A DNA stretch of 64,000 bases, from positions 1,364,001 through 1,428,000 of the forward strand of contig NZ_CP119988.1 in the NCBI RefSeq assembly GCF_029338515.1. Reading direction: 5' to 3'. The first letter of the stretch is position 1. Every line of letters starts with the position of its first letter. Both the position numbers and the translations under genes were made by a program. The stretch is from Haloglomus litoreum (GTDB lineage Archaea > Halobacteriota > Halobacteria > Halobacteriales > Haloarculaceae). Of the stretch, positions 1-64,000 are shown one piece after another. Under the pieces are notes generated by a model. That model was not told the origin of the DNA and searched no databases. It was given only the letters and a program-made list of their open reading frames with translations.

Positions 1-102
1 GGGGCCAACGACATTATCGAGGTTACCGAAATAGGTACTGAAGCAGCTGAAAATCTCGCCAGCGTACCCTTCAGTGGTGGGATCAATTCGAGACCAACTC
101 AT
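1..102 (-). CDS. hypothetical protein, N-terminal fragment (runs off window)
   Basis: An ATG at 102 on the minus strand opens a frame that stays open to the window edge (34 codons seen, beginning MSWSRIDPTTEG). It starts 6 nt after the stop of the receiver-domain gene, so it is probably the next gene of the same operon as the kinase and receiver. Too little is visible to name a family. Its position makes it a candidate effector of the cluster. Confidence 0.5.
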   Translation of the reverse strand, partial: MSWSRIDPTTEGYAGEIFSCFSTYFGNLDNVVGP

Positions 103-108
103 GTTTCT

Positions 109-1200
109 CTACTTCATCATCCAGGGTTTGTACTCAGCGTGCTTTGCGACGCTAACCCGGGATCTACTTGCGCCCATCGGGAGCCACCCCCCAGGGTTCT
201 TGGAGTGTGCCTCACAGACCGGTTCCTCCATCATAACACCGTAGAATCGCGCTTCGTGGTCGCCACCCTTTTCGCGGTCCTGGCATGTTGATTGACTAAT
301 CTCGTCACACCCGAATCGCTCGAAGAACTCACTTCCATCCGGCAACCCGTCGTCTTCTGGTGTCAAATTGTTCGCTCGAATTTGGTCGATTTTCGGTTTC
401 CACCACCATTTGCCTGCACCACTGAATGGTCCTTGATAAAGTGCGTCAGTAAGCGGCTCATGATACTGCTCGTCTTCGATGAACGTTTGGTGGTCAACGT
501 TTAGGTAGGCAGCAGTCGCTATCGGGTTTAATAGAGCGCCAGGGAATTTCAGCAGTTCGTTATAAATCCAATAACCTAGAAGCGTGATAAATCGACGATC
601 AAACTCGTCTTCTGTGGCATCGGGATCTGCCCCAACGATTGTTCTCGGGTTACCCCAGGCATACTGATCCATCTGTGATCGGACTGTTTCGTCCGCGCGT
701 AATATCTCTGGAATGGGGGAAGTCGATTCGCTTTCCTTTAGCTCCAAGTACGCATCGCGAATCTCTCTAAATCCTCGGGCAACGTTTGCTGTCTCGCTTG
801 CCAGCCATTCAATATCCTTACTCGGATCGAATTTGATTACGTCCTCTTCGTATTCTTCGATTCGTCGTTTTGCCTCGTCTTCATCTTTCCGTTCACGGTG
901 ATAGATACAGAGTGGAATGTTTTCATCACTACACATCTGCCGAACATCTTGTCTCCGGACATCGTGTTCATAATATCCGCGTAGATTCTGATCCAAGACG
1001 ACGAGTAGAGGATAAGTGGGATCTTGGATTTCCTCTTTGAGCGGTTCCAAAACATCAGGTGCTTCAATTAGCGTGTCTGGGTCAAATTCTTCAATTTGAA
1101 GGTCGCTACCCTCCGTTGCAGCCTCAAATCCGGTTTTAAATCTGTCACTCCTCTCTTTCACGTCCTCGAACAAGACGATACGTCTATCGTCAAGCGTCAT
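109..1200 (-). CDS. receiver-domain protein with unrecognised C-terminal domain
   Basis: 363 aa. Residues 1-130 look like a response-regulator receiver: acidic pair E12/D13, phospho-acceptor D70 at the end of a hydrophobic strand (LLVVLD), and a lysine near residue 123 (DVIKFDP). Residues about 200-363 form a separate domain I do not recognise. It has a WWW run and a C-x(8)-C ... H ... C-x-x-H pattern near the end that could bind metal. No DNA-binding HTH is apparent. The start codon overlaps the kinase stop (ATGA), so the pair is translationally coupled. Inferred role: the output protein of the adjacent kinase. The receiver assignment rests on key residues only; the output is unknown. Confidence 0.7.
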   Translation of the reverse strand: MTLDDRRIVLFEDVKERSDRFKTGFEAATEGSDLQIEEFDPDTLIEAPDVLEPLKEEIQDPTYPLLVVLDQNLRGYYEHDVRRQDVRQMCSDENIPLCIYHRERKDEDEAKRRIEEYEEDVIKFDPSKDIEWLASETANVARGFREIRDAYLELKESESTSPIPEILRADETVRSQMDQYAWGNPRTIVGADPDATEDEFDRRFITLLGYWIYNELLKFPGALLNPIATAAYLNVDHQTFIEDEQYHEPLTDALYQGPFSGAGKWWWKPKIDQIRANNLTPEDDGLPDGSEFFERFGCDEISQSTCQDREKGGDHEARFYGVMMEEPVCEAHSKNPGGWLPMGASRSRVSVAKHAEYKPWMMK

Positions 1201-3416
1201 AGTGGATACCGTACCTCGAAGGCCGTGCTATATGCCTCTGGCGCTGCGACCAACTCTATCTCCCCGTCCACATTATCTACGACTCGTTTGACAATGTACA
1301 GGCCTAACCCAGCGCCGACGCTTTCCGGACCTCCTGAATCCGTGGTCGAGTACAGCGGATCGAAAATCCGGTCCTCCTCTTCCTCAGGGATACCAGTTCC
1401 GTTATCGATGACACGTAGCTTATGGGTATCTGAGGTATTCTCAGCTTCGAACCGGATTTTGTTCCCTTCAGGTGGTGCTGATTCTTCGGAGACGGCCTTA
1501 ATCGCGTTCGTCAACAGGTTTGTGAGTACCCCAGAATAGAGTGCCACATTCATTTCTGGTCCGGATAGATCGAATTCAATCTCATTCTCTATTTCGATGT
1601 TATAAGCGGACAATCTCGATTCGAAGCGGTTGACTACGTGTCGTACTTGCGATTTAGGATTAATTTCCGACTCCTCTTGGCTCGAGAGCCTTTCCATGAA
1701 GTTTTCCGCATACCCGAGATGGCTTCTGAAGTCCGACACGAGGCGTTCCGTCTCATCAATTGTCTCTTGCAAATTCTCGCTCCGCTCTTTTTCCGGAATC
1801 GACCTCCACTGACGCAAGAGCTCCTCTGCGTTATCGAGAATATTCGACGACTCATGGCTCATGAAGGCCGTGACCGCACCGAGGAGATTCATCGACTCGA
1901 CCGCTTCACGCGCTTCGCGTTCGGCCTGTACAGACTCGGTGGCAACCTCTTCTATTTCTCTTACCTCAGATACGAGCTCCTCCTTATCATCTGGGTCAAT
2001 ACCGGTGCTCCGTTCGATATCTTCGATTGTGGACTGAGTCTGTTCCCCGAGCTCTGAGCGCTTTCGCTCAGCTCGTTCTATCCGCTGCCGTTTCTGCTCT
2101 TGTTTATTGACAATCGACAGGCCCTCAATTGCTCCGCGTATGATGGTCTGCAGTTGATTGAAGCCTTCGTTCTCAATGAACCCCTGTCGATCCATCGCAG
2201 GGACGAGCCGTTCCGGTTGTTCTTGGTCGCCACCACGATAGCTGGACACGTTCACCGCCCCCAGAAGGTTGCGCTTTCCTGGAAGCGCAAGCTGGGCTCG
2301 AGGAACACTGATGTTTAATTCATTCTCAGGGAACAGGCGCTCCGTTATCGGCGATCGCCACTCTCGCTCACGTCGGGCCTGCGATTCAGAGAGATTCAAC
2401 CAATCGTTCTCTCTATCACCGTAGGGTGGCATCCGGAATCCCTTATCAATGACTCGCACGCCGCCGTTCTCTTTTAACCACGAGGGGACTGAGCGACCGT
2501 CTAGCGTTTCCATACCGCGAAACTGCCCCTGGCTCATGTCGAAGTATCTAATTTCTCCATTCAAATGCGAAATATATGTCTCGTTGAGAGTATACGTAAA
2601 TTCCCGGTTCTTGTCCGCATTATTCTGGTGTTTGAACCGGTAGAGCACCGTATCTCCATCAAGTTCGATTTCAACTAGCGATGTCCAACGGTCATAGATT
2701 TCCTTAGCGGGGCTCTGAGCAACGCTCCCTTCTCCAGGGGGGGCAAAATAGACAGAAAAGCCGGGGTCGCCCTCAGCATCCTCGCTGACTACCTCCGACG
2801 GCTCCGGTTCGTACGGGGCAGAAACGATATCCAACACCTCTCCAGATGCCTCTTTGAGTTTCTCCTGTGACCAGTCTTCGCGAAGGTCCGTTATCTGGAG
2901 TGTCGTCCCCTCATCATCGCTGCTCGCATCGTCGTACAGGCGATACTCGATTTCCATCTCTCGGAGGCCAGATCCGCTCTCGAATTCCCGCCAGTCGAAC
3001 TCGGCGACCAAACGCCGGTACTCGTCTTCGGTCGGATCCTTGGCAACTGATTCGAGTTCTAACTCTAGTCCCAGATTACGAACTGCGAAGCGGCCGACGC
3101 CCTTGGACCCTGTAACCTCGCGACCGTAGCGTCGTGATTCCGGATTGCGGCTTCGATTCGATGTCGCTATCGTCATCCAGTTTTCGCTGAACTCCCGCTC
3201 CGTCATCCCATGCCCGTCGTCCTTGACGACTAGCGTCTCGTTCTCGTTTTCAAGCCAGATGTTGCACTTGGTGGCATCGGCGTCGTATGCGTTTTTGATG
3301 AGTTCTGTAAGTGCAACTTGGGTTGATGCGATGAGCCGTTCGCCGAGTTCGGAGAGCAACTGGCTATCGCTAGAGAAACGGGCCTGCTCCCGAGTAATGA
3401 GCCCAGATTGCGCCAT
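1197..3416 (-). CDS. histidine kinase-like protein with two GHKL ATPase domains
   Basis: 739 aa from the chosen ATG at 3416. The N-terminal GHKL/Hsp90-MORC-like ATPase has an N box (ELIKNAYDADA, N42), DDGHGM at 66-71 and a lid GSKGVGRFA at 103-111. A coiled coil follows. The C-terminal half looks like a histidine kinase core: H521 in SHE, N637 in LLTNAIKA, DNGTG at 671-675 and GAGLGLYIV at 701-709. No membrane segment is seen, so it is probably cytoplasmic. An upstream in-frame start at 3461 is rejected because a TATA box lies between it and 3416 at leaderless spacing. It overlaps the receiver gene by ATGA and follows the methylase gene by 166 nt. Confidence 0.82.
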   Translation of the reverse strand: MAQSGLITREQARFSSDSQLLSELGERLIASTQVALTELIKNAYDADATKCNIWLENENETLVVKDDGHGMTEREFSENWMTIATSNRSRNPESRRYGREVTGSKGVGRFAVRNLGLELELESVAKDPTEDEYRRLVAEFDWREFESGSGLREMEIEYRLYDDASSDDEGTTLQITDLREDWSQEKLKEASGEVLDIVSAPYEPEPSEVVSEDAEGDPGFSVYFAPPGEGSVAQSPAKEIYDRWTSLVEIELDGDTVLYRFKHQNNADKNREFTYTLNETYISHLNGEIRYFDMSQGQFRGMETLDGRSVPSWLKENGGVRVIDKGFRMPPYGDRENDWLNLSESQARREREWRSPITERLFPENELNISVPRAQLALPGKRNLLGAVNVSSYRGGDQEQPERLVPAMDRQGFIENEGFNQLQTIIRGAIEGLSIVNKQEQKRQRIERAERKRSELGEQTQSTIEDIERSTGIDPDDKEELVSEVREIEEVATESVQAEREAREAVESMNLLGAVTAFMSHESSNILDNAEELLRQWRSIPEKERSENLQETIDETERLVSDFRSHLGYAENFMERLSSQEESEINPKSQVRHVVNRFESRLSAYNIEIENEIEFDLSGPEMNVALYSGVLTNLLTNAIKAVSEESAPPEGNKIRFEAENTSDTHKLRVIDNGTGIPEEEEDRIFDPLYSTTDSGGPESVGAGLGLYIVKRVVDNVDGEIELVAAPEAYSTAFEVRYPL

Positions 3417-3443
3417 GGTTAGTTGACCGACCTTGCTGGCGGC

Positions 3444-3451
3444 TATATAAA
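3444..3451 (-). promoter_or_regulatory. TATA box of the kinase-receiver operon
   Basis: TTTATATA on the minus strand lies 27 nt before the ATG at 3416, the spacing expected for a leaderless haloarchaeal transcript. It decides the kinase start and shows that the kinase-receiver pair can be transcribed without the methylase. Confidence 0.65.
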
Positions 3452-3582
3452 TAGCTTTCACCCGGACGGGATTCTCTCACTGTCCTTTGTCTGAATCTCT
3501 CAGATGGGTCTCCGGTCACACCCCCTATCCAGTCTTTTCCGTTACTGTACTAGGGACACAGACCCGCTCAATCTCACGAACC

Positions 3583-5694
3583 CTATTCGAGGCCGAGTAT
3601 GTCTCGAACGGTATCGTCTAGCCTCGAGGAAACATCTTCGACGTCCTGTCCACTATCAAGTCCCTCACAAAGGTCGGAATATGCTGCTGCCAGCCGTTTG
3701 GCTTCGTCCCTCGGCAATTCCCTTGTGTCGATTATGGGGACGTCCTTGAGCTCGTTTGGTTCGATTTTATGTAGCCCACGGGCGTACGTCCGTCCACTCC
3801 GCTTCGTGATTTCATCGGCGACGCTGCTGTTCAAGTATGCCAACAACGCCTCTACCTCCGTATCGTCGAACCCATCGAGTGTGATATTGTGGAGGTTGTT
3901 CAGGGTCCGGATATCAGCCCCATTTCGGATGAACCGAAATCCATCCTTGCTCATGTACGTGGCCACGATGTCCGGGGTTGCCCGCCAATCAACCGCGTAC
4001 CAGGGGTCACGGTTGTCAGCTAAGTAACTTTTGTCAGCCCCAATCTCACGTCCGTGGTCGAGATACGACTGTAACGCTTCGTCCTCAACGTTTCTGAGCT
4101 TCTCATCGTCATCATAGCAGTAGAGCAGCCACACTTCGTCACCACCCTCTCTCCGCGACTCCCAGTGATCGTCGGTGAACTCCAGCTGTTTGAACCCACT
4201 CGTCCGGCGGATGAGCCTCGCGAGGTGAGACCGGTCGAGGTTCCACTCTTCAACCTCGCTCTGAGTCAAACAAAAGTAGTCGTTCTTTCCAGTCGCGATA
4301 CCGCGTTTGATATCCGCCACCTGACGGAAGGGGGTCAGTCCCGGAATTGAATCCACCTCCTCCGGGTTGACGTAGTTCCGCCAGTCGTTTTCAACTAACA
4401 GTTCATGCTGGGCAGCTCGATTCACCAGGCCGAACTCGGTCTCCCCCGTCATCGCGCCGTCGACGGCGGCAAGGAGCGTCTCGACGGCGGGCCATTCGTC
4501 TACCTTGATGAACGCTGTATCGTGGTCATCACCAATCGCCCGCTTTTCGAGTAGAGTGATGCAGGGCATGACGTCTGCAGCCCCAAACACCGGCGTGTCC
4601 AAATCGAGGAAGACGAACGCCTGAATCGCAAAACGGTCGAGCAGAAACGCTCGGAGGGTCTCTCCATAAACGGTATCGAAGAACCGGGACGGAGTGATGA
4701 ATGCCATCCGCCCCCCTTGCCCAAGGAACTGCTCGGAATGGGCGAAAAAGTACGCGAACAGCGGCGACTGGCCAGTGATGGAGACCCCTGCCTCTGCATC
4801 GAGGATTCTATTGTACCGGCCGCGGCCCTCGTCAAGAGCGTGGCTCCGAGAGTACGGCGGATTGGCGACAATCGCATCTACTTCGGGAATCCGTTTCGGG
4901 TTCCGCTGGTCGAGACGCGTCGACGAGCCATCGACGAAGGTATCCATATAGTCCGAGTGATGAAAGTTCGGCGACCCATCCCCATTCTCGAGCTTCAACC
5001 CTGCAGAGGCCATGACGATCGCTAAAGCGTTTACATCCACGCCCCACATCTCAGTTACCTTGCTGGGCTCCGGGGCTGCCTGCTTCTCGTCGTACATGCA
5101 GGCAGTCAACACGCCAGCGCCGATGCCCGGATCGAGCACCTCATCATCGCCAGCAGTCACGGCCCAGGCGGCCATGAATTCGCCCACGTGCCGGGGGGTA
5201 CGGAACTGCCCTCGTTCCCGGCGAATTTCGGGCGGAACGAGGTTTTCGAATAGCTCGCCGATTGCATCTGTGGGCATTTCGAGGCCACGAACGTGCTTTC
5301 GGGTATCCAACAGAGGGGCGAACAACTCCGCGTCGATTCCCTTGACAAGGGTATCGAGCGGGTTCTCGCTGAATGCTTCGTCATCGGTCTCTGCCCCGGC
5401 CTGAATCAATTCTGCGTAGATATCGTCGGTCTCAGCGAGCGGCTCCAGTGCTTCCGATTCCTCCTGATAAATCTGATAGAGCGTAGACTTCAGCAACCGG
5501 TTGAAGGCCGCGAGATTGCACATGAGTCGGTCCGGATTTCCGGCCCCAGTGACACCGAAGTCGGCCATCCAGTCGTTCACTGACGCTGTCCGGTCGTCGG
5601 GAAACTGGAGGTATTCGTAGATTTCACTCCCGACATCCCTTATTTCACCCTCTATCTCCTCTATTCCGTCCGGAGGTGACAGCTGACGGCTCAT
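3583..5694 (-). CDS. N6-adenine DNA methyltransferase
   Basis: 703 aa. Residues 160-175 hold the RGQFRTP helix usual before motif I. Motif I (SAM binding) is DPGIGAG at 188-194 and the catalytic motif IV is NPPY at 278-281, which identifies an N6-adenine (gamma-class, TaqI-like) methylase. The roughly 250 C-terminal residues resemble a TaqI/type IIG target-recognition region. No nuclease motif is evident in the 150-residue N-terminus, so it is probably methylase only. It is encoded on the same strand just before the kinase-receiver operon. Likely role: modifies host DNA as the self mark of a restriction or defence system. Orphan methylase is the alternative. Confidence 0.85.
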   Translation of the reverse strand: MSRQLSPPDGIEEIEGEIRDVGSEIYEYLQFPDDRTASVNDWMADFGVTGAGNPDRLMCNLAAFNRLLKSTLYQIYQEESEALEPLAETDDIYAELIQAGAETDDEAFSENPLDTLVKGIDAELFAPLLDTRKHVRGLEMPTDAIGELFENLVPPEIRRERGQFRTPRHVGEFMAAWAVTAGDDEVLDPGIGAGVLTACMYDEKQAAPEPSKVTEMWGVDVNALAIVMASAGLKLENGDGSPNFHHSDYMDTFVDGSSTRLDQRNPKRIPEVDAIVANPPYSRSHALDEGRGRYNRILDAEAGVSITGQSPLFAYFFAHSEQFLGQGGRMAFITPSRFFDTVYGETLRAFLLDRFAIQAFVFLDLDTPVFGAADVMPCITLLEKRAIGDDHDTAFIKVDEWPAVETLLAAVDGAMTGETEFGLVNRAAQHELLVENDWRNYVNPEEVDSIPGLTPFRQVADIKRGIATGKNDYFCLTQSEVEEWNLDRSHLARLIRRTSGFKQLEFTDDHWESRREGGDEVWLLYCYDDDEKLRNVEDEALQSYLDHGREIGADKSYLADNRDPWYAVDWRATPDIVATYMSKDGFRFIRNGADIRTLNNLHNITLDGFDDTEVEALLAYLNSSVADEITKRSGRTYARGLHKIEPNELKDVPIIDTRELPRDEAKRLAAAYSDLCEGLDSGQDVEDVSSRLDDTVRDILGLE

Positions 5695-5698
5695 CTTA

Positions 5699-6123
5699 GC
5701 TGGTGGTTGGTCGGCCCCAATGGTGCATGGATAGAGTAGTTTGACTGTCGGCGCTCCACATCTTCAACCTATCCAACCCGCTTGGAGTCCTGCACTCGCC
5801 ATGATTTAACCTGGAAAGCAAGGTTAGATTTGCAACGGGTAACCGGACCGATCTGAAAGCTGTGCCCCTTAAATCGGCGGATTTCGTTCCGTCCGCGCCT
5901 CCTGAAACAGATCGAGAGAGGTATGTTTTGATAGAGTCACCTGAATCGAAGGTGGCCTCCGGTCGGTGCTCCTCAGGATACACGACTACATACTACTAGG
6001 GGGGCATGATAAACCTCCGGAGACGTGCCCTTAGCAAGGTACCGGCAGTGTTGATCCGGAACAACAGGGGTGCTTGCCCTCTTACCACTGTTACAGTGGC
6101 AGTACCATCTCTTAATTGAGCTA
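5699..6123. other. intergenic region, no convincing gene
   Basis: A minus-strand open frame (5696-5983, 95 codons) ends next to the methylase start but has no recognisable features. The region should contain the methylase promoter; I could not pick a clear TATA box. No repeat seen. Confidence 0.4.
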
Positions 6124-6329
6124 TCAGCACTCATGCTCGCGAAGCCGTTCGCGAGTCCCCATTACCCCACAGGCCGGGCACTGCTCGATAGGCGCGCCGA
6201 GGTCCGGCGCCCGCTCTCGCAGTACGGCGCGCAACTCGTCGCGGACTTCAGCATTCCGGGTAAGTCGACTCGCCTTCCGGACTCGCGCCCGGACGAACTG
6301 CCAATCCGGCCGGGATCGAGTTCGCTCAT
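6124..6329 (-). pseudogene. frameshifted copy 1 of the 68-aa zinc-finger gene
   Basis: This corresponds to intact genes at 12817-13038 and 15850-16056. The ATG (6329) still overlaps the stop of the preceding small gene, but relative to copy 3 one base is missing near codon 7. The conserved frame (PDWQFVRARVRKASRL through CPACG) is therefore no longer joined to the start. The remainder, including the CPAC and H-x-C zinc ligands, is well preserved in the shifted frame, which suggests recent decay. Confidence 0.7.
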
Positions 6330-6463
6330 GCGAACACCTTGCCAGGCTCCTCACATCCCTCGGCGTGCCTGCCCCCACGCCGGAGCTCGCACAAGTTCTC
6401 GCACGTACTCCCACAGCCGAGGCCCCGGCGAAATGCCCGCCTACCAACGACGTTGAGATCCAT
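6326..6463 (-). CDS. small zinc-finger-like protein, copy 1 (degenerate)
   Basis: 45 aa, ATG at 6463. Its C-terminal half matches the small proteins at 13035-13217 and 16053-16175 (LGCG ... HAEGCEEPG). In the other copies the metal site is CxxC ... HxxxC; here the first Cys is Gly (RGLGCG) and the middle of the domain has drifted, with two extra Cys. Its stop overlaps the start of the next (broken) gene by ATGA as in the other copies. It may no longer fold around zinc. Confidence 0.5.
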   Translation of the reverse strand: MDLNVVGRRAFRRGLGCGSTCENLCELRRGGRHAEGCEEPGKVFA

Positions 6464-6491
6464 CCCACGAGGCCCCTATCCGAGACGACGC

Positions 6492-7436
6492 CTACCGCGG
6501 TGGCCACCAATCCAGTGCCGCGTTGTGCTGCTCGATATGTTCATCAGCCACCAGGGACAGCTCCTCTACTTTCTCCCCGTGTCGGCCGGTCAACGAGAGT
6601 TGGAGTGACTCACTCGTAGTCTCGAACTCCGGGTTGAGCCATATCCGTCCGGATTCATCGAAGGTCCAGAGCCCGGCGTCGAAGGCCATGTGATGGGTCC
6701 AGTCCAGCAGGACGACGTTCTCGATATCTTCGGCCAGCTGCTGGTGGTCGGCCCGGCCGAGGATATGCGAGACGGTAAGCAGGTCCGCGTGTTCGATGCC
6801 AGAGAGCGGGCAGCGGTGCTCGAACCGTTCGAAGACGGCCCGTCTGAACTCGGCGCTCACGTGCACCTGCGTCCGGCGCGATTCCGAGAGCGTCCCGGAC
6901 GTGTCCTCACTCGCTCCGCCTCGGTCTGCCGGCTGTGTCCCGGAGTCAGTGGCCGTTGGTTGCGGGACGGTATCTGGTTCCGTCGCATACTGGAACACTG
7001 CGTCCCAATCATCGACGTATTTGGCGAGTGGCCCCGAGTACTGGCCGTCGCCTTCGATCCAGATCTTCTGGTCGCCTTTGGAGTAGGTCTCCTCCTCGAT
7101 CAGGTGTTGGGTGAGGAAGATGAAATGGTGCTCGTCGGGGTCGAACTCGTGTTTGTCCCAGACGTCGAGCGTGATGTTGACGACCGCTCGCTCGGAGCCC
7201 TGCTCGATTTTCTCGACTTCGCGGTTGTAGCGATGCCAGATGTGCTTCTGGCCCTGTTCGTTTTCGTACTCGCGACTTTTGCCTTCGGAGTACCGGACCT
7301 TCCCGATGACGCCGGGGTCCTCCCCGAGCTGGAAGTGGAAGATGCGGCCGTCGAGATCCGTATCGATGTAGACCCCTCGCTCTCGGGCTTGTTGCTCCAA
7401 AAGTGCCAGCCAGTCCTTCGTCGCTTGCGGTGGCAT
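6492..7436 (-). CDS. HNH endonuclease, copy 1
   Basis: 314 aa from ATG 7436. An in-frame ATG nine codons earlier is not conserved in the second copy, so the shorter start is preferred. The N-terminal half (1-155) is an unrecognised domain with HIWHRYNREV and a WDKHEFDPDEHHF segment. A low-complexity linker spans about 155-190. The C-terminal HNH domain has RCPLSG, SHI (H224), N240 and THHMAFDAG. The domain arrangement resembles type IV-like or modification-dependent HNH restriction nucleases, but the N-terminal reader is not identified. The gene heads cassette copy 1 and is almost the same sequence as 13202-14146. Confidence 0.78.
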   Translation of the reverse strand: MPPQATKDWLALLEQQARERGVYIDTDLDGRIFHFQLGEDPGVIGKVRYSEGKSREYENEQGQKHIWHRYNREVEKIEQGSERAVVNITLDVWDKHEFDPDEHHFIFLTQHLIEEETYSKGDQKIWIEGDGQYSGPLAKYVDDWDAVFQYATEPDTVPQPTATDSGTQPADRGGASEDTSGTLSESRRTQVHVSAEFRRAVFERFEHRCPLSGIEHADLLTVSHILGRADHQQLAEDIENVVLLDWTHHMAFDAGLWTFDESGRIWLNPEFETTSESLQLSLTGRHGEKVEELSLVADEHIEQHNAALDWWPPR

Positions 7437-7621
7437 TGCTGTGTGGTCCGGCGGGAGGTTCATTTCAGTACCGGGCCAGTCGGCTCTACGGCCTTCACCA
7501 AGCGAGGTGACCTACTTTGAAACGACCGGGTGGAGAGCTGTCGAACAGCAGTCTTAGCTGCTCTTGTGGGCGATGTGAGTAAGCACATGGATTAAGTGCC
7601 GAACGTTGCCTACGACTTGGT

Positions 7622-7774
7622 ATGGGCACGGAGCCACGAGACGTGGGCGACTTCGAGGGCGTCGAGCCTGCCGCCCACCCTGTTGTTCCCGAAGGTGTTC
7701 TCCGTGGCATCAACGATCTCGCTGCTGGTCGGACGGTCAGCAACGCAGAACTCGACGACAGCCTCAAGTTCTAA
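7622..7774 (+). CDS. small acidic protein (50 aa)
   Basis: ATG 7622 to TAA 7774. The product begins MGTEPRDVGDFEGV and ends GINDLAAGRTVSNAELDDSL plus KF. From memory, small haloarchaeal proteins with a C-terminal G-(I/x)-D-x-x-x-GRT-x-S-x-x-(D/E)-L-D-x-x-LKF pattern often sit beside toxin- or PIN-like genes or on plasmids; no partner is intact here. The composition is acidic and in the correct frame for haloarchaeal codon use, unlike the overlapping frames. Function unknown. Confidence 0.6.
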   Translation: MGTEPRDVGDFEGVEPAAHPVVPEGVLRGINDLAAGRTVSNAELDDSLKF

Positions 7775-7844
7775 TCCCGGGGCTGCTGAGTGCCCCGGAT
7801 TTCGCTCTCTGACAACTAACGGCGCCTCATTCTTCCCGCCGAGT

Positions 7845-8205
7845 ATGTACGTCGACGGCTGGCGCAGCGGGACCGAGTACAAGGTGCTTGAGCCGTTGCT
7901 CCATCGGCTGGGCTTACGGGCACAAGTCAAGCGCAGCGTCGCCCACGACGAGTTCCACGAGCTCGTCCGGCAGCATCATGAGCCGTTCGTCGTCGTCCTG
8001 GACGAGGTCGACCGGCTGGAGGCGCAGACGCTGCTGCGCGAACTCATCGAGCATTCCGAGGCGGTTGTGGTCGCGATTACGACCGACGCCGACCGCTGGG
8101 TCGGCACGCTCGAGCCACGCCTGCAGTCTCGGGTGACCGACCTCCGGCCGCTGGCGGTCGATGCCTACGACACCGAGACGCTGGCGGATATCCTCAGCCC
8201 CCGGG
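7845..8205 (+). pseudogene. orc1/cdc6 AAA+ middle fragment
   Basis: The frame starting MYVDGW and running through VVVLDEVDRLEAQTLL (Walker B region) and LEPRLQSRV (sensor-like) matches the centre of haloarchaeal Orc1/Cdc6 replication initiators. The Walker A part is absent here; it is found at 11645-11869. The winged-helix C-terminus is missing because the frame runs directly into an integrase remnant. This is a dead gene fragment. Confidence 0.7.
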
Positions 8206-8608
8206 CCGCGCGGGCGTTGGCTGGTGGCGTGGGGCGCGCTGGGGGTGGCGAGTTGCGCTGGAGTGAGGTCGGCGAGTGCTGGTTCCTCGAGGTCCGGGCC
8301 AAGAACACCGCTGGGGGTGGGCCGACGGTTCGAGACGCCTGGATGCTCGAGCCGGTCGAGGCCAACGTGCGGCGGGTCTCACGGGAGCGTGGGCGGGGGA
8401 GTGGCGCGTCGTGGGTGCAGGCTTCGAAATCGAGTGTGCGCCGGTGGGTGACGGCGGCCGCTGGGGAGGTGGCCGAGGACGCCAGCCAGCCCGAGCGGTG
8501 GCGTGAGGTCAGCAGTCACGACCTTCGGCGGTCGTGGGCGACGTACCATCTTGTCGAGCGGCAGACGACGTCCGGACGATGATGGCCATCGGGTGGGGGA
8601 GTGAGTAA
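8206..8608 (+). pseudogene. tyrosine integrase C-terminal remnant
   Basis: Continuous with the orc1 fragment, the frame switches to integrase-like sequence: ELRWSEV, KNTAGGGPTVRDAW, SSVRRWV and HDLRRSWATYHL (the H-x-L-R-R catalytic box). At about 8570 the expected continuation (DVRTMMAIGWGSE) is found in another frame, ending at TAA 8606-8608. There is therefore a frameshift, and the tail with the catalytic Tyr is lost. It is a non-functional relic of a plasmid or virus integrase. Confidence 0.68.
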
Positions 8609-8665
8609 CCTCTCCATCAGACGTTCGTAGCATCCTTTTTTGTGAATGGACAGTGGCCTTCTGGC

Positions 8666-11350
8666 ATGGCATCGGGGCCGGTGAACGAGGATATCGTTGG
8701 AGAGGGGGCTGGCCAGATTGAGGTTGTGGACAAGGTGATATTTTATCTGCTATTCGCGACGCCCGGGGCCTCACTGAGGCACCCAAGCGACGCCGTTTCA
8801 GATAAAAATCGGGTTGTAAGTAAGCATCTGTTCACAACTACAGAGCGGTCTAAATATGCAGTAGCCATCGCAGTGTTATCTCTGGCGATATGGACGGCGC
8901 TATCGATAGCGATACCCATTGACTGGCCAGTACCCTCATTTGGAACTCAACTTGCCGCCTCAGCCGGATTGTTCGTCGTCGCAAGTTCTATTGCATGCGT
9001 AATAGGAATAGATGGGGGCCATTCCAACCTCTCGTTCATCGACAGTTCTGATCGCCCCGACATGTTTGACCAGATTGCGACATTTATTGTTTCAGCACCG
9101 CTCTTGTTTAGAAATGCTGCGGGTGGATTTGTTGTGGGTGCATCGATCTCTGTTATTCTTTTCCCTATCGGTCTGGAACAATTTGCCAGTGGAATTGTAC
9201 TCATCTCGATTATTTCGGCCACGCTGTTTGGCGCGTGTTGGGTTCTCCCGTTTACATTCATATCTGGGGAGGTAGACAAACTCGATGAGTGGTATTCTGT
9301 TTTTGAGCGGTACGAGAAACTACACGAAGACGCTCAAACACTGGAGCAGCAGTTTGATGGAGACATCACCATTGAGACAGCCGAGTTCAATCCGCGACAG
9401 TTCGAGAACTTCGATGGTGCCCGTCGGGTGGTCACACGATTTGAAACCCTCGTCGATGCGTATGACCGGCTTCTGGAGCTCCGAACACAGCGAGCAGAGA
9501 TGTCTTCGTCTGGTGATTCAAATCTCGCTACGACCCTCATTGAGAGCTACGTACAGTCGTATGATGATGCCGAGAGCGCCACCGAAAGTGTCGATGCACT
9601 CGAGGCATGGCTAGACTCGCTCGACAGCTACGCGAGCACATATCAGGATGCCCAGCGCACGGCCTCGGAAACCGGCTTCTCGGAGCATTTCGCTGAAGCG
9701 GTTACGTCGCCAGACGCGATTTCAGAGCTGTCATCGCCCGAGGAGGTGCAAGCAGAAGGACAACGCGCCAGCGAGTGGGTCCACCTCTATCGTGAGTATG
9801 CACGGGTAGCAGCGCTGCTCGCTTCAAACACCGACGCCCCGAGGGGGCGTGAGCTGACCGCAATCGATGGGATTGGAGAGCAGCGTGCTGAAGCGCTGTC
9901 CGAAGTGGGGATTACGGATGGCAGTGACCTCTCTACCGTTGCTCTCTCGACGCTCGTGGACGTCGGTGATATCGGCGAAATCACCGCCTCAAAACTGCAG
10001 GCCCGGGCTAAAGGCACGATACATTCGATCCACATCGAGGACCTTCCAGGCGTCGGCTCAGAGACAGCGCGGGCGTTACGCTCGACTGGCTTCCATACCC
10101 TCGAATCGATTGCCGAGAGTTCCGAAGCCGAACTGGCAGAGGTCCCTGGAATCGGCTCGGCCAAAGCGTCGCATCTGAAAGCGACCGTCGAGTTCGTTCT
10201 GGGAGACGGTGTTCCCGAGTCGCATCGGCAACGGGTGACCGAGCAATATCGTCCCTCGACGACCAATCTCCAGCGGGCCAAATCAGGCCTCGGCCAACTG
10301 CGGGCATGGGTTCAGGCGCACGAACGGTATTTTGACCTCCGGCTCAAGGCCTACCAGAGTGGCTCGAAGCTTCCCAGCCCGGCGGGGCAGACGGTCCCGT
10401 TCTCAGTGGCTGACGCCGCACCCTGGACCTGCACGACGGTCGGCGACGCACAAGCGGCGCTTGACGAGCTTGACACGGTAATTACGTCACTCGGGCAGTA
10501 CCAGACCGCGCGGAATCGGCTTGAGGCAGTGAGTGCTGAATCCTCGGACGGGGCGGCATCCGAGATACTGCAGGCAGTGGAGACCCAGCTTTGGACGGCC
10601 GAGTTGCCTGACGAGCTCCCCGCGATATCCGCACGTCTGGCGACTGCTGAGCGTCATCTCGACCTCGGCCGCGAGGTGATCAACGCGATGGAGCAGTATC
10701 CAGACTACCCGTTCGACAGCCTTGTTGAGGCACTGATTTCGTCGGTCGAATCCGAGTCGCGGGCCGAGGACTCTGTGGCGGAGCTTCGCACCCTCGTTGA
10801 GAGCTCGGTGCAGGTCCTCGAGTATCTTCAGACGGTCGACCCCACCCACCCCGCAATTGAGGCCGAGCAGTGGCAGCGGACGATTCGCACGGCGCTCGAG
10901 GAGCGGTTCCCGGATTCCGTGATTCCGGTTCAGAAGCAGGTGCAGCGGCTCAAATCCTCCCGCTGGACCCGAACGCAACTCAACGACCTCGATTGGGCTG
11001 AGTTCGAGGTGATTATTGCAGCCCTGTTCGACGCCCGTGGATACGAGACCGAAGTGACCGCCGGGACGAAAGACCTCGGCGTCGACGTGTGGGCCGAGGC
11101 TGGCGACGAACGGATCGCGATTCAGGCAAAGCACTTCACGGACGGGAATACCGTTGGCCGGGAAACGCTGCAGAAGCTCTCGAGTACGCTCGCGAAAGGC
11201 GATGCAGACCGGGCGATCGTGGTGACCAGTTCGTCCTTCGCGTCGACAGCCGAGCAATATGCGGCGGACTTCCCGCAGGGGCTCGAACTGATGGACGGGG
11301 ATGACCTGCTTCGGGCGCTGAGCGAATCTGGCGTGCCGCCGCCTGTCTAA
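8666..11350 (+). CDS. membrane-anchored HhH-Mrr restriction endonuclease-like protein
   Basis: 894 aa. ATG 8666 is chosen because a CCTTTTTTG box lies 26-34 nt upstream; a GTG at 8642 is too close to that box. Hydrophobic segments at about 64-84, 95-115, 139-170 and 173-200 predict four or more membrane helices. They are followed by a long helical, Asp/Glu-rich region (about 205-390). At 396-512 there are four helix-hairpin-helix motifs (DGIG, GDIG, PGVG, PGIG), a further helical region, and a C-terminal Mrr-type nuclease (from about 775) with E779, D807 in GVDVWAE and Q820-x-K822. Likely role: membrane-tethered nuclease against foreign or modified DNA (inference). It lies between broken orc1 pieces and the HNH repeats. 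AT-rich 5' part suggests transfer. Confidence 0.8.
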   Translation: MASGPVNEDIVGEGAGQIEVVDKVIFYLLFATPGASLRHPSDAVSDKNRVVSKHLFTTTERSKYAVAIAVLSLAIWTALSIAIPIDWPVPSFGTQLAASAGLFVVASSIACVIGIDGGHSNLSFIDSSDRPDMFDQIATFIVSAPLLFRNAAGGFVVGASISVILFPIGLEQFASGIVLISIISATLFGACWVLPFTFISGEVDKLDEWYSVFERYEKLHEDAQTLEQQFDGDITIETAEFNPRQFENFDGARRVVTRFETLVDAYDRLLELRTQRAEMSSSGDSNLATTLIESYVQSYDDAESATESVDALEAWLDSLDSYASTYQDAQRTASETGFSEHFAEAVTSPDAISELSSPEEVQAEGQRASEWVHLYREYARVAALLASNTDAPRGRELTAIDGIGEQRAEALSEVGITDGSDLSTVALSTLVDVGDIGEITASKLQARAKGTIHSIHIEDLPGVGSETARALRSTGFHTLESIAESSEAELAEVPGIGSAKASHLKATVEFVLGDGVPESHRQRVTEQYRPSTTNLQRAKSGLGQLRAWVQAHERYFDLRLKAYQSGSKLPSPAGQTVPFSVADAAPWTCTTVGDAQAALDELDTVITSLGQYQTARNRLEAVSAESSDGAASEILQAVETQLWTAELPDELPAISARLATAERHLDLGREVINAMEQYPDYPFDSLVEALISSVESESRAEDSVAELRTLVESSVQVLEYLQTVDPTHPAIEAEQWQRTIRTALEERFPDSVIPVQKQVQRLKSSRWTRTQLNDLDWAEFEVIIAALFDARGYETEVTAGTKDLGVDVWAEAGDERIAIQAKHFTDGNTVGRETLQKLSSTLAKGDADRAIVVTSSSFASTAEQYAADFPQGLELMDGDDLLRALSESGVPPPV

Positions 11351-11644
11351 GTTGAACGTCCGGCCCAGAAGTACTGATTGCTGGTATTTTTCTCCATCCT
11401 ATCCAACACCCGACGCCCTCGCGCAAGTACTCCTCGGCCGCCGCTTCGGGTATGGCGACCAGCAGACGCCGCACGACCGACCGCAATTCCGTCCCAACCT
11501 TGTCTGGGTCCTCCTGGACCGCTCCGGGAGCGACCAGCCGATTGCCACGCTCAAGGCGCTGGCCGCAGCGAAAGAATCTGGAAATCTGGAAATTGACGAC
11601 ATAGCGTTATATCAGCCGCCAGTGTTCGACCCGACCCGGGGACA
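11351..11644 (+). other. spacer with doubtful open frames
   Basis: A plus-strand frame at 11352-11648 (TTG start, 98 codons) and two overlapping frames are open, but none has a recognisable domain. The sequence CGTTATAT at about 11604 could be the TATA element of the orc1 fragment that follows. Probably decayed DNA. Confidence 0.3.
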
Positions 11645-11869
11645 GTGATGATCCGTGATGCCAGCTATCTCGACCGCGAGTGGGTCCCCGAGGACCTCCA
11701 GCATCGCAACGCAGAGAAGAATGCCCCCCGCAGCGCGCTGAGCCCGCTCGTCGACGATAGCAGTTGGAGTGCGCTCGGGCAGGTACTCATCAAGGGGCCC
11801 TCCGGGGCCGGGAAGACCGCACTCTCGCCGTACAGCGGGCTACACTCGGCGGGGACGCTGAAGCGCCCG
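11645..11869 (+). pseudogene. orc1/cdc6 N-terminal fragment (Walker A)
   Basis: It begins MMIRDASYLDREWVPEDL, followed by HRNAEKN and KGPSGAGKTAL (Walker A), the typical start of haloarchaeal Orc1/Cdc6. Homology ends around LKRP at 11869, then the frame runs on without similarity to 11971. The next expected residues (YVDGW) are found at 7848, so the two pieces together would restore a continuous Orc1 core. Truncated and inactive. Confidence 0.68.
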
Positions 11870-12044
11870 TATGCCACGTCCATTGTCGTCGCACAGATTT
11901 CGCACATTGTGTCCGATTGGTGCATACCATTTTTGTCGACATATCGCCCTACAACGGGTCCGACTGGGTAGGGTACACCTCACTGCCCCCTCACCTGACG
12001 GCACGAGGAGGCGGGAGGCCGTTGCCCCACGGCAACGAAGCCCC

Positions 12045-12575
12045 CTACGGGTTCAGGAACAGGACCGACCCCAGCACGGAGAGTCCCACGATGGACAGAA
12101 TCGTATAGGCAGCCACCTGTGCATCGTAAACGCCGGGCTCACGATTCCCGAAGTGCTGGTGCTTCTTGAACACCAACTCAAAGAGCGTGACCCCCCCGGA
12201 GAGGGCGTTCTCGATAATCGAAGCGAGCCGGCTCGCCAGTTCGGCCAATTGCCCCACCTCCGCCTCCACAGGAGAGGCGGAGTCCGAGGGGTCACCATCC
12301 CTGCTCGCCTGGAACAGACCCGGAAGCCCGAGGAGGCCACCGATGATGGCAACGATTCCTGCAAGCACGACGAACTCCTCGAAGACCGGTTTGGCCCGGA
12401 GGAATGGGAGGTTGAACGGCTCATGCGGGAGAACGACATAGAACAACAGTAGGGCTCCGCCGAAGCCCCACACGATTGCAGCCTGCGGCCTGAGCCCTTC
12501 GGCCAGGCAATACAGGATCAGGACGGCCATGATTCCCAGTATCGCACCGTCTTGAGCGAGTGCTTCCAGTAGCAC
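12045..12575 (-). CDS. membrane protein of unknown function
   Basis: 176 aa, GTG start at 12575. Hydrophobic segments lie at about 11-26, 32-48, 66-86 and near the C-terminus (about 155-173), with a short charged loop (SRDGDPSDSASPVEAE). It ends in FLNP. A TATA-like TAGATATAAAC sits around 12611-12620. No family recognised. It is located between the orc1 fragment and HNH cassette 2, so it is probably part of the mobile or accessory segment. Confidence 0.6.
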   Translation of the reverse strand: MLLEALAQDGAILGIMAVLILYCLAEGLRPQAAIVWGFGGALLLFYVVLPHEPFNLPFLRAKPVFEEFVVLAGIVAIIGGLLGLPGLFQASRDGDPSDSASPVEAEVGQLAELASRLASIIENALSGGVTLFELVFKKHQHFGNREPGVYDAQVAAYTILSIVGLSVLGSVLFLNP

Positions 12576-12816
12576 GGGTTCTCCCCAGACCGATTCAAGG
12601 GGTATGCGTGTTTATATCTAACGTGGTAAATCTCCGGGGCTTTTTGCCGCCGATGTCCACGCTACGCGCCGCCTTCATCGCCGGTGGCACCGGCACCAGC
12701 ACCGGAATCAGTAGCTCCGAGTCGTCATGCTCGGCCTGGAACGCACCACAAATCGCCAGAGCGGTGTGTCGCTCGGCCGCGGACCGTGTCGGCTGGGTAT
12801 AGCCACTCAGTTTCCA
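12576..12816. other. intergenic region
   Basis: It contains the AT-rich TTTATATCTA element at 12611-12620 that can serve the minus-strand membrane gene. No gene or repeat could be supported in the rest. Confidence 0.4.
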
Positions 12817-13038
12817 TCATGCCCGCCCCCGCGTGCAGTCATGCTGCTCGAGCCGCTCCCGTGTCCCGAGCACCCCACATGCCGGGCACTGCTCGATGGG
12901 CGCGCCGAGGTCCGGTGCCAGCTCACCCAGCACGGCCCGCAACTCGTCGCGGGCCTCGGGATGGCGCGTGAGCCGACTGGCCTTCCGGACCCGTGCCCGG
13001 ACGAACTGCCAGTCCGGCTCGGGCTCGAGCTCACTCAT
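12817..13038 (-). CDS. small zinc-finger protein of the cassette tail, copy 2 (73 aa)
   Basis: ATG 13038, overlapping the stop of the preceding small zinc-finger gene by ATGA. The sequence MSELEPEPDWQFVRARVRKA leads to a C-terminal CPACG-x(n)-H-x-C zinc site (QCPACGVLGTRERLEQHDC). It differs from copy 3 by a five-residue extension (TRGRA). The basic helix RARVRKASRLTRH suggests nucleic acid or protein contact. Function unknown; always the last gene of the cassette. Confidence 0.65.
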   Translation of the reverse strand: MSELEPEPDWQFVRARVRKASRLTRHPEARDELRAVLGELAPDLGAPIEQCPACGVLGTRERLEQHDCTRGRA

Positions 13039-13217
13039 GCGAATACCTCGCCGGGCTCCTCGCAGCCCTCGGCGTGGGCGTCCCCACGCCGGAGTTCGCG
13101 CACGCTCTCGAATTCGGCGCCGCAGCCGAGGCACCAGCGAATTACCTCTCCTCCCAACGAGATCCAGAATAATGCCACGAGCCCCTTCCCAGAGACGACG
13201 CCTACCGCGGCGGCCAC
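13035..13217 (-). CDS. small CxxC...HxxxC zinc-finger protein, copy 2
   Basis: 60 aa from ATG 13217, overlapping the HNH gene end by 16 nt; a shorter start is possible. The C-terminal 30 residues WCLGCGAEFESVRELRR then HAEGC give a CxxC-x16-HxxxC zinc finger, nearly identical to 16053-16175. It sits between the HNH gene and the 73-aa gene and is coupled to both by overlaps. It could be a regulator or partner of the head gene. Confidence 0.6.
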   Translation of the reverse strand: MAAAVGVVSGKGLVALFWISLGGEVIRWCLGCGAEFESVRELRRGDAHAEGCEEPGEVFA

Positions 13218-14146
13218 CAGTCCAGTGCCGCGTTGTGCTGCTCGATATGTTCATCAGCCACCAGGGACAGCTCCTCTACTTTCTCCCCGTGTCGCCCGGT
13301 CAAGGAGCGCTGGAGTGACTCACTCGCCGTCTCAAACTCTGGGTTGAGCCAGATGCGTCCGGATTCATCGAAGGTCCAAAGGCCGGCGTCGAAGGCCATG
13401 TGATGGGTCCAGTCCAGCAGGACAACGTTCTCGATATCTTCGGCCAGCTGCTGATGGTCGGCCCGACCGAGGATATGCGAGACCGTGAGCAGGTCCGCGT
13501 GTTCGATTCCAGACAGCGGGCAGCGGTGCTCGAACCGTTCGAAGACGGCCCGTCTGAACTCGGTGCTCACGTGCACCTGCGTCCGGCGCGATTCCGAGAG
13601 CGTCCCGGACGTGTCCTCGCGCACTCCGCCCTGGTCTGCCGGCTGCGTCTCGGAGTCAGTGGCCGTTGGTTGCGGGACGGTATCTGGCTCCGTCGCATAC
13701 TGGAACACTGCGTCCCAATCATCGACGTATTTGCCGAGTGGGCCAGAGTACTGGCCCTCGCCTTCGATCCAGATCTTCTGGTCGCCTTTGGAGTAGGTCT
13801 CCTCCTCGATTAGCTGCTGGGTGAGGAAGATGAAATGGTGCTCGTCCGGGTCGAACTCGTGCTTGTCCCAGACGTCGAGCGTGATGTTGACGACCGCTCG
13901 TTCAGCGCCCTGCTCGATCGCTTCGACCTCTCGGTTGTATCGATGCCAGATGTGCTTCTGGCCCTGTTCGTTCTCGTACTCGCGGCTCTTTGCCTCAGAG
14001 TACCGGACCTTCCCAATCACTCCTGGGTCCTCCCCGAGCTGGAAGTGGAAGATGCGTCCGTCGATGTCGGTGTCGATGTAGACTCCTCGCTCTCGGGCTT
14101 GTTGTTCCAATAGCGACAGCCAGTCCTTCGTCGCTTGCGGTGGCAT
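13202..14146 (-). CDS. HNH endonuclease, copy 2
   Basis: 314 aa, beginning MPPQATKDWLSLLEQQ. Same architecture and length as 6492-7436: unknown N-terminal domain, acidic/Thr-rich linker (about 155-190) and C-terminal HNH domain with C209, H224, N240 and H248/H249. Differences between copies are scattered substitutions, so both look under selection for a working protein. Spacing to the next gene is an overlap, so the three genes form one transcript. Probably a restriction-type nuclease; target unknown. Confidence 0.78.
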   Translation of the reverse strand: MPPQATKDWLSLLEQQARERGVYIDTDIDGRIFHFQLGEDPGVIGKVRYSEAKSREYENEQGQKHIWHRYNREVEAIEQGAERAVVNITLDVWDKHEFDPDEHHFIFLTQQLIEEETYSKGDQKIWIEGEGQYSGPLGKYVDDWDAVFQYATEPDTVPQPTATDSETQPADQGGVREDTSGTLSESRRTQVHVSTEFRRAVFERFEHRCPLSGIEHADLLTVSHILGRADHQQLAEDIENVVLLDWTHHMAFDAGLWTFDESGRIWLNPEFETASESLQRSLTGRHGEKVEELSLVADEHIEQHNAALDWWPPR

Positions 14147-14215
14147 TGGCGTGTAGTCCGGTGGAGGGGTAATTGCAGTACCGGGGCAGTCAGTTCTTCG
14201 ACGTTCACCAATCTA

Positions 14216-14608
14216 AGAGTCCTCGTTGAGATTCACCATCTCGGCCCGCCTAGAACCATCGCCGGACTGGTATGCTACCCCCACCGTATCCAAGGCCCTG
14301 TACCGATATCTGCGGGTAGTTTCAGCACTCGAGACGTCCTTTGTCACCGTTATGTCTGACGCTTTACTTTCACCGCACTTACCCACTACTTACCAGGATT
14401 TAGTCCGCATGTACTTATGCGAAGCCGTGACAAGTGAGTTAACGTACGGATTCGTCCGATAAGATTGGACGATGCCAGAAGACATATACGAGCAAATCCC
14501 GAACCTATTTACCCGCTCCAGACTGGGTGACAGGTAATCGGGAGTCAGGCAATCAAGACGGCTGGCCACCGTCCGGACATGAGGTGTCCAGAACCGGCCA
14601 CCAGGGGA
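14216..14608. other. AT-richer intergenic region
   Basis: No reliable gene. Short open frames exist but lack similarity or good starts. It must contain the promoter of the plus-strand YwgA-like gene. GC content is visibly lower than in the core part of the window. Confidence 0.4.
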
Positions 14609-15112
14609 ATGTCAATCCACGTAAATGAGGATAATGGCCTCGATGAGGAAGCGCACTACATCGGAGGCATCATCAAACGAGTCGGTGAGTTCTCCAACAG
14701 GTCATTAGAAGGTCGAAAGAAATTCCAGAAGACCATCTACCTCATCCAAGCCGCTGGTATCGACCTGGGGTATGAGTATAACTGGTACGTCCATGGCCCC
14801 TACTCCCCCGAACTTGCAAGAGTCGGGTACCGGCTGGAAGAGATGTATGAAGATGTCTCGCCGACGAAATTCTCTGATGAGGAGATTGAAGGACGATTCC
14901 AGGAGGTACTCCAGTTCCTGGATCCGATAAAAGACGATGTGGAGAAGCTTGAGGCAGCTGCCTCGCTACACTGGCTTTCGGAGAACAACGAGGATTTGCC
15001 CCACGACATCTTAATCGACTATCTGCTTGAAGAGGAAAAATCTCATCTAGACCTCACGCCTGAAGACTGCGAGGCTCTGTGGGATGGGATGGCTACTCTG
15101 AATATCGTCTGA
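14609..15112 (+). CDS. YwgA/Panacea-like protein
   Basis: 167 aa from ATG 14609 (an alternative ATG at 14579 adds ten residues). The core KKFQKTIYLIQAAGIDLGYE and WYVHGPYSPELARVGY matches the pattern of YwgA-type proteins, which resemble Panacea/SocA antitoxin domains (hydrophobic QK-x-x-YL helix, then a W/Y-x-x-GP-(Y/V)-x-PEL motif). The C-terminal half is acidic and helical. It is six nt before a membrane-protein gene, so the two form an operon. Inferred role: antitoxin or signalling partner of that protein. The family match is from pattern memory. Confidence 0.6.
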   Translation: MSIHVNEDNGLDEEAHYIGGIIKRVGEFSNRSLEGRKKFQKTIYLIQAAGIDLGYEYNWYVHGPYSPELARVGYRLEEMYEDVSPTKFSDEEIEGRFQEVLQFLDPIKDDVEKLEAAASLHWLSENNEDLPHDILIDYLLEEEKSHLDLTPEDCEALWDGMATLNIV

Positions 15113-15118
15113 TTACGG

Positions 15119-15697
15119 ATGCTGAATTACGGGTCATTCTTCCTGACTGCAGCTTCGATTTCTGCAGTGCTACTGGGAATCTGTGTTTCCCTGAGAAATA
15201 ATTCGTTTTCCAGTCTCTTAGACCCAAATGTCGATAATGTAAAGGTAGAGAACAAGAACTATGACGAAGTACTGAAGCGTTCCGCGAAGTACTCAACATT
15301 TGCTGGAGCAGCATTCGTCGTTAGCACTATCATGGGTTCTCTCTCATTTCTTCTCACTCACTCTCTCCTCTCGAGAAATCCAACCACGCTATGGCAATTG
15401 ACTATATTCAATTCGGCACTGTTCATTATCGGGATCCTATGTCTAGGTTGGGCCCTGATATTTGATTATACAACCGTTCAATCGCCGATTTCATTTGAGT
15501 TGACGTGGCCACCAATCGATTTTAATCCACCTGAGCATGATGGAAGCTCTCGTCCAGACACAGTTCCAGTAGATGAAGATACGGATTCCCCAGATTCCCC
15601 ATCGAGAGACCAGGCAGGTTCCGAAGGACTGGATCTTGATGGGCCGTCAAGTGACCGAGATGGGGGTACTGAACACAACAGTCCCGACACAGAGTGA
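15119..15697 (+). CDS. three-helix membrane protein with acidic tail
   Basis: 192 aa. Hydrophobic stretches at about 5-24, 58-82 and 92-118 predict membrane helices. From about 135 the protein is a disordered acidic tail rich in Asp, Ser and Pro. It follows the YwgA-like gene by six nt. The AT-rich codon use of both genes differs from the flanks and suggests transfer. No family recognised; it could be the membrane-acting toxin or effector of a two-gene module. Confidence 0.6.
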   Translation: MLNYGSFFLTAASISAVLLGICVSLRNNSFSSLLDPNVDNVKVENKNYDEVLKRSAKYSTFAGAAFVVSTIMGSLSFLLTHSLLSRNPTTLWQLTIFNSALFIIGILCLGWALIFDYTTVQSPISFELTWPPIDFNPPEHDGSSRPDTVPVDEDTDSPDSPSRDQAGSEGLDLDGPSSDRDGGTEHNSPDTE

Positions 15698-15849
15698 TTC
15701 TGAGGTGTGTTGCAGGATTAGTTGTTAGAAGGGGCCACGGGAACGCTGACGAGAAACTCTCCCGGATACACTAGTAGCTGTATAGTCGGCAGTGGGGCCG
15801 GAATACGTTGCATCAATCGAAACAGCCGCAGTGACCAGCTCAGTCAGTC

Positions 15850-16056
15850 TCAGCAGCTATGCTCCCGCAGTCGCTCCCGCGTCCCCAGCACACCACAGGC
15901 TGGACACTGCTCGATGGGTGCCCCGAGGTCCGGCGCCAGCTCACCCAACACGGCTCGCAGCTCGTCACGCGCTTCAGGATGCCGCGTGAGCCGGCTCGCC
16001 TTCCGGACCCGCGCTCGGACGAACTGCCAATCCGGTTCGGGCTCGAGCTCGCTCAT
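15850..16056 (-). CDS. small zinc-finger protein of the cassette tail, copy 3 (68 aa)
   Basis: ATG 16056, overlapping the stop of the gene before it (ATGA). It is almost identical to the 73-aa protein at 12817-13038, with the same CPACG and H-x-C ligands, and ends REHSC. This intact copy shows the frame that is broken at 6124-6329. Confidence 0.68.
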   Translation of the reverse strand: MSELEPEPDWQFVRARVRKASRLTRHPEARDELRAVLGELAPDLGAPIEQCPACGVLGTRERLREHSC

Positions 16057-16175
16057 GCGAACACCTCGCCGGGCTCCTCGCAGCCCTCGGCGTGCCTCTC
16101 GCCGCGTCGGAGTTCGCGCACGCTCTCGAATTCGGCGCCACAGCCCAGGCACCGCGCCATCGCATCGGCGCTCAT
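16053..16175 (-). CDS. small CxxC...HxxxC zinc-finger protein, copy 3 (40 aa)
   Basis: It starts MSADAMARCLGCGAEF and continues to HAEGCEEPG; ligands are C9, C12, H29 and C33. Start and stop both overlap neighbours by ATGA, which fixes the ends. The compact form shows that the conserved unit is only about 32 residues. Function unknown. Confidence 0.68.
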   Translation of the reverse strand: MSADAMARCLGCGAEFESVRELRRGERHAEGCEEPGEVFA

Positions 16176-16438
16176 GCGCTCCCCTCCACGAGCGCATCGG
16201 CCGCCGTCGGCTCAGACTCGGTCCAGCCCCGGCGTGCGGCCACGTACGCCTTCCACTCGGCGACGCTCCGCTGATTCAGGTTCTCCCGGTGCTCGATGCG
16301 GTCGTCCCGAACCACGACGATCTCACCGGTCGCGGTGTTCAGATGATGCCATGCGCCCTCGGCGTCCGGGCGGCCCTGGATACAGAGCCACTTCGGACGC
16401 CCCGCAACGACTTTGTCGCTGAAGAGTCGAGTTGCCAT
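16172..16438 (-). CDS. 88-aa protein heading cassette 3
   Basis: It takes the place of the HNH gene in the third cassette. It begins MATRLFSDKVVAGRPKW and has a central GRPDAEGAWHHLNTATGEIV segment. No cysteine cluster and no family recognised. The start context ACAGCAATG is shared with HNH copy 1. It is coupled by ATGA to the 40-aa zinc-finger gene, so it belongs to the same regulatory unit type with a different head protein. Confidence 0.6.
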   Translation of the reverse strand: MATRLFSDKVVAGRPKWLCIQGRPDAEGAWHHLNTATGEIVVVRDDRIEHRENLNQRSVAEWKAYVAARRGWTESEPTAADALVEGSA

Positions 16439-16566
16439 TGCTGTATTGTTCGGAACGTCGGCCTCGTCGCGCTGGGACGCGGCGGGGAATCCGGCGTTTC
16501 GTCTAAATTCCCCCGCAAGAGGCGTCTGTTCCTATCCGGTAGACACAGCGCGAGCCGCATAAACTT

Positions 16567-16580
16567 TTTGCAATTGCAAA
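16567..16580 (+). promoter_or_regulatory. 14-bp perfect palindrome (likely operator)
   Basis: TTTGCAATTGCAAA lies 15-28 nt before the ATG of the winged-helix gene at 16595 and overlaps the TATA-like TAAACTTTTT (from about 16560). A perfect palindrome at this place is what an autoregulated dimeric regulator would bind. Confidence 0.6.
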
Positions 16581-16594
16581 CATTAGGGCGCTCT

Positions 16595-16828
16595 ATGGGA
16601 CAGGGAAAAAGGACCGTCAAAGATGAAGAGATAATCTCGGCGATGGACGAGGAAGGAGAGCCTGCCTACACTACCAGCGAAGTTGCCGGGATGGTCGAGA
16701 TGAGTACTGAGGGAGTGAGGAACCGCTTGAACCAGCTGGAGCGTGAGGATATGGTCTGTTCGAAGAAACCGAGCCCGAGGACCGTTATCTGGTGGCTCCC
16801 CCAGAATCAGGATACGTTTTCGGCGTAA
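16595..16828 (+). CDS. winged-helix transcriptional regulator A
   Basis: 77 aa. The HTH core TTSEVAGMVEMSTEGVRNRL is followed by a wing with RTVIWWL. It is paralogous to the convergent gene at 16807-17055, which has SEIAEELDVTTEGARHQM and RTVIYWV at equivalent places. The start follows a TATA box and a 14-bp palindrome. Probably regulates itself and neighbouring accessory genes. The 3' ends of the two genes overlap by 22 nt. Confidence 0.7.
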   Translation: MGQGKRTVKDEEIISAMDEEGEPAYTTSEVAGMVEMSTEGVRNRLNQLEREDMVCSKKPSPRTVIWWLPQNQDTFSA

Positions 16829-17055
16829 TACTCTCTCCCAGCAGAGGTGACCCAGTAAATCACAGTCCGCTGTCCGGGCTTCTTTCTCGATAGAAGCCCT
16901 CTGTCGACCAGATTATTCATCTGGTGGCGTGCGCCTTCAGTCGTAACATCTAGCTCTTCAGCAATCTCTGAGGCGACGAATGCAGGATCCGGGGACACGA
17001 CGAAGTGCCGGAGAATATCGATATCCGTGATCTCTGGTTCTGGTCCCCTTGTCAC
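16807..17055 (-). CDS. winged-helix transcriptional regulator B
   Basis: 82 aa, GTG start at 17055 with a TAAAATAT box at 17078-17085, which is leaderless spacing. HTH SEIAEELDVTTEGARHQMNN and wing KKPGQRTVIYWV. It is convergent with and overlapping its paralogue on the plus strand. Like regulator A it has no effector domain. Confidence 0.68.
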   Translation of the reverse strand: MTRGPEPEITDIDILRHFVVSPDPAFVASEIAEELDVTTEGARHQMNNLVDRGLLSRKKPGQRTVIYWVTSAGREYYAENVS

Positions 17056-17411
17056 ACCCGTATTTGAAGACTGGCGCTAAAATATCCCGCCCATGATATT
17101 CTTCTTGCTTGTACCAAAGGTTAAGTGGGTTGCCGCTTACGTCAGAGTCGAAGCGGCCGACCCACCGGACGTTGCTCACCAGCGGGCACCCCCGGCGGGG
17201 CCACGCCGCTTGACCACCCATGACCACAGTCACCGCGCGCCGGCACGACCATCGGCGCCCGCCTGCAGGCCCACTTTCGGAAAGGGTCCGTGTTGGAAAG
17301 GTATCCGGGGTAGCAATTCGCTCACGTCCGAAATCGGCATCTGAGCGAAACTTCGGTCACTTCCAACACCGCGCACCGAGCCTTACCACCCCACCCGCGC
17401 ATCCAACTGGT
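17056..17411. other. regulatory intergenic region before the small-gene operon
   Basis: It contains the TATA of regulator B flanked by the inverted repeat AATATC (17081-17086)/GATATT (17095-17100), an inverted repeat GCCGCTT/AAGCGGC near 17130-17155, and a perfect 9-bp inverted repeat at 17290-17298/17361-17369. No gene supported. Confidence 0.5.
17290..17369. repeat. inverted repeat GTGTTGGAA ... TTCCAACAC
   Basis: The 9-bp arms (17290-17298 and 17361-17369) are perfectly complementary and separated by 62 nt, just before the first gene of the small-gene operon. This could be a looping regulatory site, a replication site or an integrase arm site; none is proven. Confidence 0.4.
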
Positions 17412-17684
17412 ATGGCACAGCGCCACCCTGACCGTGTCCACCCGTTCCTGGACGTGGCGGCGGATGCCGTCGCGGCCGAGCGGGAGTACCGGGCCGCCGA
17501 GCAGTCCCTCGAAGAGGCCCAGCACGAGCTGCTGGCCGAGCTCAAGCGAGCGAAAGACCAGCAGCTGCTGAGCGAGGGCGACGTGAGCGTCATCGAGACG
17601 TACATCTCGGCGGGCGCGTTCGACCGGGCCCGCGAAGCCTACCGCGAGCGCGTGGCTGTCGGTCACGACACTGACGCACTGTGA
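17412..17684 (+). CDS. small coiled-coil protein (90 aa)
   Basis: It begins MAQRHPDRVHPFLDVAADAV; residues 20-55 form a charged helix (AEREYRAAEQSLEEAQHELL) likely to be a coiled coil. A TTACC element about 30 nt upstream may be the promoter. It is the first gene of the run ending at 19902. No family recognised. Confidence 0.55.
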   Translation: MAQRHPDRVHPFLDVAADAVAAEREYRAAEQSLEEAQHELLAELKRAKDQQLLSEGDVSVIETYISAGAFDRAREAYRERVAVGHDTDAL

Positions 17685-17775
17685 GCCAACCACCCGTGGT
17701 CCCACTGGAGCGCGCCCAATCTGTCCAAAACCCGGCGCGCTCCGGTCCGGACCACGGTTCCCTAGCAAGAGAACC

Positions 17776-18006
17776 ATGGAAACCCTAGCCAACACGACGG
17801 AAGAACGTACCGACGCCGAACCGACCGCGGATACCGAGTACCGGCTGCGCTGGTACGTGGCCGACCTGCCCCACTACACCGGCTGGACGGACGATTTCGG
17901 GGTCATCGAGAACCTCCACGACCAGTACCAGCACGACCCCACGCACCCGGGCCATGACTACGCCATCGAGCGCCGCGAGGCCGTCCGCGGGGGTGGTCAG
18001 CGATGA
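17776..18006 (+). CDS. small hypothetical protein (76 aa)
   Basis: It has an acidic N-terminus, then YRLRWYVADLPHYTGWTDDF. It overlaps the next gene by four nt (ATGA), showing coupled translation. Of a kind common in haloarchaeal proviruses; function unknown. Confidence 0.55.
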   Translation: METLANTTEERTDAEPTADTEYRLRWYVADLPHYTGWTDDFGVIENLHDQYQHDPTHPGHDYAIERREAVRGGGQR

Positions 18007-18446
18007 TCGACCCGCTGGCAGCCTTCAACGAGGCACTGGAGACGGCCGAGCACTACGCCGACGAAGCGACTGAGGACCCTGAGTTGCCGGCCCGCTACGC
18101 GGGGGCCTTCGTGCGCATCGCCGAGCACCTGAAGACCGCCAACGGCAACCACGTCCGGGTCACCAGCGAGACCTGGGAGCGCCTCGAGTGGGCGGCCCTC
18201 GAGGACGAATCGTTCGAGGATGTCATCCAGCGGCATCTCTCGACACTGCCGGGCCCGAACGAGTGGGCGTGTACGCACTGTGGCGACCCCGCGGCCGCGC
18301 CTGGCGCCCACCACGAGACGAACGACCTGGTGATCTGGCAACTCGCCGTCGAGGCCAGCGACCACTACCGCCCCGACGCGTTCTGTAGCCAGCGGTGCTT
18401 CCGCGAGCACCTGGCCGACCTCGCGGGCACGGAGGCCCAGCGATGA
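18003..18446 (+). CDS. RHH-like and zinc-finger protein (147 aa)
   Basis: Residues about 50-80 (VRVTSETWERLEWAALEDES then FEDVIQRHL) resemble the short haloarchaeal VapB/ribbon-helix-helix-like unit. The C-terminal part has CTHCG ... CSQRCF, a CxxC/CxxxC zinc knuckle. It overlaps both neighbours by ATGA. Probably DNA-binding. Confidence 0.55.
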   Translation: MIDPLAAFNEALETAEHYADEATEDPELPARYAGAFVRIAEHLKTANGNHVRVTSETWERLEWAALEDESFEDVIQRHLSTLPGPNEWACTHCGDPAAAPGAHHETNDLVIWQLAVEASDHYRPDAFCSQRCFREHLADLAGTEAQR

Positions 18447-18715
18447 GCGCCCGGACCATCGACGGCGTCCGGCGCCGCGTCACCGAGCGCGACGAGCAGC
18501 TGCTGGCCTACCTCGCGCGTGTCGACCTGGCGCTGCCGCCGAAGGTCCTGTATCATAACGTGACCGCCGACACGGCGCTGTCCTGCACCGAGCGGACGCT
18601 GAAGCGCCGGCTGGCCGTCCTCGACGCGCTCGGCCTGACCGAGCTCGTCCCCGAGACGGACGGGTACCGCCGCATCACGGCCGACGGTCGCGAGCGCGTG
18701 GAGGGCGAGCGATGA
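18443..18715 (+). CDS. winged-helix DNA-binding protein (90 aa)
   Basis: MSARTIDGVRRRVTERDEQL, then a helix-turn-helix with ALSCTERTLKRRLAVLDALG and a wing TDGYRRITADG. It is the classic small provirus winged helix. Coupled by ATGA to the genes on both sides. Confidence 0.65.
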   Translation: MSARTIDGVRRRVTERDEQLLAYLARVDLALPPKVLYHNVTADTALSCTERTLKRRLAVLDALGLTELVPETDGYRRITADGRERVEGER

Positions 18716-18831
18716 GCACCCTGCTGGCCTTCCTGCTGGCCACTGCGGCCGGTGTCTCGATACTGGCGTTCATGGCCGGCATCGCCATGGTCGCGGTCAT
18801 CACCGTGCGGACGCTCGGGGGTGCGTGGTGA
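18712..18831 (+). CDS. single-pass small membrane protein (39 aa)
   Basis: ATG 18712 overlaps the previous stop (ATGA) and its TGA overlaps the next ATG (18831). Nearly the whole chain is hydrophobic (LLAFLLATAAGVSILAFMAG and on). The tight overlaps support it as real. Confidence 0.55.
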   Translation: MSTLLAFLLATAAGVSILAFMAGIAMVAVITVRTLGGAW

Positions 18832-19088
18832 TGGGCGGCGACGCCGACACCCACGCCGTCCCCGATGCACACCGCATCACTGCGGCGCCACACGGGGAGG
18901 CCATCCTCCAGTCTATCGCCGCGGATGGCACGGCCCTCGACTGGGACGAGCGGTTCGGCCGGCAGCACTATCGCTGCTCGTGCGGCGAGACGTTCGATGA
19001 CCGCCATGCCCGCCGCCAGATCGTCGAGCATCTCGCAGAGGTCGGCGTCCTCGAGTGGGACGCCATCGACGAGGGGGTGGTTCGGTGA
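18831..19088 (+). CDS. small zinc-finger-like protein (85 aa)
   Basis: It begins MGGDADTHAVPDAHRIT. The CSCGETFDDRHARRQIVEHL segment gives a CxC ... H ... H pattern like a haloarchaeal zinc finger. Both ends overlap neighbours by one base (TGATG). Function unknown. Confidence 0.55.
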   Translation: MGGDADTHAVPDAHRITAAPHGEAILQSIAADGTALDWDERFGRQHYRCSCGETFDDRHARRQIVEHLAEVGVLEWDAIDEGVVR

Positions 19089-19693
19089 TGGGGGACACCA
19101 CCCAGTCCAGCCTGGAGTGGCCGCCGGGATTCGAACGCACGCCGCCCGCCGACCGCGAGCCGTACCCCCACGGGTTCCGAGTCTCCCGGGCCGAGGCGTT
19201 CGACGGAATCCTCGCCGAGCTCGAGCTGATGGGCGCGGTCAACATCCGCATCGAGACCGCCGCGCCACACACCCAGGCGCACCCCCACCGGCCGTACGCC
19301 GACCGGGACCCCGCGGACCCCGGCGTCGTGGTCTACTGTGACCTGGACGGCCAGGGCGTCGCGTTCCCGTGTGACCGGTGGGACAACCTCCGGGATAACG
19401 CCCGGGCCATCGCGAAGTACCTCGACGCGAAACGCGCGCTGGACCGGTACGGCGTCCAGACGGTGGGTTCGGAATTCGAGACCCAGGCCCTGCCCGGGCC
19501 CGACGAGGCGGTCGCCACGGGCCCGCCGCCCCACGAAGTGCTCGGGGTCGCCCCCGACGCCCCGGCGGCCGTCATCGAGGCGGCCGCCCGCGCGAAGAAG
19601 AAAGAAACCCACCCCGACAACGGCGGTTCCACCGAGGCATTCCAGCGTATCGTCAGCGCCGAAGAGCAGCTCCTCGAGGACTCCCAGCCATGA
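19088..19693 (+). CDS. protein with C-terminal J domain (201 aa)
   Basis: The N-terminal 140 residues are unrecognised. Residues about 147-200 look like a DnaJ J domain (PPHEVLGVAPDAPAAVIEAA, KKKETHPDNGG) with the HPD tripeptide at 175-177. J proteins stimulate Hsp70 (DnaK); a mobile element could use this to recruit host chaperone for replication or assembly (inference). The start overlaps the previous stop (TGATG). Confidence 0.68.
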   Translation: MGDTTQSSLEWPPGFERTPPADREPYPHGFRVSRAEAFDGILAELELMGAVNIRIETAAPHTQAHPHRPYADRDPADPGVVVYCDLDGQGVAFPCDRWDNLRDNARAIAKYLDAKRALDRYGVQTVGSEFETQALPGPDEAVATGPPPHEVLGVAPDAPAAVIEAAARAKKKETHPDNGGSTEAFQRIVSAEEQLLEDSQP

Positions 19694-19902
19694 CACAGAC
19701 CTCACTCCAGAAGCGATCCGACGAGACCGGCCACGAGTACGTCCGCCGGAACAAAGAAGAGCTCGCACAGATCCTCCATCACGGCTCGACGCTTGACGTC
19801 CGAGCGTATGCCTTTGCCCTGCTGAACCACTACGGCACCGAGCGCGATATCGAGGAGGTGAAACGTGAACTCGATGCGCTCCAGCGGGGTGAGCTGCCGT
19901 GA
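19690..19902 (+). CDS. small hypothetical protein (70 aa)
   Basis: MTQTSLQKRSDETGHEYVRR, then a helical acidic chain. It overlaps the J-domain gene by ATGA and is the last gene of the run; it converges with the integrase gene, 5 nt between ends. Function unknown. Confidence 0.55.
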   Translation: MTQTSLQKRSDETGHEYVRRNKEELAQILHHGSTLDVRAYAFALLNHYGTERDIEEVKRELDALQRGELP

Positions 19903-19907
19903 CCCGC

Positions 19908-21155
19908 TCAGGACTCGAACTCCTGCAGCGCGTCGCGGAACCGCTTCGCGTCGTCGGCGAGCTCGGGGCGTTCGTCGAGGACGGTCAGGAGGTCCTGGGC
20001 GTTCTCGACGGTATCGAGGACGGCAGGGTCATCGCGGATGAGCCGCATCACCGCAGTTCGGAGATCCTCCTCACGCTCCCGCATCGTATCGGCCGCGCCG
20101 GGGTCGGTCGCCTGCCCACACCAGACACAGAACTCCTCGTGGCTCGGGGTCTGCTTGTCACAGCGCGGGCAGGTGACGGCCTTCTCGTCGGTCTCGTCTT
20201 CGCGTTCGATTTCGAGGCCATGCGCTTCGGCCAGCGCATCGTCGGCGGCATCCCCGAAGACGGCGATGTATCGGGAGGCCGCGTCACTGCCCCGCGACCA
20301 GCCGTGATGGTCCTCGAGCGTGGCCTGGTTGACGCCCTTCGAGGCGAGATAGGAGGCGCTGCTCTTGCGGAAGTTCGTCAGCGTGACGGGCTTGTTGACG
20401 TCCGCGCGGTCGGCCGCCCGCCGGAGGATCTTCGTGAAGTTGTTGTAGCTCATGGCCTCGGCCGCCGAGAGCTTCGACCAGAGCGGGTCCGTGGCCGCCC
20501 CGCTGGGGTGTTCGGTGAGCCACTGCTGGAGGTAGGGGACCGACGGGATGAGCGTGACCGTCCGCTGGCCGTTCTTGCCCTGCACGGTGATCTGGAGCCC
20601 GTGCCGGTGGTCGGTCACGTCCCCGACGTCGAGGTCGCGAAACTCCCCACTCCGGCAGCCGGCGTCCCACGCGACAGCGATGATGGCCCGGTCACGCGGA
20701 TTCGAACAGGCCTCGAGCATCGGGACGATATCGGCCTCCCAGTGGAGCATCTGGCTGGGTTCGGGCGCCGGGTCGTAGGTCGAACTCGTGCTCGAGGGAA
20801 CCCAATCCAGCGCGTCGGGGACCTCGCCGTCACCGACCGTTCGCTTGCCGAACGCCCGCAGGGCCAGCCGGTAGTCCCGGTTGGTCTCCTCGTTGTCGTA
20901 GGTGGAGTTGATCCAGCGGACGATGGTCTCGGCCTGGGCGCGGTCCTCGCGCGCGGCGGCGATGTCGCCGACCTCCTCGCCCATGATGGTGCAGTGGCGG
21001 AGGAGCTTCTCGTGGCGATAGTCCGAGTACTCGGACTTGAGCAGGAACAGCTGGTCGGAGAACGCGAGCAGGGCCTCTCGGTCGGTATCGCTGAGGTCAT
21101 CGCTGGTCTCGATGCGGTCGCGGAGCACGTCGATAGTCTCCCGAGGATCGGCCAT
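19908..21155 (-). CDS. tyrosine recombinase / integrase with zinc ribbon
   Basis: 415 aa from ATG 21155; a GTG two codons earlier is less well spaced from the TATA box. Catalytic candidates are R168 (CRSGEFRDL), K194 (QGKNG), N261-x-x... R263 in LTNFRKS where His is usual, H283/H284 (EDHHGW) and Y296 (SRYIAVF). The C-terminus adds a zinc ribbon with C329, C332, C343 and C346. It probably integrates the adjacent small-gene element into the chromosome. It is at the right edge of the accessory region, as expected for an element end. I could not identify the attachment site. Confidence 0.85.
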   Translation of the reverse strand: MADPRETIDVLRDRIETSDDLSDTDREALLAFSDQLFLLKSEYSDYRHEKLLRHCTIMGEEVGDIAAAREDRAQAETIVRWINSTYDNEETNRDYRLALRAFGKRTVGDGEVPDALDWVPSSTSSTYDPAPEPSQMLHWEADIVPMLEACSNPRDRAIIAVAWDAGCRSGEFRDLDVGDVTDHRHGLQITVQGKNGQRTVTLIPSVPYLQQWLTEHPSGAATDPLWSKLSAAEAMSYNNFTKILRRAADRADVNKPVTLTNFRKSSASYLASKGVNQATLEDHHGWSRGSDAASRYIAVFGDAADDALAEAHGLEIEREDETDEKAVTCPRCDKQTPSHEEFCVWCGQATDPGAADTMREREEDLRTAVMRLIRDDPAVLDTVENAQDLLTVLDERPELADDAKRFRDALQEFES

Positions 21156-21176
21156 GTACACACCCCCGGGTTCATG

Positions 21177-21186
21177 TATATTATAA
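21177..21186 (-). promoter_or_regulatory. TATA box of the integrase gene
   Basis: TTATAATATA on the minus strand, centred about 27 nt before ATG 21155: leaderless spacing. It supports the shorter integrase start. Confidence 0.6.
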
Positions 21187-21361
21187 GTAGGGATGTGGAC
21201 AACAGGTTGGTAGCCCCCTACCGGCTTCCTGAAACAACGCTCGTAGCCGCCTGCTTCTGCGACATCTCGTAGCTCCGATATCCGGCCCTACTCTGGCCTG
21301 GGGTGGGCTTACCTCCTGGCACCCGGCGGGTAACGAAGTGTGTGGGCGATGACCCGGGAGC

Positions 21362-23920
21362 ATGCGAGACGACCGCTCCCGACCCGGGGGTTCTCCGGAC
21401 GACGGCCCTCATCGGGCTCTATTCCGTATCGGTCGTTCGGCGGGCCCCGTCGGGCTCGGCCTCGTTCTGGTGACTCTCGTCATCGCTGGACTGCAGGTCG
21501 CTGGCGGGGCATCCCTCCCACTCGACTCGCCGGGACCCGCCTCGATAGCGGAGCCGGCGGGAGCCGAAATCGATGCTCTGCCGGCTGATCTCGCTGGGGC
21601 TGGCGTGCCTCCAGTGAACGGCTCCGGACTCGTGCTTCCGGACGACAGCTCCCGTTCCGGGGCTGTCGCGACGGATGTGGAGACGCTCGGAGCACCGCCG
21701 GCGGTGGCCTGGAATCGGCAGATCGGGGGCGACGAACTCGACGTGGCCAGGGCCGTCGTGCGTGCGCCGGACGGGGACGTGGTCGTGGCGGGATTCACCA
21801 CCGAGGACGGTGACCGCGACGCGTGGCTCGCGCGTGTGGCCCCCGACGGCACGCTGGAGTGGTCACGCCGGTACGGCGGTGAGGGCGTAGAACTGGCCCG
21901 GGACGTGGTCGCGATGCCGACCGGGGGCTTCGCGTTCGTCGGCTCGACCCGGCCCACGGGTGCCGACGAACGCGACATCTGGCTCGTCGAGGTGGGGCCA
22001 GATGGCACCATCGGGGAGCGCCGGACCTTCGACCCGGCGGGTGACGCACGCGGGGTCGGACTCGTGCCGGCCTCCGGCGGCGGGTACACCATCGTCGGGG
22101 ACCGCATGGTCGGCGAGGAGCGAGACGTGCTCGTCCTCCGCACGGATGGGATGGGAGACGCTCGTTGGCGGCGGACATACGGTGGTGACGGGATGGACGT
22201 GGCGAGCGACATCGCCCAGGGGCGGGACGGCGTTGCCGTGACCGGGACGACGGACTCGGCCGGTGCTGGTGGCACGGATATGTTCCTCCTCGGGGTCGGC
22301 TCGGAGGGACAGATCCAGTATCGGCGTACCTTCGGCGGGAGCGACGACGACTTCGGGACCGCCGTCACCCGGGCCCGGGACGGAGGGTTCGTCCTCGCCG
22401 GGGCCACGCGCTCGTTCGCCTCGAGGGCCGGCGACCGGGATATGTGGCTGATCCGGACGGACGCGAGCGGTGTCGAGCAGTGGTCGCGGACGTACGGCGG
22501 TCCCCGGAGCGAGAGCAGTGCGGCTGTCGTCCAATCCGAGCGTGGCGGCTACACCGTCGCCGGCGACACCTACTCGTACGGCGCCGGTCGGTTCGACGCC
22601 TGGGTCGTCGGTACCGACGCCGACGGGACGGTCGACTGGACCAGGACGGTCGGCGGCTCCGGCCAGGACAGTACCCGGGGGTTGGTCGAGACCGCCGACG
22701 GTGGCTACGTCGTCGTGGGGCGGACAGAGACTGCCGGGAGCGGAGCCGACGACGCGTGGCTGTTCGGGCTCGCGAGCGCGGACGCACCTCCTGCGTCGCG
22801 CCCCATCGAGGAGTGTGGGGCGGTGGTCGACGAGCCCGGTCGCTACGTGCTGACGACCGATCTTCAGGCAGCGGGCCCCGACAACTGTCTCACCATCCGC
22901 GCGAGCGACGTGACCCTCGACGGGGATGGTCATCGCATCATCGGCAATCCCAACGGCGAGGACCCAGGCACCGTTGACCAACGTACCGGAAACGGTGTGC
23001 TCATCGAATCACCTGACGATATCGAGCAATCGAACGTCACCATTCAGAACCTCGCAATCGAGGGGTTCGAGCGGGGCATCTACCGGGGCTGGGAATATCC
23101 CCGGGCGACCGGGATCACCGTACGGAACGTCACGATCAGGGGGAGTTCGAGTTACGCTATGTCACTCTACGATACGGTCGATCTCACAGTCACCGGAAAC
23201 ACAGTCGTCGAGAACGGCGGGGGAATCGATATCGACGAATTCGGCGCTGGAATCGAGGTCACGGATAACCGAATCGTGAGAAACCGCAATATCGGGCTCT
23301 TCCTGTTCGAGGGTGGCGATGGACCAGTCGTCTCGGGGAACGTCGTCACCGAGAACGGACGAGGTATCTGGGCGTCGAACGCCATCGACGATCCCGTATT
23401 CATCGACAATCGGGTCGTCGACAACCAGGGCGACGGAATCGAGATTGGTGACAGCTACGGCGCTGTCATCCGGGGGAACAGCGTCACAGGGAACGACGGA
23501 TTCGGAATCGGTCTGGATTCGGCCGACGGTATCATCGCGGAGAACGACGTGGTCTCGAACGGCGGTTCCGGTATCCGTCTGGAGCTTGCCAGTGGGACGA
23601 TTGCGGAGAACGACGTGGTCTCGAACGGAGGTGTCGGCATCAGCCTCGACAACTCCGAGGGGGACATCGCTGCCAACCGTGTCCGTGTGAACGATGGGGC
23701 CGGTATCTCGATCGTGGAGGGTTCGGCCGAGATCAGGGGGAACGAACTGGTCGCGAACGATGGCGCCGGCGTCACCGTGGCGGATGGTGAGAGGCTGGAT
23801 TCGACGACCCGGCTGGTCGACAACCGGATCACCGACAACTGCGGGGCGGGTATCCGGTTCGACCGGGCGAACGGCATCGTCCTGTCGAACGACATCGGCG
23901 AGAACGCGGCCTGCGGGTGA
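21362..23920 (+). CDS. surface protein: beta-propeller plus NosD-like beta-helix
   Basis: 852 aa. A hydrophobic segment at about 31-50 is a signal anchor. Residues about 110-480 hold seven or so repeats of the type GGY-x-V-x-G-x-T ... D-x-W-L ... W-x-R-x-YGG, a propeller-like repeat. From about 490 to the end there are PbH1/NosD right-handed beta-helix repeats (VTLDGDGHRI, ENDVVSNGG, VVDNQGDGIEI). No PGF-CTERM tail is seen. Likely a cell-surface or secreted protein binding polysaccharide or acting in adhesion. Confidence 0.75.
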   Translation: MRDDRSRPGGSPDDGPHRALFRIGRSAGPVGLGLVLVTLVIAGLQVAGGASLPLDSPGPASIAEPAGAEIDALPADLAGAGVPPVNGSGLVLPDDSSRSGAVATDVETLGAPPAVAWNRQIGGDELDVARAVVRAPDGDVVVAGFTTEDGDRDAWLARVAPDGTLEWSRRYGGEGVELARDVVAMPTGGFAFVGSTRPTGADERDIWLVEVGPDGTIGERRTFDPAGDARGVGLVPASGGGYTIVGDRMVGEERDVLVLRTDGMGDARWRRTYGGDGMDVASDIAQGRDGVAVTGTTDSAGAGGTDMFLLGVGSEGQIQYRRTFGGSDDDFGTAVTRARDGGFVLAGATRSFASRAGDRDMWLIRTDASGVEQWSRTYGGPRSESSAAVVQSERGGYTVAGDTYSYGAGRFDAWVVGTDADGTVDWTRTVGGSGQDSTRGLVETADGGYVVVGRTETAGSGADDAWLFGLASADAPPASRPIEECGAVVDEPGRYVLTTDLQAAGPDNCLTIRASDVTLDGDGHRIIGNPNGEDPGTVDQRTGNGVLIESPDDIEQSNVTIQNLAIEGFERGIYRGWEYPRATGITVRNVTIRGSSSYAMSLYDTVDLTVTGNTVVENGGGIDIDEFGAGIEVTDNRIVRNRNIGLFLFEGGDGPVVSGNVVTENGRGIWASNAIDDPVFIDNRVVDNQGDGIEIGDSYGAVIRGNSVTGNDGFGIGLDSADGIIAENDVVSNGGSGIRLELASGTIAENDVVSNGGVGISLDNSEGDIAANRVRVNDGAGISIVEGSAEIRGNELVANDGAGVTVADGERLDSTTRLVDNRITDNCGAGIRFDRANGIVLSNDIGENAACG

Positions 23921-23987
23921 GGCCATCTCGGCTAGCAGGAGTGGAGAGGAACCACCGTGCTCCAGACACCTTCCACCTGCCTCCCTC

Positions 23988-24854
23988 TCAGATCCGTATC
24001 ACGCGGACCTCCCGGTCCAGTCCACGCAACACCCCGAACAGCTCCTCGGGTGTCTCCACCAGCACGCCCTCGCCCCACGGCCGCGACTCGTTCCGGCGGA
24101 TGACGTTCCCGCAGACGACGTTCCCCTTGCGGACCGGCTCGGTCTGCATCGAGTGGCCGACAATCTGTGGCGGGGCCGTCGGGTCGAGGTGCCGGAAGTC
24201 GAGCCACGTGAGGCCGGCACCGGGGCCACGAGCGCTCGTCTCGCCCAGCCCGAACAGGTGGTCGTATTCGTCCTCGAGACGGTCCTGTACCGCGGCGTCG
24301 TCGTCCGTTCCAATCGCCGAGCGGAGTTCGCTCGCTGCCGCCCGCAACTCGTCGTTGACCGTGGCGGCCGAGAGCGCCTCGTTGCTGCCGGCGTGGGAGT
24401 AGGTGTACCCGTACCCCTCGAACGCGGCGGTCACGTCGCCGTCGGCGATGCGTTCGAGGAACGCTCGGCGCTCGGCCCGGTCGAGCCCCGTCGAGAACGC
24501 GTCCGGCCACCGGACCTGCCCGGGGAGGAGGATGGCCTGCTCGTGGTTGCCGAGGTGGTATCGGACCCGTCCGGGCGGTGCCTCCTCGACGAGCCGCCAG
24601 ACCAGGTCCAGGCACGCCTCGTTCTCGGGGCCACGGTCGACGAGGTCACCGTTGACGACGAGCACGTGGTCGTTGCCAGCCCAGTGCAGTCGCTCGTCGG
24701 CGTCGGCGGTGACCACCGGGTCGAACCGGTTGCTCTCGCCGACCGCGAGCAGGGCGCTCCGCGCCTCGTCGAGATAGCCGTGGACGTCGCTGATGTGGAC
24801 GATGCTGGGTGTGCCGGCGAACGCGTCGACGCTGTCGATCCGGGCGCTCTGCAC
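23988..24854 (-). CDS. calcineurin-like metallophosphoesterase
   Basis: 288 aa. The metal motifs appear in order: HISDVHGY (residue 20 on), GDLVDRG, GNHE and YSHAG. This is the Ser/Thr phosphatase-like (PPP/ApaH-type) signature. No signal peptide, so cytoplasmic. Substrate cannot be told from sequence. It is divergent from the AlaX gene with 117 nt between starts. Confidence 0.82.
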   Translation of the reverse strand: MQSARIDSVDAFAGTPSIVHISDVHGYLDEARSALLAVGESNRFDPVVTADADERLHWAGNDHVLVVNGDLVDRGPENEACLDLVWRLVEEAPPGRVRYHLGNHEQAILLPGQVRWPDAFSTGLDRAERRAFLERIADGDVTAAFEGYGYTYSHAGSNEALSAATVNDELRAAASELRSAIGTDDDAAVQDRLEDEYDHLFGLGETSARGPGAGLTWLDFRHLDPTAPPQIVGHSMQTEPVRKGNVVCGNVIRRNESRPWGEGVLVETPEELFGVLRGLDREVRVIRI

Positions 24855-24971
24855 GTGTCTCTCCCCGAAGTGAACGCCCGGGCGCCAGCATCAACAGTCC
24901 ACCGGCACCCAGCGCAGTCGCGGTCCGGCCCGCACCGTCAGCGGTTAGCCCCCTGCGGTCGTGGGCCCGCC

Positions 24972-26201
24972 ATGGCAGCCCACTCGCTCGCACCCGACCA
25001 GCCCGCGGTCACGTCGTTCGACGCGACGGTCGCCGCGTCCGACGAGCCCGACCACCCGACCGTCGTGCTCTCGGAGACGTACTTCTACCCCGAAGGCGGC
25101 GGCCAGCCGGCCGACCGCGGCACCATCGCCGGCGTGCCGGTGACCGACGTGCAGTCCGTCGACGGGCGCGTGCTCCACCACCTCGCCGACCCGCTCCCCG
25201 CCGACGAGGGCGAGGTCGTCGCCTGCGAGGTCGACCCCGCGTTCCGGACCTACTGCCGGCGGGCCCACACCGCGAGCCACGCCCTGTACGGGGCGGGCCG
25301 CCGACTGTTCGACGACCTCGGCTACGGCGGGTTCGGCATCACCGCCCCCGATATCGACGACGGAACGGCGGGTGGCGGGAAGGTCCGGGTGGACCTCCGG
25401 ACGCCCGCCGGAGTCGATGACGACGACCTCGTCGAACTGGAGCGCCTGACCAACCGCGCCGTCTGGGACGCGCGCCCGGTCTCGTGGGAGCGCGTCCCCG
25501 CGGACGAGGCCCTGGACCGCGAGGACGTGGCGTTCAACACGAAGACCGAGGAGGGCATCACGGGCGACACCGTGCGCCTCGTCGAGATCGACGGCTGGGA
25601 TGTCGCGGCCTGTGGCGGCACACACGTCGGGAACACGCACGAGATCGGCCCGGTGACGGTGCTCGAGCGCTCGAACCCTGGCGAGGGACTCACCCGTGTC
25701 GAGTTCGCCGTCGGGCCGCGGGCCATCGACCGCCGTGCGGAGGACCACCGCGCGGCGCTTGGTGCGGCGCGGGCGCTCGGCACGGCCGTCTCGAACCTGC
25801 CCGACGCGGTCGGGCGGCTGCAGGAGGAGCGGTCCGACCTCGAATCCGAGCTGTCCGCGCTCCGCGAGCGCTACGTCGACGCGCGGGTGGCCGCGCTCCG
25901 CGAGGACATCGTCGAGCGCGACGGCGGCCGCTGGCTCGTCGGGACCATCGAGGGGGTCGATGCGAACGCCCTCGCGGACCGCGCGGGCGCGCTGGCCGGC
26001 GAGACGGCAGCCGTCGTCGCGCTCGTCACCGACGACGCCTCGCTCGCGGTCGCGACGGACGGGACCGTCGACGCGGGCGACGTGGTCGACGACGTGGCAG
26101 CACGGTTCGGTGGCGGCGGTGGCGGGTCACCGACCGTCGCGCAGGCTGGCGGGCTGGATGCCGACCCGGAGGCGGTCGTCGCGTTCCTCCGCGGAGAGTG
26201 A
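24972..26201 (+). CDS. AlaX-type alanyl-tRNA editing protein
   Basis: 409 aa. The editing-domain metal ligands are seen: H99 and H103 in HTASH, C214 and H218 in CGGTH, with the YFYPEGGGQPAD motif near the start. The C-terminal end (FGGGGGG, AQAGGLDADPEAV) resembles the DHHA1 domain of long AlaX proteins. It removes Ser or Gly wrongly charged to tRNA-Ala in trans. The start is taken at ATG 24972, after which the homology begins; the open frame extends far upstream without meaning. Confidence 0.85.
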   Translation: MAAHSLAPDQPAVTSFDATVAASDEPDHPTVVLSETYFYPEGGGQPADRGTIAGVPVTDVQSVDGRVLHHLADPLPADEGEVVACEVDPAFRTYCRRAHTASHALYGAGRRLFDDLGYGGFGITAPDIDDGTAGGGKVRVDLRTPAGVDDDDLVELERLTNRAVWDARPVSWERVPADEALDREDVAFNTKTEEGITGDTVRLVEIDGWDVAACGGTHVGNTHEIGPVTVLERSNPGEGLTRVEFAVGPRAIDRRAEDHRAALGAARALGTAVSNLPDAVGRLQEERSDLESELSALRERYVDARVAALREDIVERDGGRWLVGTIEGVDANALADRAGALAGETAAVVALVTDDASLAVATDGTVDAGDVVDDVAARFGGGGGGSPTVAQAGGLDADPEAVVAFLRGE

Positions 26202-26441
26202 ACCGTGGCCGACCAGGACCGCCTACCAGCGAGGGCTCGCCTGCGTTCCGTGATGGCCGGCTGTCGCTTCCGACCAAGAACGTTTTCGAACCGTATACTG
26301 TACATATTCACCAAAAAGACACGCCTAATAAGCAATTTTACGCCCAACTCGGAATCAATTCAGTAACTAATCCTATTCTCTATATCGCCCAGTGAACGGA
26401 GAGACGGAGAGTTATATTCCATCCCGAATTTGACGCAGACA
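26202..26441. other. AT-rich intergenic segment
   Basis: A sharp AT-rich stretch (about 26270-26400) between AlaX and the exchanger. It holds the TTATAT box at 26411-26417 for the exchanger. No gene seen. Confidence 0.45.
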
Positions 26442-27428
26442 GTGGCCGTCACACCTGCGCTCCTCGGGACGCTCGCGGTCGGCGCCGTAGCACTGGTCGC
26501 CCTCGTCCGGGCGGCGGGCGTCGTCGTCGACCGGGCGACCCGGGTCGCGACCCACTTCGACGTGGACGAGGAACTGGTCGCGATGACCGTCGTCGCGCTC
26601 GGGACCAGCCTCCCGGAGATCGCGACCGGCGTCATCGCCAGCGCCGGCATCCTCTCGGGGGCGCTGGACCCCGTAGTCGCCTCGGCGACGGTGCTGGGCA
26701 GCAACACCGGCAGCTCGACCGTCCAGCAGCTGCTCCTGTTCGGCGTCTTCCTCGTCGGCTACGGCCGGCTCGACCTGACCACCTCGTTCGTCCGCGCACG
26801 ATACCTCCCGATGCTCGGTGCGCTGGCCCTGCTGCTCGTGCTGGCAGTCGACGGCCACCTCTCCCGACTCGACGGGGTCGTCCTGGTCGGCGCATACGGG
26901 GCCTACTTCGTCTACAGCTACGCCCGCCGACAGCGGACGCAGGGGATACCCGAGGTCGAGAGCGGCGCGCCGGGCCGCGACGCCGCGGTCGGGGCCGTCG
27001 CGCTGGTCGCCGTGCTGGTCGCCTCGTTCGTCGTCCTCGACACGGTCGACGTGGTCGTCCAGCGCCTCGCACTGGGTGGGTCGATGGTCGGGGTCGTCAC
27101 CATCGGCGTCGCGGCGGCACTTCCCGAGTTGAGCGTGGTCCGGGAGGCCATCCGCCGGCGCACCCCGACGCTGGCACTCGGAACGCTCGTCGGGAGCAAC
27201 GTCGTCAACTCGCTCGTCGGTGTGGGCCTCGGCGCGACCATCTCGACCTACCAGGTCCCGCAGTCGGTAATCCTCTGGGACCTGCCGTTCAAGCTCCTCG
27301 TCGGCGTCGCCCTGCTGGTGCAGATCCGTCGGCGGTCGGGCGGGCTCGGTCGCGGCGAGGGGACGACACTGTTGATGCTGTACCTGGTCTTCGTGGCGGG
27401 ACGGCTGCTGCTGTTCGCCGGGCAGTGA
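26442..27428 (+). CDS. Ca2+/cation antiporter (CaCA family)
   Basis: 328 aa from GTG 26442, which lies at leaderless distance from TTATAT; a TTG at 26430 is less likely. The two family alpha-repeats are visible: VALGTSLPEIATGVIAS with GSNTGSS, and AAALPELSVVREA with GTLVGSNVVNSL. About ten hydrophobic helices. Exchanges Na+ or H+ for Ca2+ or other divalent cations across the cell membrane. The second repeat lacks the usual G(T/N)S before LPE, so ion preference is uncertain. Confidence 0.8.
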   Translation: MAVTPALLGTLAVGAVALVALVRAAGVVVDRATRVATHFDVDEELVAMTVVALGTSLPEIATGVIASAGILSGALDPVVASATVLGSNTGSSTVQQLLLFGVFLVGYGRLDLTTSFVRARYLPMLGALALLLVLAVDGHLSRLDGVVLVGAYGAYFVYSYARRQRTQGIPEVESGAPGRDAAVGAVALVAVLVASFVVLDTVDVVVQRLALGGSMVGVVTIGVAAALPELSVVREAIRRRTPTLALGTLVGSNVVNSLVGVGLGATISTYQVPQSVILWDLPFKLLVGVALLVQIRRRSGGLGRGEGTTLLMLYLVFVAGRLLLFAGQ

Positions 27429-27486
27429 CCATCCGGCCAGTGACCGGCCCCGGGATTCTTCGTGACCCGCCGCGCACGGCAGTACC

Positions 27487-27879
27487 ATGACCGACGACCC
27501 GACGGCCAACGACGATGCGGGGTTCTCCGACCTCATCGGGCTGGAGTTCACCGACATCGAGGAGGGGTACAGCCGCGGGGAACTGGACGTGACCGACCGC
27601 CTCCGCAACCCGCACGGTGTCCTCCACGGGGCGGTCGCGTACGCCATGGCGGACACGGGGATGGGTGCCGCCCTCTATCCCGGGCTCGGTGCCGACGAGC
27701 TCTGTGCCACCATCGAGATCAAGATCAGCTACCTCGAGGCCGTCTCCGGGGGAACGCTCGTCTGCGAGACGACGGTCACGAAGCGCGGGCGGACGGTCGC
27801 CTACCTCGAATCGGACGTGACGGTCGACGGGGAGTCGGTCGCGAGGGCGACCGGTTCGTACTCCATCTTCGAGCCCTGA
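27487..27879 (+). CDS. PaaI-type hotdog thioesterase
   Basis: 130 aa, typical length. The motif NPHGVLHGAVAYAMADTGMG carries the family HG-G-x4-(L/A)-D pattern, followed by the beta-sheet part IEIKISYLEAV. Hydrolyses an acyl-CoA; substrate unknown. Stands alone. Confidence 0.82.
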   Translation: MTDDPTANDDAGFSDLIGLEFTDIEEGYSRGELDVTDRLRNPHGVLHGAVAYAMADTGMGAALYPGLGADELCATIEIKISYLEAVSGGTLVCETTVTKRGRTVAYLESDVTVDGESVARATGSYSIFEP

Positions 27880-27994
27880 CATTGCGGGTCGGCGGAGTGA
27901 TTCCGGCCGGGGCGGGCACGTCGCCGTGCGACCCGGTCGCACGGCGGGAATCCGGAGTAGACACCTTCTTGAATCAGGACGAGAACCCTCGGAT

Positions 27995-28150
27995 ATGAGC
28001 GCCACGGTAGCCTTCGTGATCATCGCCACCTGCATCCTGGCCCTCTTCGCGGTCGGGGCCGCCGGCTGGTGGATGACCGAGAAGACGCTCGGCGGGGACG
28101 ACGAGGACGAGCACGAACACGAGCCGCCGACGGGCGGCAGCGCGGTCTGA
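27995..28150 (+). CDS. small membrane protein (51 aa)
   Basis: One hydrophobic helix (VAFVIIATCILALFAVGAAG) followed by a His/Glu/Asp-rich tail (DDEDEHEHE). Start ATG 27995 lies about 27 nt after a TTCTTGAA box. Function unknown; the acidic His tail could bind metal. Confidence 0.55.
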   Translation: MSATVAFVIIATCILALFAVGAAGWWMTEKTLGGDDEDEHEHEPPTGGSAV

Positions 28151-28228
28151 TCCTGGCCGACCGGGCCGACCTGTCGCCCGCGGCGCCGGACCGGGCCGCA
28201 CAAGTGGCCCCTGTTCCTCGCTCCGGTA

Positions 28229-29479
28229 GTGACGACCGACGAGGAATCGGGCTACGCCGGCCGGATGCTGGCCGTTCTCCTGCTGGGGTGGGCCGTCCTG
28301 CAGGGCGGCCGGTTCATCCTGAGCCCGCTGCTGCCGGCCATCATCGACGACCTCTCGCTGACATCTGCCACCGCCGGCCTCGCCCTGACGGCGTTCCAGG
28401 CGGTGTACGCCGTCGCCCAGTATCCGAGCGGACGGCTCTCCGACGAGTGGTCACGGGCGACCCTCATCGTCCCCGGGCTCGCGATACTGGCGGTCGGCTT
28501 CCTCGCCATCGGTGCCGCCCCGACCTACCTGGCCTTCGTGGCGGGTGCGATCCTCCTGGGCGTCGGCAAGGGGGTCTACGTCACCCCGTCGCGGGCGTTG
28601 CTCTCCGATCTGTTCGTGGAGCGGCGGGGACGCGCGCTCGGCATCTACACCGCCGGCACCGACATCGGGGGGCTGGTCGCGGCGGGTGTCGCGGCGCTCG
28701 TGCTCGCGACCACGCTCCCCATCGTCGGGCTCCCGGCCGGCGTCCGCGCCGCGCTCGAGGCCGCGGACTGGCGCTCGCCGTTCCTCCCCATCGCCGGCCT
28801 GCTGGCGCTCGCGACGCTGCTGTACGTGTGGTGGAACCGCGAACCCTACCGGACGGGTCCGGCCTCGCTGGAGTTCCGGGCGACGGTACGCCGGCTGGCG
28901 ACCACCCGCGAGCAGCGCGAGGTGCTGGCCGCGTACGCGCTGTTCTACTTCATGATCGGCGGCTGGATCAACTTCCTCCCGACGTACCTCACGCACGCGA
29001 AGGGCCTCCCCGAGGCGCTGGCGTCGGCCGGGTTCGCGCTCATCTTCCTCACCGGCATCGGGACGAAACCGGTCGCGGGGTGGCTCGCCGACCGGTTCTC
29101 CCGCCGTGGCGTCTCCGTGGCGGGCCTGCTGCTCGCGACCGTGTCGATGGGCGGTGTCGTCCTCCTGTCGTCGGTCCCGGCGCTGGCCGCCTGCGTCGTC
29201 GCGCTCGCGCTCGGTTACAAGACCCAGTTCCCCGTCGTCGACGCCATCCTGCTCGACGCGGCACCGGACGCGAACGTGGGCGGTGACCTCGGGGCCGCGC
29301 GAGCCCTGTTCCTCGGTGTCGGGAGCCTCGGTCCGGCCTACGTCGGCATCGTCGCCTCGGTCGCGAGCTACGAGGTGGCCTTCGCCGGCCTCGGTGTGTG
29401 CTTGCTGGTCGCTGCCGGCATCATCGGGCACCAGCACCACCGTCGCCGGAGTACCGCCCGTCCGGTGGCCGGTGACTGA
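28229..29479 (+). CDS. MFS transporter
   Basis: 416 aa, GTG start. Twelve hydrophobic segments, with the MFS loop motif between helices 2 and 3 (YPSGRLSDEWSR) and a repeat in the second half (KPVAGWLADRFSRRG). No clear substrate signature. Inner (cell) membrane carrier. Confidence 0.82.
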   Translation: MTTDEESGYAGRMLAVLLLGWAVLQGGRFILSPLLPAIIDDLSLTSATAGLALTAFQAVYAVAQYPSGRLSDEWSRATLIVPGLAILAVGFLAIGAAPTYLAFVAGAILLGVGKGVYVTPSRALLSDLFVERRGRALGIYTAGTDIGGLVAAGVAALVLATTLPIVGLPAGVRAALEAADWRSPFLPIAGLLALATLLYVWWNREPYRTGPASLEFRATVRRLATTREQREVLAAYALFYFMIGGWINFLPTYLTHAKGLPEALASAGFALIFLTGIGTKPVAGWLADRFSRRGVSVAGLLLATVSMGGVVLLSSVPALAACVVALALGYKTQFPVVDAILLDAAPDANVGGDLGAARALFLGVGSLGPAYVGIVASVASYEVAFAGLGVCLLVAAGIIGHQHHRRRSTARPVAGD

Positions 29480-29672
29480 CATCGAGCCGCGCCCGGAGCC
29501 CGGGCCGTCGGCACTCGATGGTGTTCGATGGCGCTGGATGGAATACCTGTAATAAGCACCCGGCAATGTTCTGCAGCGGAGTGATTGTGCTGTGGACCCA
29601 CCTTCGGGTGAACACCGGGTGTCGCTCGTGGGGGACGTGGGTGGCGGCCGGTCGACCGGAACGACAGCCAGC

Positions 29673-30842
29673 ATGAGACTGCAACGCACGTACGCCGTCC
29701 TGCTGACGGCACTGGTGGTGGTATCGGCACTGGCGGCTATCCCCGCGGCCGGGAGCATCGCGACGCCGGGGAACCCGCCCGAACCGGACATGGAGAAGCG
29801 CCCGCCCTCCGACGGGGCCAACTTCACCATCGTCCCGGAGAACCACAGCCCGGACACCTCGACCGCGTACCTGATGTTGTCGAAGGGGAAGGGGCCCTGG
29901 GATGGGAGCGACGGGCTCGAGACGATCGACAACTACAAGATCACGACCCAGGACACGCGGTTCAAGGACTGCGCGCCCAGCGACGCGCAGGCGTTCGGCA
30001 TCGACCGCAACAACGACGACCCGGGGACGAAGACCGACACGGGCCTCCTGCGCCACATGAGCAGCTACTCCGTGGAGGGACGGGTCATCGCGGTCACCAT
30101 CTACGACGAGGGTGACCTCGGGGGGGAGCCGACCTACCTCAACGACACCGACGAGACGGTCGCGAAGCTCGCCAACTGCGTCGTCACGCCCTCGGACCCG
30201 GGCTGGTACCAGTTCAAGGGGTACGTGAACGGGACCAACTACCAGGGGAACTTCCAGGAGGTCCTCCTCTACTCGAAGTACTTCTACGTCTGTGACTGCT
30301 CGTCCGAGGCGGAGGCCAGGGAACAGCTCGGTCCGCCGCCGCACAGCAATTCGGACTCGGCCGACGACGGTTCGGGTGGCACGGATTCGACGGCGACCCC
30401 GACGCCGGACGGCGGTGGCTCGGACGACTCGGGCGACTCCGGCGGGGCCCAGTCGACGGTGACGGCGACGGCCACGCCGACGGCGACGGCCACACCGACG
30501 CCGACGGCGACGGCCACGCCGACGGCCGCCGGCGGGAGCAGCGGGGACCCGTCCGGCGGCTCCACGGACGGCTCGCAGTCGACGGCGACCCCGACAGCCA
30601 CCGCAGCTAGCGGCGGCAGTGGTGGTGGCGGCAGTGGTGGTGGCGGCAGTGGTGGTGGCGGCAGCAGTGGGAGTACCGCGACCGCGACGGCCGCGGGCGG
30701 TGGCGACGGTGGCGGGCAGCAGCTCCAGCCCGACGACGAGGGCCGGATGACGCCGACGGCCGGCAGCGGTCCCGGGTTCGGCGTCCTCGCGGCGCTGGGT
30801 GGCGTGGTGGCGCTCGGGCTGCTCGCGCGCCGGCGGGACTAG
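29673..30842 (+). CDS. PGF-CTERM surface protein with Gly/Ser linker
   Basis: 389 aa from ATG 29673, directly before the signal peptide (RTYAVLLTALVVVSALAAI); earlier in-frame codons lack signal features. The middle domain (about 40-210) is unrecognised and has several Cys. It is followed by a Thr/Pro-rich and GGGGS-like linker. The end PGFGVLAALGGVVALGLLAR followed by RRD is a PGF-CTERM sorting signal (archaeosortase A, lipid anchoring in the S-layer). Confidence 0.78.
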   Translation: MRLQRTYAVLLTALVVVSALAAIPAAGSIATPGNPPEPDMEKRPPSDGANFTIVPENHSPDTSTAYLMLSKGKGPWDGSDGLETIDNYKITTQDTRFKDCAPSDAQAFGIDRNNDDPGTKTDTGLLRHMSSYSVEGRVIAVTIYDEGDLGGEPTYLNDTDETVAKLANCVVTPSDPGWYQFKGYVNGTNYQGNFQEVLLYSKYFYVCDCSSEAEAREQLGPPPHSNSDSADDGSGGTDSTATPTPDGGGSDDSGDSGGAQSTVTATATPTATATPTPTATATPTAAGGSSGDPSGGSTDGSQSTATPTATAASGGSGGGGSGGGGSGGGGSSGSTATATAAGGGDGGGQQLQPDDEGRMTPTAGSGPGFGVLAALGGVVALGLLARRRD

Positions 30843-31516
30843 TCACCGCCGCGCTGGTGGTACTCGTCGAGGATCGACGAGAGCATCGTCGATTCGGCCT
30901 TCCTGAGGTGTTCGTCGACGGTCGACGGCGCCAGGTCGAGCTCCTCGGCCAGCTCCGTCTGGGTGATGCCCCGTGGGATGCGGTAGTAGCCCCGGTCGAC
31001 GGCGGTCTCGAAGATCTCGCGCTGGCGGTCGGTCAGGAGTTCGCGGGCGTCCTTCCGGCCGGGGGTGTAGCGCCCGACCTCCTCGACGGTCACCCGGATG
31101 TCGTCGGGGATGGCCGTGAGCGCGTCTCGGAGCGTCGCGTGCTGCCCGACGATACGGAGTCGGAGGGTCCCGTCCTCGCTGAACCGGATGGGAGTCTCCA
31201 CGATGAGCGCGTGGTCGTACGGGAGCCCCAGGAGGGTCCCGCCCGGCTCGTTCGCGGCGAGATGGACGTAGCAGTAGAAGCGTCCATCCTCGTCGGGCTC
31301 GGTCACGTCGTAGTCGAGCAGTCCCTCCCCCCGGATGGCGGCGACCGCGGCCTCCGGGTCACCCCGGAGTCGGTACAGCAGCGCGCCCGTGCCGTCGACG
31401 TACGCGTCGGCGTGGTGGAGCAGCTCGCGCGTGACCCCCGGCGCGGCCGCCAGCCGACCGTCTACGGGATGGATGCCGTGTTCGCCCGGAGCCAGTACGA
31501 GGTCGAAGTAGCGCAT
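30839..31516 (-). CDS. bat-type HTH-10 transcriptional regulator
   Basis: 225 aa from ATG 31516. The N-terminal 150 residues form the bacterio-opsin-activator-like sensor region. The C-terminal HTH-10 has LTDRQREIFETAVDRGYYRI, GITQTELAEELDLAPSTVDE and HLRKAE, the family signature. Stop overlaps the 3' end of the convergent surface gene by 4 nt. Target genes cannot be told. Confidence 0.85.
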   Translation of the reverse strand: MRYFDLVLAPGEHGIHPVDGRLAAAPGVTRELLHHADAYVDGTGALLYRLRGDPEAAVAAIRGEGLLDYDVTEPDEDGRFYCYVHLAANEPGGTLLGLPYDHALIVETPIRFSEDGTLRLRIVGQHATLRDALTAIPDDIRVTVEEVGRYTPGRKDARELLTDRQREIFETAVDRGYYRIPRGITQTELAEELDLAPSTVDEHLRKAESTMLSSILDEYHQRGGD

Positions 31517-31693
31517 CGTCACCACGAGCCGAGGCGGGTGTCGGTGAGCCCCGGTACACCATGTCGTCTGTGCCAGGGTGGTTAACGGTTCCGACGCACG
31601 GAGTCGGGTGACGGGCCGGGTTCGGGCCTCCCCCTCGCGGCGCCCCCCCCGCTCGCCCCACCGTTTTATGCGGCCTCCACCCGCTGCAGGCGT

Positions 31694-32176
31694 ATGGAGA
31701 AGGTCGCCATCGACGACGTCGAAACGCAGAACAGCCCCCTCGGGGTCCACAGCCTCCGCAAGCCCGTCTCCTCGGCGCTCGGGACCGAGCACTTCGCGAT
31801 GAACTACTTCGAACTCCAGCCCGAGGAGTCGTTCTCCGGCGGCCTGCACACCCACCACGACCAGGAGGAGGTGTTCTACGTGATGGAGGGGTCGGTGGAG
31901 TTCGAGGTCGGTCTGGACCGCGAGACGGTGCTCGTCGAGGCGGGCGAGGTCATCCGGTTCGAGCCCGGCGAGTACCAGACGGGCTGGAACCGCGGCGACG
32001 AGGACGTGCGGGGCTGGGCGCTCGGCGCACCCGGCGCACAGCACGACTGGGACGAACTGGAGTCCGTCGTCGACTGCCGCGAGTGCGGCGAGGAGACGCC
32101 CCACGCCACGACCATCAACGAGGAGGGCCGCTTCGCCTTCACCTGCAACGAGTGTGGCACCTCGTTCTCGATGTAG
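31694..32176 (+). CDS. cupin protein with C-terminal zinc ribbon
   Basis: 160 aa. The cupin core has GGLHTHHDQEEVFYVMEGSV (His ligands and Glu) and FEPGEYQTGWN. The end has CRECGEETPH ... CNECGTSF, a two-CxxC zinc ribbon. A GTTTTATG box about 25 nt upstream gives a leaderless start at 31694. Role unknown, perhaps metal or small-molecule sensing. Confidence 0.78.
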   Translation: MEKVAIDDVETQNSPLGVHSLRKPVSSALGTEHFAMNYFELQPEESFSGGLHTHHDQEEVFYVMEGSVEFEVGLDRETVLVEAGEVIRFEPGEYQTGWNRGDEDVRGWALGAPGAQHDWDELESVVDCRECGEETPHATTINEEGRFAFTCNECGTSFSM

Positions 32177-32351
32177 GGGCCGGTGAGGCCGCTGTCGTGG
32201 GTGCCTCGGCTCCGTGGCTCTCGCGACGATGGTGACGAGGGCATCGGGGAGCCATATCGCCGCCGACGGATATCTGTCGTACTGGCGGTCAGTTCGACAG
32301 AATACTGGTGAATCGGGCGGGTAATGCGTTTGGTGTCGATTCTATCTCCTT

Positions 32352-34217
32352 CTACGCTCGTTTCTGGATCTCCTCGCGCAGCACGTCGCTCACGACCTCG
32401 CCGTCGGCCTTCCCGCGGAGTGCGCCCATCGCCTCGCCCATCAGGGCCGAGAAGGCGCCCATACCCTCCGCTTCGACCTGTCCCGCGTTCCGTTCGACGA
32501 CCTCGGCGACGGCCTCGCGCACCTCGGCCTCGTCGACCCCCGAGAGGCCGGCCTCCTCGACGGCCTCGTCGGCCGGGAGGTCGGGCTGTTCGGCCAGCAC
32601 CGTCAGCACCTCGCCGATGCCCTCCTTCGCCAGGTCGCCGGCCTCGACCAGCGCGAGCACGTCGAGCAGGTGGTCGTCGGTGAGGTTCTCGACGGGCACG
32701 TCGTCACGCCGGAGTTCCGTGATCGTCGACTCCAGCATGGTCGCCGCCGTGGTCGGGTCGATCCCGCGGTCGACCGCTTCCTCGAAGACGGGCATCCGGC
32801 GGCCGTAGGCGACCTGCTCGGCCAGCCCCGCGTCCAGCCTGTACTCCTCCTGGTAGCGCTCGACCTTCTCGGTCAGGAGTTCGGGCGTCTCGACCTCGCT
32901 CGGGTCGGGTTCGACGGGCGGCACGTCCGTCTCGGGGTACATCCGGGCGGCGCCCGGCAGCGGCCGGAGGTAGCGCGAGGTGCCGTCCTCGTTGGCGTCG
33001 CGGGTCTCCTCGGGGACGCCCTCCAGCGCCACCGCGGCGCGCTCGGCGACGGCCTCGATGGACTGCTCGGCCACGTCGCGCGAGGCGGCGACGATGGCGA
33101 CCGCGTCCTCGGCGCCGGCCCCGACGGCGTCGCGCAGGTCGGCCACCTCGGCCTCGGTGACGCCGTAGGCCGGCAACTCGTCGGTGTGGAAGATGCCGCC
33201 GGCGCCGTGGCGCTTCGCGTGGTCGGACAGTTCGGTGCCCAGCCGGCGGTCGGGCTGTATCTCGGCGCCGACGATACCATCGAAGCCGTACAGCGGGACC
33301 GCCATCACGGCCGACGCCCCCGCGATGACGCCCGACTCGGTGTCCGCGAAGACCTCGGTCACGTCCTGCGTGTCGCCCACGTGCGCGTCGCGCTCCTGCA
33401 GGTCGTCGCGGAGTTCGAGCAGGCGGACCTGCCGGTGCGCCTCGAGGCGCACGATGTCGTCGATGTCGTCGAGCGACTGCACGCCCTTCAGTTCGATGCG
33501 GGCGCCGTCGGCGATGGAGACGTTGACGTCCTGGCGGATGGTCCCCAGCCCGCGCTTGACCTTCCCCGTCGAGCGCAGGAGCATCCCGATGCGCTCGGCG
33601 GCCTCGCGGGCCTGCTCCGGCGAGCGGATGTCCGGCCCGGTACCGATCTCGACGAGCGGGATGCCGAGGCGGTCGAGGCCCCAGCGGACGCCCTCGTCGG
33701 TCTCCTCGACGCGCTGGGCGGACTCCTCCTCCAGTAGCATATCCGTGATGCCGACGGGGCCCTCGCTCGTGGCTATCTCGCCGTCGGTCGCGACCAGCGA
33801 GGAGCGCTGGAAGCCCGTCGTGTTCGACCCGTCGACGACGATCTTCCGCATCACCTGCACCGCGTCGACGACGTCCATATCCAGCAGCGCAGCGATCTCC
33901 AGCGCCACCTCCAGGGCCTCCTCGTCGAGTCGGGCGGGCGGCTCGTCGTCCTCCTCGACGAGGCAGGTCGTGTCGAACGCGAGGTACTCGAACTCGCGCT
34001 CGACCCGTGATTCCTCGAGCGCGGCGTCGTCGATCTCCCCCAGCTCCGAGCGCGTCGGGTGGAGGTAGCGGGTGAACCGGCGGGTGGATTCTGCCGGTTC
34101 GCGCCGCGCCGTCGGACAGGAGCAGAACAGCTTCGTCGCGGTGTCGAGTTGCTGGTGGATCTCCAGCCCCGCGACGAGCCCGAGGTCGGCGTAGTCGTAG
34201 TCGCGGTCGTGGTCCAT
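32352..34217 (-). CDS. gatE: glutamyl-tRNA(Gln) amidotransferase subunit E
   Basis: 621 aa, normal for archaeal GatE. Typical segments: GLEIHQQLDTATKLFCSCPT near the start, GTIRQDVNVSIADGARIELK and GVQ, and the C-terminal YqeY-like helical tail (DLAKEGIGEVLTVLAEQPDL). With GatD it converts Glu-tRNA(Gln) to Gln-tRNA(Gln). ATG 34217 lies about 24-32 nt after a GTTTTTGG box; the much longer open frame upstream is only the shadow of the opposite gene. gatD is not in this window. Confidence 0.93.
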   Translation of the reverse strand: MDHDRDYDYADLGLVAGLEIHQQLDTATKLFCSCPTARREPAESTRRFTRYLHPTRSELGEIDDAALEESRVEREFEYLAFDTTCLVEEDDEPPARLDEEALEVALEIAALLDMDVVDAVQVMRKIVVDGSNTTGFQRSSLVATDGEIATSEGPVGITDMLLEEESAQRVEETDEGVRWGLDRLGIPLVEIGTGPDIRSPEQAREAAERIGMLLRSTGKVKRGLGTIRQDVNVSIADGARIELKGVQSLDDIDDIVRLEAHRQVRLLELRDDLQERDAHVGDTQDVTEVFADTESGVIAGASAVMAVPLYGFDGIVGAEIQPDRRLGTELSDHAKRHGAGGIFHTDELPAYGVTEAEVADLRDAVGAGAEDAVAIVAASRDVAEQSIEAVAERAAVALEGVPEETRDANEDGTSRYLRPLPGAARMYPETDVPPVEPDPSEVETPELLTEKVERYQEEYRLDAGLAEQVAYGRRMPVFEEAVDRGIDPTTAATMLESTITELRRDDVPVENLTDDHLLDVLALVEAGDLAKEGIGEVLTVLAEQPDLPADEAVEEAGLSGVDEAEVREAVAEVVERNAGQVEAEGMGAFSALMGEAMGALRGKADGEVVSDVLREEIQKRA

Positions 34218-34424
34218 GCGAGCGGGTGCGGCGGGCGGGACCAAAAACGGCCCGATGGCGGGGGGCCGTCGGGCGCCGGCCGGGTCACCGGTACCTCGCC
34301 GCGTGAGCCGGCCGGCGTCGGAGGGTCGTTCCCCGGGTAGAGACGGTGAACGTCCGTTCAACCGGCGAGCGAGCGCCCCCGGTACCCGGAAGGTTGATAC
34401 GGTTGTGTCAGACTCATGTGGACG

Positions 34425-37400
34425 ATGAGAACCCGGCCCACGCAGCGGGGGGGTAGCCGGACCCGGGTGGCCCTCCTCGCACTGGCACTGAGTGCCTGCC
34501 TGCTGGTCGCTGCCTTCGGTCCCGGTGCCGTCCTGGCGGGCACGGTCACGAGCGTCACGAACCACGAGGGGAACACGACCCCGACCCCGACACCCGACGG
34601 CGGGAACACCACACCGACGCCGACCGCGACGCCGACACCGACTCCCGTCCCGACGACCACCGTCTCGGAGTGCCGGACCATCGATTCGTCCGGCGACTAC
34701 CGGCTCGCCGCCGACCTGTCGACCGACAGCGGCGACTGTCTGGAGATCACCGCCGGCGACGTGACGCTGGACGGCGATGGCCACGTCCTGTCCGGTGGCT
34801 CGGACGCGGCCGCGCTGGCGATCACGGCGGGTCCGGAGGGCGAGACCCGGAACGTCGTGGTCCGTGACCTGACTGCGAGGCGGTCCGGCCACGGGGTCCT
34901 CGTGAGCGGCTCGGAGGACACCGACGACGTGACCGGCATCGAGCTGGTCGGGATCACCGGCCACGACAACTCCGGGGCCGGCATCCGAACGGTGTTCGCC
35001 AACGCCACCATCGAACAGGGGACGCTCACCCAGAACGGCGTCGGAGCGGAGGTGCTCGGCGGGGCGGCCGTGGTCGAGGCGACCGACGCCCGGCGGAACC
35101 AGGAGGCCGGCCTGAAGGTGTCGGTCGACGCGACCGCGCTCACGGTGACCGGCGGCAGCTTCACCGACAACCTCGCCCGCGGGCTGCTCATCCGGGACGT
35201 CGACCGGGCGACGATCACGGGGGCGACCGTCACCGCGAACGGGTTCGACGGCGTCACCGTCGAATCGACCGCCCCCAACACGACCCTCCGGAACCTCGCG
35301 GTCACCGACAACGACCGGCACGGGGTCGTCGTGCGGGCGGCGGGCGTTCACGTGCTGGGGTCGACCGCGAGCCGGAACGGCGGCGACGGCTTCCGCCTCC
35401 CGGCACTGGACGGCTCGCGGGACGCGCGGCGGCTGGTGGCCGGCACCTCGGCCCTCGAGGCCCGGAACAACGGCGACGCCGGCGCGCGGCTCGCTGGCTC
35501 GAACACCACGGTCCTCGGCCTCGTCGCGACCGGGAACCGCGACGGCCTCGACCTGACCGACGCCACCGGCGTCACCGTCTCCGACGCCGACCCCACCGAC
35601 GACATCAACGGCGCGTCCGCGAGTTCGAACACCCGGCACGGGGTTCTCCTCTCGAACACGACGGGGAGCGCCGTCGAGGAGACCCAGGTCCAGCGCAACG
35701 ACGATGTCGGTATCCGCGTCCAGGCCTCCGACGGGAACACGCTGGCCGGCGTCACGGTCAACGGCAACGGCGAGACGTTCAACGCGACGGGCGGCGGGAC
35801 CACGACCGTCGAGCGGATGACGATCTCCAGCGCGGAGCTCTCGTTCGCCGCCAGCGACGTCGCGTTCGGCAGCACCGTCCCGCCGGCGAACGCGCGTCCC
35901 GGGAGCCGGACGTTCGGGCCCTACCTCGACGCGAGCACGACTACCGGCACGGGCGGCGGCCTGGGCGGTGTCACCGGGGACGACGGCGACGGCGGCTTCC
36001 TCGACCTGACGGTCCACTACCCGCCGGCGTCGGTCTCCGACCCGCCGCTGGTCAGGTCGACCGCGCGCATCCAGGCGTACGACGGGGCCTGGTCGACGGT
36101 CGACGGCTCCAGCAACGACGCCGACGCCCGGACCGTCTCCGCGAACATCTCGAACCCCGCGACCACGTACGCGCCCGCGGCCGACCTCGAGAACGCCATC
36201 ACGGCCTGCGGATACAGCGATTGGCGCGACGGCGAGACGTACCGCGTCGACGCCGACCTGAGCGGCAGCGGCGACTGCCTGGAGGTGGCCGCCAGCGATT
36301 CGACGCTCGTCGGTTTCGGCTTCGGCGGCGAGCGGGACCGGACCCTCTCGGGTAGCGGCGGGAGCGATGCCGTCGGCATCGCCCTCCCGGACGGGGAGAC
36401 GAACGTGACGGTCGAGGGCCTCACCGTCGAGGACTTCGGCACCGGCGTCACGGTCGGTGCGGGCACCAGCGGGGTCCCGGCCGGGCACACCCTCCGCGGG
36501 ATGACCGTCGCCGGGAGCGCCGGCGACGGCATCGCGATCTCGGGGGACGCCGTCACGGTCGCCGACACCCTGACCAGGGACAACGGCGGCGACGGTATCG
36601 CGGTCGAGAGCGCGCAGGGCGTCTCCGTCGAGGACAGCGCCGTCCTCGGCAACGGCGGGGCCGGCCTGAATCTGACCGGGGACACGGCGCTCACCACCGC
36701 GACCCACCTGAACCTCTTCGTCGCCGAGGGTGACGGCTTCCGGAACGTCAACGTGAGCTTCGACTCGGCGACGGAGGTGCGGTTCTCGCCGGTCCCCGAC
36801 CCACAGCCCACGGGCGACGGGCTGGAGGGGACCACCGACTACGTGGACATCAGCCCGAACGCCGACGACGCGTCGGTCGATGTCACCATCTCGTACACCC
36901 CGGCAAGCGTGAGCGACGAGTCGGCGCTCTCGCTGTACAGCTACGACGAGGGGGCGGGCGAGTACGTGCGAGTCGAGGGCGCCGAGACCGACGAAGCGGG
37001 GAACGTCGTCACGGCCGGTCTCGACTCGTTCAGCACCTTCGCGCCCCTCGTCGAGACGAGCGGTGACGGGACGGCGACTCCGACGCCCGGCGACGGCGAT
37101 GATGGAACGGCGACTCCGACGCCCGGCGACGGCGATGATGGAACGGCGACGCCGACACCGGGCGACGGTGATGGTGGGACGGCGACCCCGACGCCCGGCG
37201 GCGGTGATGGCAGCGATGGTACCGACGGCGACGATGGAACCGACGGTGGCGATGGCAGCGACGGTACCGACAGCGGTAGTACCTCACCCGACGACTTCGG
37301 CGCCGGTGGTGGCGGAGGCGGCGGGGGCGGCGGTGCCGGACCGCCCGAGGAATCCCCGTCGTTCGCCACGACCGCCGCGGACGTGAACCGGACGACGATG

Positions 37401-37940
37401 CGGGTCGGCGGGACGGTCGCCATCGACGCGACGGTCCGGAACAGCGGCGACGGCGGCGGCACCTACGAGGTCGATCTGTTCCGGGGCGGTGACTTCGTCC
37501 AGAGCCGGTTCGTCGAACTCGTGCCGGGCGAGCGCGAGCGGATCACCTTCCACCGAACTCCCTCCACCCCCGGTTCGTACACCTTCCGCGCCGAGAACGT
37601 CACCGCCGGGACGGTGAACGTCACCGCCCCGGACGAGGACGCCACGACGCCGACGGGGACTCCCACCGACACGCCCACCCGAACCACCGACCGGTCGGAC
37701 GGCGACGACCCGAACGACACCGGTACCGGTGACGGCGACGGGACCGGTGACTCCACGCCGGATGGCGAGTCGCCCGCCCCCGGTGAGCAGGGCACCAGCG
37801 ACGAGGTCAGCGCGCCGCGCTCGCCGGACGACCCAGGCGGTGACTTCGGCGGCCTCGGCCCGCTCGGGATGGTCTTCGGCGGTGTCGGTGCGCTGGCGGT
37901 CGGGGCGGGTGCCATCTACCTGCTCGTGCTGAAGCCCTGA
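34425..37940 (+). CDS. large NosD-like beta-helix surface protein with CARDB-like domain
   Basis: 1171 aa from ATG 34425 (an ATG three codons earlier is possible). Signal peptide VALLALALSACLLVAAFGPG. A Thr/Pro linker leads to two beta-helix blocks, each starting with C-x(n)-Y-x-L-x-(A/D)-D-L and DVTLDGDGH-like repeats (about 90-540 and 590-760). A repeat linker (GTATPTPGDGDD) and a Gly-rich stretch precede a CARDB-like domain (about 985-1065), a Thr/Asp linker and a C-terminal helix (GMVFGGVGALAVGAGAIYLL). Surface-anchored, probably glycosylated. Confidence 0.78.
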   Translation: MRTRPTQRGGSRTRVALLALALSACLLVAAFGPGAVLAGTVTSVTNHEGNTTPTPTPDGGNTTPTPTATPTPTPVPTTTVSECRTIDSSGDYRLAADLSTDSGDCLEITAGDVTLDGDGHVLSGGSDAAALAITAGPEGETRNVVVRDLTARRSGHGVLVSGSEDTDDVTGIELVGITGHDNSGAGIRTVFANATIEQGTLTQNGVGAEVLGGAAVVEATDARRNQEAGLKVSVDATALTVTGGSFTDNLARGLLIRDVDRATITGATVTANGFDGVTVESTAPNTTLRNLAVTDNDRHGVVVRAAGVHVLGSTASRNGGDGFRLPALDGSRDARRLVAGTSALEARNNGDAGARLAGSNTTVLGLVATGNRDGLDLTDATGVTVSDADPTDDINGASASSNTRHGVLLSNTTGSAVEETQVQRNDDVGIRVQASDGNTLAGVTVNGNGETFNATGGGTTTVERMTISSAELSFAASDVAFGSTVPPANARPGSRTFGPYLDASTTTGTGGGLGGVTGDDGDGGFLDLTVHYPPASVSDPPLVRSTARIQAYDGAWSTVDGSSNDADARTVSANISNPATTYAPAADLENAITACGYSDWRDGETYRVDADLSGSGDCLEVAASDSTLVGFGFGGERDRTLSGSGGSDAVGIALPDGETNVTVEGLTVEDFGTGVTVGAGTSGVPAGHTLRGMTVAGSAGDGIAISGDAVTVADTLTRDNGGDGIAVESAQGVSVEDSAVLGNGGAGLNLTGDTALTTATHLNLFVAEGDGFRNVNVSFDSATEVRFSPVPDPQPTGDGLEGTTDYVDISPNADDASVDVTISYTPASVSDESALSLYSYDEGAGEYVRVEGAETDEAGNVVTAGLDSFSTFAPLVETSGDGTATPTPGDGDDGTATPTPGDGDDGTATPTPGDGDGGTATPTPGGGDGSDGTDGDDGTDGGDGSDGTDSGSTSPDDFGAGGGGGGGGGGAGPPEESPSFATTAADVNRTTMRVGGTVAIDATVRNSGDGGGTYEVDLFRGGDFVQSRFVELVPGERERITFHRTPSTPGSYTFRAENVTAGTVNVTAPDEDATTPTGTPTDTPTRTTDRSDGDDPNDTGTGDGDGTGDSTPDGESPAPGEQGTSDEVSAPRSPDDPGGDFGGLGPLGMVFGGVGALAVGAGAIYLLVLKP
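37070..37213 (+). repeat. four 36-bp tandem repeats coding GTATPTPGDGDD
   Basis: Four consecutive 12-codon units inside the surface-protein linker, the first two nearly identical in DNA and the last two with Asp-to-Gly changes. Likely site of length variation. Confidence 0.7.
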
Positions 37941-38000
37941 GCAGGGTCGGTCCGTATCCGGCCCCGGACAGTTCTTGTCCGCTCCGGTCGTAGTCGGTCC

Positions 38001-38957
38001 GTGACCCGAGCGGTCGCGGTGGTACTCGCGGGACTGCTGCTGCTTGCCGGCTGCAGCGCGGTCGGCACACCCGGCCAGCGTGAGCCGACGCCGACGCTGA
38101 CACCGGCGCCCGTTCCGGGCGACGCGAGCGCGGAGGCGGCCCGGGCGCGCCCCGACTTCCTCCGGGCCCCGGTCGAGCCGTGGACGGTCGGCGACGCGCA
38201 CGCGGCCACGCTCACGGCGACCAACTACACCTGGGTCCTCGCGCGCAACGTGACGACCTACCGCCGGGACCTCCCCAACTCCGACCGCGAGACGGTCCGG
38301 GTGGTCCGGGTGGCCAACGCGACGACGTACCGCGTCGACCGACGGGTCCGCGAGACGAACGCGAGCGGCCTCGGTCCCTGGCGGGCGGCGACCACGGAGT
38401 ACGCGGCGGGGGGCGTGGCCTTCGAGCGCCGCCCGCCGGGTGCGGCCGTCGGGGTCCGACCCGTCGAGCGACCCCGTAACGGTGAGGGCGTCGTCGACGA
38501 CCGGGCGGAGGCGCTGGTCGCGCGCTACCTCGCGGCCGACCGGCTGACGGTCTCGCGGGTCCGCGAGGACGGAGAGCGGCTGTACCTCCTCCGTGGCCGT
38601 GGCGCCCCGCCGGAGGTGACGACGCTCGCGAACGGCTCGGTCTCGGGCTACCGGGTCGCGGCGCTCGTCCGGCCCGACGGGCGCGTGACGGCGCTCCGCG
38701 TGCGCTGGCGCGAGGGGTCGCGGACGTTCGTCACCATCGAGTCGCGCTACCGGGCGGTCGGGAACACGTCGGTGACGCCGCCGGACTGGGTCGCGGACGC
38801 GCCGCCACGCGAGCGCGCTGCCGCCGCGAACGCCAGCAGGTCGGCCGACAACTGGTTCGCGGACGCGGAGCTCCGGGCGGCGGCGGGCTCCGGGAGCGGA
38901 AGCGAGAACGGGACGGGCGGCTGGGTCGGCTGGCCCGCGTGGGCACAGGACGACTAG
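38001..38957 (+). CDS. lipoprotein of unknown function
   Basis: 318 aa, GTG start about 28 nt after a GTTCTTGTC box. The lipobox LLAGC ends the signal peptide at Cys 18, followed by a Thr/Pro linker. The rest is mostly beta with several N-x-T/S sites. No family recognised. Predicted to be attached outside the cell membrane. Confidence 0.68.
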   Translation: MTRAVAVVLAGLLLLAGCSAVGTPGQREPTPTLTPAPVPGDASAEAARARPDFLRAPVEPWTVGDAHAATLTATNYTWVLARNVTTYRRDLPNSDRETVRVVRVANATTYRVDRRVRETNASGLGPWRAATTEYAAGGVAFERRPPGAAVGVRPVERPRNGEGVVDDRAEALVARYLAADRLTVSRVREDGERLYLLRGRGAPPEVTTLANGSVSGYRVAALVRPDGRVTALRVRWREGSRTFVTIESRYRAVGNTSVTPPDWVADAPPRERAAAANASRSADNWFADAELRAAAGSGSGSENGTGGWVGWPAWAQDD

Positions 38958-39024
38958 GGCGTCGGTGGGAAGGGGAATCGGTCGGGCGCGGCCGCCTCCG
39001 GCCGACCGCGCGCCTGGACGACGC

Positions 39025-40437
39025 TCAGTCGTCGCCGAGGATGCCGCGCTCGGTCATCTTCATGGGGTCGAGCACCTCGTCGGCCTCCGCCTCGGAGAGG
39101 TAGCCCTCCTCGAGGACGACCTCGCGGACGGTCTTGTCCTCGGCGAGGGCGCGCTTTGCGACCTTGCTGGCCTTGTCGTAGCCGATGGCCGGGTTGAGCG
39201 CCGTGGCGAGCGCCATCGACTGCTCGACGCGGTCGGCACAGTACTCCTCGTCGGCCTCCAGCTTGTGGACGAACTTCTCGCCGAACACCTCGGCCGTGTT
39301 CGAGAGGAGCTTCGCCGACTGGAGGAAGTTGTGGGCACAGACCGGCTTGTAGAGGTTGAGGTCGATCTGGCCCTCCGCGGCGCCCGCGGCGACGGCGGCG
39401 TCGTTGCCGACGACCTGCTTGTGGACCTGGTTGACCGACTCGGCGACGACCGGGTTGATCTTCCCGGGCATGATGGAGGAGCCGGGCTGGTTCTCCGGCT
39501 GGTCGATCTCGTTGAGGCCGTTACGCGGGCCCGACGCGAGGAGACGGAGGTCGTTGGCGATCTTGTTCAGGCTCCCGGCGATGGTCCGCAGTTGCCCGTG
39601 CGCCTCGCCCATCGCGTCGTGGGCGGCCTGGGCCTCGAAGTGGTTGTCGGCCTCGCGGAACTCGAGGCCGGTCTCCTCGCTGATGTACTCGGCGGCGCGA
39701 GCCGGGAACTCGGGGTGGGTGTTCAGGCCGGTCCCCGTGGCGGTCCCGCCGAGCGCGAGTTCGCCGAGGTGGTCACGGGTGGAGCCGGCGCGGCTGATCC
39801 CCTTCTCGACCTGCGCGCGGTAGCCGCCGAACTCCTGGCCCAGCGTGACCGGGGTCGCGTCCTGCAGGTGGGTGCGGCCCGTCTTGACGACGTCCGCGAA
39901 CTCCTCCTCCTTCGCGGCGAGTTCCTCGCGCAGCGTCTCCAGCGCCGGGATGAGGTCGCGCTCGACCGCCTCGAGGGAGGCGACGTGCATCGCCGTCGGG
40001 ATGACGTCGTTGCTGGACTGGCCGTAGTTGACGTGGTCGTTGGGGTGGACCTCTCGCGTCCCGATCTCCCCGCCGACGATTTCGGTGGCGCGGTTGGCGA
40101 TGACCTCGTTGGCGTTCATGTTCGAGGAGGTGCCGCTCCCGGTCTGGAACACGTCGACCGGGAAGTGCTCGTCGTGCTCGCCGGCGATGACCTCGTCGGC
40201 GGCCTGCACGATGGCCTCGCCCTTCTCCTCGGGGATCAACTCGAGGTCGAGGTTCGCGCGTGCGGCGGACTTCTTGACGATACCGAGCGCGCGGACGAAC
40301 CGGCGTCCGAAGCTGATGCCCGAGATGGGGAAGTTCTGGAGCGCGCGCTGGGTCTGTGCGCCCCAGTAGGCGTCCGCGGGCACCTGCATCTCGCCGAGAC
40401 TGTCGCGTTCGGTCCGGTAGTCCTCGTCGTCGCTCAT
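39025..40437 (-). CDS. fumC: class II fumarate hydratase
   Basis: 470 aa, the usual length. Signatures: GSGTSSNMNANEV at about 100-112, THLQDATP with catalytic-region H190, and GSSIMPGKINP at 319-329. Interconverts fumarate and malate in the TCA cycle. A GATTTAG box is 24-32 nt before ATG 40437. Aspartase is the main alternative; the sequence agrees better with FumC. Confidence 0.92.
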   Translation of the reverse strand: MSDDEDYRTERDSLGEMQVPADAYWGAQTQRALQNFPISGISFGRRFVRALGIVKKSAARANLDLELIPEEKGEAIVQAADEVIAGEHDEHFPVDVFQTGSGTSSNMNANEVIANRATEIVGGEIGTREVHPNDHVNYGQSSNDVIPTAMHVASLEAVERDLIPALETLREELAAKEEEFADVVKTGRTHLQDATPVTLGQEFGGYRAQVEKGISRAGSTRDHLGELALGGTATGTGLNTHPEFPARAAEYISEETGLEFREADNHFEAQAAHDAMGEAHGQLRTIAGSLNKIANDLRLLASGPRNGLNEIDQPENQPGSSIMPGKINPVVAESVNQVHKQVVGNDAAVAAGAAEGQIDLNLYKPVCAHNFLQSAKLLSNTAEVFGEKFVHKLEADEEYCADRVEQSMALATALNPAIGYDKASKVAKRALAEDKTVREVVLEEGYLSEAEADEVLDPMKMTERGILGDD

Positions 40438-40551
40438 GGCTCGGCGCTCGCGGGGGAGGGGCTAAATCCCGTCGAAGTCGGCGGCGTTGGCCGTCGCCTG
40501 CCCCGCCGGTCCTCCGCTACACACAAGCGCCATCGTCCCGACTCCGGCGAT

Positions 40552-40860
40552 ATGTACGTCTCCAACGCGGTGCAGCCGATGGTCGAGGACCCGCCCAACG
40601 ACCCCGTCGCGCTGGTCCTGCGGACCGACGACGACACCGACCCCGACGACATCGTGGCGGCCGTCGAGGCCCTGGGTGGCGATCACGAGCGCGACCTCGG
40701 GTTCGGCGACGTGCTCGTCACGGTTCCGGGCGACGCGGTGGCCGACGTGCTCGACATCGACGGCCTGTCGGCGGTCGAGACCGGCGCGCTCGCCGAGATG
40801 ACCGACGCCGACGGCGCCGGCGAGGACGTGGAACTCGGCGAGGGCGACGATACTGTCTGA
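40552..40860 (+). CDS. small acidic protein (102 aa)
   Basis: It begins MYVSNAVQPMVEDPPNDPVA and has an alternating strand/helix pattern (VALVLRT, DIVAAVEALGGDHERDLGFG, DVLVTVPGDAVADVLDI) like a small ferredoxin-like fold. Divergent from fumC. No named function. Confidence 0.65.
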   Translation: MYVSNAVQPMVEDPPNDPVALVLRTDDDTDPDDIVAAVEALGGDHERDLGFGDVLVTVPGDAVADVLDIDGLSAVETGALAEMTDADGAGEDVELGEGDDTV

Positions 40861-40926
40861 AAGTGCCTCATTCTACGAAAATGTAGAAATTTCGTTAATA
40901 ATTCGTGTGATTGTAGAACTATACGC

Positions 40927-41196
40927 TTATTCTGACTCGAACTCCGCGTCCGCGTCCTCGAACTCCGCGGGCGTGTAGGTCTGGAGTTCCAGCGCGTGGA
41001 TGTCGGTCGTCATGTGGCCATCGAGCGCGTCGTACACCATCTGGTGCTGGTTCACGAGCAGTTCGTCCTCGAACGCCGATGAGACGACGAGCGCTGCGAG
41101 GTGGTCGTCGTCGTGCTGGCCGCGGGCGCGGCGGACGCGCACGCGGGCCTCGGGGAGCGCGTCCCGGATGAGGTCCTCGACGTCGGCTGGGTCCAT
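40927..41196 (-). CDS. BolA family protein
   Basis: 89 aa. The BolA fold pattern is seen: ADVEDLIRDALPEARVRV, DDDHLAALVVSSAFEDELLV and NQHQMVYDAL with the conserved His. BolA proteins work with monothiol glutaredoxins in Fe-S handling; archaeal role is less clear. A GATTTATC box at about 41218-41226 gives a leaderless start at 41196. Confidence 0.82.
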   Translation of the reverse strand: MDPADVEDLIRDALPEARVRVRRARGQHDDDHLAALVVSSAFEDELLVNQHQMVYDALDGHMTTDIHALELQTYTPAEFEDADAEFESE

Positions 41197-41309
41197 GGTC
41201 GGTCGTGGGTGCGGCGCGGGGATAAATCTCCCCTGAACGCTCCGTCACTATGTAAGGCTCCCTACATCAACGGCATCGTAGCCATGGATACCGAGTCGAA
41301 CAGTCCCGT

Positions 41310-43424
41310 ATGGAACGACGTACGTTTCTCAGAACGGTGGGTGCGAGCGCGGGGGCGCTCGCCGGCGCTGGTGGTGCCGGGTCCGCGGCGGCGAACGGGG
41401 ACGGCGAGGCCGAACAGAACCCGACGCCGGTCGACGGCTCGGAGGCGTACGCCCCGAAGGTCAACGAGATCCGGTCGCCGCTCTCGGGCGTGCCCGAGGT
41501 GGTCGAGGCTGGCGAGACGCTCCGGGTGGAACTCGACGCGAACGCGGGACCGTTCGGGATGGTCGAGGCCCGTCTGGAGCCGAGTTTCGGTGGGTCAGCG
41601 GAGATAGGGCTCGACGGCGGCGAGCCCCTGGACGGCGCGACGAGTCGCATCTGGAACTCGGACGCCGAGGTCGAGGGCTCCGAGGCCCACGACGACGAGG
41701 GACAGTACGAGCAGGTCGTCGTCTTCGAGTTCGAGGTGCCCTCGCTGGACAGCAGCCCGGCGTTCACGCCCGACCTGTACGACCTCGTGGTCACGTGGGA
41801 GGCCAGCGTGACGAGCCCGACCGGCGGCGAGGACCGCCAGCCCCGCGCGGTGAGCGTCCGGGAGTCCATCCCCGAGACGCTGGACGTGGCGGTCATCGCC
41901 GACCCGCAGATCGGCGACCCGCGGGCGCTCCAGTCCGGCTTCACCGAGGCACAGGACGAGCAGTCGCCGGAGCCGTTCGTCCAGCGCGCGCGACGCGTCT
42001 TCGGTGACCGACCCGATAACCGGTGGGCCGCCACCCGCCGCGCCATCGCCGAGGTGAACGCGCTCGACCCGGATATCGTCCTGATGGCGGGTGACCTCTG
42101 TCTCGGCCAGGACGTGCCCGGGAAGTTCTACGCCGAGTTCGAGGACGCCTGGGACGTGATGAACCGGGTCCAGGCGCCGACGTTCATCACCTGCGGGAAC
42201 CACGACGCCTACGTCCAGTCCGGCACCGACGGGAAGGCGCTCTACCGCGAGACGTTCGGGCCGCCATCCTACAGCGTCGCCATCGGTGACGTCGCGCAGG
42301 TCGTCGCCGTCGACACGTTCGACTGGTCGTACCTGGACCGGCTGGGCGCGAGCGCCGCGGTCTCGACGTACGGCGGGCAGGTCCGGGACGCACAGCTGGC
42401 GTGGCTCCGCGAGGAACTCGGCCGCGTCGCCGACACCGACCGCTCCGTGCTCGCGGTCGGCCACCACAACCCCTCCTGGGTGCCGGACCCGAAGAACCGG
42501 GCGTACGACGAGACGGACGGCGAGCCCGGCGCCGAGCAGTTCGCCCGCGGCGCCCGCATCGTCGACAGCGGGCAGCGCTGGACCGGGGAGAACGCCTTCG
42601 CGCTCCGGCGGCTCTTCGACGAGACCGGCGTGGACGCGTTCTTCTGCGGGCACTCCCACCAGGACCGCGTCGCGCGGTCGCTGGCGAACTGGAAGGATGC
42701 GCCCGAGGACGCGTACGTCGATGTCTACACGGCGGGCAATCCCGCCGACATCGTGGCCGCTCTGAACTCCCCCGACGCACCACCAGAACTGGGCTCACAT
42801 TACGCGAGACAGACATACGAGAGCACGGGCGGAGAGACGACGGACCGCGTCGAGAACTATCCCAACCCCTCCGTCGAACGCGCCGCCCCCGGGACGGCCG
42901 ACGCGGCGGACCTCATCGCCGACATCCACGACACCTCGAAGGGGACGCTGTACGTCAACGTCGCGTCCACGATGTCCTCGACGGGCGAGTACTGGGGCTA
43001 CCGGCAGTTCGACTACGACACGACGGCCGGGGGGCTCGACCCCCAGCGGTTCCGGTACCCCGTCTCCCCGGGCTTCCTCGACGTGCGGGCCGTCAATCCG
43101 GGACGCTGGGACGCCTCGCAGGACGCGGTCGGGCTCTACTCCACGCCGTCGTACCTCCTGGGTGTGACCGACGAGGGCAGCGCGAACTCCCCGAACGGCC
43201 GGACCGTCACGGTCTCGAACGAGCAGACGGTGGCGCGGGAGGGCGCAGTGACCGTCTCGACGACGGCCGAGAACCCCACTGTCGAAGGCGGCACGGTCGT
43301 CTGGCGGCGCGATGCCGACCCGCAGACGGATATCAAGGTCGCGTTCACCGTCCCGCCCGGCGAGGAGACGAGCTTCACGGTCACCGGCGAGTCGCCGGGG
43401 CAGGGCGGCGGGCAGGGGCGATAG
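41310..43424 (+). CDS. Tat-exported metallophosphoesterase
   Basis: 704 aa. N-terminal twin-arginine signal MERRTFLRTVGASAGALAGA. Phosphoesterase motifs: VAVIADPQIGDP, LMAGDLC, CGNHDAYV, VGHHNP and FFCGHSHQD. The C-terminal 200 residues form a beta-rich domain. Acts outside the cell; substrate unknown (nucleotide or phospholipid possible). Confidence 0.82.
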   Translation: MERRTFLRTVGASAGALAGAGGAGSAAANGDGEAEQNPTPVDGSEAYAPKVNEIRSPLSGVPEVVEAGETLRVELDANAGPFGMVEARLEPSFGGSAEIGLDGGEPLDGATSRIWNSDAEVEGSEAHDDEGQYEQVVVFEFEVPSLDSSPAFTPDLYDLVVTWEASVTSPTGGEDRQPRAVSVRESIPETLDVAVIADPQIGDPRALQSGFTEAQDEQSPEPFVQRARRVFGDRPDNRWAATRRAIAEVNALDPDIVLMAGDLCLGQDVPGKFYAEFEDAWDVMNRVQAPTFITCGNHDAYVQSGTDGKALYRETFGPPSYSVAIGDVAQVVAVDTFDWSYLDRLGASAAVSTYGGQVRDAQLAWLREELGRVADTDRSVLAVGHHNPSWVPDPKNRAYDETDGEPGAEQFARGARIVDSGQRWTGENAFALRRLFDETGVDAFFCGHSHQDRVARSLANWKDAPEDAYVDVYTAGNPADIVAALNSPDAPPELGSHYARQTYESTGGETTDRVENYPNPSVERAAPGTADAADLIADIHDTSKGTLYVNVASTMSSTGEYWGYRQFDYDTTAGGLDPQRFRYPVSPGFLDVRAVNPGRWDASQDAVGLYSTPSYLLGVTDEGSANSPNGRTVTVSNEQTVAREGAVTVSTTAENPTVEGGTVVWRRDADPQTDIKVAFTVPPGEETSFTVTGESPGQGGGQGR

Positions 43425-43430
43425 CCGACC

Positions 43431-44414
43431 TCAGGTCCAGCGGTCCAGTCCGGTCTGCGTGACGGCCTCCTCGATGCGCTCGAACCCGCGCTCGACCTCG
43501 TCGGCGGGCACCTCCCACTCCTCGGTGACGAACGCCTTCGCGGCCGCGATGTCCGGGTCGATGTCGGTGTCGAAGTCGGTGTCGTCGGTCACGTCGGGGT
43601 CGAGGAACAGCCCCCGGATGGCGTCCGTGTGCTCGACGTAGCAGTCCTCGGCCTCGAAGACGGCCCAGATGTCGCCGTGCTCGTTGAGCAGTTTGACCGC
43701 CGTCTTCGGGCCGATACCGGAGACGCCCTCGTTGAAGTCCGTCCCCATCAGGATGGCCGCGTCGACGAGCTGCGCCCAGGAGAGGTCGTGCTTCGCGAGG
43801 GTGGCCTCGAAGTCCATCAGCTCCGGGTCGCCCTTGCTCGTGAGCTGGCGCAGCGTGAGCGGTGCGCCCAGCAGGAGCGAGTCGTAGTCCTCCGTGCCGG
43901 CGTAGTCGACGGTCCCCTGCCGGGCCATGTACGCCGCCTGTGCCTCGCCCTCGGCGGGCGCCTCGATGACCGGCACGTCCAGCAGTTCGAGCAGCTCGCG
44001 GGTGGTCTGTCGGATGGTCTCGGTCAGGCGCTGGGTGCGCGATTCGAGGGTGGCGATGGTCGCGGCGTCGGCCCCCTCCTCGCGGGCGGTCTCGAGGTCG
44101 TCCTCGTACTGCTCGCGCTGCTCGCGGCGCTCGGCCACCTCGTCGGCCTTCAACTCGGTCGTCCCGCCGTCGAAGACGAAGACCGGCGTCACGTCGTGTT
44201 CGAGGAACTTCGGCAACCCCTGGACGGTCCCGATGAGGTTCGCCACCTCCTCACCCGTCGAGGTGGTGTACGCGCTCGTGCTGGTGAACTTGACCGTCGT
44301 CGTCAGGTAGCGGTAGAGCCAGTTGTGCGCGTCGACGGCGACGACACTCCCCTCGAGGTCGTCGAACGACACGTCCTCGATGACCGCCAGTTGCCGAAGG
44401 TCCGCGTTGCCCAT
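43431..44414 (-). CDS. fen: flap endonuclease 1
   Basis: 327 aa, as for archaeal FEN-1. Begins [11 protein letters not shown]-terminal nuclease acidic site [13 protein letters not shown] and VFVFDGG; internal nuclease motif [14 protein letters not shown] and GTEDYDSLL; helix-2-turn-helix [19 protein letters not shown]. Cuts 5' flaps in Okazaki processing. The C-terminus lacks an obvious PCNA box, ending LDRWT. Convergent with the phosphoesterase gene, 6 nt apart. Confidence 0.92.
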
Positions 44415-44533
44415 TGACGCGTCGTTGGGGGGTGTCCGGCTTGAAGCCTGCGAGGGGGTCCCGGCGGCTCCGGGTCCGACCTCCCCCGCCGGCGCGATGG
44501 GGTCTGCGGCGACACCGGAGTACGAGGGCGTTC

Positions 44534-45610
44534 TCAGGCGTGCCGTTCGAGCAGTTCGTCCAGCCGCTCCAGGCCCTCCTCCAGATGCGCCGTCTCGTCG
44601 CCGAAGCCGAGCCGGAAGCGGTCGGGCTGGTCGAACGCCTCGCCCGGCGCCAGCACCACGCCGGCCTCCTCGACGACCCGCTCGCAGAACGACCGGCCAC
44701 CGAAGAACCCGTCCGGCACCTCGATGAACGCGTTCACGCCGGTCTCGGGCTCGGTCCACGCCAGTCCGTGCCGGTCGACGAACTCGCGGACGAGTTCGTG
44801 GTTCCGGGCCGCCAGGTCGCGGCTCTCGGCCAGGATCTCGGCCTCCGTCTCCGGTTCCAGCGCCTGCTCGGCGACGCGCTGGGAGACCGCGGGCGGTGAG
44901 ATGGTGGTGTAGTCCTTCCACTGGGCGGCGGCCTCGACCACCTCGCGCGGCCCGGCGACCCAGCCGAAGCGCAGGCCCGCGAGGCCGTAGGCCTTCGAGA
45001 GGCTGCAGGTGGAGACGCCGTACGGGCCGAGGCTGGCGGCCGGCGGCGGGACCTCGTCGGCGCCGGCGAACGGCCGGTACACCCCGTCACAGAGGAGGTA
45101 CGCGCCGGCGTCCGCAGCGTGTTCGTACACCGCGCGGACACGGTCGGGCCGGTGGACCCGCCCGGTTGGGTTGTTCGGGTTGTTGAGTACCACGAGGGCC
45201 GTGTCCGGGCGGATGGCTTCGGCGACGGCCTCGGGGTCGAGCCGCCAGTCCGCCCCCGCGTCGAGTTCGACGCGGGTCACCGCGCCGAACGCCTCCGGGA
45301 GCGCGTGGAGCGACTGGTACGTGGGCGTGACGACGACGGCGTGCTCGCCCATGAGCGCGGCGAACGTGACGAAGTTGGCCTCCTGCGCGCCACAGGTCAG
45401 CAGCACCTCGTCGGCGTCGCGGTCGTAGCGCTCGCCGATATGGGCCCGGAGTCCGGGGTCCCCGTCGGTCGGGATGACGTAGCCGAAGTCCTCGGGAACG
45501 AGGTCGAAGCGGGTCGGGTCCAGCGGCCGCACGCCGGACTCGGCGAGCATCAGGTTGTCCGCCTCGTGGGCGGCGAACCACCGCTCCAGGGCGAACGGCT
45601 CGATCTGCAT
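44534..45610 (-). CDS. class I/II PLP aminotransferase
   Basis: 358 aa. [11 protein letters not shown] at about 143-153, D175 in CDGVYRP, PLP lysine K206 in [15 protein letters not shown], all fold-type I signatures. Transfers amino groups from an amino acid; the specific donor is not visible. A GTTTTGTCC element about 24 nt before ATG 45610 is the likely TATA. Alternative: an L-threonine-phosphate decarboxylase-like enzyme. Confidence 0.88.
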
Positions 45611-45664
45611 ACCGGGGGCTCGGGGGCGGAGGACAAAACCGACTGGGGTCCGGCGGCCGGCCGC

Positions 45665-47470
45665 TCAGTCCTCGTCGGGCTCGACGTCGACGCGCCCGTG
45701 CATCTCGTTGACCATCAGCGAAGCGTCGTCGATGCTGATGGCATCGAGATCACCCTCGACGTCCTCGTCGTCGAGGAGCCCTCCGGTATCGAACGAATCG
45801 TAGTTATCGGGCTCGAACACGTCGGTCTCGCCCCCGTCGAAGATGCGGTCGACGGCATCCCCCTCGAGTTCGCCCTCCGCGTAGTCGTTGCCGTTCTTCG
45901 TGATGCTGACTGCCCCTGCGTCGGGGTCGGCGTCGTCGTCGGTGTCGACCAGTTCCACCTGCACGCGGTAGCGGTCGCTCGTCCCAGTCAGCGTCGCGTC
46001 CAGGCTGACCCGCTCCTCCGCGTCACAGGTCGCCGTGGCGGCGGCAGCCCACGGCGGCGGTCCCGGGCTCGGCCCGGTGGTCGAGGAGCCGATTCCCAGC
46101 AGACACTCGTCGGTCGTCACGGCGTGGCCGTTCGAGAGGTGGAACTGGTCGACCGTCCCGAGGCCCGCGAACCGCTGGTTCGCCGACATGACCGTGTAGA
46201 CCGGGTTCGAGCCCGATGGCGGCGGGCCGGGGCTGGTCGTCGGGCGGCCGGTGTCAGTCAGCTCGAACCGGACCTTCCTGGCGTCGTCGGCCGGGTCGTC
46301 GCCGTCGATGCTCGCGCGGATCCGGACCGGTGAGGACGGGCTGGGCCCCGTGGTGTACTCGAACGTCACCGTCCCGTCGCCGCTGGTGTCGAGTTCCGCG
46401 GCCGACAGCATCCCGCTCCCGGACACGGTGTTCAGGTGGACCGCCTCGCCGTTCACGCCGCTCCCCGCGGGGTCGTTGACCCGGGCGGTGAACCGGTAGG
46501 TGGTGCTCGGCTCCAGGAGCTTCGCCCGGTCACCCGCGGCCGAGACGTAGGCGGGGGTGGCGGTCGCTGTGTCACCGACGCCGAGGCGGGTGATGCGGAG
46601 CTGGTAGGTCGCGCTCCCGGTCGAGTCGAACTCCAGCGTCACCTCGTTCGGCGTCCCGCTCCCCGTGTCCGTGTAGCGCAGCCCCGTCAGCTTCGACTCG
46701 TCGGCCACGTACCCGTCCCAGGCCGACTCGGGGAGGTTCGTCGGCAGCGTCAGCGTCGCCGGCGACCCCGTCGCGGTGACGGTCGTGTACCGGGTCGACG
46801 TGCTCACGGGCTCGATGTCGACCTTCGCCTGCCGTGCCTGCCGGCGGTACTCGCCCGAGAGGAGCACCAGCTGGATGCGGTTCCCGGAGACGAGTCCGCC
46901 GTCGGAGACCAGCCTCAGCTCGCCGTTGTCGAACTCCTTGACGAGCACGCCGTGTTCGAGCCGGTAGGTCGGCTCGGCAGCACGCCGGTACTCCGCCTCG
47001 AGCGACAGGAGCCGGGTGTCGAACCGGCGGGTCGACCCGTCCCAGTAGTCCGGGGCGGCCGACGCGCTGAAGCCGCTGAGTGCCACGCCGTCGACCATCC
47101 GCTCGCTCGTCGACAGCCGGCTCCGGGGCTCCGGCGGGTTCACCGCCACGGCCCGCGCCGGGTACGATGGCGAGGTCGCCAGCGTCACCGACTGGGTCGT
47201 CCCACTGCGGCCCGTCTCCTGCATCGTCTGCTGGAGCGCCTCCATCTCGCTCTCGAGCGCCTGCGAGTGCTCGAACTCGATCCGTTCGTTCTGGTGTGGA
47301 ACCACGTCGGCCTGGTAGATGGCGAACGTGGTCATCGTCACCGAGAACATCAGCGCGAACCCGAGGACCTGCGTCGAGGCCCGGTCCTCGAACAGCGTCA
47401 CGGTCGCTCTCCCGGCCCCCGCCCCACCAGGCGGCGGCCCCCGTCCCCGTTTCATCCTTGTGGCCACCAT
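45665..47470 (-). CDS. pilin-like membrane/surface protein
   Basis: 601 aa by the longest frame; MKRGRG at 47455 is an equally good start. A single N-terminal hydrophobic segment (QVLGFALMFSVTMTTFAIYQ) is preceded by basic residues and followed by a long extracellular beta-rich region with Thr, Ser, Asp and three Pro-Gly linkers. This layout is typical of haloarchaeal pilin-like or DUF7289-type proteins. The C-terminal 90 residues are strongly acidic. A decayed relative lies just upstream at 47519-47760. Confidence 0.65.
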   Translation of the reverse strand: MVATRMKRGRGPPPGGAGAGRATVTLFEDRASTQVLGFALMFSVTMTTFAIYQADVVPHQNERIEFEHSQALESEMEALQQTMQETGRSGTTQSVTLATSPSYPARAVAVNPPEPRSRLSTSERMVDGVALSGFSASAAPDYWDGSTRRFDTRLLSLEAEYRRAAEPTYRLEHGVLVKEFDNGELRLVSDGGLVSGNRIQLVLLSGEYRRQARQAKVDIEPVSTSTRYTTVTATGSPATLTLPTNLPESAWDGYVADESKLTGLRYTDTGSGTPNEVTLEFDSTGSATYQLRITRLGVGDTATATPAYVSAAGDRAKLLEPSTTYRFTARVNDPAGSGVNGEAVHLNTVSGSGMLSAAELDTSGDGTVTFEYTTGPSPSSPVRIRASIDGDDPADDARKVRFELTDTGRPTTSPGPPPSGSNPVYTVMSANQRFAGLGTVDQFHLSNGHAVTTDECLLGIGSSTTGPSPGPPPWAAAATATCDAEERVSLDATLTGTSDRYRVQVELVDTDDDADPDAGAVSITKNGNDYAEGELEGDAVDRIFDGGETDVFEPDNYDSFDTGGLLDDEDVEGDLDAISIDDASLMVNEMHGRVDVEPDED

Positions 47471-47518
47471 CGGCTCGTGACGGTTAAGCGTAGCGCCGTT
47501 CGACCCCCTCGAACCGCC

Positions 47519-47760
47519 TCACCGGGACGCTGACGGCCTCGAACGTACGTTCAGGTCCTCGGTACCGGCGTGATATATCCGGCTGTTCAAGTGCGGGCCG
47601 GCGGCGACAGGCCACGATGGCGGCGCGGTCGACGGTGCCCGCGAGCGTCCGCATCTCCGCTCGCAGCGTCTCGTTGTCCTGGTGCTCGAATCCTCGTTCC
47701 GGTGTGGGACCAAGTCGGCCTGGTACAGCGTGAACGACCCGGAGGCCGTCCGAGGTTCGT
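47519..47760 (-). pseudogene. decayed N-terminal fragment of a pilin-like gene
   Basis: The minus strand reads FTLYQADLVPHRNE, then after a frameshift GFEHQDNETLRAEMRTLAGT. The intact neighbour has FAIYQADVVPHQNE and FEHSQALESEMEALQQT at the same places. No hydrophobic segment or start remains in frame. I infer a broken tandem paralogue. Confidence 0.55.
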
Positions 47761-47766
47761 GAACGC

Positions 47767-49455
47767 TCAGTCGTCCTGGCGCTTGCGCATCTCCTGGCGG
47801 GTGAACTGTGGCTTGGCGCTGATGCCGCTCGGCTCCCGGAACGAGCGGTACAGGAGGAACAGCACGAGTCCGCCGGCGACCCCCGGCGCGACCGCCGAGA
47901 CGGGTGTCGCGAAGGCGTAGAGGATGGCCGTCGAGAGCACCGTCCCCGTCAGCAGCAGTCCCAGCACGAGCCGTCGGGCGAGGGTGTCGAAGACCGCCTC
48001 CTCGTCCGAGACGGTCGCCTCGACCTCGAGGTCGCCGCGGTTGATGCGGTCGAGCGCGTCCTCCAGTTTCGGGGGGGTTCGGACCGCGGCGCGGGCGGCG
48101 TCGTTGACCTCCTCGGCGCGCTCGGTGAGGAACTCCCGGACGCTGGCCTGGACGTACCCCTCCTGCCGGAGGTAGTCGGTGGCGACTTCGATGAAGTCGA
48201 AGTCCGGGTCCAGCGTCACGCAGACACCCTCGACGACCGTCGCCACGCGCAGGACGAGCGCCAGGTTCGGCGGCAGCCGGAGCGGGAACTCGTAGATGGT
48301 GTCCTCGACCTGCTCGACGATCTGCTGGACGCGGTACTGCTCGATGTCCTCGCCGCGGGCGTCGGCGATGGCCAGCTCCATCACGTCGGCCATCACCTCG
48401 CGGTCGGCCTCGGGCGACAACGTCCCGAGCTCGATGAGCGTATCGAGGATGGCGTCGATGTCCTGGTCCGCGACGGCGATGTAGAAGTCGACGATCTTGT
48501 CCTGGACGAAGGCGTCGACCCGGCCGGACATCCCGAAGTCGTAGAACACGAGCGTCCCGTCGTCCTGCACGGCGAGGTTGCCGGGATGGGGGTCGGCGTG
48601 GAAGGTGCCGTCCGTGACGAGCATCTTCAGGTAGGCGCGCTGGAGCGTCTCCGCCAGCGCCGTCCGGTCGAGGCCGCGCTCGTCCAGTCCCTCCACGTCG
48701 GAGATCTTCGTCCCGGGGACGTACTCCATCGTCAGCACCCGGCCCGTGGAGCGCTCGGCGTCGACCGCCGGGATGCGGACCGCGGGCTCGTCGGCGAAGT
48801 TCGCGCGGATCTCCTCCAGCATCCCCCGTTCGCGTTCGTAGTCCATCTCCTCGCGGATGGTCTTCGCGAACTCGTCGGCGAGCGTCCGCATCGAGAACGA
48901 GCGGGCCTGGTCGATGAACCGCATCAGGATGGGCAGCGAGAACGTGATGACCCGGAGGTCGGCCTCGACCAGGGACTCGATGCCCGGCCGCCGGACCTTC
49001 ACCGCGACCTCGCGGCGGCCGTCGGGGCTCCCCGCGACCGGTTCCGGGACCGTCGCCGTGTACACCTGTCCGAGCGAGGCCCCGCTGATGGGGTCAGTGT
49101 CGAACGACTCGAACGCCTCGTCGACGGGCCCCAGGTCCTCCTCGATGACCGGGCGAACGGCCTCCCAGTCGGCCGGCGGGACACGGTCCTGCAGTTGCTC
49201 GAACTCGTCGATGTACTCCGGCGGGAGGATGTCCGGCCGGGTCGAGAGGATCTGCCCGAGCTTGATGAACGTCGGGCCCAGCGTCAGCAGCGAGTCCAGC
49301 AGCTTCCGGGCCCGGCGGCGACGCGTCTCGGCGTCGACCTGCCGGGCTCGCCCGAACAGGAGGAACCGCCGCCGGTCTCGGGCGTACGCCAGCAGGAGCG
49401 GCAGGAACTGGTAGACGACGACGGGGAACCGGCGGTACGCGCGGAGGTTCACCAC
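47767..49455 (-). CDS. ABC1/AarF/UbiB kinase-like protein
   Basis: 562 aa. KxGQ motif (FIKLGQILSTRPDILP), Ala-rich loop (GASLGQVY), VAVKVRRPG, HADPHPGNLAV and the DFG-like FYDFGMSG are all in order. Two C-terminal hydrophobic helices (about 495-535) anchor it to the membrane. UbiB family members support quinone-lipid synthesis; in haloarchaea probably menaquinone or lipid metabolism (inference). It follows hsp20 by 4 nt, so it is co-transcribed. Confidence 0.88.
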   Translation of the reverse strand: MVNLRAYRRFPVVVYQFLPLLLAYARDRRRFLLFGRARQVDAETRRRRARKLLDSLLTLGPTFIKLGQILSTRPDILPPEYIDEFEQLQDRVPPADWEAVRPVIEEDLGPVDEAFESFDTDPISGASLGQVYTATVPEPVAGSPDGRREVAVKVRRPGIESLVEADLRVITFSLPILMRFIDQARSFSMRTLADEFAKTIREEMDYERERGMLEEIRANFADEPAVRIPAVDAERSTGRVLTMEYVPGTKISDVEGLDERGLDRTALAETLQRAYLKMLVTDGTFHADPHPGNLAVQDDGTLVFYDFGMSGRVDAFVQDKIVDFYIAVADQDIDAILDTLIELGTLSPEADREVMADVMELAIADARGEDIEQYRVQQIVEQVEDTIYEFPLRLPPNLALVLRVATVVEGVCVTLDPDFDFIEVATDYLRQEGYVQASVREFLTERAEEVNDAARAAVRTPPKLEDALDRINRGDLEVEATVSDEEAVFDTLARRLVLGLLLTGTVLSTAILYAFATPVSAVAPGVAGGLVLFLLYRSFREPSGISAKPQFTRQEMRKRQDD

Positions 49456-49459
49456 GCGC

Positions 49460-49816
49460 TTACGCGTCCTCGACAGGCACCCGCGTCTCGCCCGCCGCGC
49501 CCCGCTTCGGGAGCGTCACCGTGAGGACACCCCGGTTCATGGAGGCGGTGGCGCCCTCGTCGCCGGCGTTCGGCGGCAGCGGCAGCTCGGCGTCCAGGAA
49601 CAGCGACCGGCCCTCCTCCAGGTACGAGAACTCCGCGGGGACGTCCTTGGCCCGACGGGCCTCGATGCGGAGGCGCCCGCCGTCGATGGAGACGTCCACC
49701 GTGTCCGCCGTGGCGCCGGGCAGGTCCATCACGACGCGGTGGGCATCGTCGCTCTCGAGCAGGTCCGCGAACACCGTCTCCGGGAGCTCGCGCAGGGCCT
49801 CGCGGAACGCGTTCAT
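49460..49816 (-). CDS. Hsp20/alpha-crystallin small chaperone
   Basis: 118 aa. Alpha-crystallin core: HRVVMDLPGATADTVDVSID, GRLRIEARR and the GVLTVTLPKR (GVL) signature. Short N- and C-terminal arms. The promoter carries a perfect inverted repeat around the TATA element. Linked to the UbiB gene in one transcript. Confidence 0.88.
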   Translation of the reverse strand: MNAFREALRELPETVFADLLESDDAHRVVMDLPGATADTVDVSIDGGRLRIEARRAKDVPAEFSYLEEGRSLFLDAELPLPPNAGDEGATASMNRGVLTVTLPKRGAAGETRVPVEDA

Positions 49817-49828
49817 GCCCAGAGGTAC

Positions 49829-49858
49829 GGCTCCGGGGGCGAAAAAGGCCCCGGAGCC
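49829..49858 (-). promoter_or_regulatory. hsp20 promoter with 10-bp inverted repeat flanking the TATA box
   Basis: GGCTCCGGGG (49829-49838) and CCCCGGAGCC (49849-49858) are perfect complements. Between them is CCTTTTTCGC on the minus strand, centred 28 nt before ATG 49816. A repressor binding the arms would cover the TATA box. Terminator is excluded by position relative to the gene. Confidence 0.65.
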
Positions 49859-50020
49859 GGAACCGCGCCACCGACCCGCCCGTGGCGGCTCCGCACGTCC
49901 GGAACGCCCGTTCCAGCCCCGCGACGATGCAGGGGCGGCTCCCGGTGTCGTCCGTGCGAATGGATACCAAGTGGCCAGAAGGTACTTAGAGAACCGGCAG
50001 TAATCGCTGGTTGATCACGG

Positions 50021-50326
50021 ATGAGCACCTACACCGCGGCGGGCGACCGCATGGCGGCCGACGGCCGGGCGGTGGTGCTGGTGCGGAACGGAACGACAGA
50101 GCCCCGGAGCGCGACGGTCGTCATCGACGGCGCCGAGTCCGCGACACGGCACGCCGCCCTCTCGCCCGGCGAGGTCGGTGTCGTCGCGGCCCCCGCCACC
50201 GGCCAGGTCGTCGCCGCGGTCCACACGGACGACGCCTCGGCCTCGTTCTCGTTCGACCCCGAAACGGCGTCGGCGCCGCCCCTGTTCGCGCTCCGTCCGG
50301 GCGGGGTCCTCGTCTCGTCGGGGTGA
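50021..50326 (+). CDS. small beta-rich protein (101 aa)
   Basis: MSTYTAAGDRMAADGRAVVL, then alternating strands (SATVVIDG, GEVGVVAAPATGQVVAAVH). Acidic, no Cys, no membrane segment. No family recognised. Confidence 0.6.
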   Translation: MSTYTAAGDRMAADGRAVVLVRNGTTEPRSATVVIDGAESATRHAALSPGEVGVVAAPATGQVVAAVHTDDASASFSFDPETASAPPLFALRPGGVLVSSG

Positions 50327-50366
50327 CACCGTCACCGCGCCGGGGCCCGGCCCGGCTCCGCGAGTG

Positions 50367-50813
50367 TCACTCACCGAGCGTGACGGCCTCGTGAGCGGCG
50401 TTCCGCAGCGCGTCCGAGCGACCGTGGGTCCCCGGGGCGATGGCCAGCGTCCGGCAGCCGCGCCGGGCCGCCAGCTCCAGGACGGGCTTGAAATCGGTGT
50501 CCCGGGAGGCGACCGCGAGCACGTCGCAGTCGCCGTCGGTGACGGTCGTGGCGGCGTCCACGGCGAGCTTCACGTCCACGTCCCCGCTGGTGATGACGAC
50601 CTCGTACCCCCGGGCCTCGGCGGCCTGGATGAGCCCCGAGGAGGCCTGCTCGTCGAGGTAGACGCGGGTGATGACGGGCCGCCCCATCGCGGCGGCGGCC
50701 GCCCGGACCTCGTCGAGGTCCGTGTCGAACTCGCTCCGGAGGACGTTCGGACCGTCGACGAACAGCGCGACGCGGTCCGTGCCGCCGCCGAACAGTCCGT
50801 CGAGGAGTCCCAT
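50367..50813 (-). CDS. NYN domain ribonuclease-like protein (LabA/TIGR00288 type)
   Basis: 148 aa from ATG 50813. Acidic PIN-like residues are seen: VALFVDGPNVLRSEF, SGDVDVKLAVDA, DVLAVASRDTDFKPVL. These match NYN/PIN nucleases that cut RNA. Substrate unknown. The far longer frame upstream is the shadow of the antiporter gene. Confidence 0.82.
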   Translation of the reverse strand: MGLLDGLFGGGTDRVALFVDGPNVLRSEFDTDLDEVRAAAAAMGRPVITRVYLDEQASSGLIQAAEARGYEVVITSGDVDVKLAVDAATTVTDGDCDVLAVASRDTDFKPVLELAARRGCRTLAIAPGTHGRSDALRNAAHEAVTLGE

Positions 50814-50948
50814 CGCCGACGGATGCGGGACGGGTGGGCATAGCGCTGGCGGTCCCCCGGCGGCGCGGGCCCGCCCCCAACCCACCGTGTCGCCGCGCGG
50901 TCGTCGTGTTCGACCATCCTTATGGGGGCGCCCCGAACAGGACCCCCA

Positions 50949-52814
50949 ATGGCAGCCGCGCTTCCGCCGGCGCCGGTCGTCACCGCCTCCGAGTTCCTCG
51001 TTCTCGTCCAGGAGAGCGGTGGCGCCATCATCGAGGAGACGCTCATCCAGCTCCTGCCCGTCTTCATCATCGCCGCCGGGGTCGGTATCTTCGTCGCCAA
51101 GGTCGGCCGGTTCCCCTACACTATCGCCCTCCTGCTGACCGGCCTCGTGCTGTCGGTCCTCGCCACGACGACCGGCCAGTTCGGCCGGCTCATCGACATC
51201 CGGCTCTCGGACGAGCTCATCTTCCTCGTCCTGCTCCCGCCGCTGCTGTTCGAGGGCGCCGCGACGACCGACCTCGAACGCCTCCGGCGCAACATCGTCC
51301 CGGTCCTGACGCTCGCGGTCCTCGGCCTCGCCATCGCCGTCGTCCTGCTGGGGGTCGTCGGGACCTACGTCTTCGGCGCGGTCGCGCCCGGGTTCACGCT
51401 GCTGCTCGCGCTGCTGTTCGCCTCGATGGCCCTCCCGACCGACCCGGTGAGCGTGCTGGCCCTGTTCGAGGAACTGGGTGCGCCCGAGCGCCTGAGCGTC
51501 CTCGTCGAGGGGGAGAGCCTCGTCAACGACGGCGTCGGCGTCGTCCTGTTCTCGACGTTCCTCGTCCTCGTCGAGGAGGGGGCGCCGACGAGTCGGCTGT
51601 TCGACCCGGCCGAGATCGCCCGCATCGTGCTCGACGTCGCCGTCGTCTCGCTGGGTGGGCTGCTGGTGGGACTCCTGACGGGCTACGCCGTCTACAGCGT
51701 GATGCGCGAACTCGACGAGCACATGACCGAGATCGTCCTCACGTTCGTGCTCGCGTACGGGTCGTTCGTCCTGGCCGAGCACTACCTCCACGTCTCGGGC
51801 GTCATCGCCACGGTCGTTGCCGGCCTGTTCATCGGCAACCGCGGCGCCGACTACGCGATGAGCCCGCAGACGAAGGTCAGCATCTTCAACTCGCTGGAGA
51901 CAGCCGCCTTCCTCGTCAACACGTTCATCTTCATCATGATCGGCGTGACGACGCCGGTCGATACGCTGGCCGCCCACGGCCGGCTCATCCTGCTCGCCAT
52001 CCCGCTCGTCCTCCTCGTCCGCGCGGCCATCGTCTACCCGCTCACGGCGCTCACCAACCAGTTCGTCGAGCCGACGGTCTCGACCGCGTACCAGCACGTC
52101 CTCGTCTGGGGTGGCCTCCACGGCTCCATCCCCATCGCGCTGGTCCTGGGCCTGCCGCGCACGCTGGCGTCGGGCGCGCCGTTCCCGCTCCGCGAGGAAC
52201 TCCGCGCGATGGTGTTCGGCGTCGCGGCGTTCTCGCTGGTCGTCCAGGGCCTGACGATGTCGAACCTGCTCGACCGGCTCGGCGTCGTCACCCGCTCGGA
52301 GGCGACGGAGCTGTACGAACTCCTCCTCGGGCGCGCCCGAGCGGTGGACGAGGCGCTGGAGGCCGCCGAGCGACTCCACGCCGCCGGCGAGATCCCCGAC
52401 GCGGTGTACGAGGACTTCACCGCCGAGTACGAGCGCGAGAAGGCGGACCTGAACCGTACCATCTCGGCGCTCCTGAGCGAGCAGCCGGACCTCGCACGGG
52501 AACAGCTGCTCGCGGGCGAGCGGCAGGTGCTCCAGCACGAGAAGTCCGCCATCATGGACGCCATGCGCAGGGGCGTCGTCAGCGACGACGTCGGCGAGCG
52601 GTTGCTGGAGGAGACCGACCTGAAACTCGACCGCGTCCGCGACGGGGAGAGCACTGTCGCCGGCTCCGAGGAGGGGTACACGGAGTTCTGGCGCCAGCGC
52701 GCGGCGGAGTACGGCCTCGAGTCCGAACTGGAGGCCGAGGCGGCCGAGGAGGCGGCCCTCAAGGGAGGCCCCGACGGCGAGGACGCCGAGACCGACCCTG
52801 GGGACGAGGCGTGA
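50949..52814 (+). CDS. CPA1 family Na+(K+)/H+ antiporter
   Basis: 621 aa from ATG 50949. An ATG at 50922 lies inside the CCTTATGG TATA element and is rejected. About twelve hydrophobic helices with the CPA1 motifs FEGAATTDLERLRRN, ALPTDPVSVLALFEELG and VEGESLVNDGVGVVLF (the ND of the ion site). The C-terminal 170 residues are a charged cytoplasmic tail. Important for salt and pH homeostasis in a halophile. Confidence 0.9.
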   Translation: MAAALPPAPVVTASEFLVLVQESGGAIIEETLIQLLPVFIIAAGVGIFVAKVGRFPYTIALLLTGLVLSVLATTTGQFGRLIDIRLSDELIFLVLLPPLLFEGAATTDLERLRRNIVPVLTLAVLGLAIAVVLLGVVGTYVFGAVAPGFTLLLALLFASMALPTDPVSVLALFEELGAPERLSVLVEGESLVNDGVGVVLFSTFLVLVEEGAPTSRLFDPAEIARIVLDVAVVSLGGLLVGLLTGYAVYSVMRELDEHMTEIVLTFVLAYGSFVLAEHYLHVSGVIATVVAGLFIGNRGADYAMSPQTKVSIFNSLETAAFLVNTFIFIMIGVTTPVDTLAAHGRLILLAIPLVLLVRAAIVYPLTALTNQFVEPTVSTAYQHVLVWGGLHGSIPIALVLGLPRTLASGAPFPLREELRAMVFGVAAFSLVVQGLTMSNLLDRLGVVTRSEATELYELLLGRARAVDEALEAAERLHAAGEIPDAVYEDFTAEYEREKADLNRTISALLSEQPDLAREQLLAGERQVLQHEKSAIMDAMRRGVVSDDVGERLLEETDLKLDRVRDGESTVAGSEEGYTEFWRQRAAEYGLESELEAEAAEEAALKGGPDGEDAETDPGDEA

Positions 52815-52823
52815 GCGGACTCC

Positions 52824-53642
52824 CTACGTCGCCGTGTAGCCGCCGTCGTTGAGGTAGACCGCGCCCGTACAGTACGCCGAGGCCGGCGAGGCCAGGAACA
52901 GCGCGAGTCCCTTCAGGTCCTCCGGGTAGCCCAGTCGGCCGAGTGCGGTCTCCCGGCGCATCTGGTCCTGGACCGGCTCCATCCCGGGAGCGTCCTCGCG
53001 GAGCATCCCGCCGCCGATGCCCGTGTGGATCCAGCCCGGCGCGATGGCGTTGACGCGGATGTCCGGCCCGAGTTCGACCGCGGCCTGCTTCGTGAACTGG
53101 ACGACGCCGCCCTTCGAGGCGACGTAGGCCGAGAGGCCGGGCGTCTCCGTTCCCACGAGGCCCAGCACCGAGGCCGTCGTGACGATGCGGCCGCCTCCGT
53201 CGTCCTTCATCGCCGCGGCCGCCTCGCGCACCGTGAGGAAGACGCCGTCCAGGTTCACGTCCATCACCTCGCGCCAGTGCTCCAGCGACTGGCTGTGGAC
53301 AGGGTTGAACAGCCGCCCGATACCGGCGTTGGCGAAGGCCACGTCCAGCCCGCCGAAGGCGTCGACCGTCGCGTCGACGGTGTCGCGCACGTCGTCCTCG
53401 TCGGTCACGTCGCACGCGATTGCACGCACGTCCGCGCCCGTCGCGTCCGCGATGTCGCTGGCGACGGACTCGGCGCCCTCGGCATCGATGTCCGCGAGCA
53501 TCACGTCGGCGCCGGCCTCGGCGCACGCCTCGGCGTACGCCGTCCCGATGCCGCTGGCCCCACCGGTGACGAGCACCGCGTCGCCGTCGAGCGAGAAGGC
53601 CGCCAGTACACCGTCCGCTGCCGGAACGTCGTCTCGTTCCAT
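52824..53642 (-). CDS. short-chain dehydrogenase/reductase
   Basis: 272 aa. Rossmann TGGASGIG near residue 21, ANAGIG, catalytic Ser in TTASVLGLVG and Y-x-x-x-K in YVASKGG. End has YLNDGGYTAT as in classical SDRs. Oxidises or reduces an unknown alcohol/ketone with NAD(P). Confidence 0.9.
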   Translation of the reverse strand: MERDDVPAADGVLAAFSLDGDAVLVTGGASGIGTAYAEACAEAGADVMLADIDAEGAESVASDIADATGADVRAIACDVTDEDDVRDTVDATVDAFGGLDVAFANAGIGRLFNPVHSQSLEHWREVMDVNLDGVFLTVREAAAAMKDDGGGRIVTTASVLGLVGTETPGLSAYVASKGGVVQFTKQAAVELGPDIRVNAIAPGWIHTGIGGGMLREDAPGMEPVQDQMRRETALGRLGYPEDLKGLALFLASPASAYCTGAVYLNDGGYTAT

Positions 53643-53699
53643 GCGTCGCCCTCGGGTGCCCGGGGTTTGGTCGTTTGGCCGCGGATGCGCGGGTCGGGG

Positions 53700-53951
53700 T
53701 CAGGGTCGGGTGCGGGCCCAGGCCGCGCCGGCGGCGACGACGAGCAGGCTGCCGACCACCAGCGGAGCCACCACCAACAGCGGGTGCCACGGTTCGCAGC
53801 CGTCGCAGTTGACCTGCGCGGCGACGGTGAGGTGCGTGTACGCACCGTAGCCGGCCACCGCGGCACCGAGCAGTCCGAGGAGCCAGGAGAGCAGGCGGCT
53901 CCGGGTCAGGGGGCTGTCGCCGTTCGCGTCCGGGGTCGGCGTCTCGGCCAT
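53700..53951 (-). CDS. two-helix membrane protein (83 aa)
   Basis: Two hydrophobic segments (LLSWLLGLLGAAVAGYGAY and LLVVAPLVVGSLLVVAAGA) separated by a loop with CDGC. Start ATG 53951; a CCTTTTCC element is about 25 nt upstream. Function unknown. Confidence 0.62.
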   Translation of the reverse strand: MAETPTPDANGDSPLTRSRLLSWLLGLLGAAVAGYGAYTHLTVAAQVNCDGCEPWHPLLVVAPLVVGSLLVVAAGAAWARTRP

Positions 53952-54129
53952 TGCCGGGTCCACGACACGCGACGGAAAAGGCCTTCTCCAGACACGAACA
54001 GCCGCTCGGGTGACGATGCGGACGGACCGGGCTCCGGACGACCCGTCGACGGCGCGCGCGAGGACGGAGTCGCCGGTCCGGCCGCCCGCGAGCGGAACCG
54101 ATTTGCCTCCGGGCGGTGTCGGCGGCGAT

Positions 54130-55281
54130 ATGCCGCTTCGAACGCCGCCCCTCCGTGCGCTACACGCCGACCGGGGCGCGAAGTTCACCGAGTTCGGCGG
54201 GTGGGACATGCCCGTCGAGTTCGACTCCATCAGGACCGAACACGACGCCGTCCGCGAGTCGGCGGGACTGTTCGACGTCTCGCACATGGGCGAGATCGTC
54301 GTCAGCGGCCCCGACGCGACGGCGCTCACGGACCGCCTCGTCACCAACGACGTGGCCGCGTTGGACCCCGGCCAGGCCGTCTACGCCGCCATCACGGACG
54401 CGGACGGTGTCATGCACGACGACACCGTCGTCTATCGCCTCCCCAAGGACGAGACGCACCGTGCGGCGGATGAGGCGCCGGCGTACCTGTTCGTCCCGAA
54501 CGCCGGCCACGACGAGTGGGCCCACGGGCGCTGGTGCGACTACCGCGACGAGTGGGGGCTGGAGGCGACCGTCGAGAACGTCACCGACGACTGGGCCATG
54601 TTCGCCCTGCAGGGGCCCGACGCCGAGGCGCACCTGCGGGACGTGGCCGACGGCAGTTCGCCGGACCTCGGCCGGTTCGAGATGACCGGCGACGCCGTCG
54701 CCGGCGTCGACTGTCTCATCGCCCGCACCGGCTACACCGGCGAGGACGGCTTCGAACTGCTCGTCCCGTGGGGCAAGGCGGAGATCGTCTGGGCCGCGCT
54801 CACGGGAGTCGACGGCGACGACGGCGAGGATGAGGGCTCGGGTGCCCAGCCCTGCGGGCTCGGCGCGCGCGACACGCTCCGCATCGAGGCCGGCTTCCTC
54901 CTCGCGGGCCAGGACTTCCACCCCGAGGACGAGCCCCGGAACCCCTACGAGGCCGGCATCGGCTTCGTCGTCAAGCTGGACACCGAGTTCGTGGGTCGGG
55001 ACGCCCTCGAACGGGTCGACGCGGAGGGCGTGGACGAGCAGTTCGTCGGCTTCCGGCTGGTCGAGCGCGGCGTCCCCCGGAACGGCTACGACATCACCAA
55101 CACGGACGGGAAGGTCATCGGGACCGTCACCTCGGGCACGATGAGCCCGACGCTGGACGAACCCATCGGGATGGGCTACGTCCCGGTCGACTACGCCGAC
55201 CCCGGGACGACGATCCGGGTCGTGGTGCGCGGCCAGCAGAAGAAGGCTCGCGTGCAGACGCTACCCTTCCTGAACGGATAG
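54130..55281 (+). CDS. gcvT: glycine cleavage system T protein (aminomethyltransferase)
   Basis: 383 aa. GGWDMPVEFDSIRTEHDAVR, LFDVSHMGEI, ARTGYTGEDGFELLVP and the GLGARDTLRIEAG segments are GcvT hallmarks; a short acidic insert (DGDDGEDEGSG) lies at about 235-245. Releases ammonia and transfers the methylene group to the pterin cofactor. ATG 54130 follows a GATTTG box by about 28 nt. Normally first gene of a gcvT-H-PA-PB run, here separated from gcvH by 2.5 kb. Confidence 0.93.
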   Translation: MPLRTPPLRALHADRGAKFTEFGGWDMPVEFDSIRTEHDAVRESAGLFDVSHMGEIVVSGPDATALTDRLVTNDVAALDPGQAVYAAITDADGVMHDDTVVYRLPKDETHRAADEAPAYLFVPNAGHDEWAHGRWCDYRDEWGLEATVENVTDDWAMFALQGPDAEAHLRDVADGSSPDLGRFEMTGDAVAGVDCLIARTGYTGEDGFELLVPWGKAEIVWAALTGVDGDDGEDEGSGAQPCGLGARDTLRIEAGFLLAGQDFHPEDEPRNPYEAGIGFVVKLDTEFVGRDALERVDAEGVDEQFVGFRLVERGVPRNGYDITNTDGKVIGTVTSGTMSPTLDEPIGMGYVPVDYADPGTTIRVVVRGQQKKARVQTLPFLNG

Positions 55282-55909
55282 ATTTCTAGCAATTGGGGAT
55301 TTTGATTGTTAGGGCGCGCTTTAAGAATATTATCTCTATATTAATCGAAAATGTCTGTGTTAGATGGCTTATAATTACGAAACACAGAAACAGCTACGAA
55401 GCCCTCGCGCTCTCGACCACCCGCGGCTCGCTGCGCTCCTCGCTTCGGTCGCTTCGCTCCCTTCGCTGCGGTGCTTACCTCGCCGGGGGTGGGTCGAGAG
55501 CGCTCGCCCTTCGATTCCGCCAGGAGATTCCCGCCCCGGCCGAGCGTTCGCGCGTGGTGGTTCCAGCGGAGCACTAGCGTCCCCACACCTCCCCGCGCTC
55601 GCGCCGAAGTGTTCCGACCCCCTCGCTTCGCTCGGGGTCTCCACAGCGGGGGCGCGAGCGCGCTTCCTGGTCTCGGAACCAGCCGGGCGACGCAGCTGCT
55701 CGCCTGGTGTGTGCTCCCTCCGTCAGTCCAACTGGCGCGCGCTGGTGGTCGGCACCTGCCCCTCACGAGCGGCTTCATGCCGCGAGCACCACGGGCGGGT
55801 GCCGACCATCTCTAAGCGCGCGAGGGTCGAGAAGCGCAGCGCTAGCGAGCATCGGAGACGGCTGGGGAGGAACGAGGCCTACGGACCCGACTGACGAACC
55901 ATCCTGGCG

Positions 55910-55974
55910 GACTTCCGAAGGTGAGCCGAGCGCAGCGAGCGAGAAGCCGTCAGAGCTCGTCTCTGACGGAAGTC
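55910..55974. repeat. nested inverted repeats / hairpin
   Basis: CCGTCAGAG (55947-55955) and CTCTGACGG (55961-55969) form a perfect 9-bp stem with a 5-nt loop. An alternative outer pairing GACTTCCG (55910-55917)/CGGAAGTC (55967-55974) competes with it. Confidence 0.55.
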
Positions 55975-56110
55975 GAGCGGGTGAGGGCTTCGGGAGCAGT
56001 CTCGCTGTGGTCGCACGCGCCTGAACCAGAGGACGGGTGAGGGATTCGGTAGCGATTGCGTCGATTTCGGACACACGGAGCGCGACGCGCCCGCGGAGTT
56101 ATTTGCCGAC

Positions 56111-56117
56111 GATTTTA
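56111..56117 (+). promoter_or_regulatory. TATA box of small membrane gene
   Basis: The GATTTTATCC element centred near 56114 is about 29 nt before ATG 56144, leaderless spacing. It supports the reality of that gene. Confidence 0.55.
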
Positions 56118-56143
56118 TCCGACGAGAACGCTCGATATGCTGT

Positions 56144-56338
56144 ATGAACCGCCCCCATCGGCCGATGGAGCCCTCCAGCGGGTCCGCCTGGTTCCTCGGA
56201 TTCCTCGGGTTCCTCGTCCTCGGCGTCGCCGTGGCGGCCGTGATGGCGAGTACCGACTCGGCCGGCGCCGTCTTCGCGTTCGTCGTGGTGGTGGTCGCAG
56301 TCTCTGCGGGACTCCTCCACCGGTACGCCGGGTCCTGA
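56144..56338 (+). CDS. small two-helix membrane protein (64 aa)
   Basis: MNRPHRPMEPSSGSAWFLGF, then two hydrophobic helices (about 16-35 and 41-58). Good TATA spacing. Lies between gcvT and tnpB, in the opposite orientation to tnpB. Function unknown. Confidence 0.6.
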   Translation: MNRPHRPMEPSSGSAWFLGFLGFLVLGVAVAAVMASTDSAGAVFAFVVVVVAVSAGLLHRYAGS

Positions 56339-56369
56339 CCGGTGGCTGCCAGGCACCGTCCCCCGAACC

Positions 56370-56540
56370 ACAGCCTACGTCAGGTGTTACCCACGACTAC
56401 ACTCGTGGGCTTGTCAGTGGACTTCCGGTCTGTCCACTACTCGTGGTAGGCGAAAAGTCGCCGTTCCCGTTCAGCGTCCCTGACTTCAGGGCCACCTGAC
56501 AGTTGGCCCGTCCAGCGCCAGACTTGAGCCACCGCTGGAC
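56370..56540 (-). ncRNA. putative reRNA/omega-RNA (sotRNA) of tnpB
   Basis: In IS1341-type elements of Halobacterium salinarum, sense overlapping transcripts come from the 3' end of tnpB, and TnpB elsewhere uses such RNA as guide scaffold. The hairpin CCCACGA-loop-TCGTGGG (56390-56409) with the stop codon TAG in its loop is the only structure seen. Length and borders are guesses. Confidence 0.4.
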
Positions 56541-57780
56541 TAACTTCCACGCCACGTTCCGCGCCGCGTTGTAATCTGCGTGCAATTTCTTCCCACAGTT
56601 CATGCACTCGAACTCGTTCCCGTCACGATTGTCCTCGTGCGTGAACCCGCACTCCGAGTGACTGCACCGCTGGCTCGTGTACTGCGGTGTCACGTCATCT
56701 ACAAGCATACCGTACTCTTCGGCCTTGTACACGACGAATTCCTGAAGTTTGTTGAACGCCCACTGCTGGAACTTCTTCCCGTTCGAGATACGACTTCGAA
56801 TCTGCTTCAAGTTCTCGAACGCGAGAGCGTCACAGTCGAACCGACGAGCTTCCAGCACGATGGCGAGCGCGATTCGATGCAAGTAATCCTCGCTCCAGTT
56901 GGCGAACGAGCTGCCAATACGTTGAATCGTGAGATGCGCCGAGCGCGTCCCCGTTTCTTGCAGGCCACCGCGAACGCGCTCGTACTCGTCGCGCTTGTGG
57001 TTCAAGAAATCAGCGTTGCCGTAGAACGCGCCCGTACTCGTGACCGCCAAGTACCCGTTGACGTTCAGGTCGACGCCGAGAACCGTTCCGTTCTCGACTG
57101 CCGACGGATTCGTCTCCGGTTCCTTCTGGAAGTTCACGTGCAAGTAATACGTCCCGTCGCGCTCGTGGAGTGTCGCGCTCGATTTTTCCCACGCGTCGGC
57201 CTCCCAGTACGTCTCGAAGGGCGTTCCCTCCTGATCGTCGGGGAAGACGTACTCGGCGGTCACCCGGCCGTCCGTGGTGGACAGCGTGCAGTGGTCGTCG
57301 TTGAACGTGATGGTGCGCCGGTCGTAGACGACCACGCTCCCGCGGAACGTGGGTTTGCTGATGTCTTGGTCTTCCTCGAAGTAGAGCTCTTTGCACGAGG
57401 AGAGAGCTTCTGCCGCGAGCGACCGGGCGGCTTGGACGTGGTTAGCGGTGAGGTCGGTTGCCTCACGCACGTCGTGGTACGTGGCGTCGTTGAGCGTGGA
57501 TTTGCTCGTCTCGATGTTGGCTGGTGTGTCGCTCCACCCGTAGTCAGCGACATGTTGTGCTGCCTGTCGGAATTGGTCGAACGTCTCGCCGAGTCGGCTC
57601 TCGCCGTCTTCGTCGAGTACGTCGAGTTTGACCTGACAGTCCCGATTCAGTACCACGTCTCAAATCCTGGAAATCTGTTATTTATTTGTTTCGGGTCGGG
57701 TTGGAGAGTCGGACTGCTGTTGTTCGCGGGTAGCGTAAGTGGAGTGTTGACTTCCCCAGCAGCTGAAGCCGTGGGTTTCC
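56389..57780 (-). mobile_element. IS1341-type insertion element (tnpB only)
   Basis: One gene, tnpB, without tnpA. The right-end side has a 7-bp hairpin (56390-56409) overlapping the tnpB stop. The other end near 57740-57780 has the GCTGAAGCCGTGGGTTTCC block that resembles known haloarchaeal IS200/IS605-like ends. Exact borders are not proven. It lies between gcvT and gcvH. Confidence 0.6.
56397..57656 (-). CDS. tnpB: TnpB RNA-guided nuclease (IS1341/IS605 OrfB type)
   Basis: 419 aa, GTG start. All expected active-site parts are present: RuvC D196 (LGVDLNVNG), E281 (LAFENLKQIRS), D361 (ADYNAARNVAW), and the zinc ribbon C331, C336, C351, C354 (SHSECGF ... CMNCGKK). The N-terminus (QVKLDVLDEDGE) fits haloarchaeal TnpB. 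No frameshift, so it is probably active as an RNA-guided endonuclease that helps keep the element in place. Opposite strand to the gcv genes. Confidence 0.9.
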   Translation of the reverse strand: MVLNRDCQVKLDVLDEDGESRLGETFDQFRQAAQHVADYGWSDTPANIETSKSTLNDATYHDVREATDLTANHVQAARSLAAEALSSCKELYFEEDQDISKPTFRGSVVVYDRRTITFNDDHCTLSTTDGRVTAEYVFPDDQEGTPFETYWEADAWEKSSATLHERDGTYYLHVNFQKEPETNPSAVENGTVLGVDLNVNGYLAVTSTGAFYGNADFLNHKRDEYERVRGGLQETGTRSAHLTIQRIGSSFANWSEDYLHRIALAIVLEARRFDCDALAFENLKQIRSRISNGKKFQQWAFNKLQEFVVYKAEEYGMLVDDVTPQYTSQRCSHSECGFTHEDNRDGNEFECMNCGKKLHADYNAARNVAWKLVQRWLKSGAGRANCQVALKSGTLNGNGDFSPTTSSGQTGSPLTSPRV

Positions 57781-57786
57781 GTCTCG

Positions 57787-57794
57787 AAATATCT
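57787..57794 (+). promoter_or_regulatory. TATA box of gcvH
   Basis: AAATATCT about 28 nt before ATG 57821, directly after the element end block. It lets gcvH-gcvPA-gcvPB be transcribed although gcvT is 2.5 kb away. Confidence 0.55.
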
Positions 57795-57820
57795 ATCCCC
57801 TGCCCACACAACCCCCGCGT

Positions 57821-58204
57821 ATGAGCTTCGAGGTGCCCGAGGACTGCCGGTATCTGGAGACCCACGAGTGGGTCCGGCTGGAGGATGGAACTGCCCGCGT
57901 CGGCATCTCCGACTTCGCACAGGACGAACTCGGCGACGTCGTCTTCGTCGAACTCCCCGCCGAGGGCGACACTGTCACCCAGGAGGCCGACTTCGGCGTC
58001 ATCGAGTCCATCAAGGCGGTCTCGGACCTGTACGCGCCCGTCTCCGGGACCGTCGCGGCCGCCAACGAGCGGCTCGTCGACGAGCCGGAACTCGTCAACG
58101 AGGACCCGTTCGGTGACGGCTGGATGCTCGAACTGGAGGACGTCGACGAGGGCGAACTGGACGCGCTGCTGTCGCCAGACGAGTACCGCGACCAGATCGA
58201 GTAG
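57821..58204 (+). CDS. gcvH: glycine cleavage system H protein
   Basis: 127 aa. The lipoylation site K65 lies in [35 protein letters not shown] precedes it. Carries the aminomethyl group between the P and T proteins. Normal length. Confidence 0.95.
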
Positions 58205-58290
58205 CGGCCGCCGCCGGCCTGAACGCACGGTCACGTCACCAGCCGAACCGAAGGGGTTGTTATCGCCGGACCGTAATCCCGGACAACCCG

Positions 58291-58341
58291 ATGTTCACGC
58301 CGCCGACCGACTCTCGATTCGCGGGGGGACCCGATGCGTAG
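58291..58341 (+). CDS. possible 16-codon leader ORF before gcvPA
   Basis: [16 protein letters not shown] then TAG. ATG 58291 lies about 30 nt after a TTGTTATC box; the ORF overlaps the gcvPA start (58334) by 8 nt in another frame. No good box exists at leaderless distance from 58334, so the gcvPA message may begin at this ORF. Short ORFs arise by chance, so confidence is low. Confidence 0.3.
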
Positions 58342-59665
58342 CGACGAGCGCGGCAGCCCGTTCGCACCGCACACCGCCGAGGAGACCGAGGCGATGCTCG
58401 ACGCCGTCGGCGTCGCCGACGAGGAGGCGCTGTTCGACGTGCCCGACGCCGTCCGGTTCGACGGCGAGTTCGGCATCGAGCCCCGAAGTGAGCGCGCCGT
58501 CCGCGAGGAGGTGGGCGCGACCCTCGCGCGCAACGAGGACCTGACCGAGTTCCTCGGTCGCGGGCACTACGCCCACTACGTCCCGTCGATGGTCGCGCAT
58601 CTCTCGGACCGCTCGGAGTTCCTGACCAGTTACACGCAGTACCAGCCGGAGGTGGCACAGGGGTTCCTGCAGGCCTTGTTCGAGTACCAGTCGATGCTGG
58701 TCGAGCTGACCGGGCTCCCGGTGGCGAACTGTTCGATGTACGACGCGGCGACGGCGCTGGGCGAGGCCGCCACGCTCGCGAGTCGCGTGCGCCAGACCAC
58801 GGGGACGCGCGTGCTGGTGCCCGAGCATCTCCAGGAGGGCCGGCGCGCGGTGCTGGAGAACTACATCACCGGGAGCGACCTCACGGTCGAGTCGTATCCG
58901 ATGGCCGACGGTAACGCCGACCTGGACGCGCTCGCAGAGCAGGTCGACGACGAGACGGTGCTGCTGTACGCCGAGAACCCGACCGTCCGGGGCTGCATCG
59001 AGGAGTCGCTGGCCGACCTCGGGACGCTGGCCGACGAGCACGAGGCGCTGTTCACGCTGGGCTCGGACCCCGTCGCGCTCTCCGTGCTGGAAGCGCCCGC
59101 CGAGGTGGGCGCCGACGTGGTCGTCGGCGACTGCTCGCTCGGGCTGCCGACGGCGTACGGGATGGGGCTGGGCCTGTTCGCCTGCCGGGAGGAGTTCCTC
59201 CGGCAGGTCCCCGGCCGGCTGGTCGGGGCGAGCGAGGACGATGCCGGCCGGCGGGCGTACACGCTCACGCTCCAGACGCGCGAACAGCACATCCGCCGGG
59301 AGCGTGCCACCTCCAACATCTGTACGAATCAGGCGTGGGTGGCGCTCCGCGCGGCGATGCACGTCGCCTCGCTGGGGCCCGGCGGCCTGCGCGAGCTGGC
59401 CAACGACTGTGTGCGGTACGCCCGCGACCTCGCGGCCGAGCTGGACGACGTGGTCGGCCTGCGGGCGCCGGTCCACGACCGCCACCACCTGCGCGAGTTC
59501 ACCGTCCGGACCGACCAGCCCGCCGGTGCCGTCGCGGCGGACCTCGCCGCGGAGGGCTTCGCGGTCCACACGCTGGACGACCACCTGCTGCAGGTCTGCG
59601 TGACCGACGCGAACGCCGACGCGACCGACGACCTCGTCGCTGCGTTCGAGGAGGTGGCCCGATGA
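58334..59665 (+). CDS. gcvPA: glycine dehydrogenase (decarboxylating) subunit 1
   Basis: 443 aa, the typical size of the split P-protein alpha chain. Segments [53 protein letters not shown] match the family. Works with GcvPB to decarboxylate glycine. Stop overlaps the gcvPB start by ATGA. Confidence 0.93.
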
Positions 59666-61110
59666 TCTTCGACCAGGCACGCTGGACGGACGACGACGGC
59701 GAGCGCTACGAACCGCTGCTCTCGGAGAAGCGCTCGCGCGAGGTCGAGCCGAGCGACGACGACCCGCTGCCCGACGACCTCACGCGCGAGTCGCTGGAAC
59801 TCCCCGACGCCTCCGAGCCGGAACTGGCCCGCCACTACACCCGGCTCTCGGAGATGAACTACGGCGTCGAGAGCGGGCCCTTCCCGCTCGGGTCCTGTAC
59901 GATGAAGTACAACCCGAAGTTCACCGAGGACATCGCGGCCGACCCCGCGGGCCACGTCCACCCGGACCGGCCAGACGGGTCGGTGCAGGGCGTCCTCGAA
60001 CTGCAGTACCGCCTGCAGGACTACCTCGGCCGCATCGGCGGGATGGACGCCGTGACGCTCCAGCCCCCGGCCGGCGCCGCGGGCGAGTTCGCGGGCATCC
60101 TCGTCGCGAAGGCGTACCACGAATCGCGCGACGACGACCGCAGCGAGGTCGTCATCCCCGACTCCGCCCACGGGACCAACTTCGCCAGCGCGGCGATGGC
60201 GGGCTACGACGTGGTGAACCTCCCCTCCGGTGACGACGGCCGCGTGAATCTGGAGGCACTGGAGGCGGCGCTGTCGGAGGAGACGGCGGCGCTGATGCTG
60301 ACGAACCCGAACACGCTGGGCCTGTTCGAGCGCGACATCGAGCGGATCGCCGAACTGGTCCACGACGTGGGGGGCCTGCTCTACTACGACGGGGCGAACC
60401 TGAACGCGCTGCTCGGCCGGGTCCGCCCCGGCGACATGGGCTTCGACGTGATGCACTACAACGTCCACAAGACGTTCGCCACGCCCCACGGCGGCGGCGG
60501 CCCCGGCGCGGGCCCGGTCGGCGTCGTCGAGGAACTCCGCGAGTTCCTGCCGGACCCGCACGTGCGCGCGGTCGAGGACGATGATGCCGACGGCGGGACG
60601 CGCTACGAGACCTACACCCCCGAGCGGTCCGTCGGGAAGGTCCACGGCTACCAGGGCAACTGGCTCGTCCTCGAGAAGGCCTACGCGTACATCGCGCGCC
60701 TGGGCGACCCCGGGCTCGCGGACGCCAGCGCGAAGGCCGTCCTCAACGCGAACTACCTCGCCGAGCAGGTCGAGTACGAGACGCCGTTCGGCCCGTTCCA
60801 CCACGAGTTCGTCGCGAGCGCCGGCGAGCAGGACGCCGCCGACGCGGCCAAGCGGATGCTGGACTACGGGGTCCACCCGCCGACGACGAAGTGGCCGGAG
60901 ATCGTCAGCGAGGCGCTGATGACCGAGCCCACGGAGGTCGAGAGCCGCCGGACGCTCGACCAGCTCGCCGACGCGTTCAACGCCGTCCACGCCGAGGACG
61001 ACGAGACCCTGGAGGCCGCGCCGGAGCGGACCGCGGCCCGACGCATCGACCAGGTGACTGCGGCCCGCGAACCGCGGCTCTCCTGGCAGGCGCTGGACCG
61101 CGAGGAGTGA
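59662..61110 (+). CDS. gcvPB: glycine dehydrogenase (decarboxylating) subunit 2
   Basis: 482 aa. PLP lysine K270 in [28 protein letters not shown] and AHGTNFASA are P-protein beta-chain signatures. ATG 59662 overlaps the gcvPA stop (ATGA), so the subunits are made in equal amounts. Last gene of the run. Confidence 0.94.
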
Positions 61111-61296
61111 GCCGATAGCCCCCTGTTCTCTGATTCCGCCGGTCTCCGTAGCGACAGCGCCCGAAACGGTGGTCCAGCTGTGGGTGGAGGCTCTCGCCGC
61201 GGGGCAGATTTCGTATCGTAGTTATCGGTTTACGAGTTCTCGGTGCGAACCGCCAGATGTGTCTGGAATCTGTAGGGTATCGCGGAAATCCCTGGA

Positions 61297-62364
61297 TTAC
61301 GGCTCCAGCACGACCCGGAACCGGGTCTCATTCGCCATCATCCGGTCGTATGCCTCGCCGGCGTCGGCGAGGTCGTTGGTCTCGATCTCGGGTGTCACGT
61401 CCCGCAGGGCGGAGAACTCCATCGTGTCCTGTGAGTCGCGCGCGTGACCCGAGCCCCAGCCCCCGACCGAGGCGCGGTTGCCGACCAGCCCCTGCACGTC
61501 GACGGACACCTCCTCACCGGGGACGCCGACGGCGACGAGTTCGCCGTTCCGGCCGAGGCCGCCGACGGCCGACTCGATGGCCGGCGCCGACGGCGCGGTT
61601 CCGAGGACGACGCGTGCGCCGCCGAGTTCCTGCAGCCGCTCGGCCGGGTCCTCGCTGCTCGCGTCGACGAAGTGGTCCGCGCCCAGCTCCAGCGCGAGGT
61701 CGCGCTTGTCGGCCGACCGCGAGAGGGCGACCGTCTCGAACCCCATCCGATGAGCGTACTGGACCCCGAGGTGGCCCAGGCCGCCGATGCCCTGGACAGC
61801 CACGAGGTCGCCCGGGCCCGGGCCCGTGTTCCGGAGCGCGTTGAACGTCGTGATACCGGCACACAGCAGGGGTGCGGCGTCGACAGCATCGAGGTCATCG
61901 GGGACGGCAGCCAGCGCCTCCGCGGGTACGGTCGCGTATTCTGCGTAGCTTCCGCCGGACTACGTCCGGCGACGTTCGCGCTCGCTCGTCTCGCGCTCAC
62001 CGCCGTCGTAGGTGAGCCCCGTGATGTCGCTGTTCTCACACCCCTGGAAGTCCCCACGGCGGCAGGGCTCGCACTCGAAGCAGTGGCCGCCGTGCCAGCC
62101 CGCGCCGACGCGGTCGCCTTCGGTCCACTGTGAAACGCGCTCGCCCACGGCGTCGACGCGTCCGGCGATCTCGTGGCCCGGAACCCGGGGGTAGGAGATG
62201 CCCGGATAGGTGCCCTCCTTCACGAACGCGTCGCTGTGGCAGATGCCACAGGCCTCGACCGCGACCCGGACCGCCTCCGGGCCGGGGTCGGGCACGTCGC
62301 GCTCGACCAGTTCGAACTCGCCGCCCGCCTCCGGGACCTGCACCGCGCGCATCTGTTCGGTCAT
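61297..62364 (-). pseudogene. zinc alcohol dehydrogenase interrupted by an in-frame TAG insertion
   Basis: The N-terminal part (61963-62364) has GICHSDAFVKEG, GHEIAGRVDAVG and the structural zinc CFECEPCRRGDFQGC. After the TAG at 61960-61962 the same frame continues with GGSYAEYATVPAEALAAVP, GIGGLGHLG and the C-terminus to 61297. Removing the 48-bp insertion (61952-61999) gives a normal 339-residue MDR enzyme. As it stands full-length enzyme needs readthrough, so it is probably dead or makes a short N-terminal piece. Substrate: alcohols or aldehydes. Confidence 0.8.
61952..61999. repeat. 48-bp hairpin insertion with direct-repeat flanks
   Basis: It is bounded by CCGCCG at 61952-61957 and again at 62000-62005 (target-duplication-like). 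It contains a perfect stem CGCCGGAC (61953-61960)-TAC-GTCCGGCG (61964-61971) and a gcgctcgctcgtctcgcgctc tract. The length is a multiple of three. Confidence 0.7.
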
Positions 62365-62459
62365 CGTCCGGGATAGCGGGCGCGACGAGGGTGGGTGTGT
62401 CTCCCGGCGACCGACGGGGGCTACCGGAACGAGAATGAGGGTGGGGCCGTCGAGTCCGG

Positions 62460-62630
62460 TCAGGCGTCGACGCCGGTATCGACGGCGTCGCCGATGCGGA
62501 CGAACCCGTAGTCACACTCCCCGCAGTGCCACTTGACCTTCTCACCGAGGTGGAGCTCCGTGCTCGCCGCGCGCCAGAACGTCCGCTCCTCGCCGCAGTC
62601 CGGGCAGTATCGCTCCGTTTCGAGGCTCAT
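62460..62630 (-). CDS. small haloarchaeal zinc ribbon protein (56 aa)
   Basis: MSLETERYCPDCGEERTFWR ... WHCGECDYGF: two CxxC pairs forming a zinc ribbon. This type is common and conserved in haloarchaea, often annotated DUF. The acidic tail ends DTGVDA. Function unknown. Confidence 0.72.
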   Translation of the reverse strand: MSLETERYCPDCGEERTFWRAASTELHLGEKVKWHCGECDYGFVRIGDAVDTGVDA

Positions 62631-62879
62631 GCACCCGTCTCGGACCGCGTCGCTGTTGAAGCTACTGGTCCGTCCGAACCGGTGGTCGCCGGGACCGACC
62701 GGGTTGCGCCGAGGGCGTAAACCACATACGACGATACCGAACGGTTCCCGGCGAGCGGCCGGCGGCGAAGAGCGCCCGGTGGCAAACGATGCCTGGCGGC
62801 GGCGACGCCGCGGCGTCCGGCGGTCCGGACTTCGGACACGCCAAGCGTTACGTCCACTGCCGCGAAATACACGCTAGCG

Positions 62880-64000
62880 ATGATGTCATCCATGCCCGCA
62901 GCGGCATCTGTCGCCGGACTCGTCCTGTCGACCGTACCCGGCATCGGTGTCGAACTGGGGCAGACACAGGTCACCGCCATCGGCATCTGTCTGATCGTGT
63001 TGCTCCTCGTGGGGTCGGGGTTCTTCTCGTCGTCGGAGATCGCCCTGTTCTCCCTGCCGAACCACCAGATCGATGCGATGGTCGAGCGGGGGCTCCCCGG
63101 TGCGCAGGCGGTGAAGACGCTCAAGGAGGACCCCCATCGGCTGCTCGTGACCATCCTCGTCGGGAACAACATGGTCAACATCACGATGTCCTCCATCTCG
63201 ACGACCATCGTCGGCTTCTACTTCGACGCGGGCACGGCGGTCATCGTCTCCTCGCTCGGCATCACGTCGATGGTCCTGATATTCGGCGAGAGCGCCCCGA
63301 AGTCCTACGCCGTCGAGAACACCGAGGTCCACGCACGGCGTGTCGCCCGGGGCCTGAAGGTCGTCGAGAAGGTGCTGTGGCCGCTCATCACCCTGTTCTA
63401 CTACCTGACGAGCGTCGTGAACCGGATCACCGGCGGCAACGCGTCCATCGAGTCCTCGTACGTCACGCGCGACGAGCTCCGGAACATGATCAGGACCGGC
63501 GAGCGCGAGGGCGTCCTCGACGAGGAGGAGCGGCAGATGCTCCAGCGCACGCTGCGGTTCACCGACGCGACGGCCAAGGAGGTGATGACGCCCCGCCTCG
63601 ACATGGCAGCGGTTTCCAGCGAGGCGACCGTCCAGGAGGCCATCGAGCGGTGCATCCAGTCCGGGCACGCACGCCTGCCGGCCTACGAGGGGTCGCTGGA
63701 CAACGTGATCGGCGTCTTCGACATCCGGGACCTGGAGGCGGCGGACTACGACACCTTCGCCGACCTCGAGGTCGGCGACGCGGTCAGCCCGACGCTGCAC
63801 GTCCCGGAGTCGAAGAACGTCGACGAACTCCTCTCGGAGATGCGGCGCAACCGGATGCACATGGTCATCGTCCTCGACGAGTTCGGTGCGACGGAGGGCC
63901 TCATCACGATGGAGGACCTCACCGAGGAGATCGTCGGCGAGATACTGGTCGGCGACGAGGAACACCCAATCGAGTTCGTCGACGACACGGAGGCGCTGGT
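62880..64000 (+). CDS. CNNM/CorC (DUF21-CBS) transporter, C-terminus beyond window
   Basis: It starts [20 protein letters not shown] (ATG at 62880, another at 62883) and is still open at the edge (373 codons). The N-terminal DUF21 domain has [16 protein letters not shown] and [22 protein letters not shown] domains from about 230 contain [15 protein letters not shown] and [24 protein letters not shown] proteins move Mg2+ (or Na+/Mg2+). The CorC_HlyC tail would be past 64000. Confidence 0.88.

What the first reader, a model, noticed from the sequence alone, without database searches (positions are those of the whole stretch)
55282..57820. TnpB element and extra DNA split the glycine cleavage genes
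gcvT is parted from gcvH-gcvPA-gcvPB by 2.5 kb holding a small membrane gene, palindrome-rich DNA and a full tnpB with all catalytic residues. The TAG stop of tnpB sits in the loop of the hairpin that probably belongs to its guide RNA. The element ends next to the gcvH TATA box, so it may alter gcvH expression. The neighbouring outside sequence left of about 56385 would act as guide.
Basis: partly seen in the sequence, partly recalled or inferred. Interest (0 to 1): 0.6.

Follow-up and report, generated by a model that had tools for sequence, protein, structure and literature searches.

The report
TnpB element splitting the gcvH promoter
A jumping-gene fragment encoding an RNA-guided DNA cutter of a well-known type has landed exactly inside the promoter of a glycine-breakdown gene in a salt-loving archaeon, and the gene now appears to be driven by a new promoter formed at the edge of the insert.

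Summary
The window lies in a haloarchaeal genome of the genus Haloglomus. A 1,416-bp IS200/IS605-type (IS1341-like, tnpB-only) element occupies 56379-57794 on the minus strand. Its ends follow from recent twin copies elsewhere and from gap-free rejoining of the flanks against empty sites in three related genomes. It encodes a full-length TnpB with the D-E-D catalytic residues. Its omega-RNA has strong covariation support, including a pseudoknot with the right end. The TAG stop lies in the terminal hairpin loop, as in four intact close relatives. The guide is the 16-20 nt left of 56378.

The element did not part gcvT from gcvH: congeners already have them about 280-610 bp apart, one 12 kb. It split a conserved gcvH core-promoter box (CGAACCACAGCCTAC|ATG). 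A better-scoring promoter (TCTCGAAATATCTATC) now straddles the element's end at the leaderless position, so promoter replacement is likely but unmeasured. The TAM of the subfamily is TCAT (7 of 7 independent insertions); the window shows GGAT, so the site looks decayed. The 'palindrome-rich DNA' is a copy of a genus-wide dispersed repeat, unrelated to tnpB. New member of a known kind; the promoter split is the interesting part.

The parts
56379..57794 (-). tnpB-only IS200/IS605-type element (left end at 57794, right end at 56379)
   Evidence: Ends pinned by homology to twin copies L247/L248 and L004/L005; removing it rejoins the flanks without gap or duplication against congeners
56397..57656 (-). 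tnpB, 419 aa, GTG start, TAG stop
   Evidence: NF040570 guided_TnpB 155.6 bits over a cut-off of 100; PF07282; D196/E281/D361 invariant; Cas12f/TnpB fold
56379..56541 (-). omega-RNA (reRNA) scaffold overlapping the 3' end of tnpB; 5' end approximate
   Evidence: Covariation in 20 relatives: 109 double-changed cells vs 37 in shuffles; window fold z = -3.6
56390..56409 (-). terminal hairpin of the omega-RNA; TAG stop of tnpB (56397-56399) in its loop
   Evidence: same arrangement in L042, L044, L045, L046
56379..56384 (-). right-end hexamer CCTGAC, pseudoknot partner of 56495-56500 (GTCAGG)
   Evidence: 99.2% of pseudoknot cells paired over 20 relatives
56495..56500 (-). hairpin-loop partner (GTCAGG) of the right-end hexamer
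56363..56378 (-). DNA read as guide (GTAGGCTGTGGTTCGG) and at the same time the upstream part of the ancestral gcvH promoter box
   Evidence: identical 16-mer in two congeners, one mismatch in a third
57795..57798 (-). TAM slot, GGAT here; TCAT in 7 independent insertions of the closest subfamily
57755..57775 (-). left-end hairpin, weakened by a bulge and a G-T pair
   Evidence: DNA fold -4.8 kcal/mol vs -8.3 to -16.4 in relatives
57782..57797 (+). present candidate gcvH promoter TCTCGAAATATCTATC straddling the element end, at -39 from the ATG
   Evidence: Promoter matrix score 7.26 vs 3.93 for the native box and -3.3 to 4.45 for 15 other left ends
57677..57692 (-). candidate tnpB promoter GAAACAAATAAATAAC
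   Evidence: Score 9.47
57821..58204 (+). gcvH
   Evidence: PF01597
54130..55281 (+). gcvT
   Evidence: PF01571, PF08669
55384..55991 (+). copy of a dispersed palindromic repeat, not part of the element
   Evidence: 72 matched pieces in the own genome, 90+ in two congeners
56144..56338 (+). small ORF, 64 aa, two predicted transmembrane stretches; not part of the element
   Evidence: no family match

Best explanation
This is a tnpB-only IS200/IS605-type element with an intact RNA-guided nuclease system. It was inserted, probably by a Y1 transposase acting in trans, 3' of a TCAT-like TAM lying inside the gcvH core promoter (the -41 to -24 box CGAACCACAGCCTACATG). The insertion left no duplication (shown). 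tnpB mRNA yields an omega-RNA whose scaffold overlaps the tnpB 3' end and whose guide is the neighbouring promoter sequence (structure shown, RNA inferred). The RNP should cut copies of the empty promoter that carry a TAM, such as a sister chromosome after excision or a congener's allele. Repair from the occupied copy then restores the element (inferred from the known TnpB model). gcvH transcription is now most likely driven by a new BRE/TATA-like promoter that arose where the element's left end meets the old TAM slot (inferred). With a changed TAM slot and a weakened left-end hairpin, the element itself is probably no longer mobile (inferred).
For: The ends agree from two directions: twin copies and empty sites in congeners. 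TAM is TCAT in 7 of 7 close insertions, and H. halophilum has TCAT plus 16 of 16 guide matches at its empty site. TnpB family, catalytic residues and fold. dN about 0.2 and dS about 1.0 against the nearest relatives, so the protein evolved under constraint. Omega-RNA covariation and pseudoknot. The only Y1 transposase found in the genome lies elsewhere. Promoter scores.
Against: No expression or cleavage data. The TAM slot is GGAT, not TCAT, so either it mutated after insertion or the original site differed. The promoter matrix comes from 527 unverified ORF starts, and the promoter-replacement argument is a single post-hoc case. No close second copy of this element was found in the genome, so recent mobility is not shown.
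Confidence: 0.82

Rival explanations
1. The element is a dead relic: the protein and RNA look intact only because little time has passed, no guide RNA is made, and gcvH is transcribed from a fortuitous upstream signal or by read-through.
For: Weakened left-end hairpin and altered TAM slot; a 3-nt insertion at the right end; no close second copy in the genome.
Against: Open frame with all catalytic residues, tnpB promoter score 9.47, pseudoknot and terminal hairpin kept despite 25% DNA divergence.
Confidence: 0.3
2. The element has been domesticated as a regulator: TnpB with its guide binds the promoter box in trans and represses or tunes genes that carry it, like TldR proteins.
For: The guide equals a conserved promoter box shared in three congeners with a thioesterase gene.
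Against: TldR proteins have lost a working RuvC nuclease (PMC13418256); here the catalytic residues are intact. The own genome has no second intact box, so there is nothing left to regulate.
Confidence: 0.05
3. The promoter-like sequence at the junction is coincidence, and the native box was never the gcvH promoter.
For: The native box scores only moderately (3.9; 6.5% of random sequences reach this).
Against: The box is conserved in 4 congeners while its surroundings differ, lies at exactly the modal distance, and recurs 43-44 bp before another gene in three congeners.
Confidence: 0.25

Closest known systems
ISDra2 TnpB and reRNA (IS200/IS605, Deinococcus; PMC8612924)
   Same: RuvC nuclease of about 400 aa, RNA from the tnpB 3' end and right end, guide from the flank, TAM at the left end
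   Different: No tnpA in the element; TAM TCAT instead of TTGAT; protein only distantly similar (41.7 bits to 8bf8)
Halobacterium salinarum sotRNA / omega-RNA of IS200/IS605 elements (PMC12558985)
   Same: Haloarchaeal RNA overlapping the tnpB 3' end, right-end hairpin, pseudoknot between a hairpin loop and the end motif
   Different: No match to any Rfam 15 family for the window (E up to 1); among 16 related loci the only match is a tRNA. The sotRNA families RF02656/RF02657 therefore do not cover this branch
TCAT-type tnpB elements of other haloarchaea (L042-L046, L247, L248)
   Same: 73% protein identity at best, same ends, same stop-in-loop, same pseudoknot hexamer
   Different: The window copy has a changed TAM slot, a weaker left-end hairpin and a promoter-like left end
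TldR, nuclease-dead TnpB repressors (PMC13418256)
   Same: Guide corresponds to a promoter
   Different: Catalytic residues intact here; the guide is simply the flank at the insertion point

Membership tests
TnpB RNA-guided endonuclease (NF040570) | Score over the family's curated cut-off | tested here: met
   155.6 bits vs 100
TnpB RNA-guided endonuclease (NF040570) | RuvC D-E-D and zinc-ribbon cysteines | tested here: met
   D196, E281, D361, C331, C336, C351, C354 invariant in 27 sequences
TnpB RNA-guided endonuclease (NF040570) | Cas12f/TnpB fold | tested here: met
   Foldseek E 2e-22 to AsCas12f; 8e-16 to ISFba1 TnpB; mean pLDDT 78
TnpB RNA-guided endonuclease (NF040570) | RNA-guided DNA cleavage next to a TAM | not testable with these tools
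   Needs a cleavage assay
IS200/IS605-type (IS1341-like) element | Defined ends, subterminal hairpins, insertion without target duplication 3' of a fixed motif | tested here: met
IS200/IS605-type (IS1341-like) element | Intact TAM (TCAT) at the left end of this copy (needed for mobility, not for descent) | tested here: not met
   GGAT at 57795-57798; taken as decay after insertion, since both ends otherwise fit
IS200/IS605-type (IS1341-like) element | Y1 transposase available | tested here: inconclusive
   None in the element; one elsewhere in the genome, beside another tnpB; action in trans not tested
omega-RNA / reRNA | Conserved structure with terminal hairpin and end-motif pseudoknot | tested here: met
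omega-RNA / reRNA | RNA is made and processed | not testable with these tools
   Needs RNA sequencing
Rfam sotRNA families (RF02656, RF02657) | Covariance-model match | tested here: not met
TldR repressor | Loss of RuvC catalytic residues | tested here: not met

The most novel reading that the evidence does not exclude
The guide is a conserved core-promoter box that in congeners also stands before a thioesterase gene. Gaining this element may therefore have exposed a second chromosomal site to cutting and driven its erosion: in this genome that second box is degenerate (five mismatches to the 16-nt guide). At the same time gcvH evolved a replacement promoter from the element's own end.
Probability: 0.08. 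Interest if true: 0.6.

Novelty: new member of a known kind. Interest (0 to 1): 0.36.

Why it matters
It gives an exactly mapped case in which an RNA-guided transposon landed inside a core promoter of a conserved metabolic gene, with empty sites in congeners. It makes two predictions that are easy to test: the guide should cut the empty H. halophilum site, and gcvH should start from a promoter built on the element's end. It also defines a TCAT-TAM haloarchaeal TnpB branch whose guide RNA is not in Rfam.

Tried and rejected
Rfam scan of the region and of 16 related loci: no omega-RNA family match. Virus contigs: no match for this TnpB. Closest plasmid copy by score (Halobacterium noricense, L267): no left or right end recognised by my end-motif search, adjacent ISH3 transposase gene, so useless for ends. 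Testing covariation with the window sequence included would have misaligned the right end because of its 3-nt insertion, so it was left out. The gcvT-gcvH gap of 2,414 bp in Halobaculum gomorrense is a glycoside hydrolase gene, not a tnpB. Considered and rejected: domesticated repressor (catalytic residues intact), operon splitting as the main event (separation older), and a link between the palindromic repeat and tnpB (repeat present at many sites without it).

Full report
Setting. The window is C1:1364001-1428000 of a 4.70-Mb single-contig genome. Relatives of its genus include Haloglomus halophilum ZY41, H. irregulare and MAG QS_4_70_19. The genome holds ten TnpB genes over the PF07282 cut-off and one Y1 transposase gene, located elsewhere beside another tnpB.

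What lies between gcvT and gcvH. gcvT ends at 55281 and gcvH starts at 57821. In 78 other haloarchaeal loci with both genes, 70 have them within 90 bp and most overlap or nearly touch. In Haloglomus they are apart: 279 bp in H. halophilum, 366 bp in H. irregulare, about 610 bp in G001, and about 12 kb and on opposite strands in the MAG. None of these has tnpB at this place. The gap is therefore older than the element, and gcvH has its own promoter in this genus (inference).

The element and its ends. In a genome of the same family, two 98.5%-identical copies of the closest tnpB type diverge exactly outside TCAT|ACAG...CCTGAC|. In the own genome two identical copies of a sister type diverge outside TCAC|AGAG...GATGAC|. 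By homology the window element is 56379-57794. Joining its two flanks gives a gap-free alignment with three congeners from the conserved box to the gcvH start, without duplication or loss. TAM is TCAT in seven of seven independent insertions of the closest type. The window has GGAT there, while the empty sites read TCAT (H. halophilum), GCAT (G001) and ACAT (MAG).

The nuclease. tnpB (56397-57656, 419 aa) matches NCBIfam guided_TnpB well over its cut-off. The residues D196, E281 and D361 and the zinc-ribbon cysteines are invariant in 27 relatives. The model resembles Cas12f and TnpB structures over its length, at moderate confidence. Divergence from the nearest relatives is about dN 0.21 and dS 1.0, so the protein was under constraint during most of that time.

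The guide RNA. In 20 related right ends, five hairpins and a pseudoknot between a hairpin loop and the terminal hexamer form 91% of possible pairs. There are 109 cells changed on both sides, against 37 in shuffles, and sliding the partners destroys the signal. Several different terminal hexamers each have their matching loop. The window was not used to build this alignment and fits it: terminal hairpin CCCACGA[GTGTAG]TCGTGGG, pseudoknot GTCAGG/CCTGAC, and folding z of -3.6. The TAG stop of tnpB sits in the hairpin loop, as in four intact close relatives, so it is a property of this branch and not a peculiarity of this copy. No Rfam family matches. A guide transcript is not shown. Published work shows such RNAs in Halobacterium (PMC12558985) and defines the roles of TAM and guide (PMC8612924).

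The insertion point. The 18 bases CGAACCACAGCCTACATG before gcvH are conserved in four congeners apart from one base in the MAG, while their surroundings differ. They start 41 bp before the ATG. The same box, with up to two or three changes, stands 43-44 bp before a hotdog-fold thioesterase gene in three congeners and hardly anywhere else. The element cut this box after CCTAC. In the own genome the thioesterase box is degenerate. A core-promoter matrix learned from 527 upstream regions of 80 haloarchaeal loci and the window gives the native box 3.9 bits at -40, the modal position. The present junction gives 7.26 bits at -39 (TCTCGAAATATCTATC), containing the haloarchaeal BRE consensus CGAAA (PMC4983044). 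Fifteen other left ends placed in the same position score -3.3 to 4.45, and the change of the TAM slot alone adds 2.3 bits. The simplest reading is that gcvH lost its promoter and regained one at the element's end. This is one case judged after the fact, and the start sites used are predicted.

Functional state. The left-end hairpin is weaker than in relatives (-4.8 against -8.3 to -16.4 kcal/mol) and the TAM slot is changed. Mobility has probably decayed, while the nuclease and RNA look intact. The guide matches H. halophilum's empty site over 16 of 16 bases next to TCAT, so that allele is a predicted target. In the own genome none of the near matches whose flank was read carries TCAT (one of the four was not read).

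The remaining extra DNA. 55384-55991 is one copy of a dispersed palindromic repeat (72 matched pieces in this genome, over 90 in two congeners; shorter arms in other genera). Its transcript would fold better than shuffles (z -5.9, 20 shuffles). Units of about 550-600 bp begin GAAGCCCTCGC and end GCGAGGGCTTC. It has no evident tie to tnpB. The 64-aa ORF at 56144-56338 has gene-like composition but no known relative.

Verdict. The object is a new member of a known kind, with an unusual and testable landing site.

Noticed in passing
window 55384-55991; e.g. L211, L217, L234, L245: Dispersed G+C-rich palindromic repeat, about 550-600 bp, ends GAAGCCCTCGC...GCGAGGGCTTC, at dozens of places per Haloglomus genome; some loci carry a tandem 56-bp piece of it (L209, L230). 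Shorter arms occur in several other haloarchaeal genera. No name found for it.
   Followed up: partly
L262, L263, L264 (upstream of a thioesterase gene); L265 for the own genome: The gcvH promoter box CGAACCACAGCCTACATG recurs 43-44 bp before a hotdog-fold thioesterase gene in three congeners and is degenerate in the window's genome, suggesting a small shared regulon or a shared unusual promoter.
   Followed up: partly
L009 (G000:C1:3022519-3025719): Another tnpB of this genome starts about 140 bp downstream of a tRNA gene.
   Followed up: no
L193, 7207-9504: In Halobaculum gomorrense a family 3 glycoside hydrolase gene sits between gcvT and gcvH.
   Followed up: partly
G003 contig C14 (L128, L091): In MAG QS_4_70_19 gcvT and gcvH lie about 12 kb apart on opposite strands, so the gcv operon is broken up further in this genus.
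   Followed up: no
window 56144-56338: Orphan 64-aa two-TM ORF; G001 has an unrelated 46-aa membrane-like ORF at the same place.
   Followed up: partly
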